Source: Kordiimonadaceae bacterium
GTDB taxonomy: Bacteria > Pseudomonadota > Alphaproteobacteria > Sphingomonadales > Kordiimonadaceae
DNA length: 64,000 nucleotides
Direction: 5' to 3'
NCBI GenBank assembly: GCA_017640725.1
Contig: JAEPQB010000001.1
Coordinates: 1,860,001 to 1,924,000, forward strand
Shown: positions 1-64,000 of the stretch, one piece after another
How the letters are laid out: each line of letters starts with the position of its first letter
Numbering within the stretch: the first letter of the stretch is position 1
The notes under the pieces: model-generated
Databases searched by the model: none
What the model saw: only the letters and a program-made list of their open reading frames with translations
What the model was told of the DNA's origin: nothing
Made by a program: the position numbers and the translations under genes

Positions 1-16
1 TCGGGGGAGAATTCAA

Positions 17-3000
17 ATGGGTTGGGGTACCAAGTTTTTTTCACATGCGTTGGCAGCGGGTCTTTGCCTTGTTTTTCAAGCTAATCAAAGTCAGGCGCAA
101 GATAGTTTTGATCTGAACGCAGGCATTTTACCTGTCTCGCCTCTGGTTGTTCAGGACCAGGAAAAAACCGCTATCCGGTACCTGGAATTGGATTGGCGAC
201 AGATACTGAAAGCTGAAGACCCAACTATACAAATCACCGATGCACCATCTGTGCGTGCATGGGAAGATGGCCGCTGGCCTTATGGGCTAGACGTCAAGTC
301 CCACGCACTTGGTTGGGAAATTACGAAGATTGCTCCCGGGTCCAGTGCCGACGTTGATGGTGCCCTGAAGGTGGGCGACGTGATATTTGCCGGCATGAAA
401 AACGCCTTCCGCGAAAAGTTAGACCCGGCGGAATTTGACAACACCCCCCTTATCGAAAAAGACCCTTCCGCCATCTATGACCTTATCTATGGCAACCTAA
501 ACGACGAACTCGCGCTCGAGGTCATCCCCAAAGGGAAGAAACTGGGTGCCCTTCAACTCAAGCTGGGGCGCTTTCATCAAACACCGCGCCTCCTGCTGTC
601 TTTTGCGCAGCAACCTGACCTGCCCATGAAAACCTGGATTGCACACGGGGACCGTGTCAGTGCGATTGTTTACGAAGGTGTTTTTCCGGGTTCTGACAGG
701 CCCATGAGTTTCATGCGGGTTTATTTTGCCAAAAGCCTCGCAGCTATGAACAAAAACAACCAATTACTCACGCATGTGGTGAGCCCGAGAGGCATTGTGA
801 GCGTCGCCCTGAATTCGGCCAATAATTTTGGGGACGAAGAGTATTTTGCCATGAAATGGCGCTACCGAGCGCAAAAGATCAAAACAAAAGAAATCGAAGC
901 CGCGACAAGAACGGATGAGTCCCGTCGAACGGTTATGCAGGGTTCCATCGCATTTCAGCTGCTTGGTGCAAGCAGCGGTGCGAGCGACAAAATCTTCCCC
1001 TATTATGGCGGCAAGCGCATGCCGGGTGGCAATGTTGCGGCACTTCGCTTTGTCGATCCAAACGGTGACGGTGTTTCGGTTGTTTCGGGCCGTCGGCCAT
1101 TTGGGTACCGGTTTGGCCTTGCGATGCTGCGCACCAACTGGACGGTGTATGACAAAACGGGCGGCCTGCGCACCTCCCACAACGGGTTTGACAAAAACCA
1201 TGTCCCGTTGGGGCCGCTGCTGCAAATCAAAGGCGACAAAAGGAAAGGCTTCCCGTCTGACCCAAAGAAATTCAAGTATGAAAAAACCGCCTGGTATATT
1301 GGGCCTGTCAAACAGGGCACGGATGACTGGCCGTATTCCTATCACTTCACGAGTGAAAACCTACCTTTTGTGATGCAAAGCTGTGCAGTGTCTTCAAAAC
1401 TGATGCGCTATCAGTTGACGGCATGGGGCCAGCACAAAATCACCTTTGGCAAAAACATGGCCAAGAAGTGCGGCACCCCCTGGCGGCCAGGTTTTGATAC
1501 CGCGCCAACAACACAGAATGAATATGAGTTAACAGCCGCCGACCGCCAAGATAGCAGAAAGTTCTGGGCATATGACTACTCACATCATGGCGGCTCTCCA
1601 GACTCTCCAAGCCTTGTGCAAGGCACAATGCTAAATCCTTCACCAGACAACCGCTGGGTATGGTTGCATGGTTATGGAAAAGTATCTCGTTTTGTCGGGC
1701 GTGAGCACATGCAGGTCATGGAAGGATACTGGCAGCACGGCTTGTTTGTCGAAGGCGAGCTCACACGTCCAAACGCCAGTAAATCCGGGAGTGTCACGCG
1801 AATTTATGGGCGGTCACTAGATGTACCGATGATGCAATTGCAGCGCATGACTTTGTCAGACCCAAGACTGAGTACAGCCATCAGGCCTCAGACATTCCGT
1901 TACGCGAACGGGTATTTGCAAACAGACATAATGGGTCAGTCAAAGACCTCTAACCATAGAACAAAAATCGGGCTCAAATGGCGTGGTCTTGCGCCGAAAG
2001 TGAGTCGCAATCAAACGATTAGTTTTTACTTAGACTGGCGACAAAACAACCTTAAGCATGGTGAACGTGTTGAAAACATCGCCGCCATATTAAAGGAAGA
2101 TGGAAATTGGACTTGGCATGGCCCGCAAATCACGTCGGACTATGCTGGCTATCATCAGCAAATGACGTACTTCGTAGGCAGGGCCGCCGGTTATTACAAA
2201 AACCGCATCATGGGCAAAAGATATCTGAATGAAGCCGACGGTTTTTATTTCCAGCGTGATTGGAACCCTCAAGCGCAGGACGATCTTGAAATCAATGAAA
2301 AGCGCAAAAGAATCGACCAGTTTTGGTCTAACATCCCACGCAATACAGAACGACCGAATAGGCCGCAGCTTGTTGGCCAGGGTGCTCATAAACACTTTGA
2401 AAAATGCAGCTATGTCAGCGTCGCCCGACAGTTCGATAGCCAATACAAAATGCACCCTGCCAGAACAGACTTTTTCTGCCGTGAAGGCAAAACTGGCGCG
2501 CGTAAAACGAAATCAAATAAGATTCCGAAATCGTGGGGCGATGAGGTGCTCTATTTCGACTATGAGGTTGCTGCGAATGGCCAGGGATTTGCTCATGGTA
2601 TTGCCTATGGCTGGCGCCTAACAGACAATACGATTCGACAATTCCGATGGGAAAATGGATGGCCGGTTGAGGTTTTACAAGAATCCATTCAGCACCCTGA
2701 CGAGCCGCTGTCTTTCCATTACGTTGGCTATACAGGTCCGATCGACGACTCTGGCTTGCCACATGGGCGGGGGCTCACCAGAAAAATGACGGGCATAAAA
2801 ACCGACCCGGTGACACCACCCTACCCCCTAGCGGTCTATGCCGAGGGCGAACAGGTTGCCGTGTATGCGGATCACGGTAAATTAGTCGAAGTACCTCAAC
2901 TGCAGCTAAGGGAAGAAATGCGCGTTCGTTTTCTTAGGGCGGAGCAACAAAAAAGAGCCCAACGTCAGCGACAAAGGGCACAGCGGGAAGCAGAGCGGGT

Positions 3001-3970
3001 TGCAAAAGAACGGGCTGAGCTTGCAGAAGAACGACGGGAGCGCGCAGCCCGCGAGGCATCACGCCAGCGGCGGCTTGCAAAATCCCGCGCCGCAGCGCAG
3101 CGCAAGGCAGAACAATGGAATCGGTTTGTTGAAAATAACCGCAACAATGCGCGCCAGTTTAACCAAACAGTGCGCCAGATAAATCGCGGTACAGCCCGGG
3201 CGTTTGATGACATGAACCGCCAACGCACAGAGCGTCAGCGCGCTGTAGACCAGCAAACGGAAACCAACAGACGCCGCGCGCAGGACCAAGCAGCGCGCCA
3301 GCAAACGGCAAGGCAAACGGCGCCTAACGCGGGCACCCGCGCCGCGCCTGTGGCTTCAGAAACGACTAGTGAGCGTATCAAACGCATTGAAAGTGAGCAG
3401 AAAGCATTCATCAATCATCGCAAGCGCGTTGCAGATGGTCTGGAACAAAGCAACCAGGAGGCCCGCGTCGCCGCCGATGTATCGGCTAACGGCCGCATGG
3501 ATCAGCCTTTGGTTTTGACGTCTGGTCTTGATGACGGAAACCAGGCACCTGCCGGCGACTCGGCAGCCAATGGTACAACTGATGTGGAATGGATGTACCT
3601 ATACTGCAGTGGCACTCAACTTCTTTGGAACCCAGAAGCAGGTCGCAGCAACCGCGATGGACCCTCTATCATTGTCGGCTCTCTTGGGGCGTTTAGTTTT
3701 GCCGGAGGGGTTGACCGGGCAGAGATATCCGACAGCAAAATTATCGATGATTTTGCGCGTTATGCGATTGGCTCCTCTTGGCGTGTTGCCAAGGGTAGTT
3801 GTCGGCTCAGCCGAGGCGAGCAAACATCAATGAACGCCCTGTACAAGCAGCATTATGATCAGGTTAAAGGACCAAACTACAGACCTCTTGTAGGCTGGAA
3901 TGAGTATTACAAACCCCTCCCGCTCAAGCCCGAAAGCAGCGACAAAACAGTTGGTGTGGATGTAGACTAG
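17..3970 (+). CDS. Giant secreted PDZ-domain / coiled-coil protein, function unknown
   Basis: 1317 residues. The ATG at 17 follows a purine-rich GGGGGAGA at 3-10. Residues 1-28 form a signal peptide (hydrophobic core LAAGLCLVF, cleavage probably after SQAQ). Residues about 95-175 look like a PDZ domain (GWEITKIAPGSSADVDGALK, then VGDVIFAG), similar to PDZ-containing families such as DUF6288. The large middle part is rich in Trp, Tyr, Gly and Arg and matches nothing I recognise. Residues about 965-1150 are an Arg/Gln/Ala/Glu-rich helical stretch that should form a long coiled coil. A short C-terminal region with two cysteines (YLYCSG and GSCRLS) follows. It is probably periplasmic or surface located. 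No upstream neighbour is visible; downstream is tRNA-Ser on the other strand. The reading frame, secretion signal and PDZ are visible; the role is unknown. Confidence 0.85.
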   Translation: MGWGTKFFSHALAAGLCLVFQANQSQAQDSFDLNAGILPVSPLVVQDQEKTAIRYLELDWRQILKAEDPTIQITDAPSVRAWEDGRWPYGLDVKSHALGWEITKIAPGSSADVDGALKVGDVIFAGMKNAFREKLDPAEFDNTPLIEKDPSAIYDLIYGNLNDELALEVIPKGKKLGALQLKLGRFHQTPRLLLSFAQQPDLPMKTWIAHGDRVSAIVYEGVFPGSDRPMSFMRVYFAKSLAAMNKNNQLLTHVVSPRGIVSVALNSANNFGDEEYFAMKWRYRAQKIKTKEIEAATRTDESRRTVMQGSIAFQLLGASSGASDKIFPYYGGKRMPGGNVAALRFVDPNGDGVSVVSGRRPFGYRFGLAMLRTNWTVYDKTGGLRTSHNGFDKNHVPLGPLLQIKGDKRKGFPSDPKKFKYEKTAWYIGPVKQGTDDWPYSYHFTSENLPFVMQSCAVSSKLMRYQLTAWGQHKITFGKNMAKKCGTPWRPGFDTAPTTQNEYELTAADRQDSRKFWAYDYSHHGGSPDSPSLVQGTMLNPSPDNRWVWLHGYGKVSRFVGREHMQVMEGYWQHGLFVEGELTRPNASKSGSVTRIYGRSLDVPMMQLQRMTLSDPRLSTAIRPQTFRYANGYLQTDIMGQSKTSNHRTKIGLKWRGLAPKVSRNQTISFYLDWRQNNLKHGERVENIAAILKEDGNWTWHGPQITSDYAGYHQQMTYFVGRAAGYYKNRIMGKRYLNEADGFYFQRDWNPQAQDDLEINEKRKRIDQFWSNIPRNTERPNRPQLVGQGAHKHFEKCSYVSVARQFDSQYKMHPARTDFFCREGKTGARKTKSNKIPKSWGDEVLYFDYEVAANGQGFAHGIAYGWRLTDNTIRQFRWENGWPVEVLQESIQHPDEPLSFHYVGYTGPIDDSGLPHGRGLTRKMTGIKTDPVTPPYPLAVYAEGEQVAVYADHGKLVEVPQLQLREEMRVRFLRAEQQKRAQRQRQRAQREAERVAKERAELAEERRERAAREASRQRRLAKSRAAAQRKAEQWNRFVENNRNNARQFNQTVRQINRGTARAFDDMNRQRTERQRAVDQQTETNRRRAQDQAARQQTARQTAPNAGTRAAPVASETTSERIKRIESEQKAFINHRKRVADGLEQSNQEARVAADVSANGRMDQPLVLTSGLDDGNQAPAGDSAANGTTDVEWMYLYCSGTQLLWNPEAGRSNRDGPSIIVGSLGAFSFAGGVDRAEISDSKIIDDFARYAIGSSWRVAKGSCRLSRGEQTSMNALYKQHYDQVKGPNYRPLVGWNEYYKPLPLKPESSDKTVGVDVD

Positions 3971-4037
3971 ATTGGCGACTGAGTACTACTACGGCGCCCT
4001 GGGTTATTTGAACCGCAATAGCAGAGCCCTGGTTGAG

Positions 4038-4127
4038 TGGCGGAGTCGGAGGGATTCGAACCCTCGAGGGCGTTGCCACCCAACACGCTTTCCAGGCGTG
4101 CGCCTTAAACCGCTCGGCCACGACTCC
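4038..4127 (-). tRNA. tRNA-Ser(GGA)
   Basis: Read on the minus strand the RNA starts GGAGTCGTGGCCGAGCGG and ends with an encoded CCA (TGG at 4038-4040 on the plus strand). The 7-bp acceptor stem GGAGTCG/CGACTCC pairs fully. The anticodon stem CACGC/GCGTG encloses the loop CTGGAAA, so the anticodon is GGA (plus-strand TCC at 4091-4093). The long variable arm is typical of type II serine tRNAs, and the T-loop GTTCGAATC is intact. Confidence 0.97.
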
Positions 4128-4231
4128 CTAGACAGGCTTGCCAGTTCAGCATAGTTGCGAACTGCAAGCTGAGCGCCGCACTATAAGCATCCTTGAATGC
4201 GAAGCAAGCCTTAAATCGGCCCGGCGGCCCA

Positions 4232-4259
4232 AACAAAAAAAGGGCCCGAAGGCCCTTTG
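4232..4259 (-). terminator. Rho-independent terminator of the chemotaxis receptor gene
   Basis: On the minus strand an AAAGGGCC/GGCCCTTT stem with a TTCG tetraloop is followed by a run of seven T. It lies 23 bases beyond the receptor stop codon. Confidence 0.9.
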
Positions 4260-4281
4260 TTCAATTGATTGCGCTCACTGT

Positions 4282-6549
4282 CTAAGCGCGAATTGTTTTC
4301 AGGAAGTCCTCCACCTGACCGCGCAGCTCACCTGACTGTTGAGTGAGCAACTGTGCGGCTGACAGAACCTGTGTGGCAGCAGAACCTGTTGTGGTTGCGC
4401 CTTCATTCACACGGTGAATATTGGAGGTCACTTCCTCAGTGCCTGTCGACACTTCACCAACATTGCGTGCGATTTCTTGGGTTGAAGCATCTTGCTCTTC
4501 AACCGCAGATGCAATGGAGACGGAGGTGGATTCGATATCACCGATGATCCCTTTGATCTCATCCATCGCGCGCACTGCCAAGCCAGTGGCATTTTGCATG
4601 CCTGTGACCTGTTCGCTGATTTCCTGCGTCGCTTTCGCAGTTTGGTTTGCAAGCGATTTAACTTCGCTTGCAACAACAGCAAAGCCCTTACCAGCGTCAC
4701 CTGCCCGCGCCGCCTCAATAGTTGCGTTGAGCGCAAGCAGGTTGGTTTGCTCGGCGATCTCATTAATCAGCTTCACAACCTCACCAATCTTCTCAGCAGC
4801 GTCCACAAGCTCGGCAACGTCCTTGCCCGCGTTTTCGGTGCGAGACACTGCGTCGCGTGCTGCGGCACTAGATTGGTTCGTTTGTCCCGTGATTTCGCGA
4901 ACAGACGCAGAAAGCTCTTCTGCTGCGCTCGCCACCATTTGGGCGTTAGAGCTCGCTTGCTGGGCTGCGTTCGCAACCACTTCTGACTGCTGCGACGTGT
5001 CTGCTGCAGTGTCAGTTAGGCTGCTGGCCGCTTGCTCCATGCCAGAGGCAGAGGTTGAAACGCCTTCCACCAATGCCATAACCGAAGCCTCGAACTGGTC
5101 TGCGAGCTCCAGCATCGCCTGGCGACGATCAGAACGCGCTTGCTCTGCTTGCTCTTCTTCGCGAACACGGCGCTCTTCGGCTTCTTCGCGCTGACGGCGT
5201 TCTTCTTCTTCGCGACGTTCGCGGTCCCGTTCTTCCGCTTCTCGCTGTTCAGTTTCCAAACGGCGGCGTTCCACGGCATTGTCTTTAAAGATCTGCACGG
5301 ATTTGGCCATATCGCCAACTTCGTCGTCCCGGTCGGCGTTAGGAATTTCAACTTCCAGGTTGCCGTCGGCTAGAACCATCATGGTGTCGGACAGGGCGTT
5401 CACGGGCTTTACGACCCGGAACATAACGACCCATAGTGCCACGCCGCCGATCGCCAAGGATATCACGATCAGCGTGATGGCTGTGGCTACACTGCCGCTC
5501 GCGGTGCTTACGGCATCTTCATTCAGCGCTTTTGCAAGATTGTCAGCATAGCTACTCATCATGAACACAGGGCCAGTTGATTCCTGGGCTAAAGCCACCC
5601 ATTCTTCTGCTGATGTTTCATAGTCAACTTCGTCGAGCTCTTCATCTTCCGCGTCAGCGGACAGGTCATACATGCCGAATCGACTAAGTCCAAAATCGCC
5701 TATGAATGTGTTGCGAATATCTTCTACTTGCTGCGCTATTTCCGCTGTTGCAGTCGTTGTTTTGGCAAATGTTTCAACTTGACTCCACGCACCCTCGCTG
5801 ATGCCGCTGTATTTGGTGCCTGTATCTTTTTCAAAACTATTGATGATTGACTTGGCGGCTATATTGTCGGCAAGCGAGGCGGCTTCACGCGCGGCATACT
5901 CTGACATCACCCAAAGCTGATTTTTCATGCGATTAACTGTGCTGATCCGGTCATCGCCAAAATCATAGTTGCTTTCAATTTCGAGCCTGATTGTTGCCGC
6001 AACGTCGATCAATGCGTCCATTGTTTTTGCCGCATCACGGGCCCGGGCCACATCACTTTCAGTGCCAAATGATTCAAGGTCTTGGTCCGTAGCTTGCTGC
6101 TGTCTCTCATACTTTTCGTATGCGTCAGCCAGTCGACCCTTAAGAGCATTAAATTCAGAAACGGCCGATTTATAGCGATCGCTGTCTTGATCGCCCTGAA
6201 ACGGCGGCAGTGTTCTCAGATCATTTTGAATGTTCCCATAAGCGTCTTCCACCGCGCTGCGGTTTAAGCTTATGCGAGTCGTGAAGAAATCTGGCACCAT
6301 TTCCTGGAAGCCATAGCCCGCGTACGTAAACAAGCGTTCATCGGCCAGTGCCAATTTAAGCTGTACAATATTATCGATTGCGCCATTGAGTTCTTGCGCC
6401 TGCGTCGCGGTCTTTCGAGCATCAACAGCCCGCAGCGCCTGCATCACATTCAGACCAATCACTACAAGAGTGAGCAAAACGGTAACGGTTAGAAGCAAAT
6501 TGCGGATGCTTAACAGACGAACCCCCGCGTCCCCATTATTCGCAGTCAT
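4282..6549 (-). CDS. Methyl-accepting chemotaxis protein (transmembrane receptor)
   Basis: 755 residues. TM1 is near residues 15-37 ([19 protein letters not shown]). A largely helical acidic periplasmic sensor domain of about 310 residues follows, then TM2 ([19 protein letters not shown]), then a HAMP domain starting at [12 protein letters not shown] Glu/Arg-rich charged helix of about 50 residues ([19 protein letters not shown]) links HAMP to the signalling domain. The conserved hairpin tip [20 protein letters not shown] is present, so it should couple to CheA/CheW. The sensor domain matches no ligand class I can name. There are no che genes in the window, so this is a stand-alone receptor. 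It ends at its own terminator and is divergent from the flavoprotein gene across a 283-bp spacer in which I see no clear promoter. Confidence 0.95.
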
Positions 6550-6832
6550 TTTTGTTTGTCCCTCATTGAACTATGAACAAGATCGAGCAGTTTTATTTGA
6601 AACTGAGTGCGTTATCGCACAGCAGTGTTAACGAAAGCTAAAAACTATTTGAAATTTGCCCTAATTACTAAATCTATAGATTATCAGGAATGGCGCCGCA
6701 TAAATGTCCAAAATACAAAAAATAAGCAACTCAAGAGATTGATGGCGACGGGCGTATAAAGAGGCTAATCTGCCTCTAGTTTGGTTCTTTTGCTCCGCAC
6801 GCCTAGGTTTTTCTTATATTTTAAGTTTCAAG

Positions 6833-8032
6833 ATGCCGAATCGTTACGATGTCATAATAATTGGCGCTGGTGCCGCGGGTCTGATGTGTGCCCTGACCGT
6901 TGGGGGCAAGGGCAAGCGGGTTTTGTTGTTGGAGCGGAATAAAAAGCCAGGCGCCAAAATCCTGATCTCCGGCGGCGGGCGCTGTAACTTCACAAACCAG
7001 GATACTGTTCCCACCGCTTACTTGAGCAAAAATCCGCATTTCGCAAAGTCGGCATTGAGCCGGTACACGCCTTGGGACTTTATGGACCTGATTGCTGGCC
7101 ATGGCCTGACCTGGCATGAAAAAACTCTTGGGCAGCTGTTCTGTGATCAAGGGTCCAAGGCCATTTTGAAGGTCTTGCTGGATGAATGCCAAAAGGCGGG
7201 TGTTACACTTCAATTGAACGCAGAGATTAACTCAGTGAAAAAGGGTGAGCAGGGGTTTGAAGTTAGCGCAAGTGATGCTTGTCACTCTGCTGTATCACTC
7301 GTTGTTGCCAGTGGCGGCGTTTCTATTCCCCAAATGGGTGCGACTGATTTAGCCTATCGATTGGCAGAACAATTTGGCCTCAAGATCGTCAAGCCAGAAC
7401 CTGCGCTTGTGCCCCTGACATTCGAGCCTGATGTTGTCGCTAACATGAAAGAGCTTTCTGGCGTCGCTGCAGACTGTTCTATTGCGGTTGAAGGAATGAA
7501 ATCGGCACCGGTGTTTAGGGAAAACCTGCTCTTTACCCACAGAGGATTGAGCGGCCCAGCCGTGTTGCAAATTTCTTCCTATTGGGAGCTGGGCCAGTCT
7601 ATCGACATCAATTTGGTGCCAAGCCAGAAGGATGTTTACGACGAGCTGCGCAACGCTCGTGAAACGGCAAAGGCCTCAACTGTGCGGTCATATTTATCCA
7701 AATTGTTGCCAGACAGGTTGGCCGAGCAAATTGCACAGGGTTGGCCTGGCCGATTGGCGGAGCAATCCAACAAGTCGCTTACGTCACTTGCCGACCGGCT
7801 CGGTCATTGGCAAGTCACTCCAAACGGCAGTGAAGGGTTTAAAAAAGCAGAGGTTACTAAAGGCGGCGTCTGCACGAGTGAGCTCTCGTCAAAAACAATG
7901 GAAGTGAAATCCGTTCCCGGGCTCTATTTTATAGGGGAGGGAGTAGATGTCACGGGTTGGCTTGGTGGCTACAACTTCCAGTGGGCGTGGGCGAGCGGCC
8001 ATGCCGCCGCAACTGCGATCGCCCATATTTGA
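6833..8032 (+). CDS. NAD(P)/FAD-dependent oxidoreductase, YhiN/HI0933 family
   Basis: 399 residues, normal for the family. The N-terminus carries the dinucleotide-binding motif DVIIIGAGAAGLMCA (GxGxxG) and the glycine-rich family signature ILISGGGRCNFTN. The C-terminal FAD contact GLYFIGEGVDVTGWLGGYN is also typical. Family members are cytosolic flavoproteins, some linked to bile-acid or other 2-ene reduction or to aminoacetone oxidation; the natural substrate is not predictable. The gene stands alone: divergent from the chemotaxis receptor, and followed after about 200 bases by an unrelated operon. The ATG at 6833 has only a weak purine stretch upstream. Assignment to the family is firm, the substrate is not. 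Confidence 0.93.
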   Translation: MPNRYDVIIIGAGAAGLMCALTVGGKGKRVLLLERNKKPGAKILISGGGRCNFTNQDTVPTAYLSKNPHFAKSALSRYTPWDFMDLIAGHGLTWHEKTLGQLFCDQGSKAILKVLLDECQKAGVTLQLNAEINSVKKGEQGFEVSASDACHSAVSLVVASGGVSIPQMGATDLAYRLAEQFGLKIVKPEPALVPLTFEPDVVANMKELSGVAADCSIAVEGMKSAPVFRENLLFTHRGLSGPAVLQISSYWELGQSIDINLVPSQKDVYDELRNARETAKASTVRSYLSKLLPDRLAEQIAQGWPGRLAEQSNKSLTSLADRLGHWQVTPNGSEGFKKAEVTKGGVCTSELSSKTMEVKSVPGLYFIGEGVDVTGWLGGYNFQWAWASGHAAATAIAHI

Positions 8033-8191
8033 TCAGATTCTATATTGCTATCGGGCACTCAATACCTTTCCCCAGGTCGGCATGCCTCGGCGCTGTCTGT
8101 GCCAATCTCCCGGGCTAATCACTCGAAAACCAAACTGTATCACCACGTCCATTCCTGACCAAAGAGTCAGTTTTATGTTGCATCATCAGGA

Positions 8192-8223
8192 ATTATGGGA
8201 AATACTAAATATTATGGGAAATA
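8192..8223. repeat. 13-bp perfect direct repeat upstream of the 8237 gene
   Basis: ATTATGGGAAATA occurs at 8192-8204 and again at 8211-8223, a 19-bp period. The second copy abuts the Shine-Dalgarno of the next gene. Tandem sites like this can bind dimeric response regulators, but the position inside the probable leader also allows an RNA-level role. Confidence 0.7.
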
Positions 8224-8236
8224 AAAGGAGGTAGTG

Positions 8237-8956
8237 ATGCAGGGCCTTTGCCATGTACCTTATTCAATGAGTCACCGAATGCTGGCCCGAGAAGCGGCGG
8301 AGCTCGGCAGTATTGCGGGCCTGAAAAGGAAGAAAATCAGAAAGCTACAGCGTGCTACATTTGGTCGCCTTCGCTCTCGCTATGAAGGCTATGATTTTCG
8401 CGCGCTCCCCAAACTGTATTATCTTCTGTTGGGACTGGAGCTCAAAAGATTGCTCAAAAGTATCCCTTTCTTTACGGCAATGAGGTTTCGGACCAGGCTC
8501 CTTTTTGTTTCCTTGTTTGCTGCGGAAACTACCAATTCTGGGTATTTTCGTGCGGTAGAAAATTGCAAACAGATCGCTACGCATGATGAGCTGTCTGCAG
8601 CATTTCATGCGCTCAGTCCCAAAAAACAGGCTGCGCTTGTCAAGCTTTTCGATTTCGACCCGATGTCCCATCAAAAATTTCGACTTGATTTTGAACAGTT
8701 TGAAGCTCATCCGCAGCGGGTTGCCGGAGCCTTCAGCTCACTTGCAAAGCGACTAAAGAAGTCCGGGCTTAAAGATGCCTTTTCCTGGATTTTGCAGATT
8801 GAGAACCGGGCAAAAAATGGCCAACTTCCCGAAGACTTTCTGAAGTGGATTGCTGCAAGTAAAAGCAATCTCATTGCTCTCCAACAAGCCGAGCAGGTTT
8901 GGGTCCTCTTCTCCGGTTCTTTGACCGAATTGAATGCCAACGCCCTGAGAAGATGA
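8237..8956 (+). CDS. Hypothetical basic helical protein coupled to an outer-membrane protein gene
   Basis: 239 residues from the ATG at 8237. An excellent AAGGAGG at 8225-8231 lies 5 bases upstream; the GTG at 8234 would be too close. The protein is rich in Lys, Arg, Leu and Phe (LKRKKIRKLQRATFGRLRSR; GLELKRLLKSIPFF) and predicted mostly helical. It has no signal peptide and no motif I recognise. Its TGA overlaps the ATG of the next gene (ATGA at 8953-8956), so the two are probably translated together and may act together. Two 13-bp direct repeats precede it. It could be a small regulator or an assembly factor, but nothing in the sequence decides this. Confidence 0.8.
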   Translation: MQGLCHVPYSMSHRMLAREAAELGSIAGLKRKKIRKLQRATFGRLRSRYEGYDFRALPKLYYLLLGLELKRLLKSIPFFTAMRFRTRLLFVSLFAAETTNSGYFRAVENCKQIATHDELSAAFHALSPKKQAALVKLFDFDPMSHQKFRLDFEQFEAHPQRVAGAFSSLAKRLKKSGLKDAFSWILQIENRAKNGQLPEDFLKWIAASKSNLIALQQAEQVWVLFSGSLTELNANALRR

Positions 8957-10062
8957 ATTCCTCTCAGGCTCCTGCCCAACGAGATGGTAGTCGTCAGTTG
9001 GGTATTATCGAAGGCAAGCATGAACGTTCTTTCCTCGGATCGGAACCCGTTCAATTGGCGCGTTACTTTTTTTTGCTCTTCATATTGTTGGGGCTGACGA
9101 TATTGGGCGACGGGCTTGTTGACGCCTCCAACACCAGCGATGATACAGACGCCAACACCTTTGGCAGACTTGTCATTGATGAGGAAAGCGGAGACGTCGA
9201 CCTGTCGAGCGTGCGGTTTGGGGCCGCCTTTAATCTAGCCCCACTGATTTCTTCTCAAGTTGAGCTAGGCCTCATTCAATCAGACGTGCAGTTTCAAAAC
9301 CTAAATCTCACATTGGGAAAAGCAAACACAATCACAATGGGAAAAAAGAAGCTCGTTCGTGGATTTAGTACTGCAACCAGTTCTCTTTTCAGTTCGTTCG
9401 TTAGCCGGCCAACCATCATTAGCCTGACGGGTGGTTTGGAGAGAGAATTTGGCATTGAGGGCACAGTGCGAAAGGGCAGGTTGCTTGTTCAGCCAGCCCT
9501 GTTTGTGTCCGAAGACTGGAGCCGTACCTCAAAGATTATAAGAGCAATATTTCAGGGCCCCGAAGAATCAAACTATTTTGCACACTTTGGTGTGAGTGCT
9601 GTTGCAAGGTCTGGCGGCAGGCAGATGAATTTTGCCAGCTCGTCTGAAACGCTCATGGGCGAATGGGTTTGGGGCAGCAAGAACTGGTATGTCGCGTCTG
9701 AAGCCATATGGCATAATGACGGTGTTTCTGAGGTTCTTGGAGCATACGCCGACATTGGGGTGATCTTTGGTGGCGAGCTTACCTATGATCGTTCGCGTGG
9801 CATTTTGAAACACAGGCGCGTCAACAGTGCCTTTTCGAATGGCGGGCGCGGTGCCATCGAAATAGCGTTTCGACAAGAGGCCATTCAAGAAAAAACGCCT
9901 GTTGCGGAAAACGCTACCAGCCTACTGTCAGAACTAAGCCTGATTTGGTACCCAAGCGCGATGACGCGGTTGATCGTCGGTCGGCGTTTCAGTTTTAAAA
10001 ACCGTTCCAGCCCGCTTTTCAATGGCGCTGAAACAAGTGTGCGCCTGCAGCTGATATACTAG
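8953..10062 (+). CDS. OprP/OprO-like (phosphate-selective porin family) outer-membrane barrel
   Basis: 369 residues, starting at the ATG that overlaps the previous stop by 4 bases. An ATG-less upstream extension inside the preceding gene is unlikely. The C-terminal half resembles phosphate-selective porins: GGRGAIEIAFRQ matches the family GGWGAWELAARY region, and SLIWYPSAMTRLIVGRRF matches the final strands. The last residues LQLIY fit an outer-membrane insertion signal. The N-terminus is odd: about 36 polar residues precede the hydrophobic segment YFFLLFILLGLTILGDGLVDA, so the signal sequence is either unusually extended or a later start is used. Several alternating strands support a barrel. 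The ligand could be phosphate or another anion. Confidence 0.72.
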   Translation: MNSSQAPAQRDGSRQLGIIEGKHERSFLGSEPVQLARYFFLLFILLGLTILGDGLVDASNTSDDTDANTFGRLVIDEESGDVDLSSVRFGAAFNLAPLISSQVELGLIQSDVQFQNLNLTLGKANTITMGKKKLVRGFSTATSSLFSSFVSRPTIISLTGGLEREFGIEGTVRKGRLLVQPALFVSEDWSRTSKIIRAIFQGPEESNYFAHFGVSAVARSGGRQMNFASSSETLMGEWVWGSKNWYVASEAIWHNDGVSEVLGAYADIGVIFGGELTYDRSRGILKHRRVNSAFSNGGRGAIEIAFRQEAIQEKTPVAENATSLLSELSLIWYPSAMTRLIVGRRFSFKNRSSPLFNGAETSVRLQLIY

Positions 10063-10102
10063 TTGCAATAAAATGCGCAGCTTCCAATTACTGTGAAACC
10101 AG

Positions 10103-10450
10103 TTAGCTTGCCAGCGGGTCGCCGCTTACGACTTGCGGTTTCTCAGATGGGGAGGCGCCGGAGCCTTCGGCGAATTTCTTCAGAGCCAGATCAGGCCCTG
10201 CCAGAATTAACAAACCAAGCTGTTCTGACCCGGACCATTTTACTTCTACCGCAAATTCGCCGAGTTCTTCTATCTCCAGCAGAAGCCGCTCCCCCATCGC
10301 GATATCAGCATCTGTTGAGATAAGGGTACCAGCAAGCGATACGTCGCGTACTTTGCAACTGAACTCCCGGTCATCGTCTGTGGTTAGTTTGCCCGTCCAC
10401 AAAACCGGTAGTCTGTCGTCACCACGCTTTTCGCTGTCTGCCATTTCCAT
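10103..10450 (-). CDS. PilZ domain protein (c-di-GMP receptor candidate)
   Basis: About 115 residues from the ATG at 10450; starts at 10444 or 10522 are also open. It carries both PilZ signatures: RGDDR (RxxxR) near the N-terminus and DVSLAG (D/NxSxxG) about 32 residues later, which together bind cyclic di-GMP in known PilZ proteins. A beta-rich body follows, with a Ser/Pro-rich tail. It is a single-domain cytosolic protein with no associated catalytic domain. It is divergent from the acyltransferase gene and faces the porin gene tail to tail. No cyclase or phosphodiesterase gene is nearby, so the process it controls cannot be inferred here. Confidence 0.85.
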   Translation of the reverse strand: MEMADSEKRGDDRLPVLWTGKLTTDDDREFSCKVRDVSLAGTLISTDADIAMGERLLLEIEELGEFAVEVKWSGSEQLGLLILAGPDLALKKFAEGSGASPSEKPQVVSGDPLAS

Positions 10451-10579
10451 GCACCCCGTCGCTTCAAAGTGCTGCCAAGCTAGCGGATTTTTAGCTTGTA
10501 TAAAAGGGGGGAATGATGGCATGACGCACTCACAGACACAGAGCGCTTGGCGGCAAGCGACGTATCATAGAGACCGAGA

Positions 10580-11356
10580 ATGAAACTATCTGATCGCATT
10601 CGATCCCTGTTTTTCAATATTGTATTTTATCCGTTCACTTTGCTTTTTTGCGGCTTGGTAGTTGCACCAATGTGTTTTGCCAAAACAGATGGCCCGGTGC
10701 GCAAAGGAATTGGCTGGTATTGCCAGGGATCACTGTGGGTCGCGCGCATTTGTTCCGGAATCAAATTTGAATATCGCAACGCCAAAGGCATGCCAAAAGA
10801 TGGCACGCTCATTATTTGCGCTGCTCACCAAAGCAATATGGACCCTATCCTCACTTATCCGCTGCGATCGGATGTGACAGCACTTGCCAAAAAAGAACTT
10901 TTCAAAATTCCATTCATTGGCTCAATCATAAAAAAAGCGCAGATAATCCGTATCGATCGACAATCAAAAAAAGCGCATAAGGCCATGGACTCTGTCACCG
11001 ACCATATGCGCGAAACAGGTCGGCCACTGATTGTATACCCACAGGCAACACGTGTCGCGATCGGCAAAAGCCGCCCGCTGAAAAGTGGTGCCTACTATCT
11101 GTATAAAGACTCTGGATTGAAGGTGGTGCCGGTCTCCACAAACACCGGCCTGTTTTGGACCCGCGGCTTCTGGCACCGGGCAGGCACGGCGGTATTTCAA
11201 GTTGGAGACCCTTTTCCCGAGGGCCTGTCCAAAGAAGAGTTTATGGCAAGAGTTCACGAAGAGGTCGTGGTTAAAAGTAACGAATTGGTTCGCGAAGCAG
11301 GCTATGGCCATCTGCTGCCTGAAGATGCTGATAAACAGATTAAGGCGTCAACTTAG
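10580..11356 (+). CDS. 1-acyl-glycerol-3-phosphate acyltransferase family (PlsC-like)
   Basis: 258 residues. An N-terminal hydrophobic segment (NIVFYPFTLLFCGLVVAPM) anchors the protein in the inner membrane. The acyltransferase HX4D motif is present as HQSNMD, and the substrate-binding block IVYPQATRVA replaces the usual FPEGTR, with Gln for Glu and no Gly, which is a recognised variant. The enzyme should transfer an acyl chain to lysophosphatidic acid or a related lysolipid in phospholipid synthesis. The gene is separated from cysE by about 110 bases and appears to be its own unit. The motif variant leaves room for a different acceptor. Confidence 0.9.
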   Translation: MKLSDRIRSLFFNIVFYPFTLLFCGLVVAPMCFAKTDGPVRKGIGWYCQGSLWVARICSGIKFEYRNAKGMPKDGTLIICAAHQSNMDPILTYPLRSDVTALAKKELFKIPFIGSIIKKAQIIRIDRQSKKAHKAMDSVTDHMRETGRPLIVYPQATRVAIGKSRPLKSGAYYLYKDSGLKVVPVSTNTGLFWTRGFWHRAGTAVFQVGDPFPEGLSKEEFMARVHEEVVVKSNELVREAGYGHLLPEDADKQIKAST

Positions 11357-11467
11357 ACAAATCTCGCATTAGATTTCTCCCGAAATTGTGAAGAAATTCT
11401 CGTGTTTGTGGGGCTTGTAGTTAATCAATTGACGCATAAACTGTAGGGGACAGCAGGGAGAGCGCAC

Positions 11468-12337
11468 ATGGCGCAGATATCTGAAAGTCCATCAAGTTTA
11501 GAAAATATCGCCGAGCAACTTCGGCGTCATCACGCAAAATACGATCAGCAGACCGGTATTTCGCTTGGCAAAATTGGCACGTTGCTGAAACAAACGGTTG
11601 CCGTCCTGTTTCCTCATCATGCTGTCGCGGACGATACTGGTGATAGCCTGGAGGTGCGCCTCAGTCGTTTGGAGGCCGAGTTCCACAGTTTGGTGGAGCC
11701 GCTTTGCGAAGGCAAAGAAGTTGGCTGCACGAAAATGCTTGTGAAAGGCTTCATGTCCGGCCTACCTGCAATTGCTGATCTTTGCCACATTGATGCCGAC
11801 GCGCTCTATGAAGGCGACCCAGCAGCGCAATCGATCGAAGAAGTGATTTTATGTTACCCCGGATTTTTTGCGGTGGTTGCGTACCGGATTGCCAATGCTT
11901 TGTATAAAAAAGATGTGCCGCTCTTGCCACGCATGATCTGCGAATATGCCCATCAGAAAACCGGCATCGATATTCACCCTGGAGCGACAATTGGCAAAGG
12001 CCTGTTCATTGACCATGGAACAGGCGTTGTGATCGGGGAGACCACGATCATCGGCGACTATGTCAAAATCTACCAAGGCGTTACCCTGGGGGCCCTGCGG
12101 GTAGACCGAGAGCACCGGGCGAAAAAACGCCATCCTACCATTGAAGATAATGTGGTGATTTACTCCGGCGCCACCATCCTTGGTGGTGACACTGTCGTGG
12201 GCCGCAACACGGTGATAGGCGGGAACGTTTGGGTTACTCGGTCCATCCCCGCCTGGTCTCGGGTGATGTTCAAACCGGCAGACACTGACGAAATCATCCC
12301 AATCCAGGCTCGTCAAAAAGCAGCTGGGCGCGGGTAA
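11468..12337 (+). CDS. cysE: Serine O-acetyltransferase, EpsC type
   Basis: 289 residues. It converts L-serine and acetyl-CoA to O-acetylserine, the first step of cysteine synthesis. The C-terminal half is a left-handed beta-helix of hexapeptide repeats (IHPGATIGKGLFIDHGTGVV, then IGETTIIGDYVKIYQGVTLG). The catalytic His of the IDHGTG motif and the region LGALRVDREHRAKKRHPTIE are typical of EpsC/SrpH enzymes. A helical N-terminal domain precedes it. GGGAGAG lies upstream of the ATG. The cysteine synthase gene follows about 100 bases downstream on the same strand, so the pair forms the complete serine-to-cysteine branch. Confidence 0.95.
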   Translation: MAQISESPSSLENIAEQLRRHHAKYDQQTGISLGKIGTLLKQTVAVLFPHHAVADDTGDSLEVRLSRLEAEFHSLVEPLCEGKEVGCTKMLVKGFMSGLPAIADLCHIDADALYEGDPAAQSIEEVILCYPGFFAVVAYRIANALYKKDVPLLPRMICEYAHQKTGIDIHPGATIGKGLFIDHGTGVVIGETTIIGDYVKIYQGVTLGALRVDREHRAKKRHPTIEDNVVIYSGATILGGDTVVGRNTVIGGNVWVTRSIPAWSRVMFKPADTDEIIPIQARQKAAGRG

Positions 12338-12435
12338 CAATGGTTTAATGGCTATTAAACGTTTGCGGGTGGCCATCCGTTCGCTACTGTTGCACCAAGA
12401 TTTATTCCACTTGATCAAATGTTGAGAGACTTGTC

Positions 12436-13350
12436 ATGAAAGCAGCGTCCATTTTGGAGACAATTGGCGGCACACCCCATGTGCGCCTATCGCGCTTGTT
12501 CCCAGACCATGAGGTGTGGCTCAAGCAAGAGCGCACGAACCCCGGAGGTTCGATCAAGGACCGGATCGCCTTGTCCATGATTGAAACCGCCGAAGATGAC
12601 GGTTCACTCAAAGAAGGCGGTGTCATCATTGAACCCACGTCCGGCAACACGGGTATTGGGCTCGCGATGGTTGCAGCGGTTAAGGGCTATCGACTTATTC
12701 TGGTTATGCCAGAATCCATGTCCATAGAGCGCAGGCGCATTATGCTGGCGTTTGGCGCAGAATTTGTGCTCACTCCAAAAGAATTGGGCATGAAAGGCGC
12801 CTTGGCTAAAGCAAGCGAACTTATGGAAAACACGGAAAATGCCTGGATGCCTCAGCAATTCGCCAATCCGGCAAACGTCAAAGTCCATCGTGAAACGACA
12901 TCTCAGGAAATTCTCGCAGATTTTCCAGATGGTCTGGATGCCATGATCACAGGCGTTGGCACAGGTGGCCATATTACCGGGTGTGCTGAAGTGCTTAAAA
13001 AAGAATGGCCCGAATTTTCGGTCCATGCAGTAGAGCCAACGCTTTCACCTGTGCTTTCAGGCGGGGACCCCGGGCCCCATCCGATACAAGGCATCGGTGC
13101 TGGGTTTGTGCCAGACGTGATGGACACAGACCTTCTGGATGGGGTGGTGCAGGTGGCACCAGATGACGCCAAGGATATGGCTCGGCGTGCTGCACGTGAA
13201 GAAGGCATGCTGATAGGTATTTCTTCGGGCGCAACCCTTGCCGCAATTCAGCAATACCTGGACGGCCAGCCTGCAGGTCAGCGTGTAATTGGTTTCTGCT
13301 ATGACACGGGGGAACGGTATCTTTCTGTCCCTGAATTCCTGCCAGAATAA
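12436..13350 (+). CDS. cysK: Cysteine synthase A (O-acetylserine sulfhydrylase)
   Basis: 304 residues, usual length. It is a PLP enzyme replacing the acetyl group of O-acetylserine with sulfide. The PLP lysine is K41 in NPGGSIKDR. The phosphate and substrate loop [13 protein letters not shown] and the glycine-rich [10 protein letters not shown] phosphate cup are intact, and GISSGAT near the C-terminus is typical. The gene lies downstream of the serine acetyltransferase and ends at a strong terminator, so cysE-cysK probably form one operon. The alternative, a cystathionine beta-synthase-like enzyme, is less likely without a C-terminal domain. Confidence 0.95.
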
Positions 13351-13375
13351 TCGCCATCCCATTCAACAAACAATT

Positions 13376-13406
13376 AAAGGCCGCGTGGTGATCCAGCGGC
13401 CTTTTC
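13376..13406 (+). terminator. Rho-independent terminator after cysK
   Basis: AAAGGCCGC (13376-13384) pairs with GCGGCCTTT (13396-13404) over an 11-base loop and is followed by TTTTC. It lies 25 bases past the cysK stop. Confidence 0.85.
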
Positions 13407-13426
13407 TAATCATGGTTTGCGGAAGT

Positions 13427-13780
13427 CTATTCTTCGTCTTCGTCTATATCTGGCTGGATTGACCCTGTTTCAAGGCGCACGATCAAGGCAACATGGTCAC
13501 CTCTAATCGCCAGCTCCTTGTATGAGCCCCTAGGCAAAGGGATGCCCTGGTCAATACAGTGATTGAGAACAGCAGGGCCAAGGTCTGCGCTCTCAACAAC
13601 AACGGGGTCTGAGCCATCCGTCATTTCAATGGTTGCAGCAACTTCGCCTTCGTCGTTCAGCGCAGCAGTCACAGTTTTCACCGGAATGTCCGGCCCCATG
13701 CCGCGATTGTCCAACACGGGACGCAACGCAACAAACAACTCTTCGTCAGAAAAGATAATGCTTCGGGATTCGAGAATCAT
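13427..13780 (-). CDS. Conserved hypothetical acidic protein
   Basis: 117 residues with an acidic tail ending DIDEDEE. No signal peptide, membrane segment or cysteine is visible. The body alternates short strands and turns (ESRSIIFSDEELFVALRPVL; AATIEMTDGS), suggesting a small alpha/beta fold. I do not recognise the family. It lies just downstream of the AI-2E-family transporter gene on the same strand, 76 bases away, so the two may be co-transcribed. Confidence 0.75.
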   Translation of the reverse strand: MILESRSIIFSDEELFVALRPVLDNRGMGPDIPVKTVTAALNDEGEVAATIEMTDGSDPVVVESADLGPAVLNHCIDQGIPLPRGSYKELAIRGDHVALIVRLETGSIQPDIDEDEE

Positions 13781-13855
13781 TGGATAAACACGCCCAAGTT
13801 TCCACCTAATAGGGTCAATCTATTCAGAAATTCCTGAAATTAAAAGATTTTTGTC

Positions 13856-14929
13856 TCACTCAGCTGCAGCAGCTCGATTGGAAGCTGTGCGTTCCCGCCA
13901 TGCACGAATGACAGCGTTTGCAACGGTCGCGAGCGGAATCGCAAAAAACACACCCCACAGCCCCCAAATGCCGCCGAACAAAAGGATCGCCAAAATGATC
14001 GCATTTGGGTGTAATTTAACCACCTCAGAAAACAGCAGCGGCGCCAGCAGATTGCCATCCAGCGCCTGAATGATGAGATAAGCGACAATTGCCCACACTG
14101 TTTCTGGCGCAGGCCCCCATTGAAAAAAGGCGACCAGAGCAACTGGCAAAGTAACCACTGCCGCACCAAAATATGGAATCACCACAGACAAGCCCGTTGC
14201 GACTGCCAAGAGCGTTGCGTACCGAAGATCAAGGAACTGATAAACAACAAAAGCGGTGAAACCAACAATCAGTATTTCATAGACTTTGCCCCGGGCGTAA
14301 TCACCGGCGCGCTCTACTGTTTCGCGCCATACCTGATCCAAAAGCATCTTTTCCCGGGGCATAAAGTTGCCGATCCAGTTCAGGATTATCTCTTTGTCTT
14401 TCAGGAAGAAAAACACCATCACTGGTACCAGCACCATATACACCAGAGTCGTAATGGCGCCTGTAACGCCAGCAGAGAAATACTGAAGAATTTGCGGCCC
14501 AATATTGGCGAACTCATTGCCGAGGTTAGCAAACCAGCTGCGAACCTGGTCTTCGGAAATCAGATCAGGGAAGCGTTCCTGAAGCGTGAGAAGGCCCCTT
14601 TGTAAGCTGCTGATGATCGCTGGCGTGTCGTTGATAAACTGAGCGATTTGTTGAACGAGCGGCGGAATAACCGCAAGCAAAACAATCAGCCCCAGCAACA
14701 AAAAGCCGATAAAAACTGACAGGAAGGCAATCATGGGTCTTGCGCCTTTGCGCACAAACCAGTCGATGGGTCCGTCCAGCAAAAAGGCGATCACCACTGC
14801 TGCAATCGCTGGCGCGAGCATGCCGCCAAAAAGGGCCATCAAAACAATTGTCATGACCAACACGCCAATCAGCACAACAACCTGTGGGTCGCTGAATGTG
14901 CGTTTAAACCAGTCAGTGATCATGTTCAT
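13856..14929 (-). CDS. AI-2E family transporter (PerM/UPF0118 permease)
   Basis: 357 residues from the ATG at 14929 (GGAGAAA 8 bases upstream); a TTG at 14950 is also in frame. It has seven or eight membrane segments: a first hydrophobic block around residues 15-65 with two segments, then VIPPLVQQIAQFINDTP, the long periplasmic or cytosolic middle region, and the conserved C-terminal block QALDGNLLAPLLFSE with downstream helices. This family includes the autoinducer-2 exporter TqsA and several Na+/H+ antiporters, so the substrate is open. A two-gene unit with the hypothetical gene at 13427 is likely. Confidence 0.92.
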   Translation of the reverse strand: MNMITDWFKRTFSDPQVVVLIGVLVMTIVLMALFGGMLAPAIAAVVIAFLLDGPIDWFVRKGARPMIAFLSVFIGFLLLGLIVLLAVIPPLVQQIAQFINDTPAIISSLQRGLLTLQERFPDLISEDQVRSWFANLGNEFANIGPQILQYFSAGVTGAITTLVYMVLVPVMVFFFLKDKEIILNWIGNFMPREKMLLDQVWRETVERAGDYARGKVYEILIVGFTAFVVYQFLDLRYATLLAVATGLSVVIPYFGAAVVTLPVALVAFFQWGPAPETVWAIVAYLIIQALDGNLLAPLLFSEVVKLHPNAIILAILLFGGIWGLWGVFFAIPLATVANAVIRAWRERTASNRAAAAE

Positions 14930-15021
14930 CAGTGTTTCTCCACGGCTCAACTGCCGCGCATTTCCAATCTAGCATGCTGTCAGGCGTTTAAGATACCGGA
15001 AAATAGGGCTTTTTCGGGGCC

Positions 15022-15780
15022 TCAGCCGGTGGAGACGCCGCCATCAACAATGAAGTTGGCGCCGGTTATGTTCGCTGCTTCATCGCTGGCCAGATACAGG
15101 ACAGTTTTGGCCACATCCATAGGGTCCGCCGGGCCCGTTTTGGGAATGCCACCCGCAAATTTGTCCAGGTCGTTGCCTATGTCTTCAAGTGCACGTTCAA
15201 ACATCGGTGTATTCATTGGGCCGGGTGAAACGGTGTTGATGCGCAGGCCTTGCTCCGCATAGTCAAGGGCCGCTGATTTGCTCAAGCCCACCACCGCATG
15301 CTTGCTCATTCCATAAGGTGCCATCCAGCCGGCACCTGACTTGGAGAGAATGGAGGCAATGTTTATTATCGATCCACCAGTTGCCACCATCTGTGGAATC
15401 TGGTGCCGCATGGCATGCCAAATGCCCATCACATTGGTCTGGAATACATCGTTCACTGTTTCAAGGTCATGGTCCGCAAAGCGGGCTGAAGCATGGCTGA
15501 TGCCGGCGTTATTGACGGCAATGTCGATGGCGCCTGTCTTTTCGCAGGCGTGCCCTACAAAGTCATGCATGGCGTCGTCGCTTCGGACATCGGCATGAAT
15601 GAAATGCGCCGAGCCGGCGGCCGGCTCAACTTCCGCCACCACACGGTCCCCTTCGCCGTCCAGCAGACCGCAAAAGAAAACGGTGGCACCTTCCGCCGCA
15701 AGTGCTTTTACAATGCACTCACCCAGCCCCGAGGTGCCGCCGGTAACAACTGCTATTTTGTCTGCAAACCGCATATTCAT
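15022..15780 (-). CDS. Short-chain dehydrogenase/reductase, classical SDR
   Basis: 252 residues. The cofactor motif TGGTSGLGE and the NNAG motif are present. The catalytic Ser in IINIASILSK, and Tyr and Lys in YGMSKHA, complete the active site; NTVSPGPMNTPMF is the usual C-terminal cofactor contact. It reduces or oxidises a hydroxyl or carbonyl group with NAD(P)(H), substrate unknown. It stands between the AI-2E transporter gene and the ZIP-like gene, all on the minus strand, with gaps of about 80-90 bases. No pathway partner is apparent. Confidence 0.93.
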   Translation of the reverse strand: MNMRFADKIAVVTGGTSGLGECIVKALAAEGATVFFCGLLDGEGDRVVAEVEPAAGSAHFIHADVRSDDAMHDFVGHACEKTGAIDIAVNNAGISHASARFADHDLETVNDVFQTNVMGIWHAMRHQIPQMVATGGSIINIASILSKSGAGWMAPYGMSKHAVVGLSKSAALDYAEQGLRINTVSPGPMNTPMFERALEDIGNDLDKFAGGIPKTGPADPMDVAKTVLYLASDEAANITGANFIVDGGVSTG

Positions 15781-15858
15781 GCCTTTCCAGCCGGATGGCT
15801 ACAGCCAACAACACCAGATGGCAAGCTTTCTCTAATGAAGAAGAGTTGGGTTGGTGAT

Positions 15859-16962
15859 TTAGAAGTTCTGCGAGCCACTATGCACGTGGCTATGTTCATG
15901 CCGATGCGCTGAAGGAATTACCGACCCAAAAAATGCTCTCGCGCCGGTATGGATGAGCACCGGAATCATCATGGACATCCAGACCCAGAACAGAAGAGAG
16001 ATTTCTGTTGGAAGCGGCAGCGTATTGGACCAAAGCATGGCAGCAAGTGCAGTAATCACCCAAACAACAAGTGTCCACGGCATAATTTGTTGAACTCGCC
16101 GATACGCGCGCTGCCAGGTTGATGCCATTTTGCCGTACACGCCAAAACCAGCGATGATGAATAGTGCGATCGGCGCAATTAAGCTGCCTGTCAAGGCCAT
16201 CAGGTCTATCAGGTGCTGCAGGTTATGCGAGTGCGTAAGCTCTTCACCCGCCAATGGACCGTGATCATAATAATGCGACGCAATCAGGGCCACGACAAAC
16301 AGCACACCCAAGGCCGTACCCAGACGATGAGACTGCGCAGTTGAGGCGGTTGGCGTGTGGTCATGATCACCAATGGGGTGCATCACAACATGCAACAGAG
16401 AACCAGCCGCAAAAGCTTGCCAATACCCAGCGAGCGGAATGTCGTACCACTGGCCAGCAAATAGCACCATAAAGTATGCAACCATGGTCATAACGGCCAT
16501 CGCCGAAAGCACGGCAAATCCGCCAACGGTTGTGAGGATCGGACGCATCAGCCACCACACGGCTATCGCGATACCAACGCGGTGCAGCAGAATGCCGGTT
16601 GCAACAAACGAACCGTGCACACTATCGCGTGCAAACGCGAGAATGGCACCGTCACTGGCCGCATGAATTACCAGTGCGAGCGTCGCGATCAACATAACGA
16701 TGCGATGGGTGATTTCTTCGGTTTTGTGAAACAAAAACTCGGACGCCCAGGGAAGAACAAACCCAAGTACAGCAATAGCCAACGCCAAAATGCCGCCGTG
16801 CTCAAGTGCTTCTGGCAGAAGCGTTAAAATAATCAGGCCCAGCACAGTAATCAGGACAAAACCATCAATACCGCCTTTGAGTGCGGGCACGCGCTGAACG
16901 ACGCGCGCCAAAAGCGGCGCCGCCAATAATACGATGGCCGACAAAATTACTACAAAGGTCAC
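15859..16962 (-). CDS. ZIP-like metal permease
   Basis: 367 residues, GTG start at 16962 with GGAAG upstream. About ten hydrophobic segments. Two adjacent segments carry histidines in the ZIP transporter pattern: VIHAASDGAILAF (ZIP TM4 HxxxDG) and GILLHRVGIAIAVWW (TM5). A third segment has AFAAGSLLHVVMHPIGDHDH. A His-rich tail HRHEHSHVHSG suggests metal handling. The family imports Zn2+ or other divalent metals. A 13-bp Zur-like palindrome lies 32 bases upstream of the start codon, supporting a zinc role. The homology is distant and the permease may be a family variant, so the metal is inferred. Confidence 0.78.
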   Translation of the reverse strand: MTFVVILSAIVLLAAPLLARVVQRVPALKGGIDGFVLITVLGLIILTLLPEALEHGGILALAIAVLGFVLPWASEFLFHKTEEITHRIVMLIATLALVIHAASDGAILAFARDSVHGSFVATGILLHRVGIAIAVWWLMRPILTTVGGFAVLSAMAVMTMVAYFMVLFAGQWYDIPLAGYWQAFAAGSLLHVVMHPIGDHDHTPTASTAQSHRLGTALGVLFVVALIASHYYDHGPLAGEELTHSHNLQHLIDLMALTGSLIAPIALFIIAGFGVYGKMASTWQRAYRRVQQIMPWTLVVWVITALAAMLWSNTLPLPTEISLLFWVWMSMMIPVLIHTGARAFFGSVIPSAHRHEHSHVHSGSQNF

Positions 16963-16994
16963 GTGGGCTTCCGCCTGTTATTCACTCTGGACAG

Positions 16995-17007
16995 GTTATA
17001 ATATCAC
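16995..17007. promoter_or_regulatory. Zur-like operator
   Basis: GTTATAATATCAC is palindromic except at one base pair around a central A. It matches 12 of 13 positions of the core GTTATANTATAAC of the E. coli Zur box. It sits 32 bases upstream of the ZIP-like permease start, where repression would block transcription. Confidence 0.6.
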
Positions 17008-17067
17008 AATATATGCGAAGAAAACAACTTTGTAAGGGCTCAGGCGAGATTCAGTCAATTTAGACGC

Positions 17068-17099
17068 AAAAAAGCAGCACCTTTGCGGGTGCTGCTTTA
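17068..17099 (-). terminator. Rho-independent terminator of the FKBP gene
   Basis: On the minus strand AAAGCAGCACC pairs with GGTGCTGCTTT over a 5-base loop, followed by TTTTGC. It lies 17 bases past the stop codon. Confidence 0.9.
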
Positions 17100-17115
17100 A
17101 TTGCGCTTAAAGCTC

Positions 17116-18126
17116 TTACTCGGCGGGGCGGCTATCCACAGAAATCAGCTCCACTGTGAAAATCAGCGTTGCATAAGGTGGAATACTTCCGCTGCCTGAA
17201 CCACGCTCGCCGTAGCCAAGGTCAAACGGGATGAAGAATTCATATTTGCTGCCTTCATTCATCAGCTGCAGGCCTTCGGTCCAGCCTTTGATCACGCCGT
17301 TCAGTGGGAAGCTCGCAGGTTCGCCGCGCTTGTAGCTGCTGTCGAACTCTTCGCCGTTCGTTAGCTTGCCAGAATAATGCACTGTCACTTTGGAAAGGCC
17401 GGTTGGCTTGGCGCCTTCACTCTCTTCAATCACACGGTACTGAAGGCCGCTCTCAGTCGTCGTGACGCCATCATTCTTCGCGTTTTGTTCGAGGTATGCG
17501 AGCTGCTCCTGCTTGAAAGCTTCGGCCTGCGCTTGCGCTTCTTCGATGCGACGTTGCTGTAATTCGTCAGCCTCTTGCTGGGTCAGTGCTTCAATCAGTT
17601 CCAGCTCAAAAACAAGGGTACTGTTGCCTGGAATTACACCACCGCCAGCACCGTTTACGCCGTAGGCAAGCTCTGACGGGATCGTCACTTGGAATGTGTC
17701 GCCTTCCTGCATGAGCAAGAGCGCCTCGGTGAAACCTGGGATCAATCCACCCACTGGGAACGTGGCAGGCTCACCGCGTGCGTGACTCGAATCAAACTCG
17801 CGACCATCAATGAATTTGCCGCGGTAATGCACAGTTACAAATCCATCAGCCGAGGGGCTTTCGCCGTCACCTTTGCTGAGGACTTCATACTGAAGGCCAC
17901 TTTCGGTAACTTCAACGCCGTCTTTGGCCAGGTTGGTTTCAAGATACTGTTGGTTTTCGAGCGTGTAAGCTTCGGTCATAGAGAGGGGGTCTTTCGGTTC
18001 TGGTGTTTCTACCGGTTGCACGGCGCCGTCCTGCGCCGTCTCGGTGTTTGTGTCGTTAGAGCTGTCGCTACAGGCTGCCAACAGGATGACGCCGGTGATG
18101 GCAGCGGCGCGAGAAAATGAGACCAT
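17116..18126 (-). CDS. Lipoprotein with two FKBP-type peptidyl-prolyl isomerase domains
   Basis: 336 residues. A signal peptide ends in the lipobox LLAAC (Cys19), followed by an acidic Ser/Thr/Asp-rich linker. Two FKBP domains occupy about residues 94-180 and 244-331, each preceded by the same leader motif (VTESGLQY and TTESGLQY), and are joined by a charged helix of about 35 residues. Both contain FDSS, GEP and a final TLVFELEL/TLIFTVEL strand. At the active-site tryptophan position the first domain has Phe (PGFTEAL) and the second Trp (KGWTEGL). It should assist folding of periplasmic or outer-membrane proteins. AAGGACA precedes the ATG. It is a single-gene unit with its own terminator. Confidence 0.95.
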   Translation of the reverse strand: MVSFSRAAAITGVILLAACSDSSNDTNTETAQDGAVQPVETPEPKDPLSMTEAYTLENQQYLETNLAKDGVEVTESGLQYEVLSKGDGESPSADGFVTVHYRGKFIDGREFDSSHARGEPATFPVGGLIPGFTEALLLMQEGDTFQVTIPSELAYGVNGAGGGVIPGNSTLVFELELIEALTQQEADELQQRRIEEAQAQAEAFKQEQLAYLEQNAKNDGVTTTESGLQYRVIEESEGAKPTGLSKVTVHYSGKLTNGEEFDSSYKRGEPASFPLNGVIKGWTEGLQLMNEGSKYEFFIPFDLGYGERGSGSGSIPPYATLIFTVELISVDSRPAE

Positions 18127-18275
18127 GTGAGTGTCCTTGTTGATTTGCGCCGGACCCTAACGGCTGCGACCATCAAGGGAAAGCAAAATAATAGTGAACA
18201 AAGGTTTGGCAGTGCGAATGGTCAATCACCGTGATAGAACCAGACGCTGAACGTTGAACTTACGGGGAAGAGTGC

Positions 18276-18539
18276 GTGATAGATCAACGCGTTGAAGAAG
18301 AAATTATTCGACAGGTGGCGAGCGCACGATCAGTTGCCCCTCGCGATGTTGCCGTTGCTTTGGTGCGTAAGGATGAAGACTGGCGCAAGTATTTGCCGCG
18401 AATCAGGCAAGTTGCCACCGTTTTGCATGCCGACGGCAGGCTTTTGTTTATTCGCAAAAAGAAGAGTGTTCCCCCAGCTGGGCTGAAGGGTGTATTTAGG
18501 CTGGCGGCTCCAGAAATGTGGGAGCGCCCCATTGAATAG
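18276..18539 (+). CDS. DUF3253 domain protein
   Basis: 87 residues with a GTG start at 18276 preceded by GGGGAAGA. It resembles the DUF3253 family: a small winged-helix-like domain with SVAPRDVAVAL, the WRKYLPRIRQVATVLHADGR block, and the ending AGLKGVFRLA. The basic surface (FIRKKKS) fits nucleic-acid or nucleotide contact, but no function is established for the family that I can state. It overlaps the HPt gene by 8 bases if that gene starts at the TTG at 18532, which implies coupled translation. Confidence 0.85.
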   Translation: MIDQRVEEEIIRQVASARSVAPRDVAVALVRKDEDWRKYLPRIRQVATVLHADGRLLFIRKKKSVPPAGLKGVFRLAAPEMWERPIE

Positions 18540-18876
18540 TGACACGCCCTACAAAGATGACACGGTGATCGAACGCTTGAAACAGGATGTGGGTGAAGAG
18601 GTGCTGCCCATGCTTGAGCAGGCGTTTAAGGGCGAAATCGAAACGTCAGCCGATACACTCAAACGGTCTTTGGCGGCGTCAGACTTGGCTTTGTTTGAAA
18701 CAACTGCCCATGCGCTTAAAAGCGCCGCCGCTTCATTTGGCGCAATGCAACTCAGCGACATTTGTCGGGAGCTAGAAATGTCCGCCAAGGACAATGCGTC
18801 CGAAGACCGCCTCACATTGCTGCTTAAAAATTTTGGTGCTGTGGTTAAACAAACCAATAAGGCATTTGGTTTCTAG
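18532..18876 (+). CDS. Stand-alone histidine phosphotransfer (HPt) protein
   Basis: 114 residues if translation starts at the TTG at 18532, with GGGAG at 18520-18524, 7 bases upstream. A GTG at 18490 inside the preceding gene is the alternative. The HPt helix carries the phospho-acceptor His in FETTAHALKSAAASFGA, the usual AHxLKGAA pattern with Ser for Gly. The protein is a single four-helix-bundle domain that should shuttle phosphate between a hybrid histidine kinase and a response regulator. No kinase or regulator is adjacent, so its partners lie elsewhere. Its stop overlaps the stop of engB on the opposite strand (18873-18876). Confidence 0.88.
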   Translation: MNSDTPYKDDTVIERLKQDVGEEVLPMLEQAFKGEIETSADTLKRSLAASDLALFETTAHALKSAAASFGAMQLSDICRELEMSAKDNASEDRLTLLLKNFGAVVKQTNKAFGF

Positions 18877-19526
18877 AAACGCGTGAGGGAAGCGATCTCG
18901 GTGCGGACCTCGGGGATGCCCCAACCTTTTTCGCTGCTGGTCGCCAAAATGGTAGGATGGCAGGCAACGTTTTTTGCGGCGTCTTTTTTGGTCTTTTCAA
19001 CTATCTTTTCCCGCTCAGCGACCTTGAGTTTATCGAGTTTGGTGAGAACCAGCTGATAGTTCACAGCCGCTTCATCCAGCATAGCCATAATTTCGCGGTC
19101 GTTTTCCTTCAGGCCATGCCGGCTGTCGATCAGGAGCATGATACGGCGCAGATTGGGCCGGCCGCGCAGATAGTCTTTAACGAGCCGCGTCCATGCGTGC
19201 ACTTTTTTGCGCTCGATTTTCGCATAGCCATAGCCCGGCAAATCGACAAGGTACGCGGGGGCTTCCATCTCATTGCCCATCGCGAAGAAGTTAAGCTCCT
19301 GCGTGCGGCCGGGCGTGTTCGAAGTGCGCGCAAGGGTTTTGCGGCCCGTGAGCGCGTTGACAAGGCTTGATTTGCCAACATTTGAGCGGCCTGCGAACGC
19401 CACTTCGGGTCGGTCGGCACTCGGCAGGGTTTCAAGCGAAACGGCGCCCATCAGGAAAGAAACCGGGCCAGCAAACAAAAGCCGTCCGCGCTCCTGGTCT
19501 TCCTGAGAAAAGCCGGTGTCTTCCAT
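18873..19526 (-). CDS. engB: Ribosome biogenesis GTPase YihA/YsxC (EngB)
   Basis: 217 residues, normal size. Essential-type GTPase acting in large ribosomal subunit assembly. G1 motif GRSNVGKS at residues 46-53, switch I SNTPGRT, G3 DLPGYG at 95-100 and G4 TKLD are all present, with the family signature TQELNFF. It starts 2 bases after the yidC stop codon, so it is the last gene of the rpmH-rnpA-yidD-yidC-engB order, which is typical of alphaproteobacteria. Confidence 0.97.
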   Translation of the reverse strand: MEDTGFSQEDQERGRLLFAGPVSFLMGAVSLETLPSADRPEVAFAGRSNVGKSSLVNALTGRKTLARTSNTPGRTQELNFFAMGNEMEAPAYLVDLPGYGYAKIERKKVHAWTRLVKDYLRGRPNLRRIMLLIDSRHGLKENDREIMAMLDEAAVNYQLVLTKLDKLKVAEREKIVEKTKKDAAKNVACHPTILATSSEKGWGIPEVRTEIASLTRF

Positions 19527-19528
19527 GG

Positions 19529-21268
19529 CTAAGCCTTAGCTTCATCCATGCGCGCATCTTCCCGGCGCATGATCACCCACTGCTGACCGATCGACAGGAT
19601 GTTGTTCCATGTCCAGTAAAGAACCAGGCCCGCGCTGAACTGTGCCATCACGAATGTGAAGATGAGGGGCAGCATATTCATAATTTTCTGCTGTGTCGGG
19701 TCCATGCTTGCCTGCTGCGGGTTCAGTTTCTGCATAGCCCACATGGAAACACCCATCATGATCGGCAAAATACCGACCGCGATGATACCGGGTGGGTCAA
19801 ATGGCAACAGGCCGAACAGGTTTACAGGGGTCAGTGGGTCCGCAACCGACAGATCTTTGATCCAGCCAAAGAACGGTTGGTGCCGCATTTCGATGGTGAC
19901 ATAAAGCACTTTATAAAGTGCAAAGAAGATAAACATCTGCGGGATCATGGGCAAACAGCCGGCCATCGGATTGATCTTCTCTTTTTTATAGAGCTCCATC
20001 ATTTCCTGCTGCATTTTCGCCCGGTCATCACCGTGGCGTTCTTGCAAGGCTTTGATCTTGGGCTGCGCCCGGCGCATGTGCGCCATGGAAACATATGATT
20101 TGTTGGCGAACCAGAAGAGGCCGATTTTCAGGATCACGGTCATCAGCAAAATGGCCACACCAAAGTTGCCGGTGAGTTCAAACAAATAATGTACGATTGC
20201 GAAAATCGGTTTGGTCAGGAACCAGAACCAACCCCAGTCAATGGCGCGGTCAAACAGCTGAATTTGATAGCGCTCTGCGTAGTCATCGATGGCGCCTACA
20301 ATCTTCGCTCCAGCATAAAGCTTGCTTTCAGAAAGGCTGGTGCTGTCGGCTGCGACCGCCTGCCAGTTTTCTGTATATTCAATGCGGTAGCTTACGTCGG
20401 GGCCACTCACTCGGCGTGCCATGCGGGTAACAGGCAGAGTCTTGTTTTGATCCGGGATCAGGGCCGTCATCCAGAATTTATCTGTGATACCCATCCAGCC
20501 GCCGGTTGTGCTGCTCTCAAAATTGCCGTCGTCTTCCAGGTCGCTGTAGGTCATTTCCTGCAGTTCACCGTTAAACACCCCGATGGCACCTTCATGCAGG
20601 ATATAGAGGCCGTCTGTATCAGGTTCACCTTCGCGGTTGATGATACCGTATGGCGCTACTTCAATTGCTTCACCGCTTGCGTTGCGAACGGTTTGCGCGA
20701 CGTTGAACATGAATTGTTCGTCAACAGTGAGGGCAATCTCAAAAGTGACAGCGTCCGCGTTGGTCCAGCTAAGGGTGACCGGTGAGGACGGCGTCAACTC
20801 ACCACCAGTTGCAGTCCAAACGGTTGCAGGGCCGGGCACAAAGTCACGGTCTTTGTCTTTGGCTGTCCAGCCAAAGCGAACAAAATAGCTGTCGGCTTCA
20901 TTCAGAGGGCGCAGCAGGCGCACATTGCCAGAATTTTCTTCCAGGCTTACGCGGTGGTTGTTCAGCAGCAAGTCATCGATACGTGCGCCGCGCAGGGAAA
21001 TGGAGCCGGAAAGCTCGGGAGTGTTGATTTCAACGCGACCAGCTTCCTCATAAACAGGCGCTGTTTCCGCAGGCTGTTGGGTGGTTGTCGGTGCCGGTCC
21101 CGCGTCCGTAGCAGTAGGTGGCTGGATGGTTTCACCAAGCGCTTCAAGCTGTTGTTGCTCGTACCGTTGGCGTTCGGCTTCTTTTGGCCCCAGATACAGC
21201 GACTGGTAACCGATCAAGATCCCGAGCGACAGCACGGCAAACAAAATGAAATTTCTACTTTCACCCAT
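19529..21268 (-). CDS. yidC: Membrane protein insertase YidC
   Basis: 579 residues from the ATG at 21268 (a GTG at 21280 is also in frame). It inserts and folds inner-membrane proteins, alone or with SecYEG. The N-terminal TM (FILFAVLSLGILIGYQ) is followed by a linker of Pro/Thr/Gln and the large periplasmic P1 beta-sandwich of about 250 residues. The conserved C-terminal five-TM insertase core begins around GWFWFLTKPIFAIVHYLF and includes MAGCLPMIPQMFIFFALYKV. The C-terminal tail is short. It is operonic with yidD upstream and engB downstream. Confidence 0.98.
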   Translation of the reverse strand: MGESRNFILFAVLSLGILIGYQSLYLGPKEAERQRYEQQQLEALGETIQPPTATDAGPAPTTTQQPAETAPVYEEAGRVEINTPELSGSISLRGARIDDLLLNNHRVSLEENSGNVRLLRPLNEADSYFVRFGWTAKDKDRDFVPGPATVWTATGGELTPSSPVTLSWTNADAVTFEIALTVDEQFMFNVAQTVRNASGEAIEVAPYGIINREGEPDTDGLYILHEGAIGVFNGELQEMTYSDLEDDGNFESSTTGGWMGITDKFWMTALIPDQNKTLPVTRMARRVSGPDVSYRIEYTENWQAVAADSTSLSESKLYAGAKIVGAIDDYAERYQIQLFDRAIDWGWFWFLTKPIFAIVHYLFELTGNFGVAILLMTVILKIGLFWFANKSYVSMAHMRRAQPKIKALQERHGDDRAKMQQEMMELYKKEKINPMAGCLPMIPQMFIFFALYKVLYVTIEMRHQPFFGWIKDLSVADPLTPVNLFGLLPFDPPGIIAVGILPIMMGVSMWAMQKLNPQQASMDPTQQKIMNMLPLIFTFVMAQFSAGLVLYWTWNNILSIGQQWVIMRREDARMDEAKA

Positions 21269-21316
21269 TGGTACAAACACCCCAATTGTGAGCCCACACG
21301 TACGGGCTCGGCAGCC

Positions 21317-21634
21317 TTAAGAATTAATAGTGCCGCCATCACCATGATGGTGGGCGGCTTTGTTGGTGCCTTTTGGCACAGGATCGTATCCAAATCCACC
21401 CCAAGGATGGCATTTCAGGATTCGTTTTGCAGCCATTAGGCCGCCTGGCAGCCCGCCATGCACAGTTATGGCCTCAATGGCATAGCTGCTGCAGGTCGGT
21501 TGAAATCGGCAACGCGGACCAAGGAGAGGTGACAAAACGAGCTGATATGCACGAACAAACCCGATCAGAAATCGGGCAAGCAGGCCAGTTTGGCTTGCTG
21601 TTTTTGCGCTGTCGTCATGCTCACTTTTGCACAT
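21317..21634 (-). CDS. yidD: Membrane protein insertion efficiency factor YidD
   Basis: 105 residues. The conserved core is complete: [30 protein letters not shown] and [18 protein letters not shown] with three cysteines. An amphipathic N-terminal helix associates it with the inner membrane near YidC. Its ATG shares one base with the rnpA stop (TGATG at 21632-21636), indicating translational coupling. The first 15 residues are polar and a later start is possible. Confidence 0.96.
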
Positions 21635-22044
21635 CAGGACTTCCCAGTTTTTTTGCCTGATGCCTTTAAGTCGGCATTGGAAGCGAGTTTGGCAAGGGCC
21701 CAGCGCATATCGGCCTGCAGTTTTTCAAATGGATAGTTGATAACAGCAGCGCGTCCAATCAGGACAAACGACCACCCTTTGGGCGCGCTGTTTGGAAATT
21801 GGGCGCGGGCAGCCTCTTTTAGCCGACGCCGTGCCCGACTGCGCTTGACCGCATTGCCTGCCTTTTTCGAGACCGTGAACCCAACTTTGGCGGGAACGTC
21901 ATCATCACCTGGCAATGCTTGCAGGATGAAGCTGGGTGTCACCCATTTGCGTCCAGATCCACCCACGGCAAGATATTCGGGGCGCGCAGTGATTCGCCCG
22001 ATACCGCTGGTTGCAAGGTTTTTGGTTTTGCCGGCCCGTCTCAA
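21634..22044 (-). CDS. rnpA: Ribonuclease P protein component
   Basis: 136 residues. Small basic partner of the RNase P RNA in tRNA 5' maturation. The hallmark basic helix [13 protein letters not shown] (RNR motif) and the strands [12 protein letters not shown] and [13 protein letters not shown] are present. The start appears to be TTG at 22044, with GAGGA about 9 bases upstream; no ATG lies before the conserved core. A strong terminator lies between it and rpmH, so its expression depends on read-through or on a promoter in the 100-base gap. Confidence 0.96.
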
Positions 22045-22070
22045 ACTTGAGTGTCCTCTGTCGTTTTGCC

Positions 22071-22100
22071 AAAAAAAAACCGACCGCGGTGGCGGTCGGC
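22071..22100 (-). terminator. Strong terminator between rpmH and rnpA
   Basis: On the minus strand the stem CCGACCGC/GCGGTCGG with a 4-base loop is followed by nine T. It is placed inside the otherwise tight rpmH-rnpA unit, so it should lower transcription of rnpA and the downstream genes relative to rpmH. Confidence 0.9.
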
Positions 22101-22144
22101 ATTTTTATCGTTTGGTGCAGCTGGACAAGTCCAGCAGCAAAGCC

Positions 22145-22279
22145 TTAAGCGGAAAGACGCTTACGGCCGCGTGCACGGCGTGCCTTCAAAATACGACGGC
22201 CGCCTACAGTTGCCTTGCGAGCACGAAAACCATGCCGGCGCTTGCGTACAAGCTCACTTGGCTGAAAAGTGCGTTTCAT
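22145..22279 (-). CDS. rpmH: 50S ribosomal protein L34
   Basis: 44 residues, the usual length. Reads [18 protein letters not shown] at the start and [11 protein letters not shown] at the end, an extremely basic L34 that matches alphaproteobacterial versions. It is the first gene of the rnpA-yidD-yidC-engB group, with a near-consensus promoter about 130 bases upstream and a terminator immediately after it. Confidence 0.98.
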
Positions 22280-22413
22280 ATCATTTACTCCGTTGTCGCG
22301 CCTGGCCGCTGGCCGGTCTTACTGTGGTCGGTCAAGCCAATTTGACTTGAAAGCCGATGCCGCCAGCTGGTTGCCAATCCGGTATTTCACGGGCGCATCA
22401 AATTCGAGCGCGC

Positions 22414-22442
22414 TGTATACCGGCTTCGTTCAAGCAAGTCAA
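22414..22442 (-). promoter_or_regulatory. Sigma-70 promoter of rpmH
   Basis: On the minus strand TTGACT (22442-22437) and TATACA (22419-22414) are separated by exactly 17 bases. Transcription would begin near 22407, leaving a leader of about 125 bases before rpmH. The rest of the 352-bp gap between rpmH and the histidine kinase gene shows nothing else I can name. Confidence 0.85.
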
Positions 22443-22631
22443 CAGCACAAAACAGGCTGATTTTATAAGGGGGAATGCTTGAAAAGGCTAGGGTTTTTGC
22501 GGATTCTTATCACGCCCTTGCCATATGATGCCGGTAAGCTTCAAAGAATCGGACAGTGATCTGCTACAATCTCTGTCCAACAGTCCTGAATTTGCCTTAA
22601 GCATATTTGTTTACTTGCATTTCTTGGCTTA

Positions 22632-24059
22632 ATGGTTTTGAAGACAAGGACCATGCCTGAGCATTACCGACCCATTACCTCAAGCCTGCGGTCTAGGCTG
22701 CTGATTCTCACCTTCTTCTTTGTAATGGTGGTGTCGGTCTTCGTGTATTTGCCTTCCATTGCAACTTACCGGTTGGAATTCTTGGAAAAAAGGCTGGAAA
22801 ATGCCCAGATCGCTGCCCTTGCCCTTGAGGAGCGGGGCGATAATGCCGTGAGCCCCCAGCTTGAAGAACGCTTGTTGGATCAAAGTGGTGTAATAGCGGT
22901 CATCCTGCGCAAAGAAGACAAAAGCCTGTTTCTGGGCTTCAATGTGATGCCCGAGGAAGTGGACGCGAGCTATGATTTGCGCACTACCTCGCTCGGTATG
23001 CTGATTTTTGATGCGTATGACGTATTGGACACGGGTGGGTCGCGTGTGATTCGCGTGGTCGGAGCGCCGATGAACTCCAATACGCGCTGGCTTGAGATCA
23101 CGCTCGATGAAGCAGAGCTGTATGAAAACCTGCGAAATTATTCGAATAATGTGTTGGTGTTGGCGATCATCGTTTCCCTGTTTACGGGCATATTGGTGTA
23201 TCTGGCGCTGCACTGGATGTTGGTTCGCCCGATTCGCCGCGTGAAAGACAGTATTGTCTCGTTCCGCCGGAGCCCTGAACTACCAAACAAAGTGAAAATG
23301 GGGCGCAACCGGTCGGATGAGATTGGTTTGGTGCAGCGCGAACTTGCGCGCATGCAGGAAGAAGTGCGCCAGTCGCTAAAACAAAAGAGCAATCTGGCTG
23401 CCCTGGGTGAAGCCGTCGCCAAGATCAATCACGATCTTCGGAATGTTCTTGCAACAGCACAGTTGGCGTCAGATGCGCTGCAGCGTGTGGACCACCCACG
23501 CGTGCAGAAAGTTTCTCGTCGCCTGATGACGGCTGTCAGCCGGGCTATTGCCCTTTGTGAGGCGACGATCCGCCATGGCAAAGCCGAAGACCCCCTCCCG
23601 GAAAAAGCCGACGTTGAATTAAGAGATCTTGTTTATGATGTGGGTTCGTCGCTTGGTTTGATGGATGGGGGTGAGTTCCATTTTGATGTCGACATGGACG
23701 AGCATTTTTCGGTTTATGTCGATTCAGAGCAGTTCCACCGTGTGCTTCTCAATCTTTGCCGCAATGCAGGTGAAGTGCAGGGACCGGACGGTACTATCGA
23801 AATTACGGCTGAGAAGGATACAGCGGGTACCAGCCATATTCGTGTCAAAGACCAAGGCCCAGGCATTCCAGAGGCCGTGCGCCCCAATTTGTTTAAAGCC
23901 TTCTCATCGGCAAAAGCCGGCGGTACGGGACTTGGACTCGCAGCCGCGAGGGACATTGTGCTGGCACACGGCGGGCAAATTGGTTTGGAGAGCACTGGCG
24001 AAAATGGCTCTACATTCATCATTTGCATGCCACCTTCCGACGAAGGGACCGGGAAATGA
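22632..24059 (+). CDS. Orphan membrane sensor histidine kinase
   Basis: 475 residues (an ATG at 22653 is an alternative start). TM1 is near residues 20-43 (LILTFFFVMVVSVFVYLPS), a periplasmic sensor region of about 125 residues follows, then TM2 (NVLVLAIIVSLFTGILVYLAL) and a HAMP domain starting at LVRPIRRVKDS. The phospho-acceptor is H267 in KINHDLRNVLA. The ATPase domain has the N box NLCRNAGE, G1 DQGPGIP and G2 GTGLGLA. No response regulator is adjacent. Its TGA overlaps the start of a P1-family peptidase gene (ATGA), so the two are co-translated. The signal sensed is unknown. Confidence 0.93.
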   Translation: MVLKTRTMPEHYRPITSSLRSRLLILTFFFVMVVSVFVYLPSIATYRLEFLEKRLENAQIAALALEERGDNAVSPQLEERLLDQSGVIAVILRKEDKSLFLGFNVMPEEVDASYDLRTTSLGMLIFDAYDVLDTGGSRVIRVVGAPMNSNTRWLEITLDEAELYENLRNYSNNVLVLAIIVSLFTGILVYLALHWMLVRPIRRVKDSIVSFRRSPELPNKVKMGRNRSDEIGLVQRELARMQEEVRQSLKQKSNLAALGEAVAKINHDLRNVLATAQLASDALQRVDHPRVQKVSRRLMTAVSRAIALCEATIRHGKAEDPLPEKADVELRDLVYDVGSSLGLMDGGEFHFDVDMDEHFSVYVDSEQFHRVLLNLCRNAGEVQGPDGTIEITAEKDTAGTSHIRVKDQGPGIPEAVRPNLFKAFSSAKAGGTGLGLAAARDIVLAHGGQIGLESTGENGSTFIICMPPSDEGTGK

Positions 24060-24961
24060 TGCAGGTGCAAGCCAACCCCGGCCCAACGGACAGCCTATTG
24101 GATGTTGGTGACCTGAAGGTTGGCAATGCCCATGATTCGTCTGTTGTTACCGGCGTAACCGCCATCATACCGGACAACCCTGTAGCCATGGGTGTAGATG
24201 TTCGCGGAGGTGGGCCTGGTACACGAGACACAGAGGCGCTGGACCCTACATGCATGGTGGAGAAAGTGCATGGGCTTGTCCTGTCTGGTGGTTCAGTATT
24301 TGGTTTGGCGGCGGCAGACGGTGTCATCAGTCACCTGTCAGAAAATGGGGTTGGCTTGGCTATCAGCCCGGTTGCTGTACCTGTCGTGCCATCGGCGATC
24401 CTTTTCGACCTGATGAATGGTGGCGACAAAGACTGGGGCGGGGAACCCCCATACCGTGCTCTTGGAAAGCGGGCTGCCGAAGCCGCAGGTGAGCCAATAC
24501 AAAACGGTTCTTTTGGCGCTGGATTTGGGGCACGCGCCGGTGCCGAGCGCGGCGGCCTTGGAACGGCAAGCCTGGTCCTGCCGGATGGATTGGCGGTTGG
24601 CGCCATTGTTGCGGTCAACAGTTTTGGCGCGGCGGCAGAGGCCGCACGCGCTGAACATGGCCAGGTCACCTTACCCAAACTTGGTTTTCCTGGCACGAAC
24701 ACAACCATCGCGGTGGTTGCGACAAATTATGAGCTTGATAAAGCGGGGTGCAAACGGCTTGCCATGATGGCGCAAGATGGGCTGGCACGGGCAATCCGGC
24801 CAATCCACACGCCCTTCGATGGCGACACAGTGTTTGCCCTTTCAACGGGATCGCAAACCGGTGAGCAGGATAAAGGCGTCACGATGGCTGTGCTTGGCAC
24901 ATTGGCGGCCGATTGTCTGGTTCGTGCGATAGAAAAAGCAGTTGAAGCTGCCAATTCCTAA
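24056..24961 (+). CDS. P1 family (DmpA/NylC-type) autoprocessing peptidase
   Basis: 301 residues from the ATG at 24056. The family consists of N-terminal nucleophile hydrolases (beta-aminopeptidases, D-esterases, nylon oligomer hydrolases) that cleave themselves before a Ser or Thr. Here the predicted cleavage is at G-T in GGLGTASLVLPDG, giving nucleophile Thr170. The N-terminal VVTGVTAI, LSGGSVFGL and NGSFGAGFGAR blocks are typical. No signal peptide, so probably cytosolic. It overlaps the histidine kinase stop by 4 bases and its own stop overlaps the stop of the convergent lipoprotein gene. Confidence 0.92.
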   Translation: MMQVQANPGPTDSLLDVGDLKVGNAHDSSVVTGVTAIIPDNPVAMGVDVRGGGPGTRDTEALDPTCMVEKVHGLVLSGGSVFGLAAADGVISHLSENGVGLAISPVAVPVVPSAILFDLMNGGDKDWGGEPPYRALGKRAAEAAGEPIQNGSFGAGFGARAGAERGGLGTASLVLPDGLAVGAIVAVNSFGAAAEAARAEHGQVTLPKLGFPGTNTTIAVVATNYELDKAGCKRLAMMAQDGLARAIRPIHTPFDGDTVFALSTGSQTGEQDKGVTMAVLGTLAADCLVRAIEKAVEAANS

Positions 24962-25443
24962 TCTGGTTCGTTACTCGCAAGTTCTTGCCTCGCAGCAATT
25001 ACCATCGCGTCTAAACGGGTCTTTAACGTCAATGCCTCTCTCATTGTCGATGACCCTTCTAGAGGCTTGCTGAACAGGATTACGTCCAATTGACTGGCCG
25101 CTTGGCTAAGCCGTGTAACTGCCAACTGAGCGCTCATCCAATCTGTTCGCCGCTCGCCCCTGTTTTGCTTCCATGTCGCCATCGCAGCGTGGAATGCCGC
25201 TTCCAGTTGGGTCAAAGAATTCTCGACATCTGACATCAACTGAGCCGCATCCTGTTCCGAACCAATCACCTGAGGGGTGGGTCTGGGCTCACTCGACGGA
25301 TCAGCACGCTCAATCACCCTGCTGCGCTCAGCGGGGTCCGGTATTTTGTCGGACAGATTCGGCCAGTCACCAGGCCTGGTGCAAGCGGCGCCCACCAGCA
25401 AAATGGCAACGAAAATGGAACTTTGAGACAAAAAACGAGGCAT
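24958..25443 (-). CDS. Putative lipoprotein of unknown function
   Basis: 161 residues. An N-terminal signal (FLSQSSIFVAILLVGAAC) ends in a plausible but atypical lipobox GAAC. The mature part is a Pro-rich linker followed by helical, Ala/Gln/Leu-rich sequence (SVENSLTQLEA-like heptads around residues 75-100). I do not recognise it. It converges on the P1 peptidase gene with a 4-base stop overlap and is followed upstream by tRNA-Arg. Confidence 0.75.
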   Translation of the reverse strand: MPRFLSQSSIFVAILLVGAACTRPGDWPNLSDKIPDPAERSRVIERADPSSEPRPTPQVIGSEQDAAQLMSDVENSLTQLEAAFHAAMATWKQNRGERRTDWMSAQLAVTRLSQAASQLDVILFSKPLEGSSTMREALTLKTRLDAMVIAARQELASNEPD

Positions 25444-25626
25444 CTGAAGGGCCTTAAGGCATTGCAGGGAAAGGGTTTTGGGCTTCTAAGCGCATGGCAC
25501 GCTAACGGTCTTTTTGTCTGAGGACAAGAAAAAGCGATTTCCCCCTTGCAATCGAGGATCATTCTGATTAGGTTCCGCCGCACGCCAAAAGGAGGGCATC
25601 GCCTTTCGCTTTGGTGCTGTTGGAAT

Positions 25627-25703
25627 GCACCGGTAGCTCAGCTGGATAGAGCACCAGACTACGAATCTGGGGGCCGGGGGTTCGAATCCTCCCCGGTGCG
25701 CCA
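25627..25703 (+). tRNA. tRNA-Arg(ACG)
   Basis: 77 bases including encoded CCA. Acceptor stem GCACCGG/CCGGTGC, D-arm TAGCTCAGCTGGATAGA, anticodon ACG at 25661-25663 in the loop CTACGAA, and T-loop GTTCGAATC. The ACG anticodon is normally edited to ICG. Confidence 0.98.
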
Positions 25704-25715
25704 TCAAAAACAATG

Positions 25716-25739
25716 AACCCGCCCTTGTGGCGGGTTTTG
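25716..25739 (+). terminator. Terminator of tRNA-Arg
   Basis: AACCCGCC pairs with GGCGGGTT over a 5-base loop and is followed by a T-rich run, 13 bases after the tRNA. Confidence 0.85.
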
Positions 25740-25815
25740 TGTTTTTGGGCTCAGGGGCTGGTGCCGAGCGCTGTGGTTCGTTTGCGAAGCTGACGAGGAG
25801 CGAAAGCGACGAGAC

Positions 25816-25839
25816 AATCCTTCCCGGTGCGCTATCAAA
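25816..25839 (+). repeat. Degenerate copy of the tRNA-Arg 3' end
   Basis: Twenty-two of 24 bases match 25685-25708, the T-arm and acceptor 3' end of tRNA-Arg plus the next bases. The copy lies 131 bp downstream. A third shorter match, GCGCCATCAAA, is at 25891-25901. This is the pattern expected from tRNA-targeted integration or tandem tRNA duplication followed by decay. Confidence 0.75.
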
Positions 25840-25950
25840 CAAACCGCCGCATGGCGGTTTTTTTGTGCGCACCAATCTTTTCTCTTCTGGGCGCCATCAA
25901 ACAAACCGCAGCAAGGCGGTTTTTTTGTGCGTACCAGTCTTTTCTCATTC
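25831..25950 (+). repeat. Tandem 62-bp repeat with terminator-like hairpins
   Basis: The unit at 25831-25888 recurs at 25893-25950 with about 10 differences. Each copy contains a hairpin of the type AAACCGC/GCGGTTT followed by seven T. Together with 25816-25839 it fills the 307-bp gap between tRNA-Arg and the permease gene; no gene is visible there. Confidence 0.75.
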
Positions 25951-26010
25951 TTCTTGTCTTGAAACCTGGCTTTGGTCACTATGCATAATGACTTCAGGGC
26001 AGGGGGCATT

Positions 26011-27405
26011 ATGAATTCTGTTTTTCGGCTTGCCGAAAATAATACGACCGTTGGCCGCGAGGTGGTGGCGGGCCTAACCACGTTTTCCACCATGGCGTAT
26101 ATCGTGGCGGTCAGCCCGGGCCTGTTGTCGCAAGCGGGTATGGATTTTCAGGCCGTTGCCATCGCCACATGTTTGGCAGCGGCGATTGGTTGCCTGATCA
26201 CCGGTCTTGTTGCCAACTACCCGTTTGCTCAGGCACCTGGCATTGGCCTGAGTGCGTTTTTTGTTTACACGGTGGTTTTGCAGGCTGGGTATGCTTGGCA
26301 GGGCGCCCTTGCCATCGTTTTTCTGTCAGGTCTGATATTCATTGCCTTAACCGCGACCGGCGCGCGCGCCGCAATATTAGAGTCGATACCCGACGGTGTC
26401 AGGCATGCCATTCCGGCAGGCATTGGCCTGTTCATCGCACTCATTGGCCTCAATAACGCCGGTGTGGTTGATATCAATCAGGGTCCGATCATCGATATTC
26501 TGCTCGCGAACGCAGACAAGCAGCCACCGGAGTTAATTGGGGTTGTTAACCAGGCCCCCACGCAGGTTTTGCAGTTTGGCGACTTTTCTGATCCCACTGT
26601 TTTCCTGACCATATTTGGTGTGATTCTGATGGTATTACTTACCGAATGGGGAATTGCGGGTGCAATTCTGGCTGGGATTGGGGTCGTGACCGCCATAAGT
26701 TTCATCATTGGCGTGAGCACATGGCCAGACCAAGTTGTGGCGACGTCCTTTGATCTGAGTGCCACATTCCTCCAGTTGGATTTCAATGCGCTTTGGGGAG
26801 CCGACGGTTTTGAGGCTGCTGCTCTATTAGACGTTCTTTTCATCGTGATTGCCTTCACCATGGTTGACCTGCTCGATACTGTTGGCACCCTGTATGGCAC
26901 GGCTGATAAAGGTGGTTTTCTGGACAAGGACGGGAAACTGCCTCGCGTTAACAAAGCCTTGATGGCCGACGCCGTGGCAACCACAACTGGCGCTCTTTTG
27001 GGCACCTCTACAACAACAACGTATCTCGAAAGCGGTAGCGGCATTGCGGCGGGTGGTAAAACCGGCCTTACTGCAGTTGTAGTTGCAGGGCTGTTTTTAC
27101 TCAGCATGCTGTTCACCCCTTTGGTGGCTGTCATTCCAACCTCTGCAACGTCGGCTGCCCTCGTGATGGTTGGCATTTTGATGATTGGTTCTGTGCGTCG
27201 CATTGAGTTTGGTGAGCTTGAGGTGACCGTGCCTGCGTTCATGGTGATTGTGTTGATGCCGTTTACCTACAGTATCGCCAACGGCATCGGTGTTGGCATC
27301 ATCACTTATGTTTTGATCAAACTGGCAAAGGGTGAAGCTCGAACGGTGCACCCTGTTGCCGGATTGATCGCCATTCTCTTTGTTGCTCGATATTCCGTCC
27401 TTTAG
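26011..27405 (+). CDS. NCS2-family (AzgA-like) purine base permease
   Basis: 464 residues from the ATG at 26011, which follows AGGGGG by 5 bases; in-frame upstream starts at 25972 and 25981 lack good sites. About 12-14 membrane segments. The AzgA-like signatures are clear: GLTTFSTMAYIVAVSP at the start, APGIGLSAFF, the conserved acid in DLLDTVGTLYGTADK, and STTTTYLESGSGIAAGGKTG. Members import adenine, guanine, hypoxanthine or xanthine by proton symport. The next gene, a secreted NUP protein, begins 13 bases downstream, so the two form an operon. Confidence 0.95.
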   Translation: MNSVFRLAENNTTVGREVVAGLTTFSTMAYIVAVSPGLLSQAGMDFQAVAIATCLAAAIGCLITGLVANYPFAQAPGIGLSAFFVYTVVLQAGYAWQGALAIVFLSGLIFIALTATGARAAILESIPDGVRHAIPAGIGLFIALIGLNNAGVVDINQGPIIDILLANADKQPPELIGVVNQAPTQVLQFGDFSDPTVFLTIFGVILMVLLTEWGIAGAILAGIGVVTAISFIIGVSTWPDQVVATSFDLSATFLQLDFNALWGADGFEAAALLDVLFIVIAFTMVDLLDTVGTLYGTADKGGFLDKDGKLPRVNKALMADAVATTTGALLGTSTTTTYLESGSGIAAGGKTGLTAVVVAGLFLLSMLFTPLVAVIPTSATSAALVMVGILMIGSVRRIEFGELEVTVPAFMVIVLMPFTYSIANGIGVGIITYVLIKLAKGEARTVHPVAGLIAILFVARYSVL

Positions 27406-27418
27406 AAGGGAAACCCAC

Positions 27419-28489
27419 ATGCGCTTTGGTGCGATTGGACTAGTTTTGCTCGCGGTATTTTCAACTGCCCCGGTAATCTCTGATGATCACACGAAGATCC
27501 CCATAAAAGTTGTGATTGTGGCCATGTTTGATACGGGCGCCGCAACAGCATCGGGTGTTGGCGAGTTTAACCGCTGGGTTCGCGGCATGCCGCTCGATGA
27601 AGAACTTGCGTTTCCGCTCACGGGCCAGGAACTGCGCATTAATCGGGAGCAAGGTGTGCTCGGCGTAGTGACAGGCATTGGGACCATCAAGGCCACGTCG
27701 ACCATAATGGCGCTTGGGCTGGATGAGCGATTTGACCTATCAAAAGCCTATTGGATGATTGCCGGCATTTCCGGTATTGACCCGGAAGATGGCTCGATCG
27801 GATCTGCTGCATGGGCGGAATGGGTCGTAGATGGCGACCTGGCGCATCACATTGATGCCCGTGAAATGCCCGAAGGCTGGAAAACAGGGTACGTGCCGCT
27901 CCGCCGTGAAGCGCCTTATGAAGCGCCCATGCCACCAGCTGCGCAAGGCTATGTTTTTCAACTTAACCCTGGCCTGACAGAATGGGCCTACCAGCTAACA
28001 AAAGATATGGAACTGCCGGACAATGAAGGCATGGCACAAATGCGAGCGAAATATACAGAGCACCCGGTAGCGCAGCGGCCACCTTTTGTGCTGAAGGGCG
28101 ATCAACTCGCAGCCATGACCTATTGGCACGGTGATTTGATGAACAACTGGGCCAATGACTGGATGGCCTATTGGACGGGCGGCAAAGCTAATTTTGTGAC
28201 CTCCGCGATGGAAGACAGCGGCTCGCTTTATTCACTCAAGATGCTCGACAGTGTTGGTAAAGTGGATATTGACCGGGTGATGGTGCTCAGGACCGCAAGC
28301 AACTATGCGATGCAGTACCCGGGTGTGACTGCGGAAGAAAGTTTGAACGGCAAAAACCTGCCGGAAGGTGTTGCCGACGCCGGTTTCCAGCCATCACTTG
28401 AAGCTGCTTATATGGTGGGTCGCAAGGTTGTTGACGCGCTATTAGCCGACTGGGGAACAGTTGCTGACCAAATCCCCACCGCACCTTAA
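27419..28489 (+). CDS. Purine nucleoside permease family protein (NUP, PF06516), secreted
   Basis: 356 residues from the ATG at 27419, which has AAGGGA upstream; the longer frame from 27380 lacks one. Residues 1-22 form a signal peptide (GAIGLVLLAVFSTAPVIS). Family features include VVIVAMFDTGA, GVGEFNRWV, GVVTGIGTIKA, WMIAGISGIDP, and LRTASNYAMQYPG near the C-terminus. Despite the family name the protein has no membrane segments; its GIGT and AGISGIDP patterns recall the nucleoside phosphorylase fold, so it may bind or cleave nucleosides in the periplasm. It is operonic with the purine base permease upstream. Confidence 0.9.
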   Translation: MRFGAIGLVLLAVFSTAPVISDDHTKIPIKVVIVAMFDTGAATASGVGEFNRWVRGMPLDEELAFPLTGQELRINREQGVLGVVTGIGTIKATSTIMALGLDERFDLSKAYWMIAGISGIDPEDGSIGSAAWAEWVVDGDLAHHIDAREMPEGWKTGYVPLRREAPYEAPMPPAAQGYVFQLNPGLTEWAYQLTKDMELPDNEGMAQMRAKYTEHPVAQRPPFVLKGDQLAAMTYWHGDLMNNWANDWMAYWTGGKANFVTSAMEDSGSLYSLKMLDSVGKVDIDRVMVLRTASNYAMQYPGVTAEESLNGKNLPEGVADAGFQPSLEAAYMVGRKVVDALLADWGTVADQIPTAP

Positions 28490-28604
28490 CAATAGACGCT
28501 GGGTAGGAGCATTGAGCGAAACCTATACAGTTGAAAACCCAAATGGTATCGTCGCCCAGTGTGTCGAGTAAGCCCTGAATGGACCTTTTAGCCGGAGACT
28601 TTGA

Positions 28605-31600
28605 ATGGCCGAAAAGAACCGCATGCACCCCATCCCCAAGCCGCCTGGCAAACCCGTCGTCGGCAATGTTTTTTCGGTAGATCCGGACGCACCACTACAA
28701 TCCTTGATGCAGCATGCTGAAGAGCAAGGGCCGATATTCTGGCTTGATCTGATGGGTGCGGAATCAGTTGTCGTTTCCGGCGCTGATCTGGTGAAAGAGC
28801 TCTGCGATGAAAGCCGATTTGGCAAAGTGGTTCGTGGTCCACTAAGGCGGGTGCGTGCAATCGGGGGTGATGGTCTTTTCACAGGCGATAGTGACGACCC
28901 AAATTGGTCCAAAGCGCACAATATTTTGATGCCAACCTTTAGCCAAAAGGCGATGGTGGAATATCTGCCGATGATGGTCGATATCGCTGACCAATTGATG
29001 ATGAAGTGGGAACGCCTGAACGCCGATGAAGAGATCGATGTCGTGCGCGATATGACTGGTCTGACGCTTGATACGATCGGTCTGTGCGGGTTTGATTATC
29101 GCTTCAATTCTTTCTACCGCGAAGACTTCCACCCTTTCATTGACGCACTGGCCCGTACGCTGGAAACCTGCATGCTGCAGCGCGGCTTACCGTTTGAAAA
29201 AGTGGCACTCAGAAACCGTATCAAAGACCTGGGTGATGATGTCGGCTTCATGAACAAGCTGGTGGATGACATAGTGCGCGAGCGTCGCCGAGGGGGCGGT
29301 GATCAGGCGCAAAAAGACCTACTCAATTTCATGCTCGCAGGGGTCGATAAAGTCACCGGTGAAAGCTTGTCAGATGAAAATATACGCTATCAGATCAACA
29401 CTTTCCTGATCGCAGGTCATGAGACCACATCGGGCCTGTTGTCTTTCACGCTTTATTATCTGCTGCAAAACCCGGACGTGCTGAAAAAAGCTTACGACGA
29501 GGTGGACGAAGTTCTCGGTAACAACATTGGCGTCGCACCGAACATTGCTCAGATTGGTCAGCTAGTATACACGCGTGCCATCCTGATGGAGGCGCTGCGC
29601 CTGTGGCCAACGGCACCCGCGTTTTCTCTTGCACCTTATGAAGATGAAATGATCGGCGGCAAGTATCCTATTAAAAAGGGTACTTTCATGACGGTTCTGA
29701 TCCCGTCGCTTCACCGTGACAAAGCCTATTGGGGCGAGGATCCGGAAAAGTTTAACCCGGACAACTTTATGCCAGAGGCAGAGGCCGCACGGCCTGATCA
29801 TGCCTACAAGCCATTTGGTAACGGCAAACGCGCCTGTATCGGCCGGCAGTTTGCCATCCAGGAAGCTGTTCTAGTTCTTGGCATGATTTTGCAGCGGTTC
29901 GACTTGTTTGATCACAAGCAATATAAGCTCAAGATCAAAGAAACACTGTCGCTCAAACCAGATGGCTTCACCATTAAAGTCAAAGTGCGTGACGGCGTCG
30001 TTCGGCAACCCATTGCAACGGAAGAGGCTGACGAAACCATGGGTGAAGAGGCCGCACGCAGGCCAAGCCATGGCACCAAGCTCACAGTTCTTTACGGATC
30101 TAACCTTGGCACAGCCGAGGGTTTCGCGCGGGACATTGCCCAGTCTGGGGACGTGAATGGGTTCGACACTGTTTTGGCGCCGCTTGATGATTATGTCGGC
30201 AAGCTGCCAACCGACGGTGTTGTTCTGATCGTATGTGCTTCCTACAACGGCTCGCCGCCTGACAATGCGATCGAATTTTGCAACTGGCTTGAAAGTGCAG
30301 ATGCTGGCTCGCTTGAGGATGTCACTTATTCTGTGTTCGGCTGCGGTAGCCGGGACTGGGCTTCAACGTTCCAAACCGTGCCACGTATGATAGACGACAA
30401 GCTCGCGCAGCTTGGCGCCATTTGTCTCACCGACCGCGGTGAAGCGGATGCGCGGGAAGATATGGATGGCCAATTCCACGGTTGGTTTGATCCATTGTTT
30501 GCAAAAGTGGGAGACAAGCTCGATCTCGGCATCGATTTCAGCAAGCCAGTAAATGCACAACCTCTCTACAAAGTTGAGATCGCCGAAAGCGTGACGGCGA
30601 ACCCCATAGCCATGCAGGCTGGAACGGTTGCCATGAAGGTGCTGGAAAACAGGGAACTGCAAAATCACGATGGGCCAAATCCATCAACGCGATCCACACG
30701 ACACATTGAAATTGAACTGCCTGAGGGCGAAAATTACGAGCCTGGTGATCATTTGTGTGTTGTGCCAATCAATGGACCAGAAAACGTGCAGCGGGCGTTG
30801 GCGCGATTTGGTTTTGATGACGAGACATACATTAAAGTTGACGTCACAGGGGGGCGGCGCAGCCCGTTCCCCAATGGCAGTACATTCTCCGTTAAGCGCT
30901 TGGCCGAAGTTTGCGGAGAGCTGCAGGCTGTCGCCAGCCGCAAAGACGTTGCGTTGCTGGCAGCGCACACGCGGTGCCCCGCCACAGGGCCAAAACTTGA
31001 AGCCTTGGCGGCCCCGGCGAAAGACGGCGAAGACCTTTACCGCAGCGAGGTTTTCCTGAAACGCAAATCGATCCTGGATCTGCTGGAAGAATTCCCGGCA
31101 TGCGAGTTGCCGTTTGAGGTTTTCCTAGAAATGGTGCCATGGCTGTCGCCGCGCTACTATTCGATTTCTTCTTCAGCCAAAGCGACACCGGGCCGTGTTT
31201 CCATCACTGTGGGGGTTGTGAAAGGTCCGGCGCTTTCTGGTAACGGCGAATATCACGGCGTTTGCTCCACGTTCCTGGAAGAATCTCAGCCGGGTGCAGA
31301 AATTCAGGCGAGTGTGCGCGAACCCTCTGCCAATTTCCGTTTACCGGATGATGCCACTAAGCCCATCATCATGATCGGACCGGGTACAGGCATTGCGCCT
31401 TTCCGGGCCTTTGTTCAGGAACGCAAAGCGCTCAAGGAAAATGGAGAAGAACTGGGCAAGGCGATGCTGTTCTTCGGTTGCCGCGACCCTGAGCAAGACT
31501 ATCTCTACCGCGACGAGCTGGAGACCGCGGCGACGGACGGCCTGATTGAATTACAAACAGCCTTCTCAAGAAGTGGGCCTGAGCGTGTTTATGTGCAGGA

Positions 31601-31820
31601 CCTGATCCGAAAGCAGGGCGGGGATGTTTGGCAGATGATCGAGGACGGTGCCATCATCTACATTTGCGGCGATGGGTCTGCGATGGAGCCGGATGTGAAA
31701 CGCACGCTTCTCTCGCTTTACGTGGAAGAAAATGACACGTCGCATGAAGCAGCGGAAGCCTGGATCGAAGACATGACCAAAACTGGTCGCTATGTGCTTG
31801 ATGTTTGGGCCGGTGGTTAA
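28605..31820 (+). CDS. Self-sufficient cytochrome P450-reductase fusion (CYP102/BM3-like)
   Basis: 1071 residues. The N-terminal P450 domain (about 1-470) has the oxygen-activating I-helix AGHETTS at 270-276, the ExxR motif at 329-332, and the heme-ligand Cys411 in FGNGKRACIGRQF. A flavodoxin-like FMN domain (LTVLYGSNLGTAEGFA) follows, then an FAD domain with RYYSISSS, then the NADPH domain with GPGTGIAPFRAFVQER, ending in DVWAGG as in BM3. One polypeptide therefore carries electrons from NADPH to heme. Relatives hydroxylate medium- and long-chain fatty acids near the chain end. GGAG lies upstream of the ATG. It begins a plus-strand run ending at 35359. Confidence 0.97.
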   Translation: MAEKNRMHPIPKPPGKPVVGNVFSVDPDAPLQSLMQHAEEQGPIFWLDLMGAESVVVSGADLVKELCDESRFGKVVRGPLRRVRAIGGDGLFTGDSDDPNWSKAHNILMPTFSQKAMVEYLPMMVDIADQLMMKWERLNADEEIDVVRDMTGLTLDTIGLCGFDYRFNSFYREDFHPFIDALARTLETCMLQRGLPFEKVALRNRIKDLGDDVGFMNKLVDDIVRERRRGGGDQAQKDLLNFMLAGVDKVTGESLSDENIRYQINTFLIAGHETTSGLLSFTLYYLLQNPDVLKKAYDEVDEVLGNNIGVAPNIAQIGQLVYTRAILMEALRLWPTAPAFSLAPYEDEMIGGKYPIKKGTFMTVLIPSLHRDKAYWGEDPEKFNPDNFMPEAEAARPDHAYKPFGNGKRACIGRQFAIQEAVLVLGMILQRFDLFDHKQYKLKIKETLSLKPDGFTIKVKVRDGVVRQPIATEEADETMGEEAARRPSHGTKLTVLYGSNLGTAEGFARDIAQSGDVNGFDTVLAPLDDYVGKLPTDGVVLIVCASYNGSPPDNAIEFCNWLESADAGSLEDVTYSVFGCGSRDWASTFQTVPRMIDDKLAQLGAICLTDRGEADAREDMDGQFHGWFDPLFAKVGDKLDLGIDFSKPVNAQPLYKVEIAESVTANPIAMQAGTVAMKVLENRELQNHDGPNPSTRSTRHIEIELPEGENYEPGDHLCVVPINGPENVQRALARFGFDDETYIKVDVTGGRRSPFPNGSTFSVKRLAEVCGELQAVASRKDVALLAAHTRCPATGPKLEALAAPAKDGEDLYRSEVFLKRKSILDLLEEFPACELPFEVFLEMVPWLSPRYYSISSSAKATPGRVSITVGVVKGPALSGNGEYHGVCSTFLEESQPGAEIQASVREPSANFRLPDDATKPIIMIGPGTGIAPFRAFVQERKALKENGEELGKAMLFFGCRDPEQDYLYRDELETAATDGLIELQTAFSRSGPERVYVQDLIRKQGGDVWQMIEDGAIIYICGDGSAMEPDVKRTLLSLYVEENDTSHEAAEAWIEDMTKTGRYVLDVWAGG

Positions 31821-31880
31821 TCAAGAAATTGTTCTGAGTTTTTGCAACAAATGAACCGCATTTGCGGTGTTAGGAAATGC

Positions 31881-32213
31881 ATGTCTCAGACAGTCTTTAG
31901 ATGGACCATCGGTCTATTGGGTGCGCTCTTTGCAGCCGCTTTCGTGGCCATAGTTGTGCCCCCCCTAATTGAAAGCGGTGACATTATCGGTGCTTTTGCT
32001 GCCGGGTTTGTGAACCCCTATTCGTCCGGCTATTCGCTTGATGTGATTTTATGTGCCTTCATCTTGATCACTTGGGTTCTTTACGAAAAAAGCGCACGGG
32101 GCGTGAAATACGGGTGGGTTGCCATTCCCCTTTGTTTTGTACCCGGCGTTGCAACGGCCTTCGCCTATTATCTGATTATTCGCATGCGCCGCGATGAGGT
32201 GCAGGGCCAATGA
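31881..32213 (+). CDS. DUF2834-like small membrane protein
   Basis: 110 residues from the ATG at 31881 (AGGAA 5 bases upstream); an ATG at 31851 and a TTG at 31842 lack such a site. Three hydrophobic segments: WTIGLLGALFAAAFVAIVVP, LDVILCAFILITWVLYE and IPLCFVPGVATAFAYYLII. The GYSLDVILC and LYEKSARGVKYGW region resembles DUF2834. Function unknown. Its stop overlaps the start of the next gene (ATGA at 32210-32213). Confidence 0.82.
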   Translation: MSQTVFRWTIGLLGALFAAAFVAIVVPPLIESGDIIGAFAAGFVNPYSSGYSLDVILCAFILITWVLYEKSARGVKYGWVAIPLCFVPGVATAFAYYLIIRMRRDEVQGQ

Positions 32214-32935
32214 TCGTCAGGCGCATGACGGACGCGATACGTACCCAAGACTGGGTTACTGTGGGTGTTGAACTTTTAATCGTCGTGTTTGGCATTCTGA
32301 TAGCTGTCGAAATCGACGACTGGAATGAAGACCGAAAAAACAGGTCGCTCGAACAACGGTATCTGCAACGTCTGCAAGCCGACATGCAAGGCACGCTTGA
32401 TGACTCTGTGGCATTCACAACCTGGAACGAACGGGTCATATCTGACCAGGAAGTTATTCTCTCTGCCCTAAAGAGCGGAAGTCTTGCTGAGAGCAATGCC
32501 ACTGCTTTCGATCGCGGCCTTGTGTTTTTGGGGGAAATCAATCCGCCTAAACGGCGGTGGGGGACTATTGAAGAACTCAAGTCGTCAGGCACTTTGGGCA
32601 TCATTCGCAACGTTGAACTGCGGTCGCAGATCGCTGCTGTTGAATCGGAGTATGAGCGTACATCGCAGATTATTGAGGACTTGAACCAACAACTCATATT
32701 GTTGCGACCTATTGTGCAGCCATACTTTGAGACAGTAGACTTTGAGCTCGCTCTGGTTCCGGATGTCAGGGTGAACCATGATTTTGAAGCGATGACAGCG
32801 GACCCGGCTGTTTACACGGCGATTTCCCATATTCAGCGTTTTTCCAGGACTGCCGTGATATTCAGGGAAGGGCACCTGGAACGAATTCAAGGCTTGCGGG
32901 ATAGTGTTGACCTTCTTCTGGAAAACAAAAAGTGA
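32210..32935 (+). CDS. DUF6090-like single-pass membrane protein (copy 1)
   Basis: 241 residues. A short cytosolic leader with RTQDWVTV is followed by one TM helix (GVELLIVVFGILIAVEI) and a DDWNEDR turn, then a helical extracytoplasmic domain. The middle carries EELKSSGTLGIIRN. It is a clear paralogue of the gene at 33917, which shares the NQEWATVAIEFLIVV leader and EELKSSG. The family name is from recognition and its function is unknown to me. It starts 4 bases inside the preceding gene and is separated from the hydrolase gene by 19 bases. Confidence 0.82.
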   Translation: MIVRRMTDAIRTQDWVTVGVELLIVVFGILIAVEIDDWNEDRKNRSLEQRYLQRLQADMQGTLDDSVAFTTWNERVISDQEVILSALKSGSLAESNATAFDRGLVFLGEINPPKRRWGTIEELKSSGTLGIIRNVELRSQIAAVESEYERTSQIIEDLNQQLILLRPIVQPYFETVDFELALVPDVRVNHDFEAMTADPAVYTAISHIQRFSRTAVIFREGHLERIQGLRDSVDLLLENKK

Positions 32936-32954
32936 TCAACGAGGAACCGTTATC

Positions 32955-33920
32955 ATGGTAGAGGCATTTTTGAGGCGCATCGTTTGCCGTTGTCGATTTG
33001 TCAGTCTGATCTTGCCCATATTTTTGGCTATGCCTGCTTCCGCAGACGCCCCAGCTTTCTGCGCTGAAATCCCTCGACCTGGTTGGTCCGCATTCGAAAA
33101 GCTAGGCGTCAGCAATGAATGGTTTCATGTCTACCGAATAGACGACGGCTTGTTTGCGATCACAGAGCCCTTTCAGTGGCAGGAGGTGATCAACTATCTG
33201 ATAGTTGGGGCAGACAAAGCACTGCTGTTTGACAGTGGTAACGGCATGGGTGACATCAAAGCCATTGTGGATCAAATCACAGCATTGCCTGTGACGGTTC
33301 TCGCAAGCCATAGCCACATCGACCATGTGGGTGGTCATTGGCAGTTTCAAACTATCCTGGCGCCTGATACCGCCTTCACGAATGACCGTGCCAAAGGCCG
33401 AGGCAATGCGTTTGTGCGCGAGGAAGCGAGCGCGATTGCCTTATGTAAAGGGCTGCCGGAAGGCGTCACAGAAGACAATCATCACACCAAACCTTTTGTG
33501 CCAACAGGCCGTGTGACAGACGGCAGCATGATTGAGCTTGGCGGCTTGGCGCTTGAGGTGCTCAGCATTCCTGGTCATACACCGGATAGCATTGCGCTTC
33601 TCGACCGCGCTAGCGGTCGCCTGTTCACAGGGGACAGTTACTACAAGGGGCCAATCTGGTTGTATTCGGCTGAAACTAACCTTGCCGCCTACCGCACATC
33701 CATAGCCCGGCTCGCCGCTCTTGTGCCCATTTTGAAGGCTGTGCACGGCGCGCACAATGAACCGTTCAGCGCGCCGGTTGAGCTTGAGAAAGTGCGAGAT
33801 GCGTTTGAGTTGGTATATTCGGGCAATCGGAAGCCAAACGCGGTTTCCGATACACAGGCACGCTATGACTTCGGCAGTTTTGGGCTTTTGATGCAAGCCA
33901 ATCATGAGGTGGAAAAATGA
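32955..33920 (+). CDS. Secreted metallo-beta-lactamase fold hydrolase
   Basis: 321 residues from the ATG at 32955, with GAGGAA 8 bases upstream; an in-frame start at 32904 lies in the preceding gene. A signal peptide (VSLILPIFLAMPASADA) directs it to the periplasm. The zinc-binding HSHIDH motif is at residues 119-124, the downstream His is in LSIPGHTPDS, and the bridging Asp is in RLFTGDSYY. It may hydrolyse a lactone, thioester, cyclic nucleotide or beta-lactam; nothing in the sequence decides among these. It sits between two paralogous DUF6090-like genes and overlaps the second by 4 bases. Confidence 0.93.
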   Translation: MVEAFLRRIVCRCRFVSLILPIFLAMPASADAPAFCAEIPRPGWSAFEKLGVSNEWFHVYRIDDGLFAITEPFQWQEVINYLIVGADKALLFDSGNGMGDIKAIVDQITALPVTVLASHSHIDHVGGHWQFQTILAPDTAFTNDRAKGRGNAFVREEASAIALCKGLPEGVTEDNHHTKPFVPTGRVTDGSMIELGGLALEVLSIPGHTPDSIALLDRASGRLFTGDSYYKGPIWLYSAETNLAAYRTSIARLAALVPILKAVHGAHNEPFSAPVELEKVRDAFELVYSGNRKPNAVSDTQARYDFGSFGLLMQANHEVEK

Positions 33921-34675
33921 TCCTGCGCCGGTTTGCTGATGCGCTCCGCAACCAGGAATGGGCCACTGTTGCCATCGAATTCCTGATCGTGGTGGTTGGT
34001 ATTTTTGTCGGTCTTCAAGTGAACGATTGGTCACAAGAGCGCCAGAATAGGGCAGACGAGCGTGCAGCCTTAGATCGTTTGTTTGTCGAGATGCAAAACG
34101 CGCATGCGGATATTATCAACTATAATGCGCGCAATGAGCGGCTCAATGGTCTGCGGCGCAGTGCCATAGCGTTTGTGGATGGCACAGACCCATTGCCCGA
34201 AAATGACCTGCCTTTGAAAATCGGCATCAATACGTTGGCACAGTTTCCTGCCTTCACACCGGTGACTGCGGTGTTTGAGGAGTTGAAATCCTCTGGGCAG
34301 TTACAACTCATCCAGAGCTCTGATTTGCGGGTTGAGTTAGCGCAGTATCACACCGGCCTGGAGTGGCTAAACACCATGCGCCAAGGTTTTGCCAACGGTA
34401 CAGATAGCTTTTGGGTATCCTATCAGCGTCATGTCAAATGGGCCTACAATCCAGAATCAACCACCACAGATATTCTGATCTCCAGTTATGACTGGCAGGG
34501 GCTGCGCGGCGACGAACAGTTTAAATTTGCCGCCATTGGTCTGCTGCGCAACCAGCTGGTTGCGGACCAAGGGCTTAGGGAATTGCAGGAAAATGTTGCC
34601 AATACCTGTGCTGCCATTGGTCGTGAAATTGATAGAGAGTGCGACTTGGGCGCTGGCAACAGCGCACCACAATAG
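33917..34675 (+). CDS. DUF6090-like single-pass membrane protein (copy 2)
   Basis: 252 residues; paralogue of the gene at 32210. Leader RNQEWATV, one TM helix (AIEFLIVVVGIFVGLQV), then NDWSQERQNR and a helical extracytoplasmic domain with FEELKSSGQLQLIQSSDLR. Two cysteines near the C-terminus (NTCAAI and RECDLG) may form a disulfide. It begins inside the stop of the metallo-hydrolase gene (ATGA), so it should be co-translated with it. Function unknown. Confidence 0.82.
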   Translation: MILRRFADALRNQEWATVAIEFLIVVVGIFVGLQVNDWSQERQNRADERAALDRLFVEMQNAHADIINYNARNERLNGLRRSAIAFVDGTDPLPENDLPLKIGINTLAQFPAFTPVTAVFEELKSSGQLQLIQSSDLRVELAQYHTGLEWLNTMRQGFANGTDSFWVSYQRHVKWAYNPESTTTDILISSYDWQGLRGDEQFKFAAIGLLRNQLVADQGLRELQENVANTCAAIGREIDRECDLGAGNSAPQ

Positions 34676-34789
34676 CCCACCTGTTCAAATTCAGGTTGGC
34701 GCTTGAAGAAACCTATCCGCCGCCATTTGATTGGCAAATTTTTCATAGCTTCTAGTCTGATCAAACGCATTCAATGTCAGGAGGGGGAC

Positions 34790-35359
34790 ATGCGAAACAT
34801 AGTTTTTTCGGCATCGCTGCTAGTGGCCAGTGCCGGTGCAGGTGCGGACGATTCCAGTCTATCAGATGTGCTGATGGAAAAATCCAATGGCTGTATGGAA
34901 GGTCCGATGGCTCAGTTTGGTCGCTATATCGGCGACTGGAACATCGAAGATGAAGGCCTGCAGCAGGACGGTACCACTTGGTTGCCCGGCAACGGGGCAC
35001 GCTGGAACTTCACGTGTGTTGGTGACGGGATCGCGGTGCAGGATTTCTGGATGCCAAACGGAGCAGAAGGTGGTCCGGCCCCGGGAGTTGGCACCAATTT
35101 GCGCATTTATGACCCGGAAAACGAACGATGGGAAATTGCCTGGACGGCAACTCAGTCACCCGGGTTTTCCCACATCCGAGCAAAGCAAGATGAGGGCGGC
35201 AATATCATCATGCATTATGTCAGTCCGCTACCAACCCCAGCACGACGCATCACCTTTTTTCCACCCACGGAGGAAGGCTGGAACTGGGTGATGGAAATGT
35301 CATTCAATAATGATGACACCTGGACACCGGTATACAAAATCAAGGCTACGCCGCGTTAA
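34790..35359 (+). CDS. Secreted hypothetical protein, DUF1579-like
   Basis: 189 residues from the ATG at 34790, preceded by a strong AGGAGGGGG; the upstream ATG at 34703 has none. A signal peptide (IVFSASLLVASAGAGA) precedes a compact domain with FGRYIGDWNIED, a GxWxxxx pattern seen in DUF1579-like lipocalin-type folds. Other blocks are NLRIYDPENERWEIAWTAT and RITFFPPTEEGWNWVME. Two cysteines may pair. It ends the plus-strand run that starts with the P450 fusion, about 115 bases after the second DUF6090-like gene. Confidence 0.75.
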   Translation: MRNIVFSASLLVASAGAGADDSSLSDVLMEKSNGCMEGPMAQFGRYIGDWNIEDEGLQQDGTTWLPGNGARWNFTCVGDGIAVQDFWMPNGAEGGPAPGVGTNLRIYDPENERWEIAWTATQSPGFSHIRAKQDEGGNIIMHYVSPLPTPARRITFFPPTEEGWNWVMEMSFNNDDTWTPVYKIKATPR

Positions 35360-35367
35360 CAGTTTGA

Positions 35368-36162
35368 CTATTTATTGAGCGCCTCAATCATTTCTGGTGA
35401 GGTGTTAATGCTGGCGGCGAGATAGGATTCTCGCTCGCCTGCTTTGATCAGCTTTATCAATTTTTCTCCGTCAAGTCTGTGCTTTTTGAGAAGAAAACTC
35501 AGCACAATCGGGTCAAAAATTGAATACTGGTTTCGATTTCGTACCAGCAGGCGATACCTGTCAGGTATTGAAGCACCTTCAAGCCTGAGAATGTTTTCTT
35601 CTGGCAGGCCCATTTCCACGAGCAACTCACATTGAATGGAGTTGAGTGTGCAGCTGACTTGGCCATTTTCATCGACAATGTCAGATATTGTTGTGCCAAA
35701 TTGAGCAGACGGGCTGACGCCGTAAATGAAATACTCGTTTGTTTGCAGGTGCTTTATCCAATGAAAGTCATCCTCGCGTGAAAGTGTCCGGTCCAGTGGA
35801 AAAACGAGGGCGTTTGGTGTCGCAAGTGCACGGCGATATGCGGCGGACCACGGCAACATGACTAAATCATAAGAGACGCTGCGACCCTCTAAATAGTCAA
35901 CGACGGCGTCCACGAGCGGGCCTTCAATCTTGTCGCTAACAAGCTCAACCCCGTTGCCGAGCGGCGCTACATACGGCGGCACATGCGCCGTCAATAAAAC
36001 TACCTGAGCAGCAGTTTTGTCGGCAGTGGTTTCTACCCCTTGCTCAGCGAACCCAGCAGCAGAAACCGTCAGTGAACATTGAAGGGCACACAGTAGTGCC
36101 ATCGCCCGTTGCCAAACAAAGCAATCGCGCAAAAAAGAATTCAGTTTAGAAAAGAAAAACAT
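35368..36162 (-). CDS. Periplasmic solute-binding protein, family 3-like
   Basis: 264 residues. A signal region (ALLCALQCSLTVSAAGFA) is followed by a domain resembling bacterial extracellular solute-binding proteins of family 3: EGPLVDAVVDYLEGR, LPWSAAYRRALATPN and the closing EALNK helix. It may bind an amino acid or small ligand, or act as a stand-alone sensor, since no permease or ATPase is nearby. The ATG at 36162 has no good site and a later ATG at 36102 is possible. It converges with the DUF1579-like gene across 8 bases and is divergent from the fusion lipoprotein. Confidence 0.8.
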   Translation of the reverse strand: MFFFSKLNSFLRDCFVWQRAMALLCALQCSLTVSAAGFAEQGVETTADKTAAQVVLLTAHVPPYVAPLGNGVELVSDKIEGPLVDAVVDYLEGRSVSYDLVMLPWSAAYRRALATPNALVFPLDRTLSREDDFHWIKHLQTNEYFIYGVSPSAQFGTTISDIVDENGQVSCTLNSIQCELLVEMGLPEENILRLEGASIPDRYRLLVRNRNQYSIFDPIVLSFLLKKHRLDGEKLIKLIKAGERESYLAASINTSPEMIEALNK

Positions 36163-36265
36163 CGGGCCTGCATGGTTGGTTAACTAGAGCAACACGCTAC
36201 ACCAAAACCATTACGGCGCAAAACAAGTTGCGGATCGTAGGCAATAGGCAAAAACAATCGCTTCT

Positions 36266-36279
36266 TGACAATATTGTCA
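36266..36279. promoter_or_regulatory. 14-bp perfect palindrome (candidate operator)
   Basis: TGACAATATTGTCA reads the same on both strands and overlaps a TTGACA at 36265-36270 in the divergent spacer between two genes. A matching -10 hexamer at 17 bases is not present. Confidence 0.45.
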
Positions 36280-36341
36280 CTTGTGAATTTGCGCGCGCGA
36301 CCCTAGGCTGGCCTTTCGTTTAGGAGGACGGGAGAATAGTT

Positions 36342-38375
36342 ATGCGTATCATTGCTCTGGCTGCAGCTTTTGGATTGGTTGCTTGCTCTGCTGAGGTTGA
36401 GCAGGCGAACGACGAAGAGCAGCTTTCCGCCAACGTTTATCAAGCGGCTGATGGCTATGACCCGAACGACTATGTCGATAATTTCACGCTGCTGGATCAT
36501 GAAGGTAAAGCCCACGAGCTCTATTACTTTCAGGACTCCCCTGCGATCGTAGTGATGATCCAGGGCAATGGTTGCCCAATCGTCAGGAACGCCTGGGCGG
36601 ACTATAAAGCGGTAAAAGACGAGTTTTCTGATAAAGGTGTCCAGTTCTACATGCTGAACGCCAATAAGCAGGATAACCGCGAAAGACTTAAGACTGAGGC
36701 TGCTGAATTCTCGTACGATATTCCGATCCTGAAAGACGAAACGCAGCTGATTGCGGAAAGCCTGGGTGTGAAGCGAACAGCAGAAGTGCTGGTGATCTCT
36801 CCCGAGGATTGGAGCATCGTTTATCGTGGTCCGGTCAATGATCGTCTTGGGTACGGCGAACAGCGCTCTACTACGGACAACCATTATCTGGCTGAAGCGT
36901 TGAAAGCAGTATTAGCAGGCGAGCGACCAGAGACGCGTATTCGTCGATCCAAAGGTTGCATCGTCAATTTGCCTGAGACTGCCAAGCGCGCGGAGCATGC
37001 ACAAATCAGCTACAGCGAAACGATTGGCCCCATGCTGGAGAAAAATTGTGCCAGCTGTCACGAAGAGGGTGGCATCGCCCCTTGGGCCATGACTGGCTAT
37101 GATATGATTGAGGGTTTTGCCCCAATGATCAGGGAGGTTGTGCGCACGAAACGTATGCCACCATGGTCCGCGGACCCGCACATTGGTACGTTCAATAATG
37201 CACGTGGTTTGACAATCGAAGAACGCCAAACGCTGGTGCACTGGATTGAAGCTGGCGCACCGCGCGGTGAGGGGCCGGACCCCCTTGCCAGCCGGGTGAG
37301 TGACGCCACCGAATGGCCACTTGGTGAGCCGGACCTGATAGTCGAAGCGCCGGCGTTTGATGTGCCCGCGTCAGGCATTGTCGATTATCAATTCCCGACT
37401 GTTTTGAACCCGCTTGATCGTGATGTTTGGGTCAAGGCAGTGACGGTTGTGCCGGGTGATAAAACCGTGGTTCACCATGCATTGGTTGGTTCATCGGAGG
37501 AGGTGACCAAACCAGGCGAAGGCGATTACAGCGATGTTTTTGACAACTATCTGATTGGTTTTGTGCCGGGCGCTGAAAGCTATGTTTACCCTGAAGACAC
37601 GGGCGTGTTTGTTAAAGCGGGCGGCGAGTTCCGGTTCCAAATGCATTACACGACCTCTGGCCGCGCGACGACTGACCGCACCAAATTGGGTCTCTATTTT
37701 TATGATAAACCGCCCAAGCATCCGCTGAGGCAGCAAGTTGCGCTGAACTTGGCGCTTGGCATTCCGCCAAACAGTGTGGGTCATGAAGAAAAGGCCTACT
37801 TCGAGTTTGACCGCCCGGCGACCATCTACATGCTGTTTCCGCATTCTCATTACCGCGGCAAATCCAGCACGTTCGAGGTTGTTTACCCGGATGGCCGCGA
37901 AGAAACGATCCTTTCTGTGCCGGATTACGACTTCAACTGGCAGCATACATACAGCATGGAAGAGCCATTGAGCGTGCCCGCGGGCAGTCGACTAATTCAT
38001 CGCACTCAGTACGACAACACTGGTCGGAATATTTCCAACCCAAATCCCGAACGCACGGTACCGTGGGGTCTGCAATCCCATGATGAAATGCTCTACGGCA
38101 GTTTCATGTTCCGCTGGACCGAAGAAACGGCGGACAACATTCTCCATGACCCGTTGCAGTTTGATATTCGCCAGTTTTATGGGTTTGCTGATCGCAACAT
38201 GGACGGCAAGCTTGCCCGGCAGGAAATGTGGGGTCGTCTTGCCAAATCCTGGGATGAGGGCAACCTGAAGCAGGCTGATGCAGACGGTGACGGCGCTCTT
38301 TCGTTTGCTGAATACTATGGCATGACGCTCGCACGCATGAAGCGGGCCCAGGCAGCACAGCAAAAGTCTCGCTAA
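36342..38375 (+). CDS. Redoxin / cytochrome c / copper-monooxygenase-like / EF-hand fusion lipoprotein
   Basis: 677 residues. The signal ends in lipobox LVAC (Cys15). Residues about 45-195 form a thioredoxin-like redoxin domain with a lone Cys78 in NGCPIVRN. A c-type heme motif CASCH is at 236-240. Residues about 335-600 resemble the copper type II ascorbate-dependent monooxygenase fold, with candidate copper ligands HH378-379, H435 in MHYTT, and H501/H503 in PHSHYRGK. Two EF-hand loops with D617/N619/D621/E628 and D646/D648/D650/E657 close the protein. AGGAGG lies upstream of the ATG. It is probably a periplasmic, membrane-anchored redox protein; the copper assignment is inferred from fold resemblance. 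Confidence 0.85.
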   Translation: MRIIALAAAFGLVACSAEVEQANDEEQLSANVYQAADGYDPNDYVDNFTLLDHEGKAHELYYFQDSPAIVVMIQGNGCPIVRNAWADYKAVKDEFSDKGVQFYMLNANKQDNRERLKTEAAEFSYDIPILKDETQLIAESLGVKRTAEVLVISPEDWSIVYRGPVNDRLGYGEQRSTTDNHYLAEALKAVLAGERPETRIRRSKGCIVNLPETAKRAEHAQISYSETIGPMLEKNCASCHEEGGIAPWAMTGYDMIEGFAPMIREVVRTKRMPPWSADPHIGTFNNARGLTIEERQTLVHWIEAGAPRGEGPDPLASRVSDATEWPLGEPDLIVEAPAFDVPASGIVDYQFPTVLNPLDRDVWVKAVTVVPGDKTVVHHALVGSSEEVTKPGEGDYSDVFDNYLIGFVPGAESYVYPEDTGVFVKAGGEFRFQMHYTTSGRATTDRTKLGLYFYDKPPKHPLRQQVALNLALGIPPNSVGHEEKAYFEFDRPATIYMLFPHSHYRGKSSTFEVVYPDGREETILSVPDYDFNWQHTYSMEEPLSVPAGSRLIHRTQYDNTGRNISNPNPERTVPWGLQSHDEMLYGSFMFRWTEETADNILHDPLQFDIRQFYGFADRNMDGKLARQEMWGRLAKSWDEGNLKQADADGDGALSFAEYYGMTLARMKRAQAAQQKSR

Positions 38376-38379
38376 GACA

Positions 38380-38407
38380 GGTCACAGTCTCATAGCAGAC
38401 TGTGACC
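38380..38407. terminator. Convergent hairpin between the fusion gene and the M23 gene
   Basis: GGTCACAGTCT (38380-38390) is exactly complementary to AGACTGTGACC (38397-38407) over a 6-base loop. It lies between two convergent stops and may terminate both, although no T-run follows. Confidence 0.6.
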
Positions 38408-38421
38408 ATCATTTCGTCGCC

Positions 38422-39603
38422 TCAGTTGTTGCTGACGACCAACCCTGGTTCGGCTGGCAATATTGCGTGGCGAATGTTGCCAAACCGGACCGGAATACTC
38501 TCGCTCAAAAAGGCGTCTGGTCCTTTATTTAGCTGGAAATGCAGGTGAACCGCAGGGCTGTCTCCGGTGTCCCCAACTTCCGCAATAGTGTCTCCAGCCT
38601 CAACTTTGTCGCCAACCCTTACTTGAATGCTGCCGGCTTTCAGATGGCCATAAGAGCTGTATTCCACTTGTCCATTCTGCTCGTGTCGGATGGTAATTAA
38701 GTTGCCGCCAGCGGCGCGTCGGGGATTTTCGGAAAATGCCTGCATCATTGCACGTTGCAGTCGCTGCCCCATTTGTTGGCGCGTTTCTCCATCTTTAGGT
38801 AAATAGGCTTGCCGGTCTTGGGTGGCTTCGCGTTCTATATGAACAACTTCGCCAGGTGCGGCGGCAAGCACTGGCTGTCCGTAACCCGGGTAATTTTCTG
38901 CAACAATTCTGTCGCCAGCATAGGAGCGGCCGTCTTCAGTAAGTTTGAAAAAGTCGACGGCAAATTCAGTTGCGGCATTGAGCCTATGGTGGCTTTCGAT
39001 GCCAGGCAAGGCCCTCATAAACCAGTTTCCCTGCACGGGCAGTTGATAGCGAATGGGGCTGGCGTGATTTATGACTTCGATGTCTTTGAATATGGAAAGC
39101 TCAGCGCCCTTTTCGTCCCGGTACTTTATTTCGACCCTGACTGAAGATACGTCTGCGTCATAACTGAAATGGTGTTTGGAAGTTACGAGTGCTTCATTTG
39201 GCTCAAGGGTAGCATCGTCAGAAAATGACACGTTTTGCCCAAAAAAGCCGTTTTCGCCTTGTTCACTCAGCAGCTGAAAAGACCGAAAAATAGGCAGTGG
39301 CGCGTTGGCCAGATCAGCGCTGTCAGCCAGCAGCATTTGACTGGGAACGGATTTTGTCAGTAAAGCGTTCCCGCTGACCATTAGTGCTAATGAGACATCA
39401 GTAATTGTTATTGGGGATGACCCTGTGTTCAAAAAACCAATTGAGTGAATGGCAAGGTCTTTGTATCCAAATCGCGGGTTGGTGACATTTGCATAAATGG
39501 ACTCGGACGGGGATGTTCGCACTATCAAATCAGAGGCCAGCACATTTGGCGCCACAGCAGACGCCCCCATAAAACAAGCAACCGCAAACAGGGTATTTTT
39601 CAT
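38422..39603 (-). CDS. Secreted M23-family (LytM-like) metallopeptidase domain protein
   Basis: 393 residues from the ATG at 39603, with GAGG 7 bases upstream. A signal peptide (TLFAVACFMGASAVAPNVLA) is followed by a beta-rich N-terminal domain. The C-terminal M23 fold has FAVDF, GNLITIRHEQNG, SSYGHL and the final VHLHFQL with the zinc-binding HxH. Members cleave peptidoglycan cross-links. The gene is just downstream of the 7TM-AraC regulator on the same strand, 75 bases away. Confidence 0.88.
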   Translation of the reverse strand: MKNTLFAVACFMGASAVAPNVLASDLIVRTSPSESIYANVTNPRFGYKDLAIHSIGFLNTGSSPITITDVSLALMVSGNALLTKSVPSQMLLADSADLANAPLPIFRSFQLLSEQGENGFFGQNVSFSDDATLEPNEALVTSKHHFSYDADVSSVRVEIKYRDEKGAELSIFKDIEVINHASPIRYQLPVQGNWFMRALPGIESHHRLNAATEFAVDFFKLTEDGRSYAGDRIVAENYPGYGQPVLAAAPGEVVHIEREATQDRQAYLPKDGETRQQMGQRLQRAMMQAFSENPRRAAGGNLITIRHEQNGQVEYSSYGHLKAGSIQVRVGDKVEAGDTIAEVGDTGDSPAVHLHFQLNKGPDAFLSESIPVRFGNIRHAILPAEPGLVVSNN

Positions 39604-39678
39604 AATCAATCCTCACTTTTTTGTTTTGACGTGTGAGTGTTCGATGAAAAAGTGTGCCGGTGCGACCGGATACAGGAA

Positions 39679-40839
39679 TTAGGACGTTTTTTTGACTGAT
39701 TTTCTATACGCCGTCGGTGTTATGCCCACGCGCCGTTTGAAGGCATCATTGAAGGCAGACTTGGAATTAAAACCAGCTTCGAGCCCGATATCCAAAATGC
39801 GTTTGTTGCTCGGTGATGCGATCAATTCTTTGGCATGGTCGATCCGGTAACTGTTTATAAAGTCGAAAAAATTGGTGCCTGCTTCCCGGTTGATGACTTC
39901 AGAGAGTTCGCGGGCCGTCAGTGCAAGCTGATCTGCGAGTAATTGCAATGTCAGATTGGGGTCCAGAAAAGGTGTCGAAGACTTCATATGCGATTGAAGC
40001 TTACCAAAATATTCGGACCTTACATCGATGTTCAGCGCACCCGCCGATAGAACCAGTTTTTCGGAGTGGGTCCCCATTCTTTGACCAACCTTGAGAACAA
40101 ACCGGTCTTGCAAAACGGCAATAGGAAGCGCCAAAGCAATCAGCAGGTGCAAAAAGTTCATGACGTCCAGAATAGACCTTATGAAACTGATTTGAACGCC
40201 GCTAGCTGCTGCGATAACCCAGGCCAGATGGGCAGAGAAAATCAGTATCCACAGAGAGACAATGCGTTTTAACCATCGATACTCTCTGTCTTCGATGTTC
40301 GAAAACCAAGACCGGAGGGCAATCCCATGCGCCTCAAAAATTCTCAGAGCTGCGACGAGATATCCAAGTTGCACCAAGTCGCCAGCAACAGGTATGAACA
40401 CACGGTTTATTGGCAGCGCCAGCCATCCAGCAGCAATCAGGTTCACCTTTTCTTCAACTGGCAGGCTGAAATAAGTGAAGAACAAATACAAAAACGACAG
40501 GAAGGACGGTAGCAAATGAATGAAGTGCTTGCGTTTCAGCTCAAAGTCATCCTGAGTTTTGCTTAGAACCAATGCATATAGTGCAGGTGTCATCAGCCAT
40601 TGAAAGGGAGTGAGGACAAAACCCCATGCAGGATATGCCTGCAGTCCCCCAAGCATCTGATAAAGCTGGTCCAGTTTGATGACGACAATTGTTGACAGCG
40701 CAAGGGCCAGGAATTTGGTTTCAGACAGCCGCCGAAAAACCGGAGCAGCCAATGACAGGGCCACCAAAAGGCTAACCGACATGGTCACAACGTTGATCAA
40801 TTCTCTCGCCGGAATCTGAAGATTAAAGCTGCCTTCCAT
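39679..40839 (-). CDS. Membrane-bound AraC-family transcription regulator
   Basis: 386 residues. About seven hydrophobic segments (for example VTMSVSLLVALSLAAPVF, AWGFVLTPFQWLMTPAL and IALALPIAVL) fill the first 245 residues, and a C-terminal AraC HTH pair follows: LLADQLALTARELSEVINRE, then LDIGLEAGFNSKSAFNDAFK with the closing RRVGITPTAYRK. The layout implies direct sensing at the membrane. It lies upstream of the M23 gene and divergent from an S9 peptidase gene, either of which could be a target. Confidence 0.92.
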   Translation of the reverse strand: MEGSFNLQIPARELINVVTMSVSLLVALSLAAPVFRRLSETKFLALALSTIVVIKLDQLYQMLGGLQAYPAWGFVLTPFQWLMTPALYALVLSKTQDDFELKRKHFIHLLPSFLSFLYLFFTYFSLPVEEKVNLIAAGWLALPINRVFIPVAGDLVQLGYLVAALRIFEAHGIALRSWFSNIEDREYRWLKRIVSLWILIFSAHLAWVIAAASGVQISFIRSILDVMNFLHLLIALALPIAVLQDRFVLKVGQRMGTHSEKLVLSAGALNIDVRSEYFGKLQSHMKSSTPFLDPNLTLQLLADQLALTARELSEVINREAGTNFFDFINSYRIDHAKELIASPSNKRILDIGLEAGFNSKSAFNDAFKRRVGITPTAYRKSVKKTS

Positions 40840-40961
40840 TGGGCTCCCTTCAATATTGGACGAGTCTAGTCACATGATTGATTGGTGCAAAACAGCTTTT
40901 TTTGATTTTGTGCCATGAAGTGCCTAAAGTTCATGACAAATTGGAAATGCTGGGGGAAAAG

Positions 40962-42971
40962 ATGACCAAAATCCATGTTGCGATTTTTGCACTCCTGATG
41001 GCTGCAGCGCCCGTTTCGTCTTACGCAGAAGACGATGGCAACGATGCTGTTCTTGATAAATTGCTTGGGGCGACCATTGTTCGGTCAGTCGAGATTTCCC
41101 CGGACGGAACACAGGTTGCTTTTCGCACCCATGAAAACGACTTTCACAACAACAAAGACATGGCGCAGCTGTTCGTGGTTCCAACTGATGGCAGCGCGCC
41201 TGCAAAACAACTGACCTTTGGCGAAGATTCTGTGAGCGAATTTGAATGGTCGGCTGACAGCTCTTACCTGGCCTTCAGGCGCGACAGTAAGCTTTTTTTC
41301 ATCAGCACCTCTGGCGGTGAACCTAAGGAATTGGATTTAGGCGTGCGTGGGGCGCGTGGATTTCAGTTTGCACCAGACGGAGGTGCCCTATTTTTCACTG
41401 CCGGAAAACAGGACCAAGACAAAATAGAAGCGCGGGAGCAGCGCTACGGCAAATACAATGTGGTGCGAGAGGACGGGAACTACCGCCATATCTGGCGCGC
41501 GGAAATCACTGGGCCGATGTCAATTGGCGACCCGGAACAGCTGACTTTTGGCCGCGACTTTACCGTGACGGGATACGCGGTGTCTCCTAACAGCGCACAA
41601 ATCGCATTTTCCACTTGGCCCAGTCCACATCTGGTCGATTTGCTAAAGGCCCGCATCTACATAATGGCGGCTGATGGCGAAGAGCCCAAATTGGTGGATG
41701 AAAGTTACGGCGGTAAATCAACACCGATTTGGCGAACAGATAGCGCCGCTCTGGCTTACACCAACGCAGTTGGTTTCCCAGACTATTCCGACATTGTGAT
41801 CAATGATTTGGATGGTGATATTCGAACCATCAAGATGCCGGACCATGACCCGGGACTGGTATCGTTCAGCGATGACCGGATTTTGTTCAGGGCAGGCGTG
41901 CGCACTGACTATGGCTTGTTCTCAATTAGATTGGATGGCGGTGCTATTTCGCGTCAGACGGAGCCTGATATCCATGCTTTTGGTCACTCCGTTAGCAAAG
42001 ATGGCAGAACGATCGCTTCCGTCGACTATTCTGGCGGAGGGTTGGCAGAAGTTGCAGTTGTCGCTGGCTATGACCGTAGCGTGCTCACGGATTTTGCGGA
42101 CCAACTTGAGGGTCTGCAACTGCCCAGCAAAGAGCTGATTACTTGGACCAATGACATGGGCCAGGAAATTGAGGGCGTGCTCACAAAGCCCGTTGGTTTT
42201 GAAGAGGGCAAGCAGTACCCCCTTTATGTGCGCACGCACGGAGGCCCAACCGGTACAGACAGGCCCATACTCGGCAGCGCTTCTCGCAGCATCTATTCCC
42301 CAGAAGTATTAGCGGCCGAGGGCGATGGTGCCCTTGTTTTGCAAACCAATTATCGTGGCAGTGCCAGTTATGGCAACCGGTTCCAGCGTAGCAACTTGAA
42401 ACAGTTGGGCATCGGCCCCGCCAAAGACATTATTGCTGGAGTGCAAATGCTTGTGGAAGCAGGCATGGTGGACCCAGACAAAGTGGCGTGTCTTGGCTGG
42501 AGCCAGGGTGGCCATATTTCGGCAATGCTCGCCACCTACTCCAACATTTGTACAGCGGCGATTATGGGTGCCGGCATTAGTGACTGGCGCACCTATTATT
42601 ACAATACCGATATCACCCAGTTCACGACCGAATACTTCGGTGGTACGCCGTACGGCAATGACCGTGTTTATGCCCGGACGTCGCCCGTTACCTACATCAA
42701 TAATGCCAAAACACCGGTCCTGATCCAGCACGGCGAGAATGATGCCCGTGTGCCGATCGCCAACGGTTACCAGTTGCGCCAGCTACTTCTTGATAAAGGC
42801 GTTAGTGCCCGCATGATCGTTTATGATGGCATGGGGCACGGACCGTCAAAACCCCGGCACCGTCGAGCGATTACGGAACATGCGCTTGATTGGTTCAGGG
42901 AGCATTTGTTTGGCGTTAGTCCTGCGGATTATGTGTTCCCAGTGCAGAATGGCACTGCCGAAGAAGACTAA
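40962..42971 (+). CDS. Secreted S9-family peptidase (prolyl oligopeptidase/DPP-like)
   Basis: 669 residues from the ATG at 40962, which follows GGGGGAAAAG; an upstream in-frame ATG at 40878 lacks one. A signal peptide (FALLMAAAPVSSYA) exports it. An N-terminal beta-propeller (repeats such as FEWSADSSYLAFRRD and FAPDGGALFFTAG) precedes the alpha/beta hydrolase domain: nucleophile Ser in GWSQGGHI, Asp in HGENDARVPI, and His in GMGHGPSKPRH. It cleaves short peptides. YjiH follows 39 bases downstream, perhaps in the same unit. Confidence 0.95.
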   Translation: MTKIHVAIFALLMAAAPVSSYAEDDGNDAVLDKLLGATIVRSVEISPDGTQVAFRTHENDFHNNKDMAQLFVVPTDGSAPAKQLTFGEDSVSEFEWSADSSYLAFRRDSKLFFISTSGGEPKELDLGVRGARGFQFAPDGGALFFTAGKQDQDKIEAREQRYGKYNVVREDGNYRHIWRAEITGPMSIGDPEQLTFGRDFTVTGYAVSPNSAQIAFSTWPSPHLVDLLKARIYIMAADGEEPKLVDESYGGKSTPIWRTDSAALAYTNAVGFPDYSDIVINDLDGDIRTIKMPDHDPGLVSFSDDRILFRAGVRTDYGLFSIRLDGGAISRQTEPDIHAFGHSVSKDGRTIASVDYSGGGLAEVAVVAGYDRSVLTDFADQLEGLQLPSKELITWTNDMGQEIEGVLTKPVGFEEGKQYPLYVRTHGGPTGTDRPILGSASRSIYSPEVLAAEGDGALVLQTNYRGSASYGNRFQRSNLKQLGIGPAKDIIAGVQMLVEAGMVDPDKVACLGWSQGGHISAMLATYSNICTAAIMGAGISDWRTYYYNTDITQFTTEYFGGTPYGNDRVYARTSPVTYINNAKTPVLIQHGENDARVPIANGYQLRQLLLDKGVSARMIVYDGMGHGPSKPRHRRAITEHALDWFREHLFGVSPADYVFPVQNGTAEED

Positions 42972-43010
42972 CCAGACTCACACCCATAATTGCGAACCCA
43001 GGGGGACTAA

Positions 43011-44378
43011 ATGAACACTTCTGATCAAGCCGCAATCGAAACGCGAGGATTGCAGCCGTTTTTGAGGTTTTTGATACCGTCACTCCTGGGCGTGGTGCTT
43101 TTTCTCGTGCCTTTCCGCACCGATGAAGGGGTTACGATCCTGTTCGGGATTTATTCCGATTGGATGCAACGCACGCTGGGTGAAATCCTGCTTGATTTTG
43201 TGGTTTGGGTCACTGTCGCGGGTGCGTTAACGGGCGCCCTTTTCATTGCCCTCAAACCTGATTGGAAAGAAAGCCGACCCTTTCTGCATGCCATTGCGGA
43301 ATGTACACCTGGATGGTTGCTGCTGCGCATCGTTGGCGCCGTGTTCGGATTGATGGTCCTGTTTGAAGTTGGTCCAGAAGTTGTGCGCTTGGAAGATACT
43401 GGTATTGCCATGTTCAAAGACGTTGGCATTGCTTTCACAATTGTATTGTTCCCTGCTTGTTTTTTAATGCCACTCCTAACTGAATTTGGCGCGATGGAGT
43501 TTTTCGGCACGTTCGTGGCACCGGCATTTCGAAAGCTGTTTTTGCTTCCTGGACGATCTGCGGTGGACGCAACAGCGTCTTTCATTTCTTCCTCAAATAT
43601 CGGCGTTTTGGTTACGGGACAGCAGTATCGTAGGGGGTTCTATACAGGCAGAGAGGGCGCTGTAATCGCAACGAATTTTTCGGTTGTGTCCCTGCCTTTT
43701 GCCCTTGTGATTGCCGATGTAAGTGGTCTGGCCCATATGTTCTTTCCCTGGTATCTGACCGGCATTGTGGCATGTATTCTGTGCGCAATCATTACGCCGC
43801 GATTGCCGCCGCTTTCAAACATTCAAGATAGTTATAAAGATGGCATTGATCGCAGCCACGAGCATGATGCACCAGAGGATGAACCGCTTTTGAGGCGCAG
43901 CTATGATGCGGCCATCATTTCGGCGGCAAAAGCACCCAACCCCAAGGAGCTTGCGCGCTCCGGGACACAGATGTTTCTTGAGCAGCTGATGGGCGTTACA
44001 GGCCCGATGATGGCGCTTGCAACAACAGCAGCCATTCTTGCATTCCACTACCCCATTGGTGAGTGGATTGGCGCCCCGTTTGCCGCCCTGTTGTCCCTGT
44101 TTGATGTGGAGCAGGCGCCGCGCGTTGGTATTGGGTTTATTTTTGGGTTCATTGACCAATTTATTCCAGCAGTAATTGCTGGAGACCTTCAGGATGAAGC
44201 CATTAGGTTCATCCTTGCAGGACTCTCTTTGTGTCAGCTGATTTATATGTCGGAAACTGGCCTGGTGATGCTGCGAGTTGGATTGCCCATCAACGCCTGG
44301 CAACTGTTTCTGGTGTTTTTGATCCGCACGATCATTGTGGTGCCGGTGCTCGTCGCGGCGGCGATGATATTGTTTTAA
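43011..44378 (+). CDS. YjiH-type membrane protein with Gate domain
   Basis: 455 residues, about ten to eleven TM segments. The N-terminal PFLRFLIPSLLGVVLFLVPF block and the nucleoside-recognition (Gate) domain (MGVTGPMMALATTAAILAF and IAGDLQDEAIRFILAGLSLC) fit the YjiH family. The substrate is unknown. CAGGGGG lies upstream of the ATG. It follows the S9 peptidase gene closely, so uptake of peptide-derived products is a possible but unproven role. It converges with the cupin gene with 3 bases between the stops. Confidence 0.9.
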   Translation: MNTSDQAAIETRGLQPFLRFLIPSLLGVVLFLVPFRTDEGVTILFGIYSDWMQRTLGEILLDFVVWVTVAGALTGALFIALKPDWKESRPFLHAIAECTPGWLLLRIVGAVFGLMVLFEVGPEVVRLEDTGIAMFKDVGIAFTIVLFPACFLMPLLTEFGAMEFFGTFVAPAFRKLFLLPGRSAVDATASFISSSNIGVLVTGQQYRRGFYTGREGAVIATNFSVVSLPFALVIADVSGLAHMFFPWYLTGIVACILCAIITPRLPPLSNIQDSYKDGIDRSHEHDAPEDEPLLRRSYDAAIISAAKAPNPKELARSGTQMFLEQLMGVTGPMMALATTAAILAFHYPIGEWIGAPFAALLSLFDVEQAPRVGIGFIFGFIDQFIPAVIAGDLQDEAIRFILAGLSLCQLIYMSETGLVMLRVGLPINAWQLFLVFLIRTIIVVPVLVAAAMILF

Positions 44379-44381
44379 ATT

Positions 44382-44843
44382 CTAATCCACGGGGTGTGAG
44401 GGCAGGCCGTCGAAGGAGACGGCAGCCTCGCCGCCGGGCACCCAGATGGTGAGTACTTTGGCGGGCGTATCGCCGTGCACGGAGTGGGTGACTGTGTCTC
44501 CGGCTTTGACTATGCCGACTTCACCAACTTCCAAAATACCGTCGACGCCGTTTACGCTGTGACCAAATCGCCCTTCAAGCACATAAAATATCTCAAGGGC
44601 ACCGTGCAAATGGCCTTGCCCCGCATAGCCAACAGGAAAAGTCATTTCAGCGATTTTGACATCCTCGCTGCCGAGATTAGCGGCCTCAACTAGCACTTTG
44701 GCCAGGAAGCCATTGCTTGCTTCGTAAATGGTGGTGCCTTTGGTTGTGTATTCATAGTCTGGTGCATCTTGATCTTGTGCGCCCCCAGAAAGGGAAAGAA
44801 CACCGCTCAGGGCCATGCCCACAGCAATTCCAACAAGCCTCAT
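44382..44843 (-). CDS. Secreted cupin-domain protein
   Basis: 153 residues. A signal peptide (AVGMALSGVLSLSGG) is followed by a single cupin fold with GQGHLHGALEIFYVLEGRFGH (the metal-binding HxH...E pattern) and SVHGDTPAKVLTIWVPGG. Metal-binding residues are largely intact, so it may be an enzyme or binding protein. It heads a minus-strand cluster whose other members are unrelated, and its ATG is preceded by a purine-rich AGGAAGTGAGGG. Confidence 0.88.
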   Translation of the reverse strand: MRLVGIAVGMALSGVLSLSGGAQDQDAPDYEYTTKGTTIYEASNGFLAKVLVEAANLGSEDVKIAEMTFPVGYAGQGHLHGALEIFYVLEGRFGHSVNGVDGILEVGEVGIVKAGDTVTHSVHGDTPAKVLTIWVPGGEAAVSFDGLPSHPVD

Positions 44844-44868
44844 AATGTGCCCTCACTTCCTACTGGCA

Positions 44869-45723
44869 TTAATGACAAGTTTTGAGTTGATACCCCACGC
44901 TGCACGCGTACGCACTCATGCCAGCCACAATGCTATCAAACAGGGGTGCAGCCCAGGTTCGACCATCAGCAATTGAGCCTGCTTTGGCGGCAATCTCAAT
45001 AGCTTGTGCAGCTTCCATGATGGATACGGTTGACCCATATTCTGCTGCGCGCTCAATTAGCGGGTGCCAAGCCTTGGAGGAGCCTTCCTCGTCAGAAAAG
45101 CCACCACGGACCCGCGGCCCAATGTTCCCCATCCCTTCCTTTTGGTAAAAGCCGGCTATTGCAGCCTGAATAATGCTTTCCCATTCATAGTTCCTGGCAT
45201 GCAGGCCAGTGACGAGCATTTGCGCACCCGGAAACGGGTTTTGTTCAACAGCAATATGCGAGTCCGCTGTCAGCAAAATCGTCTGCGTATGAGGGTTGCC
45301 TTTGTGAACACCGGCAATGAAATGCTCCAGTCCCTGAAAGCCGTCCCAGTTTTCCCCGTACATTTGGATGGTGGGCGTAAGCACAAAAAAACCGGCAGCT
45401 GTTAGGCGGGTCGCAAGCTCCTGCTGGGTGATCTGGTTCCACTCGAAGCCGATGTTTTTTCCGTCAACCTCTGCCCCTGGCTGGGCGCCGTTTTGAGTGT
45501 ACTGCAAAGGTATGACCGCGATAGGCTTGTCTGCGCCAAAGGAAATGCTGGCCACATCTGCGTGGGTCCAGTTTTGACCGGTATAGCTAAAGCAGGCGCG
45601 GTACAGGCCAGCACCCACATCGGAAGAATATTCTGCGCACTTGGCATCAGTGAGTGAACTTTCCTCTGCTGCAATAGGTAGAGAAACCAGAAGAGCTGAA
45701 AAAATTAATGCTAACAGTTTCAT
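44869..45723 (-). CDS. Secreted hypothetical protein, possibly alpha/beta fold
   Basis: 284 residues from the ATG at 45723 (GAGG 9 bases upstream); ATG at 45729 and TTG at 45738 are alternatives. A signal peptide (LLALIFSALLVSLPIAA) and four cysteines (KCAEY, RACFSY, ACSVG, KTCH) suggest a periplasmic disulfide-stabilised protein. Strand-like segments (KPIAVIPLQYT, FFVLTPTIQM, TQTILLTADSHI, AQMLVTGLHA) recall an alpha/beta or Rossmann-like core, and GFSDEEGSSKAWHP forms a loop near the middle. I do not recognise the family. Confidence 0.75.
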   Translation of the reverse strand: MKLLALIFSALLVSLPIAAEESSLTDAKCAEYSSDVGAGLYRACFSYTGQNWTHADVASISFGADKPIAVIPLQYTQNGAQPGAEVDGKNIGFEWNQITQQELATRLTAAGFFVLTPTIQMYGENWDGFQGLEHFIAGVHKGNPHTQTILLTADSHIAVEQNPFPGAQMLVTGLHARNYEWESIIQAAIAGFYQKEGMGNIGPRVRGGFSDEEGSSKAWHPLIERAAEYGSTVSIMEAAQAIEIAAKAGSIADGRTWAAPLFDSIVAGMSAYACSVGYQLKTCH

Positions 45724-45734
45724 CCGCATGTGCC

Positions 45735-45950
45735 TCAATAATGGGGTGGCGGTGGTTCGTTCCCCACGTCTGATTGAAGGTCGGCCATTTCCTGCAACCG
45801 ACCTTCCAGTCGGTGCAATTGAAGGCGCAATGCTTCAATTTCGGACCATTGTTTGGTCACCGTTTCATTCAAAGTATCGATTGTTTCTTGCTGGTAGGAA
45901 AACTTGATCTCGAGGTCATCGAGCCGGGAGTTGAGCGGATCATCAGACAT
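45735..45950 (-). CDS. slyX: SlyX family protein
   Basis: 71 residues. Heptad-rich helical body (RLDDLEIKFSYQQETIDTLN followed by ETVTKQWSEIEALRLQLHRL) with a Pro-rich tail NEPPPPHY, the usual SlyX form. Function is not established in the family. Its stop overlaps an alternative TTG start of the next gene, and it follows the PAS gene by about 20 bases. Confidence 0.88.
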   Translation of the reverse strand: MSDDPLNSRLDDLEIKFSYQQETIDTLNETVTKQWSEIEALRLQLHRLEGRLQEMADLQSDVGNEPPPPHY

Positions 45951-45970
45951 TTATGGAGCCATACCGAATA

Positions 45971-46510
45971 TTAGGGAACTGTTGGAGACGAGACATGAAC
46001 CACCACCATGATTTTTACAACCTCTTCTTGATCATTGAATAGCGGCAAGTAGAGCGCAACAGCTTCCATATAGAGTTTCTCGGGCGAAAATGCTGGCGAA
46101 ACCGTCATAACAGGCTCCTTGCGTTCAACAGCTCGGCGGGATGCGTAATAAATCCGTTCGACCGCTTTGCTATTGGTCATTTCTCGGATGTCCTTGCCGG
46201 TAATTTCACCATAGAATGACGATACATGGCCACCAATCAGACGCACAATCAGGCTCCAATTGCCTTTCTCCCGGTGCACGTCCATCAAAACTACATGCTC
46301 GAGGTATTTTTTCATCTCCAGTGGGCTGATGTCGGCGCGCTGGACTTTTTTTGTTTCGCCGCCCTTTTCACGCCAAAGGTCTAGGAAGAAGTCTGTCATC
46401 GCCGTGCGACCAGCCGTGTCATCGTAATTGACGATCTGAAAGTCGCCAAACACTGTGTCGTCTGGTAATAATTTGTCACCGCGTCCAAGCACGACTGGTC
46501 CACCTGTCAA
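45971..46510 (-). CDS. PAS-like domain protein (PF07310, PAS_5)
   Basis: 179 residues with an apparent TTG start at 46510; a later ATG near residue 38 is possible. The PAS_5 region covers most of the protein (FFLDLWREKGG; LEHVVLMDVHREKGNWSLIV, then RLIGGHVSSFYGEITGK). Such proteins are common in alphaproteobacteria and may sense small ligands. No effector domain is attached. It lies between the slyX and UPF0104 genes, all on the minus strand. Confidence 0.82.
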   Translation of the reverse strand: MTGGPVVLGRGDKLLPDDTVFGDFQIVNYDDTAGRTAMTDFFLDLWREKGGETKKVQRADISPLEMKKYLEHVVLMDVHREKGNWSLIVRLIGGHVSSFYGEITGKDIREMTNSKAVERIYYASRRAVERKEPVMTVSPAFSPEKLYMEAVALYLPLFNDQEEVVKIMVVVHVSSPTVP

Positions 46511-46537
46511 TCTAGGGTGGGTGCATGTTACAGCAAT

Positions 46538-47536
46538 TTAGTCGGCTACGCTACCAGTTGCCGCAGGTTCAACAGGGTCAACATACTGGTCTGTCTTGAT
46601 TTCACTCTTTTGGCTGCGGAACATGTCCCGCAAAGTAAAGCCCGTGAACAGTGACAAATGTAGGACTTGATTAATCGCGCCGCTCGCAACGAAAATTCCA
46701 GCTAAAGCGGCCGCAGGCGCACTTACGAATGACAAGAGGGTAAGCCCGAGGCCCGCGATCATAAGGTCTACGTTGGGGAGGAAGGGAACTCTTGTCAGCA
46801 CATACTGCCCGGTTAAAAAGACAAGCCAGATTTCCAGGGGGACATCGGGCAATACAACTGCCCAGCTGCCAACTTGCAACGCAACGACGACAAGCAGGCG
46901 GGTAAAATGCACAGCGAAAACATATCGGGTAACGCCAGGCTCCAGCGACAAAATCTGTTTTCGAAACCACAAAACGAGCGGAATGAGGAACAAACTGAGC
47001 CCAAGGGCGATGGCCACATACGTCGGGTATGAAGGGTCGGCACCTGTGAAGATGCCAAGTTTACCGGAACTGAACAACATCGCTAACAGCACGATGGTTA
47101 AACTGTTCGATGATAGCGCCGACAAAATCTGACTGTCTTTGATTTTTGCTGCGATATCCCGCTTTCGGCCGCCAACCCTTTTAGCGGCCCAGATGCCCAA
47201 ATAGGCTTCGCCGGAGTAGCTCATCACCGCGGCGTTGTAGATGCGCATTCGAACAAAGACATCAAACCGCTGGTGGGCCGCTTCGCCCCAAAGGCGGCGG
47301 TACACAAGCCATTCACCGAGCGGATAAGCGAAATACATGGCGACAACAAATATATAAAACCAGGGGGTTGTGGGCAGGGCTGCCAGTACGTCGGACCAGC
47401 CGATCATCCGGACTTTTTCGGTCAAATAATAAAAAACAAGCCCAATGAACAGCGCCTGCAATAGCTTTGCACCTCGTCGCAAATATGCGTTGTCGCGCGC
47501 CGCGTCAAACAAGGATTTCAGGCGAGTAAAGGGCAT
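46538..47536 (-). CDS. UPF0104/LPG synthase TM-like membrane protein
   Basis: 332 residues with about eight membrane segments (for example LLQALFIGLVFYYLTEKV, FYIFVVAMYFAYPLGEWLVY, VAIALGLSLFLIPLVLWF). The LPG_synthase_TM-like layout fits flippase-type proteins. The neighbouring glycosyltransferase gene begins 46 bases away on the same strand, which suggests a glycolipid or envelope-polymer role. No catalytic domain is attached. Confidence 0.82.
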   Translation of the reverse strand: MPFTRLKSLFDAARDNAYLRRGAKLLQALFIGLVFYYLTEKVRMIGWSDVLAALPTTPWFYIFVVAMYFAYPLGEWLVYRRLWGEAAHQRFDVFVRMRIYNAAVMSYSGEAYLGIWAAKRVGGRKRDIAAKIKDSQILSALSSNSLTIVLLAMLFSSGKLGIFTGADPSYPTYVAIALGLSLFLIPLVLWFRKQILSLEPGVTRYVFAVHFTRLLVVVALQVGSWAVVLPDVPLEIWLVFLTGQYVLTRVPFLPNVDLMIAGLGLTLLSFVSAPAAALAGIFVASGAINQVLHLSLFTGFTLRDMFRSQKSEIKTDQYVDPVEPAATGSVAD

Positions 47537-47582
47537 GAACGGTGGCTATCCAAATTGGCGCTATCTACTGCGCGCGAGGTCG

Positions 47583-48803
47583 CTACTCTGCGGCTTTAAC
47601 GCTGGCGATGCCTCGAGATTTGCGCTTTGCATCTGGCGCATCTGATGAATAGCCTGCTAGCACATCCTGATACTGATCGTAAAGACGACCAAGAATAGCG
47701 TCCCACGTATAGGCTTTGCTTGAGGTATGGCTGGCTGCAGCCATCTTCTGCTGTGTCGAAGGGTTTGTGATGATTTTCGCCAGATCGTCTGCAAAGGCCT
47801 CTGCTGAAACTTCTTTGGCCAAATAGCCATTTACACCCTGGTCGACCAAGCTGCGGCTGCCTGTGGCATCGGCACACACAAGCGGCAGACCACAAGCCAT
47901 AGCTTCGAGCGTTACATTGCCAAATGTTTCGGTGACGCTGGCGTTGAAGAATATGTTCGATGACGCATAAGCGCGGGCTAGGTCTTCGCCGTTCAAATAA
48001 CCGGTGAAAACCGCATCGGGAAGTCGGGTTTCAAATCGTTCCCGCTCGGGACCCTCGCCAACAACAAGTGCGCGCACTTTCATCCCGCGTTGTTTCAAAA
48101 GATCAAGGGTGTCTGCAAAGACGCCCAGTCCTTTTTCGAGAACCAGCCGGCCGACAAAAGCGATGGTGATTTCGTCGTCCTCGATGCCATTTTGCCGGCG
48201 CCAAGCCATATCCCTGCGATCAGGGTTGAACAGGCTTGAATCTACGCCGCGGCTCCAAATGCCAATGTTCGGCGACATATCTTGCTCAGCAAGTTCCTGG
48301 GCCATGCAAGGCGAGGGCACATAAATCTGTTCGCAACGATGATAGAACCGGCGCATGAAAGCTGTGACATGTTTTTCGAGCCAGGCCATATGGTAATAGC
48401 GCGGGTATGTATCGAAGCGGGTATGGAACGATGCCACTGCCGGCACACTGTTCTTTTCGGCCCATGAAAGGGCTGCATGCCCGAGCCAATCGGGTGCTGC
48501 TAGGTGAATAAGGTCCGGTTTGAACGCCTCTAGTCTCTGGCGAATAGCCTTGGGCATGCCAAGGGCAACGCGGTATTCGCCGCGACCGGGAATTGCGATT
48601 GAAGGGACAGAAACAAGAGTGCCGGAATGATCAAAAGCTGCTTTTTTTGCCGTTGGTGCAAACACCAGCACTTCAACCCCGCGCGCTTCAAGGTAAGCGA
48701 CGAGTTTGTTGAGGGCGCGCACAGGCCCATCCATCACATAATTGTAGTTGCCCGAAAACAGGGCAATGCGCCTTGGCTCAAAGCGCGTCAATTCAAACGG
48801 CAT
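47583..48803 (-). CDS. GT4-family glycosyltransferase
   Basis: 406 residues from the ATG at 48803, preceded by AGGAGAGG; an ATG at 48824 is in frame. GT-B fold: N-terminal region with SGNYNYVMDGPVRALNKL and DLIHLAAPDWLGHAAL; the C-terminal nucleotide-sugar-binding domain has IAFVGRLVLEKGLGVF, VVGEGPERERFE and the E-x7-E element FGNVTLEAMACGLPLVCA. It should transfer a sugar, perhaps mannose, to a lipid or other acceptor at the inner membrane. It pairs with the membrane protein downstream. Confidence 0.93.
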   Translation of the reverse strand: MPFELTRFEPRRIALFSGNYNYVMDGPVRALNKLVAYLEARGVEVLVFAPTAKKAAFDHSGTLVSVPSIAIPGRGEYRVALGMPKAIRQRLEAFKPDLIHLAAPDWLGHAALSWAEKNSVPAVASFHTRFDTYPRYYHMAWLEKHVTAFMRRFYHRCEQIYVPSPCMAQELAEQDMSPNIGIWSRGVDSSLFNPDRRDMAWRRQNGIEDDEITIAFVGRLVLEKGLGVFADTLDLLKQRGMKVRALVVGEGPERERFETRLPDAVFTGYLNGEDLARAYASSNIFFNASVTETFGNVTLEAMACGLPLVCADATGSRSLVDQGVNGYLAKEVSAEAFADDLAKIITNPSTQQKMAAASHTSSKAYTWDAILGRLYDQYQDVLAGYSSDAPDAKRKSRGIASVKAAE

Positions 48804-48958
48804 GATCCTCTCCTGACCGTCCATGGTTGCCCTCTCTGAGGCACAGTGCGCCGTTCAGTGCGGCGTCTTCCAGTGTCACGACTACATAAGGAATTTGACA
48901 ATTTGATGTCCTGATGCGTGGATTTCAACGGCCAAAAGAGACATTTATCGTGAAATAG

Positions 48959-48975
48959 TTGCGAATAAGTCGCAA
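48959..48975. promoter_or_regulatory. Inverted repeat upstream of bfd (candidate iron-responsive operator)
   Basis: TTGCGAATAAGTCGCAA has perfect 6-bp arms around a 5-base centre. It ends 7 bases before the -35 element of the bfd promoter. Related but not identical palindromes are known as Fur-type sites in proteobacteria. Confidence 0.6.
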
Positions 48976-48982
48976 TTTCCTC

Positions 48983-49011
48983 TTGAAACACCGGTAAATC
49001 TCCCATATTAA
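48983..49011 (+). promoter_or_regulatory. Sigma-70 promoter of bfd
   Basis: TTGAAA (48983-48988) and TATTAA (49006-49011) are separated by exactly 17 bases. Transcription would start near 49018, giving a leader of about 32 bases. Confidence 0.75.
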
Positions 49012-49049
49012 GACTGAGAACTGTTCGCAATAGCAAGTGAGTAACAGCG

Positions 49050-49241
49050 ATGTATGTATGCCTGTGTAACGGCTATACCGATAAAGAAATCAAATCAGCT
49101 GTGCGTGAAAACGGCGTGAAAACAGCTGAAGAAGCTTATTTGTCGCTGGGTAATGGTTTCTGCTGTGGTGCTTGCACGGACTGCGCAAAAGAGATTGTAG
49201 AAGCCGAGTTGCCGAACCAGCGTGTGCTCGCCGCCGAATAG
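49050..49241 (+). CDS. bfd: Bacterioferritin-associated ferredoxin
   Basis: 63 residues. A [2Fe-2S] protein that reduces bacterioferritin to release iron. The four ligands are in VCLCNG near the start and CCGACTDCA in the middle, the usual pattern. The bacterioferritin gene is the next gene, convergent, 76 bases after a shared terminator region. An inverted repeat and sigma-70 promoter precede it, so it is probably iron-regulated, expected to rise when iron is scarce. Confidence 0.95.
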   Translation: MYVCLCNGYTDKEIKSAVRENGVKTAEEAYLSLGNGFCCGACTDCAKEIVEAELPNQRVLAAE

Positions 49242-49264
49242 CAAATTAATCTAGCTTCAAATGC

Positions 49265-49292
49265 AAAAGCCGCCCAGGTAGGCGGCTTTTTT
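49265..49292 (+). terminator. Rho-independent terminator after bfd
   Basis: AAAAGCCGCC pairs with GGCGGCTTTT over a 6-base loop and is followed by T residues. It lies 24 bases after the bfd stop and may also serve bfr from the other side. Confidence 0.88.
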
Positions 49293-49316
49293 GATTCTTA
49301 AGAAACGGTTCGTCCG

Positions 49317-49796
49317 CTATTCGGCGTTTGGTGTCGACTGGAACTGCACGTAATTTTGCTTGCCCATCTTATCCAGCAGGGACAGCTGCGTCTCAAGCCA
49401 ATCCACATGCTCTTCTTCAGAGTCGAGAATATCACCAAGCAGACCACGGCTCACATAGTCACGCACTTCTTCGCAGTATGCGATGGCGTCCTTCAGGTCC
49501 CCGTGATTGTCATATTCCATTTTCAGATCGCACTTGAGAACTTCTTCCACGTCCTCACCGATCATCAGCTTGCCAAGATCCTGCAGGTTCGGCAGCCCTT
49601 CGAGGAACAATATGCGCTCAATCAGTTGATCGGCATGCTTCATCTCATCGATGGATTCTTCATATTCTTTGGCACCCAGCTTATCCATGCCCCAGTCTTT
49701 CAGCATGCGGGCATGCAGGAAATACTGGTTAATGGCAGTCAGCTCATTTTTCAGAATCACATTCAGGTGCCGAATGACCTCTTTGTCGCCTTTCAT
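49317..49796 (-). CDS. bfr: Bacterioferritin
   Basis: 159 residues, normal length. Iron-storage protein with ferroxidase activity. Ferroxidase ligands are in [14 protein letters not shown] (E18, Y25), [10 protein letters not shown] (E51, H54), E94 and SEEEHVDWL (E127, H130); M52 in DEMKHAD binds heme. It faces bfd, its reductase partner. A TTTACA/TATATT promoter with a 16-base spacer lies about 80 bases upstream. Confidence 0.95.
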
Positions 49797-49872
49797 AACT
49801 CTATCCCTTCCAGGTTCATCTACGGGTTTTTGTGCGGCAAACCCTGGCTACTGCCGCGTTGATTCACAATCA

Positions 49873-49900
49873 AATATACACTCTTTTAAGTCATTGTAAA
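49873..49900 (-). promoter_or_regulatory. Candidate promoter of bfr
   Basis: On the minus strand TTTACA (49900-49895) and TATATT (49878-49873) are separated by 16 bases, giving a leader of about 70 bases. Confidence 0.6.
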
Positions 49901-50084
49901 ATATAAAGAAATTGCGATTCTTGATGCAACTAAGAACGCGTTTTAACTGCAGATTTTTTTGCCGGTTTTTCAGGGGTTTGCGGGTTTGGCATCAGCGGGT
50001 TGGTTGCCGAATTTTACATCTGCGAGGTGTCTCGCTATAAGGCGCGCGAGGAAATCGGACAGAGTTAGGGAAAAGTTGACGCCC

Positions 50085-51059
50085 ATGGCTGAAGACACAA
50101 ACACATATTTGGTTGCCGCACTCTATAAATTTGTGGCGCTACCAAACTTTGAAGACTTGCAAGCGCCTATTCGTGCTGTCTGCGATGACAACGACGTTAA
50201 GGGAACGTTGTTGCTCGCAACCGAAGGCATCAATGGCACTATTGCGGGCCCCGAAGCAGGTATGCGTGCCGTGCTTGGTTATTTGAATGCCATCCCGGAG
50301 TTTGAAGGGCTTGTGCATAAAGAAAGCTGGGCCAGCGAAGCCCCCTTTCCCCGCATGAAAGTGCGCCTCAAAAAAGAGATCGTCACCATGGGCGTGCCGG
50401 GTATCGACCCCAACAAAATTGTTGGCACTTATGTAAAGCCAGCTGAGTGGAACGATCTGATTTCAGACCCTAATGTTGTGGTTGTGGACACTCGCAATGA
50501 CTATGAAGTCGCGATTGGCACCTTCAAGGGGGCGGTGGACCCGCAGACGAAATCATTCAGGGAATTTCCCAAATGGGCCGAGGACCACGAAGAGGAACTC
50601 AGGAAGCCCAAAAAAGTTGCCATGTTCTGCACAGGTGGTATCCGGTGCGAAAAATCAACGGCGTACATGAAAGAGCAGGGCTATGAAGAGGTGTTTCACC
50701 TTGAAGGCGGTATCCTGAAATATCTGGAGGAAATGCCCGAAGACGAGAGCCTTTGGGAAGGCGAGTGTTTTGTGTTCGATGACCGGGTGTCTGTCGGTCA
50801 TGGCCTCAAGCCGGGCCCTTATGATATGTGCCACGCCTGCCGCCGCCCGATCAGCGACGAAGACAAAGCATCAGATCATTACATGAAGGGCGTAAGCTGC
50901 CCGCACTGTTATGACGAAACCAGTGCCGAGCGCAAAGCCCGCTTTGCCGAGCGCCAGAAGCAAATTGCGCTCGCGAAAGAACGCGGCGAGCTGCACCTGG
51001 GTGTGCAAGCGCCGCCGCGTGATAAAGCGCCTGTCGAGCAGCAGATCGAGGGCGAATGA
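50085..51059 (+). CDS. trhO: tRNA uridine 34 hydroxylase TrhO (rhodanese-related)
   Basis: 324 residues from the ATG at 50085; a long frame from 49959 has a weaker start. It hydroxylates U34 of tRNAs to ho5U, using a C-terminal rhodanese-like domain with catalytic Cys in [13 protein letters not shown]-terminal ACP-like domain ([20 protein letters not shown]) and C-terminal Zn-like [13 protein letters not shown] complete the family layout. It overlaps the GST gene by 4 bases (ATGA). Confidence 0.95.
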
Positions 51060-51700
51060 GCGACACTCTGCCAGTTCTCTATAGTTTCCGGCGGTGCCCC
51101 TATGCCATGCGGGCGCGCATGGCGGTCGCTGTTGCGGGCATAGCCGTTAACCTCAGAGAAGTTGTGCTGCGCGACAAACCCCCGTCGATGTTGGAAGCCT
51201 CAGCCAAAGGCACGGTTCCCGTATTGGTACTGGATGATGGTGCGGTCATCGATGAAAGCCTGGACGTAATGAGGTGGGCATTGGCAGTGCGTGACCCAGA
51301 AGGTTGGCTAGGCGCAGACGAGACGGAAGCCAGTGCGTTGATCAGCGAAAATGACGGCTCGTTCAAACATCATCTGGATCGGTTTAAATATGCCACTCGC
51401 TACGAAGGTGCGGACCCACTTGAGCATCGCATGGCAGCCGAATCCTTCCTCCTGAAGCTGAATGACAGGCTTAGCCAAAACTCGCACCTGCTTGGGGAGC
51501 GGCGTAGTTTTGCCGACATCGCGATATTCCCCTTCATTCGCCAATTTGCAAATGCTGCGGGGGACTTCATGCAGGATGAACGCTTTGCATCGTTAATGCG
51601 CTGGCTGAACGACCATGTTCAGTCTGATCTGTTTTTGTCTGTAATGAAAAAATACCCCCAATGGCATGCGGGTGAGGCAGGACAGGCATTTCCTGATTGA
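51056..51700 (+). CDS. Glutathione S-transferase family protein
   Basis: 214 residues. The N-terminal thioredoxin-fold domain includes [16 protein letters not shown], with a Ser/Cys region typical of GST-like and glutaredoxin-like families, and the cis-Pro [12 protein letters not shown]. The C-terminal helical domain follows. It may act in detoxification or in thiol repair. It overlaps the trhO stop by 4 bases and is co-translated with it. The 276-bp gap after it holds a hairpin (near 51740-51770, GCTTCC/GGAAGC core) and no gene. Confidence 0.9.
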
Positions 51701-51976
51701 ATTGAGTGCGCTGCTCCGGCCCGCCAAGCCGCAATAACCTGCTTCCGCGGCTTCCTTTTTGGAAGCGCGGGCAGAGTGTTTCTTTTTTGGGGGAGCATCT
51801 CGCTGCCGTCGTGCTGCTGTCGTGTCGGGCCTTACCAAGCCTTGCGTGATTCATGCCTAACCGTTACAGATCGCAGGCAGAACGGCCTTGCGGTCAAAGG
51901 TGCGAAGCTCGCGATAAACTGAAGTTGGCGCGCAAACAAGGGCGTTTGAGGCCCCTAAAGCAAAAGGAATTAGGTG

Positions 51977-52399
51977 ATGAGTGACAAGAAAGCGATCGTA
52001 AAATGGGCTGGTGGCATGACCTTCATTGGCGAATCGCCGACAGGTCACTCTGTGGTGATGGACGCGGGCGCAGACAGTGGTGGCAACGACAAGGGCATTC
52101 GCCCCATGGAAATGCTCCTGCTTGGTATGGGTGGCTGCTCATCGATAGACGTTATGATGATCCTGAAAAAGGCACGCCAGGACGTTCAGGACTGCTGGGT
52201 TGAGCTTGAGGCAGAGCGCCAGGATGATCACCCCCGTCATTTCAATAAAATCCACGCCAAGTTCTTTGTGAAGGGCAGCAACATCGACCCCAAGCATGTG
52301 GCCCGCGCCATCGAGCTTTCGCGCGACAAATATTGCTCTGCTTCCGTGCAGCTGGGTGCTCTCGCCGAAATTACCACCGAATTCGAGATCGTTGAATAA
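51977..52399 (+). CDS. OsmC family protein
   Basis: 140 residues from the ATG at 51977, with AAGGAAT upstream. OsmC/Ohr-fold: N-terminal MTFIGESPTGH, the core MEMLLLGMGGCSSIDVMMI with one of the two family cysteines, and the C-terminal VARAIELSRDKYCSASVQL with the second. It reduces organic hydroperoxides using the cysteine pair. It stands alone between the GST and the RDD gene. Confidence 0.92.
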   Translation: MSDKKAIVKWAGGMTFIGESPTGHSVVMDAGADSGGNDKGIRPMEMLLLGMGGCSSIDVMMILKKARQDVQDCWVELEAERQDDHPRHFNKIHAKFFVKGSNIDPKHVARAIELSRDKYCSASVQLGALAEITTEFEIVE

Positions 52400-52426
52400 A
52401 AGCGCCGCGCTCCCCATCTCTATTTT

Positions 52427-52834
52427 ATGAAGACTAAATCGCAGGTCCTAGTGCGGACATCAGATGGTGGGCAGCTCGCCGTACTCGGATTCGACTGGAT
52501 TGCAAGCATTGCCGTAGCAGTCGGTTTGGTTTTTGCGGCAATGGAATCTGGCATTGCCTTGGATTCTAGTTTTGGTCTCTATTTGTGGCTGAGTACTCAT
52601 TTTTATTTTCTTCTGACCGTACCATTTTTTGGTGGGCGTACTATCGGAATGCTGTTGTTTAACAAGACAGTTTTGGCTGATGGTCGAGAACAGTCTTTTC
52701 TACTAAACTCCCTGCGCGCTTCTGTGCATCTGATTATTACGCTGATTGGTTTAGAGGTGCTGATTTTCACTTATCGGTATTCCTTTGACTATTTTTTCGA
52801 TTTCAGCATGCACGACTTACCAAGGCGAAAGTGA
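52427..52834 (+). CDS. RDD-like small membrane protein
   Basis: 135 residues with three hydrophobic segments: DWIASIAVAVGLVFAAMES, FGLYLWLSTHFYFLLTVPFF and HLIITLIGLEVLIFTYRYS. FGGRTIGMLLFNKTVLADGR resembles the GQTLGKRLLGL element of RDD proteins. Base composition is lower in GC than most neighbours. Function unknown. It is followed at once by another small membrane gene. Confidence 0.72.
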   Translation: MKTKSQVLVRTSDGGQLAVLGFDWIASIAVAVGLVFAAMESGIALDSSFGLYLWLSTHFYFLLTVPFFGGRTIGMLLFNKTVLADGREQSFLLNSLRASVHLIITLIGLEVLIFTYRYSFDYFFDFSMHDLPRRK

Positions 52835-52838
52835 CTTA

Positions 52839-53123
52839 GTGTCGATATGGGGGAAGTGCAAAACGACAAGACCCGCAAGGCTCACAGTGCGGCTGGCGGA
52901 ATTGCCTTGGTTCGCCAAAATAGCCGTCGCCATTGTTCTATTGGGAGTAATTGCAACGGTTGGTGGGCCTAACGCTCTGAAGTTTCTGTTCGAGTTTTTT
53001 GTGTACGTAGCCGTTGTGGGTGTTGGTCCGTGGCTATGGTCACAGATCACAGCCAGTTCTGACTATGAGCGTTCCCGAAAAGCACGTGGCACGAAAAAGA
53101 AAGAAGATAACCGGCCAACTTGA
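52839..53123 (+). CDS. Small hypothetical membrane protein
   Basis: 94 residues if translation starts at the GTG at 52839; no better start exists after the RDD-like stop. One or two hydrophobic segments (FAKIAVAIVLLGVIATVGG and FVYVAVVGVGPWLW) and a basic, Lys-rich tail RGTKKKEDNRPT. I do not recognise it. It is 4 bases downstream of the RDD-like gene and probably in the same unit. Its stop TGA opens the 53121 palindrome. Confidence 0.6.
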   Translation: MSIWGKCKTTRPARLTVRLAELPWFAKIAVAIVLLGVIATVGGPNALKFLFEFFVYVAVVGVGPWLWSQITASSDYERSRKARGTKKKEDNRPT

Positions 53124-53135
53124 TTAGCATAATCA
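53121..53135. promoter_or_regulatory. 15-bp palindrome upstream of the TetR gene
   Basis: TGATTA-GCA-TAATCA has perfect 6-bp arms with a 3-base centre. Confidence 0.5.
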
Positions 53136-53141
53136 TTTTGT

Positions 53142-53177
53142 GATAAAACCGAATATGAATTCAGATTCGGTTTTATC
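53142..53177. promoter_or_regulatory. 13+13 bp inverted repeat spanning the TetR start (candidate operator)
   Basis: GATAAAACCGAAT (53142-53154) is exactly complementary to ATTCGGTTTTATC (53165-53177) over a 10-base centre containing ATG 53155. TetR proteins often repress themselves through such sites. Confidence 0.65.
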
Positions 53178-53838
53178 TATGCCCAATGAACACAGTGTTA
53201 TTGCCCCGCAACAAGCCCGCAGCAGTCGAGCACTCAATCGCATGCTGGACGCAACCGAAAAGCTGCTGCTGACGAGCCATTTCGATGACATTGCAATCGC
53301 CGACATTGCGCGCGAAGCCGGTATGTCGGTTGGCAATTTTTACACCCGGTTTGCCAATAAGGACGCGTTGCTGAGTGTCTTGCACGAGCGCTATGAACGG
53401 GAGCGCGCCGACGAGCTGACCGCGGTTATACAAAGCCTTGAGGGTCAACTCTTGCACGTGAAGGTCGAGAAAACCATGAGTGCAATCGTCACGTTGTTCA
53501 GCAAGCGAAGAGGCGTTCTGCGGTCCTTCATCATGGTTGCCTGGCGCCGTCCGGAAGCGCTCTCCAGCACCTCCAAAAATCGTCTGGGCGGACTTTATCA
53601 GCAGCTTTGTGATCTGTTTTTGGCGTCCCGCGATGAGATAAGCCATACAGACGCGGAAACGGCGGTGAACTTCATTGTTAACTCAGCCCTCTCTGTGTGC
53701 CGGGAGAAACTGGTTCTGCGTCCTGCGGATCTGCCCGGTCGCACACCAATGCAAAATCAAGCATTCACTGATCAGCTGGCCTTCATGGTCTTGTCCTATC
53801 TCAGATCTCCAATTTCTGTAGATCCAGCGAATACATAG
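53155..53838 (+). CDS. TetR-family transcription regulator
   Basis: 227 residues from the ATG at 53155; a GTG at 53140 and an ATG at 53179 are alternatives. The HTH is in the first 60 residues: LNRMLDATEKLLLTSHFDD followed by IADIAREAGMSVGNFYTRF, the standard TetR recognition helix. The C-terminal ligand-binding domain is divergent. The inverted repeat at 53142-53177 covers its start region. The serine hydrolase gene begins 9 bases after its stop and may be co-transcribed. Confidence 0.93.
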   Translation: MNSDSVLSMPNEHSVIAPQQARSSRALNRMLDATEKLLLTSHFDDIAIADIAREAGMSVGNFYTRFANKDALLSVLHERYERERADELTAVIQSLEGQLLHVKVEKTMSAIVTLFSKRRGVLRSFIMVAWRRPEALSSTSKNRLGGLYQQLCDLFLASRDEISHTDAETAVNFIVNSALSVCREKLVLRPADLPGRTPMQNQAFTDQLAFMVLSYLRSPISVDPANT

Positions 53839-53847
53839 GGGAATAGG

Positions 53848-55167
53848 ATGCTGCGAAAAACCATCGCGATTGTTTTCATGCTGACTGCCAGCGCCTGCTC
53901 CGATAAGCCCAAAACACCTGCTGATATGGATGCGCAGCTGCAGGCTGTGTTGGAGGGTTACGCCGGGAACCAAGACTTTTCCGGGCTGGTGGCGGTAGCA
54001 AAAGGCGGCGAACTTTTCGCCTGGCATACGGAAGGGTACGCAGACTATGCCCAGGAAACCCTGCATGGCTTGGACAGACCTTTTCAAATTGCATCATTGT
54101 CGAAAATTTTCACCGCGGCGGCTATTCAGCGATTGCAGCGAAACGGCCAGTTGGACCTGGATGAACCGATCGGCCGCTACTTGCCGGAATTCACACATGG
54201 CGACATAGTAATCACGCGCCAGTTGCTGGCCCATCAGTCGGGTATTGCCGACTACTGGACCCTTGAGGGCGCACGAGATCGGGCAAAGCACCCAATCAAC
54301 ACGTCAGAATTGCTGACATTCATCGGCGCCCAGCCGCTCGCGTTTGAGCCGGGCACGGCAGATGCCTACAGCAATTCCGGCTATGCCGTGCTGGCCGCTC
54401 TTATTGAGCGGGTCTCTGGCCAGCCCTATCACACGTTTTTGGAAGCCGAGGTGCTAACACCCCAAGGCCTTGCGCAAACCCTGCAACATAGGGCGGATTT
54501 GTTGACCACCGGCTATGTTCCGTCTCACGAGGAGCTGGGTATTCAGCCTGCAGAGACGTTTAGCCCGTCTTTCCTAATAGGCGCAGGCTCGTTTCAGTCA
54601 ACAGCGTCCGACCTGCTTGCATGGTGCCACTGGTTCAATCAGGACTTTGCAAACCCTGACACCCCAACATTTCTTTATGGCTGGGGTGCGCGCGAGGCGT
54701 CGGGACGGCGGTGGGTTGAGCAAACCGGTCGCCTCGCCGGGTTCGCGGCGCACATGCGGGCCCATCCGGATGATGACCTGTGTGTTCTTGTGCTCAGCAA
54801 TATCGAATCTGAAGCCGTCGCAGCAATCGGGCAGGATCTTGTTGATCTTTATTGGGGCAGGGCAGTCGAGGCACCGGCAAGACGCGCCACTCACTTGCTA
54901 AGTGAAACTCAGGCCCTTGAGTATGCCGGCCTTTTTCAAATCGCGCCGGGCAACCAACTTGAGATTCGGGCCGACGGAAACCTGCTGTGGCTTAAGGGCC
55001 AAAACGGCGAATTTTTGCCACTTGAGCCAACAGCCAATGATGTTTTCTTTTTCCGACAACTAAATGCCAGCATCACCATAAACAGAAATGACGATGACAA
55101 AGTTGACGGCCTTTTGTGGGGTGGATCTTACTTTATCCCAAAAGTCGATGCGGGCAGCGACGGCTAA
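53848..55167 (+). CDS. Serine beta-lactamase-fold lipoprotein (class C/PBP4-type)
   Basis: 439 residues. A signal peptide with lipobox SAC (Cys17, LTASAC) and a GGGGAATAGG site precede the ATG. The catalytic Ser-x-x-Lys is intact (ASLSKIF), followed by the conserved QLDLDEPIGRYLPE and the YxN motif YSNSGY. A third motif around EQTGRLAGFAAHMRA is plausible. Substrate could be a beta-lactam, peptidoglycan peptide or ester. It follows the TetR gene directly. Confidence 0.9.
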   Translation: MLRKTIAIVFMLTASACSDKPKTPADMDAQLQAVLEGYAGNQDFSGLVAVAKGGELFAWHTEGYADYAQETLHGLDRPFQIASLSKIFTAAAIQRLQRNGQLDLDEPIGRYLPEFTHGDIVITRQLLAHQSGIADYWTLEGARDRAKHPINTSELLTFIGAQPLAFEPGTADAYSNSGYAVLAALIERVSGQPYHTFLEAEVLTPQGLAQTLQHRADLLTTGYVPSHEELGIQPAETFSPSFLIGAGSFQSTASDLLAWCHWFNQDFANPDTPTFLYGWGAREASGRRWVEQTGRLAGFAAHMRAHPDDDLCVLVLSNIESEAVAAIGQDLVDLYWGRAVEAPARRATHLLSETQALEYAGLFQIAPGNQLEIRADGNLLWLKGQNGEFLPLEPTANDVFFFRQLNASITINRNDDDKVDGLLWGGSYFIPKVDAGSDG

Positions 55168-55180
55168 AACCGCCGACGCG

Positions 55181-56968
55181 CTATGATGCAATCGGTGCTG
55201 TCGCCGCTTCAAGCCACGCCAGTGCTTCCCCTTCCACCAATGGGCTGATTTTGGCGCGCACGTCAGCGTGATAGTCATTCAGCCATTGCAGGTCAGCTTC
55301 GCTCATCAGGTGCGTGTCCACCAAATTGCGGTCTATCGGGGCATGCGTCAGCGTTTCAAAACCATACATGTCTCGCTCTGTGTCATCCTGTTCTGGCCGC
55401 ACCAGCACCAGGTTTTCAATGCGGATTCCATACTCGCCGGTTTTGTAATAACCGGGCTCGTTAGAGAGGATCATGCCGGGCTTAAGCGGCACGTCGCTGG
55501 AGCCTTTGGCAATCCGCTGGGGCCCTTCATGAACCGCCAGATAACTGCCGACGCCGTGCCCGGTACCATGGTCATAATCCAAACCAGCATCCCACAATGG
55601 ACGCCGGGCAAGGGCGTCAAGTGCCGCACCCGGCGTGCCGTCTGGAAACTTGGCGGTTGAAAGCGCGATGTGGCCCATCAAAACGCGGGTGAAGTTTTCG
55701 CGCATTTCATCGGTCGGCACACCCACCACGATGGTACGCGTGATGTCTGTGGTGCCGTCCAGATACTGGCCACCACTATCGACCAAATAAAGGCTGTCCA
55801 TCTCCAGCTTGCGGTTGGTCGTCTCATCCACCCGGTAATGCACGATCGCACCGTTGGGCCCAGCGCCCGAGATGGTATCAAAACTATTGTCGCGAATAAG
55901 GTCGCGCGCTTGGCGGAATGACCAAAGTTTGGCAACGGCGGACAGCTCGTCCACCGTGCCCTTCGGCGCTTCAACCGAAAGCCAGTGCAGGAACTCGGTA
56001 ATGGCGGCGCCGTCGCGGATGTGTGCGTCGCGCGTGCCTTGTTGTTCTACCTGGTTTTTGATGGCCTTGGGCAGAATGCAGGGGTCTTGACCTTCAATCA
56101 GGGTCGCGCCAGCGTCCTCAAGCGTTTTGAAGATTTTAGCATTGTTGGTGGCACGGTCGACCAACACGGTTTTGCCGTCTTTACCCAGCGCGGCCAGATG
56201 CTCGTAAAAAGCAGAACGCGGCTCGATTGATACCTTGTTGCCAAGCGCTGAGCGCACCGTGTCGTCAATTTTGTCAGGGTTTACGAACAGTGTGGCGCTT
56301 TCGTCTGCGCGCAACACACCGTAGGCATGCGCAACCGGCGTGTTCAACACGTCTTTGGAACGGACATTGAAGGCCCAGGCTACGCTATCGAGCATGCTGA
56401 CAACGGCGGCATCCGCGCCGTCTTGTGCAAGCTGTTTGGCAACATCCGCGCGTTTGTCCGCTGCGCTTCGTCCGGCATATTTGTCGTCATGAATTTCAAC
56501 GGCGTTCAATGGTTCGCTTGGGCGCGATAGCCAAACAGTATCTACAGGGTTAGTTTCAACCGCCACCAGTGTGGCATGCACTTTGGCCAGCGCCGCTGTC
56601 GCAGTTTCTACCCATGCGACAGTCGCAAGCTCGGGGTCATAGCCAACTCTCGCGCCAGAGCCCACATTGTCGGCGACCCATTTCAGGAGCGGATATTCCT
56701 GAAAATGGTGATGCTCGAAAATGGCTGCGTCCACCTGGTCCTTGACCTGAAGTGTGTAGCGACCATCAATGAAGATCGCTGCTTTTCTTTCCAGAACCGC
56801 TGCATTGCCAGCGCTGCCGCCAAACCCGGTAAGCCACGCAAGGCGTTCGGCGTACGCTCCAACATATTCGCTCATATGTTCGTCGGTTAGCGGCACGATA
56901 AAGCCGTCTAGCGAACGGGATTTCAACTCAGCGCGCAGCGCTTCGATGTTTGAAGGATTGGTGGTCAT
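55181..56968 (-). CDS. Aminopeptidase P family (M24) Xaa-Pro peptidase
   Basis: 595 residues from the ATG at 56968, with GAGAGA upstream; an in-frame start at 57046 lacks one. Two N-terminal creatinase-like domains precede the C-terminal pita-bread M24 domain. Metal ligands: Asp in YLVDSGGQY and in GTTDITRTI, His in HGTGHGVGS, Glu in LSNEPGYY and in GIRIENLVLV. It removes N-terminal residues before proline. It is divergent from the ptrB gene over 147 bp. Confidence 0.93.
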   Translation of the reverse strand: MTTNPSNIEALRAELKSRSLDGFIVPLTDEHMSEYVGAYAERLAWLTGFGGSAGNAAVLERKAAIFIDGRYTLQVKDQVDAAIFEHHHFQEYPLLKWVADNVGSGARVGYDPELATVAWVETATAALAKVHATLVAVETNPVDTVWLSRPSEPLNAVEIHDDKYAGRSAADKRADVAKQLAQDGADAAVVSMLDSVAWAFNVRSKDVLNTPVAHAYGVLRADESATLFVNPDKIDDTVRSALGNKVSIEPRSAFYEHLAALGKDGKTVLVDRATNNAKIFKTLEDAGATLIEGQDPCILPKAIKNQVEQQGTRDAHIRDGAAITEFLHWLSVEAPKGTVDELSAVAKLWSFRQARDLIRDNSFDTISGAGPNGAIVHYRVDETTNRKLEMDSLYLVDSGGQYLDGTTDITRTIVVGVPTDEMRENFTRVLMGHIALSTAKFPDGTPGAALDALARRPLWDAGLDYDHGTGHGVGSYLAVHEGPQRIAKGSSDVPLKPGMILSNEPGYYKTGEYGIRIENLVLVRPEQDDTERDMYGFETLTHAPIDRNLVDTHLMSEADLQWLNDYHADVRAKISPLVEGEALAWLEAATAPIAS

Positions 56969-57115
56969 GTGGTCTCTCTCAGCCTGTTGATGCGGCGCCC
57001 AATGCCGCCAGACGCCTGTTGTGCCCGGCCCAATTTGCGAATGCAAGCATGCTTTTGCTTTACAGAGCTTCGCCCAGCTTTTAGGGGTGAACGCCTACAG
57101 TTTCAAAGGACCCTT

Positions 57116-59209
57116 ATGCTGAAAGTACCATCCAACCTGACGGCACCTGTCGCCAATCAAAAAGACCATAGTTTTTCTCATCACGGGGACACTGTCTCAG
57201 ACCCGTATTTTTGGCTGAAAGATCCGGGCTATCCCGAGGTCACGGACGAAGAAGTGCTTTCATACCTCAGGGAAGAAAACGCCTATTTTGATGCGGTCAC
57301 AAAGGATGACACGCCGCTTGTGGACACGCTTTTTGAGGAAATCAAAGGTCGCCTCAAAGAAGATGATGAGGGCGTGCCCTATCAGGATGGGGCATTTGAC
57401 TTCCGTTGGGCTTTCGCAAAAGGGAGCCAGTACCGCATTTGGTACTATCGCCCGCGCAGCGAAAACCCACACGTGGGGGATGATTGGCAGGTTCTGTTTG
57501 ACGAAAACCAGGCAGCGGAAGGCCTCGCGTATTTCAAACTTGGCTCACTGTCTGTTAGCCCTTGCGGTGGCTACCTGGCAATTAGCCACGACAGTAACGG
57601 GTCTGAGCGCTTCACGGTTAAAGTGCAGGAGCTTAAGTCAGGTGATTGGCTTGAGACAGAAGTTGCGGAAACATCAGGTGAACTGGTTTGGGCAGCTGAC
57701 AGCAAATCCTTTTTCTATGTGAAAGTATCCAAGGAATGGCGGCCCTATCTGGTAATGCGGCATGCGCTGGATGGCGCGCTGGAAGACGCGCCTGTTTTTG
57801 AAGAAACAGACAGCAGCTTTTTCCTGCATATTGGCCAGACAACGTCAAACGCATTCATGGTTATCCGAAGTGCGGATCATGTGACAGCTGAGGTGCGCGT
57901 GTTGGATTTGGCGCCAGCTTACGCAGAGCCTGTTCTGATGGCCGCACGCCGCACAGACCATGATTATTATGTTGATCATGCGGGCGGGCAATTTGTTGTC
58001 AGGTCAAACAAAAACCATGAAAACTACGGAATTTTCACGGCTTCAGGCGACCCAAGCGAAACCAACTGGGTGGAACAACTCACCGGCACCGATACGCGTT
58101 ATATCCACGGCATGCAGGCGTTCGACAGGTTTATTGCCGTTGAAGACCGCATTGATGGCCTCGATCAAATCACCTTGTTGGCTTCCGGTGGTAGAGAACA
58201 GCAAATTCCCATGCAGGAAGCCGTTTATGAAGTTGGGCTGGGCACCAACCCAGAGGCTGGCCAGGGTTTTGTCCGACTTGGATTCTCCAGCCTTTTGACA
58301 CCGCCGACGGTTCTGGACGTGCCCATTCATGCTGACGGTACTCCTGGCGAAGCCATGGTGCGCAAGGTTCAGGAAATACCTTCAGGGTATGATCGCACGG
58401 AGTATCGGTCTGAGCGCCTGATGGTGACTGCGCGAGACGGTGCACAGGTGCCGGTTAGTATTGTTTATAAGTCCGATTGGGAAAAACATGGCGGTGCGCC
58501 GCTGCATCTATATGGATACGGTGCCTACGGCCTTGGCATGAGCCCTTCGTTTTCTGCGGCACGTATGTCTTTGCTGGACCGTGGTTTTGCTTATGCCATC
58601 GCCCATATCCGTGGTGGTGATGAACTTGGCAAAGGCTGGTACACGGCTGGTAAGCTCAATGCCCGTACCAACACATTCAATGACTTTGTTGATGTGGCTC
58701 GTGCGCTCACCGACCAGGGCTATGCGGCAAGGGGCGGCATTTCCATTTCTGGCGGCAGTGCGGGTGGTGAACTCATGGGAGCTGTGGTTAATCAGGCACC
58801 TGAACTGTTCAAAGGCTGTGTGCTTCATGTGCCGTTTGTGGACGTACTGAACACCATGCTGGATGCCGACCTGCCGCTTACGCCCATTGAATGGCCTGAG
58901 TGGGGCAACCCCATCGAAGACGCAGACGCCTACGCAACGATCAAGGGCTATTGCCCCTATACCAATATTGAGGCGAAAGAGTATCCGCCCATGCTGGTGA
59001 CGGGTGGTTTGAATGACCCACGTGTTACCTACTGGGAACCCGCGAAGTGGACCGCAAAAATGCGCGCCACAAAAACCGATGACAACCTGCTGATCATGAA
59101 AATCAATATGGGAGCAGGCCACGGCGGTAAGTCCGGGCGTTTCGAGCGCTACCGGGAAGTCGCCGAAGAATATATGTTTTTGCTGAAGTGCTTTGGGTTG
59201 ACGAACTAG
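57116..59209 (+). CDS. ptrB: Oligopeptidase B (S9A)
   Basis: 697 residues from the ATG at 57116, which follows AAAGGA by 6 bases; an in-frame ATG at 56969 has none. N-terminal beta-propeller (SHDSNGSERFTVKVQELKSG and others) and a C-terminal alpha/beta hydrolase domain with Ser in GGSAGGELMGA, Asp in GLNDPRV and His in GAGHGGKSGR. It cleaves peptides after basic residues. No signal peptide, so cytosolic. Its stop overlaps the convergent BLH-type gene by 4 bases. Confidence 0.93.
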   Translation: MLKVPSNLTAPVANQKDHSFSHHGDTVSDPYFWLKDPGYPEVTDEEVLSYLREENAYFDAVTKDDTPLVDTLFEEIKGRLKEDDEGVPYQDGAFDFRWAFAKGSQYRIWYYRPRSENPHVGDDWQVLFDENQAAEGLAYFKLGSLSVSPCGGYLAISHDSNGSERFTVKVQELKSGDWLETEVAETSGELVWAADSKSFFYVKVSKEWRPYLVMRHALDGALEDAPVFEETDSSFFLHIGQTTSNAFMVIRSADHVTAEVRVLDLAPAYAEPVLMAARRTDHDYYVDHAGGQFVVRSNKNHENYGIFTASGDPSETNWVEQLTGTDTRYIHGMQAFDRFIAVEDRIDGLDQITLLASGGREQQIPMQEAVYEVGLGTNPEAGQGFVRLGFSSLLTPPTVLDVPIHADGTPGEAMVRKVQEIPSGYDRTEYRSERLMVTARDGAQVPVSIVYKSDWEKHGGAPLHLYGYGAYGLGMSPSFSAARMSLLDRGFAYAIAHIRGGDELGKGWYTAGKLNARTNTFNDFVDVARALTDQGYAARGGISISGGSAGGELMGAVVNQAPELFKGCVLHVPFVDVLNTMLDADLPLTPIEWPEWGNPIEDADAYATIKGYCPYTNIEAKEYPPMLVTGGLNDPRVTYWEPAKWTAKMRATKTDDNLLIMKINMGAGHGGKSGRFERYREVAEEYMFLLKCFGLTN

Positions 59210-59646
59210 CCCTGAGCGCTTGCACGCAAATGCTCAAGCGTTGGAGCCATGCCAGACAGGTCGTAACCTGCAGCGCCGCCTTTGGCGAGAATTTCATCTG
59301 TTGCCAGTCCACCCGTGAAAGCTTCTGCCAAACCCCACAGCGTGCAGGAACGTGTGCCCGAACGGCAATAGGCGAGCGTTTTCACATCTTCCTTGAGGGC
59401 GAGAGCCATCTGCTCAATGCCTTCCATGGTCAGTTGCCCGGAAACAACAGGAATATGCGCCCATTTGATACCGTGGCCTGCGGCCAGTTCAGCCAGTTCG
59501 GAGTTTAGGGGCTGTCCGCCTTCTTCGCCATCTGGCCGGTTGTTGATGATCAGTCCATAACCCTCGCTCGCCGCGCGCGCAACGTCATCTGCGGTAATTT
59601 GGGGGGCAACAGACAAACTATCAGTTACGGTCAGAAAATCGGTCAT
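59206..59646 (-). CDS. BLH/TIGR01244-type phosphatase or sulfur transferase
   Basis: 146 residues. Family domain with the catalytic CX5R loop AYCRSGTRS typical of protein-tyrosine-phosphatase-like folds, and the front segment SVAPQITADDVARAASEGY. In some bacteria this domain is fused to a metallo-beta-lactamase for sulfide oxidation; here it stands alone. It converges on ptrB with a 4-base overlap. Confidence 0.9.
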   Translation of the reverse strand: MTDFLTVTDSLSVAPQITADDVARAASEGYGLIINNRPDGEEGGQPLNSELAELAAGHGIKWAHIPVVSGQLTMEGIEQMALALKEDVKTLAYCRSGTRSCTLWGLAEAFTGGLATDEILAKGGAAGYDLSGMAPTLEHLRASAQG

Positions 59647-59714
59647 CGGGCTCTCCAGATGGGCAAAACTGGGAGAATCTTATGGTCTTTGATCATTATT
59701 GTCCATGGCCATCG

Positions 59715-59783
59715 CCAGCCCACACCCCCACCCGGCCACCGCACGGAACTATACTTGGGTGGTCGGGTGGGGGTGTGGGCTGG
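59715..59783. repeat. Large intergenic hairpin with 26-bp arms
   Basis: The arm at 59715-59740 (CCAGCCCACACCCCC...) is complementary to 59758-59783 at 25 of 26 positions, with a 17-base loop. The arms are C- and G-rich on one strand each. No T-run follows. It lies between the BLH-type gene and alkA, both on the minus strand. It is not part of a gene. Confidence 0.85.
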
Positions 59784-59796
59784 TGCGGTTCAGAAA

Positions 59797-60426
59797 TCAA
59801 AAAGGCGCGTTTGAATAATAGTGCCAAGCCAATAATGCCATTGCGCTCCGATAAGGGCGCCAGCGCTCACCAATTTCCTGTGTTTCTTTTTCCGTGGGGC
59901 GCTCCTCAAGTTCAATAATACGACCCACGCCAACCCGTACTGCCAAGTCACCCACTGGCCAGATGTCAGGCCGACCAAGAGACGAGAGCAAATACATGTG
60001 CGCGCTCCAAACACCGAGGCCCTTCACGGCAATGATCGAGGCGATCGCATCTTCATCACTCTGGTGGGGCAGCTTCTCGATATTGAGTGTTCCGTTGCAA
60101 ACAGTTTCGCACAAGGACCGAGTGTAAGCGATTTTTTGCTTGGAAAGACCAAGCCCGCGCAGCGTGTCATCGTCAACGTCATCAAACGCGCTTGGGCCCA
60201 TGTCAGCGCCTACGAGATCTTCGATCCGTCCATATATGCTTGCGGCAGCTTTGACGGAAAGTTGCTGACCCACAATTACCCGCAGAAAAATAGCAAATGA
60301 CTGATCGCGCACCCTCTCGGGCGGGAACCCTACAGTGTCGAGCGCCGCTTTCACTTGTGCATCTTTAGCAGCAAGCTCAGTTAGTTGCTCGCGAATGTGG
60401 CTGTTTCTTAGCTGAAAGTTCTTCAT
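59797..60426 (-). CDS. DNA-3-methyladenine glycosylase II (AlkA-type)
   Basis: 209 residues. Helix-hairpin-helix/GPD glycosylase: HhH region IAVKGLGVWSAHMYLL followed by the catalytic Asp in IWPVGDLAVR, as in AlkA/MPG. It excises alkylated bases. It begins directly after the stop of the ACT-like gene with no spacing (TGA then ATG), so the two are coupled. Confidence 0.92.
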   Translation of the reverse strand: MKNFQLRNSHIREQLTELAAKDAQVKAALDTVGFPPERVRDQSFAIFLRVIVGQQLSVKAAASIYGRIEDLVGADMGPSAFDDVDDDTLRGLGLSKQKIAYTRSLCETVCNGTLNIEKLPHQSDEDAIASIIAVKGLGVWSAHMYLLSSLGRPDIWPVGDLAVRVGVGRIIELEERPTEKETQEIGERWRPYRSAMALLAWHYYSNAPF

Positions 60427-60678
60427 TCAGGTCAACATATGTTCTAGAGAGACCGTGCGCACCAATTCGCTTTGGCGCAGTCTTTTCTCGATAGCACGCA
60501 CGTCTGTATCTGCCAATTGGCGCAAAATGATGGTGACCGATTGCAGCGAGTTTTTATGGTTGTGGGTGCTCACACGCGCAGGCGTCAATGCGAGGTCAGC
60601 AAATGTTTTCAAGATCGTTGGCAAGGCTGCCGGTGTCTGGCTGATCAAAAGATCAAATCGATGGATTGGAGCGTTCAT
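60427..60678 (-). CDS. Small ACT-like domain protein
   Basis: 83 residues from the ATG at 60678, with GGGAG upstream; an in-frame ATG at 60720 is possible. A single ACT-type fold: FDLLISQTPAALPTILKTF and ALTPARVSTHNHKNSLQSV followed by VTIILRQLADTDVRA. It resembles small regulatory subunits of acetolactate synthase or other amino-acid enzymes, but no partner is nearby. It is immediately upstream of alkA. Confidence 0.78.
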   Translation of the reverse strand: MNAPIHRFDLLISQTPAALPTILKTFADLALTPARVSTHNHKNSLQSVTIILRQLADTDVRAIEKRLRQSELVRTVSLEHMLT

Positions 60679-60862
60679 GATACGCGGCTCCCATAAAGTC
60701 GTCATGTGAAGGTTGAACAAGGCTTTCCCGGCACCAACTGGGCACCGGGCGGCTCATTCGACAGCACATTCGCTTTATTGAGGGCGCAGTAATCATGCAG
60801 GCGACCCTAGGCGCGACGACAGAACAAATCAAGCAGCTTTAGGGTGGGCGTTGAATGGGGCG

Positions 60863-62653
60863 TCAGTAGGGCGCAAATGTGCCAGCCACGCCCCAAAGCA
60901 CCAGCGTGAAAAACACAGCGAGTGACGCAATCGCAACCACAGTTAAATGCGGGGCTGTCAGAATGGCGGCGCCAGCAGTTGGTATGGTTTTTTTCTTGGC
61001 AAACGACATGACAAACATGGGTAAGGATAGTACCAGCATCAGGCCGATATTGAGGCCAGTTCGCCATACGGTGATGAGCCATGGCTGGCCCATTTCATAA
61101 AGAACAACAGCCCAAAAGTTAGCCTCAAGATATAAGCTGGCGCCAACCAATACGCCGCCAGCGCCAGCAAACTGGCCCATACGCCGCCACGGTTTGTCTC
61201 GTTTTCCAAGTGCGTAGTAAGCCGCTGTCATAATGGTGATCAGGGCCCATGGAATCATGGTCCGCAACTGGCCCGCAGCGCCCAATATGTCGGCGCGCCT
61301 GTATAGGCTCCCATTGTCGGCCACGTACCCGCCGAGCCGAAATGGGCTGAAGACAAGCTCGTCGCCAGAGTTATTTTCATTCAGAAAGATGTAGGCTTCT
61401 TGCTGCTGGAATATGGTCAAGGGCCCATCATTGCGGCGCATGCGCAATTGATCTCCAGAATAACCAAATACAAAAAGCCAATCGGACTGAAGGATGTCCA
61501 GCCTTTCCTGTAAACCATACGGAGAGCGGGTTGCTGGCACGTACCGGCCTTCAAGTTTGCTGGGTTTGGCGAGCGGCGGGCCATCAGCAACGACTTGCGG
61601 CCGTGCGGGAAAATTTTCAGATGCAATTAAATGGCCTGCCTGCTGCAGCGATGATTTCTCACAGACATCCGTTTCGTCGATGACACCAAAAACTGCCCCC
61701 TCGCGTGGGTATGCGATGAATGCAGCACCCGGGCTGCACCGGTCATTCAGGCCAATGATCGATTTGTGGGTGCCGGTATCTCTAATGGCAATACCGTAAG
61801 AAACAACTGTGCCACTGGGGTGCATACGATATCCATTATGGCCAGTCGTGAGGTCAAGGAACAGGTTTCGATTGAGGAATGGCAATCCTGATGCATCTCG
61901 ATTACGCACAAATAGCCTGCTGACGGACAGATAGGCTTGCGCAGAGCCCATTAATTCTAGGGGCATTGATGCGCCGCCAAGTGACTGATGTGTCACCTCA
62001 ACCGATTCCGTCGGCAGGCCGAGCGGTATGAGCAATTCCTCAGTGATCAAATCGCCGATCGTTTTGCCACTCGCTTTTTCCAAGGCCGCAACCAACAAAG
62101 CCCAACCAACCGGGTCGTGGCTGCTGATCTGGCCTGCGCTGCGCATGCTGATAGCAAACCGTTTCAGTGGTTTGCCATTCAGCGCGGCAATCAGAGGACG
62201 CGGCACCATCGACAATGGCGGCGACGCAAACCCTGCGGTTTCCTGCAGCAAATGTTTGATATGAAGCGGTGCCCGAAACGGCGATCCAGGCACAATATCC
62301 GGCAGCAGATCGGCAACCGGTTGGTCGAGGTCCAGCACCCCCTGGTCAACCAGGCGCAGCGTCACCAGGGACAGCAAACTTTTTTGTAAGCCGGAAAAGT
62401 CCACCGCTTGTACCGGTTCGCCCCCAGCAGAAAATGTCTGGGTGCCGCTCAAATAAAACTGGAATTGGCTTTCTGTATTGGTTTGCAGTACGGGCAAAAC
62501 AGTGTCTGGCTTCAAAACAATGCCTTGTGAACGGCTTGGCGTTGCAACAAAAACTGTCAGCGTGAGTGAGAGCACTGCAATTGCCAGATGGCTCAGTCTT
62601 GATGAAATCGTGATGATACGCCGGTCCTTTTCTGCATTGCCAATCATGCACAT
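60863..62653 (-). CDS. Serine beta-lactamase-fold membrane protein lacking catalytic motifs
   Basis: 596 residues. A signal peptide/TM (LAIAVLSLTLTVFVAT) is followed by a class C beta-lactamase fold with a long C-terminal membrane region (ALITIMTAAYYALGK; VLVGASLYLEANFWAVV; LNIGLMLVLSLPMFVMSF; LTVVAIASLAVFFTLVLW). At the position of the Ser-x-x-Lys, GLQK (88-91) is read instead of SxxK, and the YxN triad is DPV (180-182). It is therefore probably a non-catalytic relative that binds rather than cleaves, though a remote nucleophile cannot be excluded. Confidence 0.82.
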   Translation of the reverse strand: MCMIGNAEKDRRIITISSRLSHLAIAVLSLTLTVFVATPSRSQGIVLKPDTVLPVLQTNTESQFQFYLSGTQTFSAGGEPVQAVDFSGLQKSLLSLVTLRLVDQGVLDLDQPVADLLPDIVPGSPFRAPLHIKHLLQETAGFASPPLSMVPRPLIAALNGKPLKRFAISMRSAGQISSHDPVGWALLVAALEKASGKTIGDLITEELLIPLGLPTESVEVTHQSLGGASMPLELMGSAQAYLSVSRLFVRNRDASGLPFLNRNLFLDLTTGHNGYRMHPSGTVVSYGIAIRDTGTHKSIIGLNDRCSPGAAFIAYPREGAVFGVIDETDVCEKSSLQQAGHLIASENFPARPQVVADGPPLAKPSKLEGRYVPATRSPYGLQERLDILQSDWLFVFGYSGDQLRMRRNDGPLTIFQQQEAYIFLNENNSGDELVFSPFRLGGYVADNGSLYRRADILGAAGQLRTMIPWALITIMTAAYYALGKRDKPWRRMGQFAGAGGVLVGASLYLEANFWAVVLYEMGQPWLITVWRTGLNIGLMLVLSLPMFVMSFAKKKTIPTAGAAILTAPHLTVVAIASLAVFFTLVLWGVAGTFAPY

Positions 62654-62725
62654 GCTCGCCTATTAAGCCAAAACCACTATAGAATGGTCCTGTGCACTGC
62701 CGCAATTGGGAAGGGAAGCGAAGCT

Positions 62726-63397
62726 GTGTCTAAAGCGAAATTTGTTGAACACACCACATTCATCCACCGCGAGCCTAAAGAAATGATCTCGCGGTCAGCG
62801 GACTTTCTGGATCTGATGAAACGGCGCCGAACCGTGCGGGAGTTTTCTGACCGCCCAGTCCCGCGTGAAGTGATTGAAAATGCGATATTGACAGCAGGTC
62901 GCGCACCTTCAGGGGCAAACAAGCAGCCTTGGCATTTTGCCGCAATTTCTGCGCCTGAGATGAAGGCCAAGTTTCGCGAAGCTGCGGAGGTTGAAGAGCG
63001 CGAGTTTTATGGTGGGCGGGCATCCGAGGAATGGCTCGAAGACCTGTTGCCGTTCGGCACCGATGAAAACAAGCCTTTCCTTGAGATTGCGCCCTGGTTG
63101 ATTGCGGTTTTTCGCCAGTCTTATGGTGTGGACGAAGAATCAGGGGATCGCTCAAAGAATTACTATGTGCATGAAAGTGCAGGCCTGGCGGCGGGCTTTT
63201 TGATTGCAGCACTCCACAATGCGGGACTGGCGACCTTGACGCACACGCCGTCTCCAATGGGTTTTTTGAACGAGCTTTGTGGCCGCCCTAAAAACGAACA
63301 TGCGACGATGCTTGTGGTGGCGGGCTTCCCGGCAGACAAAGTCACCGTGCCGGACATTGACAAAAAATCCTTAGAAGAAATTTCTACCTGGCTTTGA
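62726..63397 (+). CDS. Nitroreductase family FMN enzyme
   Basis: 223 residues if the GTG at 62726 is used (AAGGGAAG upstream); an ATG at 62684 is also in frame. FMN-binding motifs: RRRTVREFSDRPVP near the start, GRAPSGANKQPWHFA, and the C-terminal AGFLIAALHNAGLATLTHTP. It reduces nitro compounds, quinones or related substrates with NAD(P)H, and may belong to the iodotyrosine-deiodinase-like branch. It stands alone, convergent with the porin gene at 7 bases. Confidence 0.92.
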   Translation: MSKAKFVEHTTFIHREPKEMISRSADFLDLMKRRRTVREFSDRPVPREVIENAILTAGRAPSGANKQPWHFAAISAPEMKAKFREAAEVEEREFYGGRASEEWLEDLLPFGTDENKPFLEIAPWLIAVFRQSYGVDEESGDRSKNYYVHESAGLAAGFLIAALHNAGLATLTHTPSPMGFLNELCGRPKNEHATMLVVAGFPADKVTVPDIDKKSLEEISTWL

Positions 63398-63403
63398 GGC
63401 CTG

Positions 63404-64000
63404 TTAAAACTGGGTCATAAACCCAAAGCCAACCGTGGTCTGGAAAGTGGATCCGTTGGGGCCTTGCACGAGAGGGCTGTCCGCGGCGTCGCCGAACAGG
63501 TGGCCGACTGAAACGAGGCCGAGAAAGCGGGCGCGGTCGCTAAGTTGATATGAGCCAATCACGTTCAGGTTTACATCTGAAACGCCGCTTCTGGCTTCAA
63601 ATGCAGGTAAGCCAAACTCAGACGTTGCAGCGTCTTCCTGTGTGATGCCGAAGTTGCGTTGCATGCCTTTGTTGGAGAGCCAGCGTGCCCGCACGGCGGC
63701 AATGGCGGCAAATTTCTCTTTCTGATAAATACCGTGCCCCGCCGTGAGGCGCACAGACTGCCCCAGTCCGTCACCCAGAGCTTGGCGAAAATCGATGGAT
63801 GCAAGGCCTGCTCTGGTTCTATAGCGCGCGAACGCGCCAGTTTCGAAAACGGTATCAATATCGCGAATGCCGCGCAAAATCGGATTCCGATCAGCGCTTC
63901 GGCCAAACGCAAGGTTCAGGAGAGGGCCCGCTTCAAAATTGCCTTCCTTAATGGCTGCGTAAGTCAACATGCCACCATCAATACGAAGCCGCTCGCCGTA
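63404..64000 (-). CDS. MipA/OmpV-family outer-membrane protein (partial)
   Basis: 198 residues visible; the reading frame is open to the window end and the start lies beyond 64000. The final residues YLSDRARFLGLVSVG-like and GFGFMTQF, with GPLLNLAFGRSADRN near the upstream end, match the C-terminal half of MipA/OmpV proteins, which scaffold murein enzymes or act as barrels. No start or promoter can be seen. Confidence 0.82.
   Translation of the reverse strand, partial: YGERLRIDGGMLTYAAIKEGNFEAGPLLNLAFGRSADRNPILRGIRDIDTVFETGAFARYRTRAGLASIDFRQALGDGLGQSVRLTAGHGIYQKEKFAAIAAVRARWLSNKGMQRNFGITQEDAATSEFGLPAFEARSGVSDVNLNVIGSYQLSDRARFLGLVSVGHLFGDAADSPLVQGPNGSTFQTTVGFGFMTQF

Follow-up and report, generated by a model that had tools for sequence, protein, structure and literature searches.

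A predicted bacterial lipoprotein couples a c-type heme domain to a PHM/DBH-like copper core: a candidate family of self-wired dicopper monooxygenases

Noradrenaline and amidated hormones are made in animals by enzymes built around a copper core of the PHM/DBM kind, with two copper sites, CuH and CuM. For DBH, the structure paper assigns electron transfer to CuH and the binding of O2 and substrate to CuM, with two electrons taken from ascorbate, and it calls the crossing of electrons between the two coppers of PHM/DBM, which lie more than 10 Å apart, hard to explain (PMC4846438). The same source describes DBH as having a DOMON domain that lacks heme ligands, a dimerisation domain, and disulfides in each of its two copper domains (PMC4846438). 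The table of a 2020 review places PHM and DBM under eukaryotes only (PMC7435645).

Here, we describe a bacterial protein whose predicted core is the copper core of these animal enzymes. Its gene lies in a stretch of 64,000 nucleotides from a Kordiimonadaceae bacterium (assembly GCA_017640725.1, contig JAEPQB010000001.1), called the window below (Table 1). Like human DBH (4zel), the protein has a predicted double jelly-roll copper core with five His that a profile aligns with the copper His of DBH, a Met at the place of the sixth ligand, and an additional domain preceding the core, but it differs from DBH by a c-type heme domain, a core free of Cys, and the addition of a redoxin and EF-hands. 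With rat PHM (1phm, 1sdw), it shares the fold and the copper-ligand pattern, whereas it has a fused heme domain and the residues that we take to bind the substrate carboxylate in PHM are not kept. From structure models and conserved residues, we think it fairly probable that this putative lipoprotein faces the periplasm and acts on C-H bonds as a dicopper monooxygenase like PHM and DBM, supplied with electrons by its own c-type heme instead of ascorbate. Among the matches listed for the open-access literature, none dealt with a bacterial PHM fused to a heme or a redoxin; the family apparently is undescribed, which we say provisionally because our search covered open-access papers and public databases may already show the heme-copper architecture.

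Table 1. Features of the gene and its product (positions are those of the window).
Feature	Residues	Coordinates	Strand	Basis
Whole gene	677 aa plus stop	36342..38375	+	Intact ORF; full-length relatives (71-82% identity) from Kordiimonas-like genomes
Signal peptide with lipobox LVAC	LVAC 12-15	36342..36386	+	Sequence; C15 putative lipid-modified Cys
Redoxin domain	40-212	36459..36977	+	PF00578, E 4.4e-13; C78, C206 conserved
c-type heme domain	213-318; CASCH 236-240, RMPPW 271-275	36978..37295	+	CASCH 37047-37061; presumed axial Met in RMPPW 37152-37166
PHM/DBH-like double jelly roll	322-600	37305..38141	+	Profile match to DBH 4zel; VIA Z 20.3 (1phm), 22.0 (4zel_A)
Predicted CuH ligands H378, H379	HH 378/379	37473..37478	+	111/111; align with DBH His262/His263
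Predicted CuH ligand H435 in QMHY	QMHY 433-436	37644..37646	+	111/111; aligns with DBH His333
Predicted CuM ligands H501, H503 in PHSHYRG	PHSHYRG 500-506	37842..37850	+	111/111; align with DBH His412/His414
Family signature YDFNWQ		37926..37943	+	W533, Q534 invariant, 111/111
Predicted CuM ligand M583 in DEM	DEM 581-583	38088..38090	+	110/110 reaching the column; L113 ends earlier
EF-hand loop 1, DRNMDGKLARQE	617-628	38190..38225	+	Canonical 12-residue loop; flanked in the model by helices 604-616 and 631-638
EF-hand loop 2, DADGDGALSFAE	646-657	38277..38312	+	Canonical 12-residue loop; EF-hand_5 below cut-off; helix 655-675

An intact gene for a predicted lipoprotein with a redoxin

A preliminary description of this DNA had noted a lipobox, a redoxin, CASCH, a copper-monooxygenase-like region and two EF-hand loops in one protein, and we find a real gene with all of these modules. 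The open reading frame is intact in relatives too, the nearest of which among named genomes are loci of Kordiimonas. Full-length copies are carried by seven of the 18 same-genus and two of the 10 same-family genomes that we examined and by none of the 30 same-order genomes. When the gene was compared with that of locus L010 over 674 codons, first, second and third codon positions differed at 95, 64 and 379 sites, a pattern which indicates that the protein is under selection.

Redoxin families alone exceeded their cut-offs in a Pfam scan of the whole protein (AhpC-TSA, PF00578, at 49.7 bits versus a cut-off of 26). Cytochrome_CBB3 (E 0.0078) and EF-hand_5 (E 2.8e-4) stayed below theirs, and the NCBIfam scan of P0001 gave no model over cut-off. 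For the 22 rows of our A1 alignment, the NCBIfam models listed were of redoxin/peroxidase, alpha/beta-hydrolase, deiodinase-related and LanM type, with none for the heme-copper unit. The protein contains five Cys (15, 78, 206, 236 and 239), each of which can be given one putative role, i.e., C15 as lipid anchor, C78 and C206 as a redox pair, and C236 and C239 as heme thioethers. All nine Kordiimonas-type rows of A1, including that of the window, have a Cys at position 15 or 16, and the first 45 residues of L008, L011, L012 and L014 contain none. The motif is consistent with the proposed envelope lipoprotein for the Kordiimonas-type proteins.

The N-terminal domain is predicted to be an AhpC/TSA-type redoxin with a thioredoxin fold and conserved redox Cys, and its AlphaFold2 model matches 3u5r_E over residues 39-213 with a VIA Z of 21.9. 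It had been called a lone-Cys redoxin, which is wrong because C206 is as conserved as C78 (both invariant, 22/22 in A1). In a larger set of 70 rows, both Cys are kept in 65 of the 66 redoxin-matched ones; this recount left out L041 and L080, where no redoxin was matched and the letters at the Cys columns are alignment artefacts. Both Cys are lost in L047, where Asp and Ala stand instead. The thiol-disulfide isomerase-like redoxins 2cvb, 2ywi and 3u5r resemble residues 38-215 (Z 21.8-21.9, 26-29% identity) and match both Cys in their alignments, but their chains of 183-218 residues consist of the redoxin alone, unlike the fused protein described here. A Thermus relative, 2ywo, is titled as a reduced-state structure, which hints by analogy at a redox pair in this domain that C78 and C206 might form. 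L013 and L014 have a shortened redoxin with an altered C78 motif (GGCEAF and LACPSF, respectively) and intact heme and copper ligands.

Predicted copper core, heme domain and EF-hand tail

Models of the middle region show a double jelly roll with CuH and CuM domains as in PHM/DBM. For an AlphaFold2 model of the protein built from 21 sequences (pLDDT 78.8, pTM 0.71), the best Foldseek matches were PHM (E 2.8e-14) and human DBH (E 1.1e-13). VIA aligned 290 residues of the whole model with 4zel_A (rmsd 4.4) and 267 residues between 322 and 622 with 1phm (rmsd 3.5), while other listed PHM entries gave a Z of 16.7-20.5. A second AlphaFold2 model limited to residues 213-600 (pLDDT 80.0, pTM 0.78) reached a Z of up to 21.9 with PHM versus at most 8.7 with PNGase F-type and other non-PHM folds. 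The preliminary description had set PHM-like folding of this region as a check on its proposal, and the best Z of 20-22 versus 8.7 bears it out in silico.

Profile comparison led independently to DBH. With an E limit of 10, our profile A3 of the PHM region matched DBH alone among PDB entries (1.8e-5) and placed HH, QMHY and PHxH on the five copper-binding His of DBH; the copper region searched as a single sequence (residues 333-587) gave no match up to E = 10. M583 lies outside this alignment and was placed by the DEM motif, which we take to be the CuM Met site of PHM. The DBH residue numbers of the ligands follow the structure paper (PMC4846438), with 39 added to the printed chain positions to fit them. 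These assignments give a predicted CuH site of three His and a predicted CuM site of two His and a Met. Of the curated models, Cu2_monoox_C scores 21.4 bits for the whole protein and 23.6 bits for the region alone (cut-off 23), and the N-terminal Cu2_monooxygen domain matches one of 22 members at E ≤ 0.01. The core of the window protein contains no Cys.

Conservation was assessed in an alignment of 111 sequences from Alphaproteobacteria, Gammaproteobacteria and Planctomycetota that includes the window protein and omits L108 (frame change between the heme part and the rest) and L141 (running off its contig). The heme residues C236, C239, H240, M272, P273 and P274 are invariant in all 111 sequences, as is the spacing of 36 residues from the CxxCH to the Met, and 138-152 residues separate the CxxCH from the HH pair. 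A Gln stands two residues before H435 in 94/111. Such invariance of heme and copper ligands means that the modules are not there by chance. A CxxCH with a distal Met suggests a c-type cytochrome domain of class I. The AlphaFold2 confidence of this domain is middling (50-79 per block, in a model without heme). With the heme and copper model, VIA listed PHM/DBH plus other jelly-roll chains and no cytochrome for residues 213-318, which is uninformative either way. A sequence profile of the heme region weakly matched hydrazine synthase alpha (1.8e-4 for the whole sequence, 0.47 for the best stretch), and PF01578, a family of cytochrome c assembly proteins, is matched twice in the genome.

The C-terminal tail holds two loops of the form D-x-D/N-x-D-G-x-hydrophobic-x-x-x-E that lie between helices in the model and are predicted EF-hand sites. 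At least two such loops occur in 38 of 56 family tails of at least 60 residues, compared with 0.02% of 11,200 shuffled tails (3.3% hold at least one). With calmodulin-type EF-hand pairs, the region shares two canonical 12-residue loops, but unlike these pairs and lanmodulin it is a short C-terminal tail under curated cut-offs. Lanmodulin itself was rejected, as the NCBIfam LanM model scores 23.5 bits over the tail versus a cut-off of 135. Across the family, the tail was found in about 41/114 ORFs (42 by pattern, less a false match to the repeat tail of L126) and therefore looks like an accessory. The loops are canonical, but the calcium control suggested earlier is speculative. On a quick tree of 73 rows, 30 carry the EF label (31 before removal of L104, a false positive with a 20-residue tail), and the label requires at least six changes, one of which stems from L104 and four of which are forced by well-supported branches; L041, L038 and L096 form long branches. 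The label is found in three separated groups, i.e., the Pseudomonadota clade with the window (16/16 rows) and two groups of Planctomycetota (9/11 and 5/6), implying repeated gain or loss.

A family with a fixed heme-copper unit

The profile A3 covers the copper region and contains no heme columns. Even so, 85 of 87 further ORFs found with it have, immediately before the copper region, a heme CxxCH followed by a correctly spaced MPP; the other two are L108, whose heme part lies in a second frame, and L141, cut by the contig end. Overall, the heme domain directly precedes the copper core in 112 of 114 unique ORFs. The redoxin is N-terminal in 82 of these 114 (L108 among them), C-terminal in two (L122 and L128) and unmatched in 30, including the cut L141. 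Since the heme is kept while redoxin, EF-hand and other tails vary, the heme and dicopper core, as far as sequence can tell, is the fixed unit of the family and the remaining parts are interchangeable. The redoxin C-terminal to the copper core in L122 and L128 shows domain shuffling; there it shares the tail with a pair of EF-hands. Tails read from sequence as TPR-like, without a redoxin match, occur in L110, L111, L117, L118, L123, L125 and L126, and one member, identified as L015 by its length, has an esterase-type domain as its tail. In L108, from Planctomycetota, the family gene is split, with its heme part in one frame and the remainder of the copper core in another.

We consider it slightly more likely than not that these proteins are self-wired dicopper monooxygenases and form a large family in bacteria, in which a PHM/DBM core is near-obligately fused to a c-type heme that feeds CuH in place of ascorbate and accessories are interchangeable (redoxin at either end, EF-hands, TPR-like repeats or an esterase). 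Of the two phyla sampled, Planctomycetota had matches in 82/199 genomes at E ≤ 1e-20, centre included, and our Planctomycetota sample comprises 29 new loci from the best matches and 40 lower-ranking ones. One Planctomycetota genome has 11 matches, which suggests that substrates have diversified within the family. For Pseudomonadota, 8/398 genomes matched at 1e-30: the window's own, G577 with two copies, G425 with heme and copper parts only, and five with the redoxin only. The counts were 3/289 for Alphaproteobacteria at 1e-30 (the window's own, G316, which matched over a long stretch, and G070, which matched by the redoxin only) and 4/274 for Gammaproteobacteria, centre included. Transfer into Kordiimonas from a gammaproteobacterial branch would fit the tree. 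PF03712 was abandoned as a genome probe in favor of the family's own profile: it found 0/60 genomes and 0/14 controls, and it is uninformative because it misses G577 despite two family members there.

Candidate mechanism, competing readings and neighborhood

In the mechanism that we propose, the heme would take single electrons from periplasmic carriers and pass them to CuH, which would hand them on to CuM, where O2 and substrate would bind, so that the fused heme would stand in for ascorbate. An order of heme to CuH to CuM is the most economical reading of a heme that precedes the CuH domain at a nearly fixed spacing. The earlier idea of an electron-transfer oxygenase thereby gains strong in-silico support from the modeled PHM/DBH fold, the kept ligands, and the heme in front of the core. 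The C78/C206 pair of the redoxin would probably supply or remove reducing equivalents or else shield the site from peroxide, a role that is a guess because 29/112 heme-bearing ORFs have no redoxin match. The EF-hand pair would bind Ca2+ and stabilize or position the tail.

Other uses of the same parts are conceivable. A PHM-like fold could serve something other than oxygenation, e.g., electron storage by copper and heme, removal of peroxide or NO, or copper handling, with the redoxin as peroxidase or copper chaperone. We regard this as unlikely, although the redoxin resembles AhpC/TSA and ResA-like proteins and no linked substrate gene was seen among the neighbors examined: the split into three His at CuH and two His plus Met at CuM is exceptionless in the rows that reach it, and the redoxin is optional and, in L047, without either Cys. 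The prominence of the redoxin in the Pfam scan might also suggest that the protein is mainly a thiol-disulfide or peroxidase lipoprotein with the remaining modules as structural parts. However, the redoxin is unmatched or C-terminal in 31/112 heme-bearing ORFs, while heme and copper ligands persist, and we regard this reading as very improbable.

An actual peptidylglycine hydroxylase, which would alpha-hydroxylate the C-terminal glycine of peptides and be tied to peptide use, seems very improbable to us. It could draw on an S9 peptidase and a Gate-domain protein encoded downstream in the window, L001, L002 and L010, but this linkage is absent from L003-L007 within the flanks examined, and the Pfam scan of the protein shows no lyase domain. 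In rat PHM, the substrate carboxylate site presumably consists of Arg240, two residues before the first CuM His, and Tyr318, whose places we equated by offset from the copper ligands with residues 499 and 587. At the former, the window protein has Phe and none of the 111 sequences has Arg, making peptide amidation unlikely; at the latter, 35/111 relatives have the Tyr, but the window protein has Ser. This carboxylate site appears not to be preserved, and the substrate is probably not a glycine-extended peptide. If the protein is instead the heme-fed monooxygenase that we favor, it would add a PHM/DBM-type oxygenase to the bacteria, which have none in the table of the 2020 review (PMC7435645), and open a pool of such oxygenases in Planctomycetota. 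As a natural heme fusion with a redox state visible by absorbance, it would also allow direct timing of CuH reduction.

The neighborhood was compared for 13 window genes versus 21 loci, with Pfam scans of ten window proteins and of 20 chosen neighbors from 12 relatives. Neither a conserved operon nor a substrate gene common to all was found among the neighbors compared, and an operon reading was rejected, since L001, L002 and L010 alone share the upstream gene of the 34703 type together with the S9 peptidase and Gate protein found downstream. In the window, the latter two occupy 40878-44378 (+) as an S9 prolyl oligopeptidase-like protein followed by a Gate-domain membrane protein; the former scores 143.6 bits of 400 against the lasso peptide isopeptidase model. 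At the Pirellulaceae-type loci L017 and L018, an MMPL/sterol-sensing-type exporter lies directly downstream. Upstream in the window, 32904-33920 (+) encodes a metallo-beta-lactamase-fold protein with a SoxH-related quinoprotein relay hydrolase as best NCBIfam model, far below cut-off, and the 1071-aa product of 28605-31820 (+) joins a P450 to flavodoxin, FAD and NAD-binding reductase domains in a self-sufficient, CYP102-like layout.
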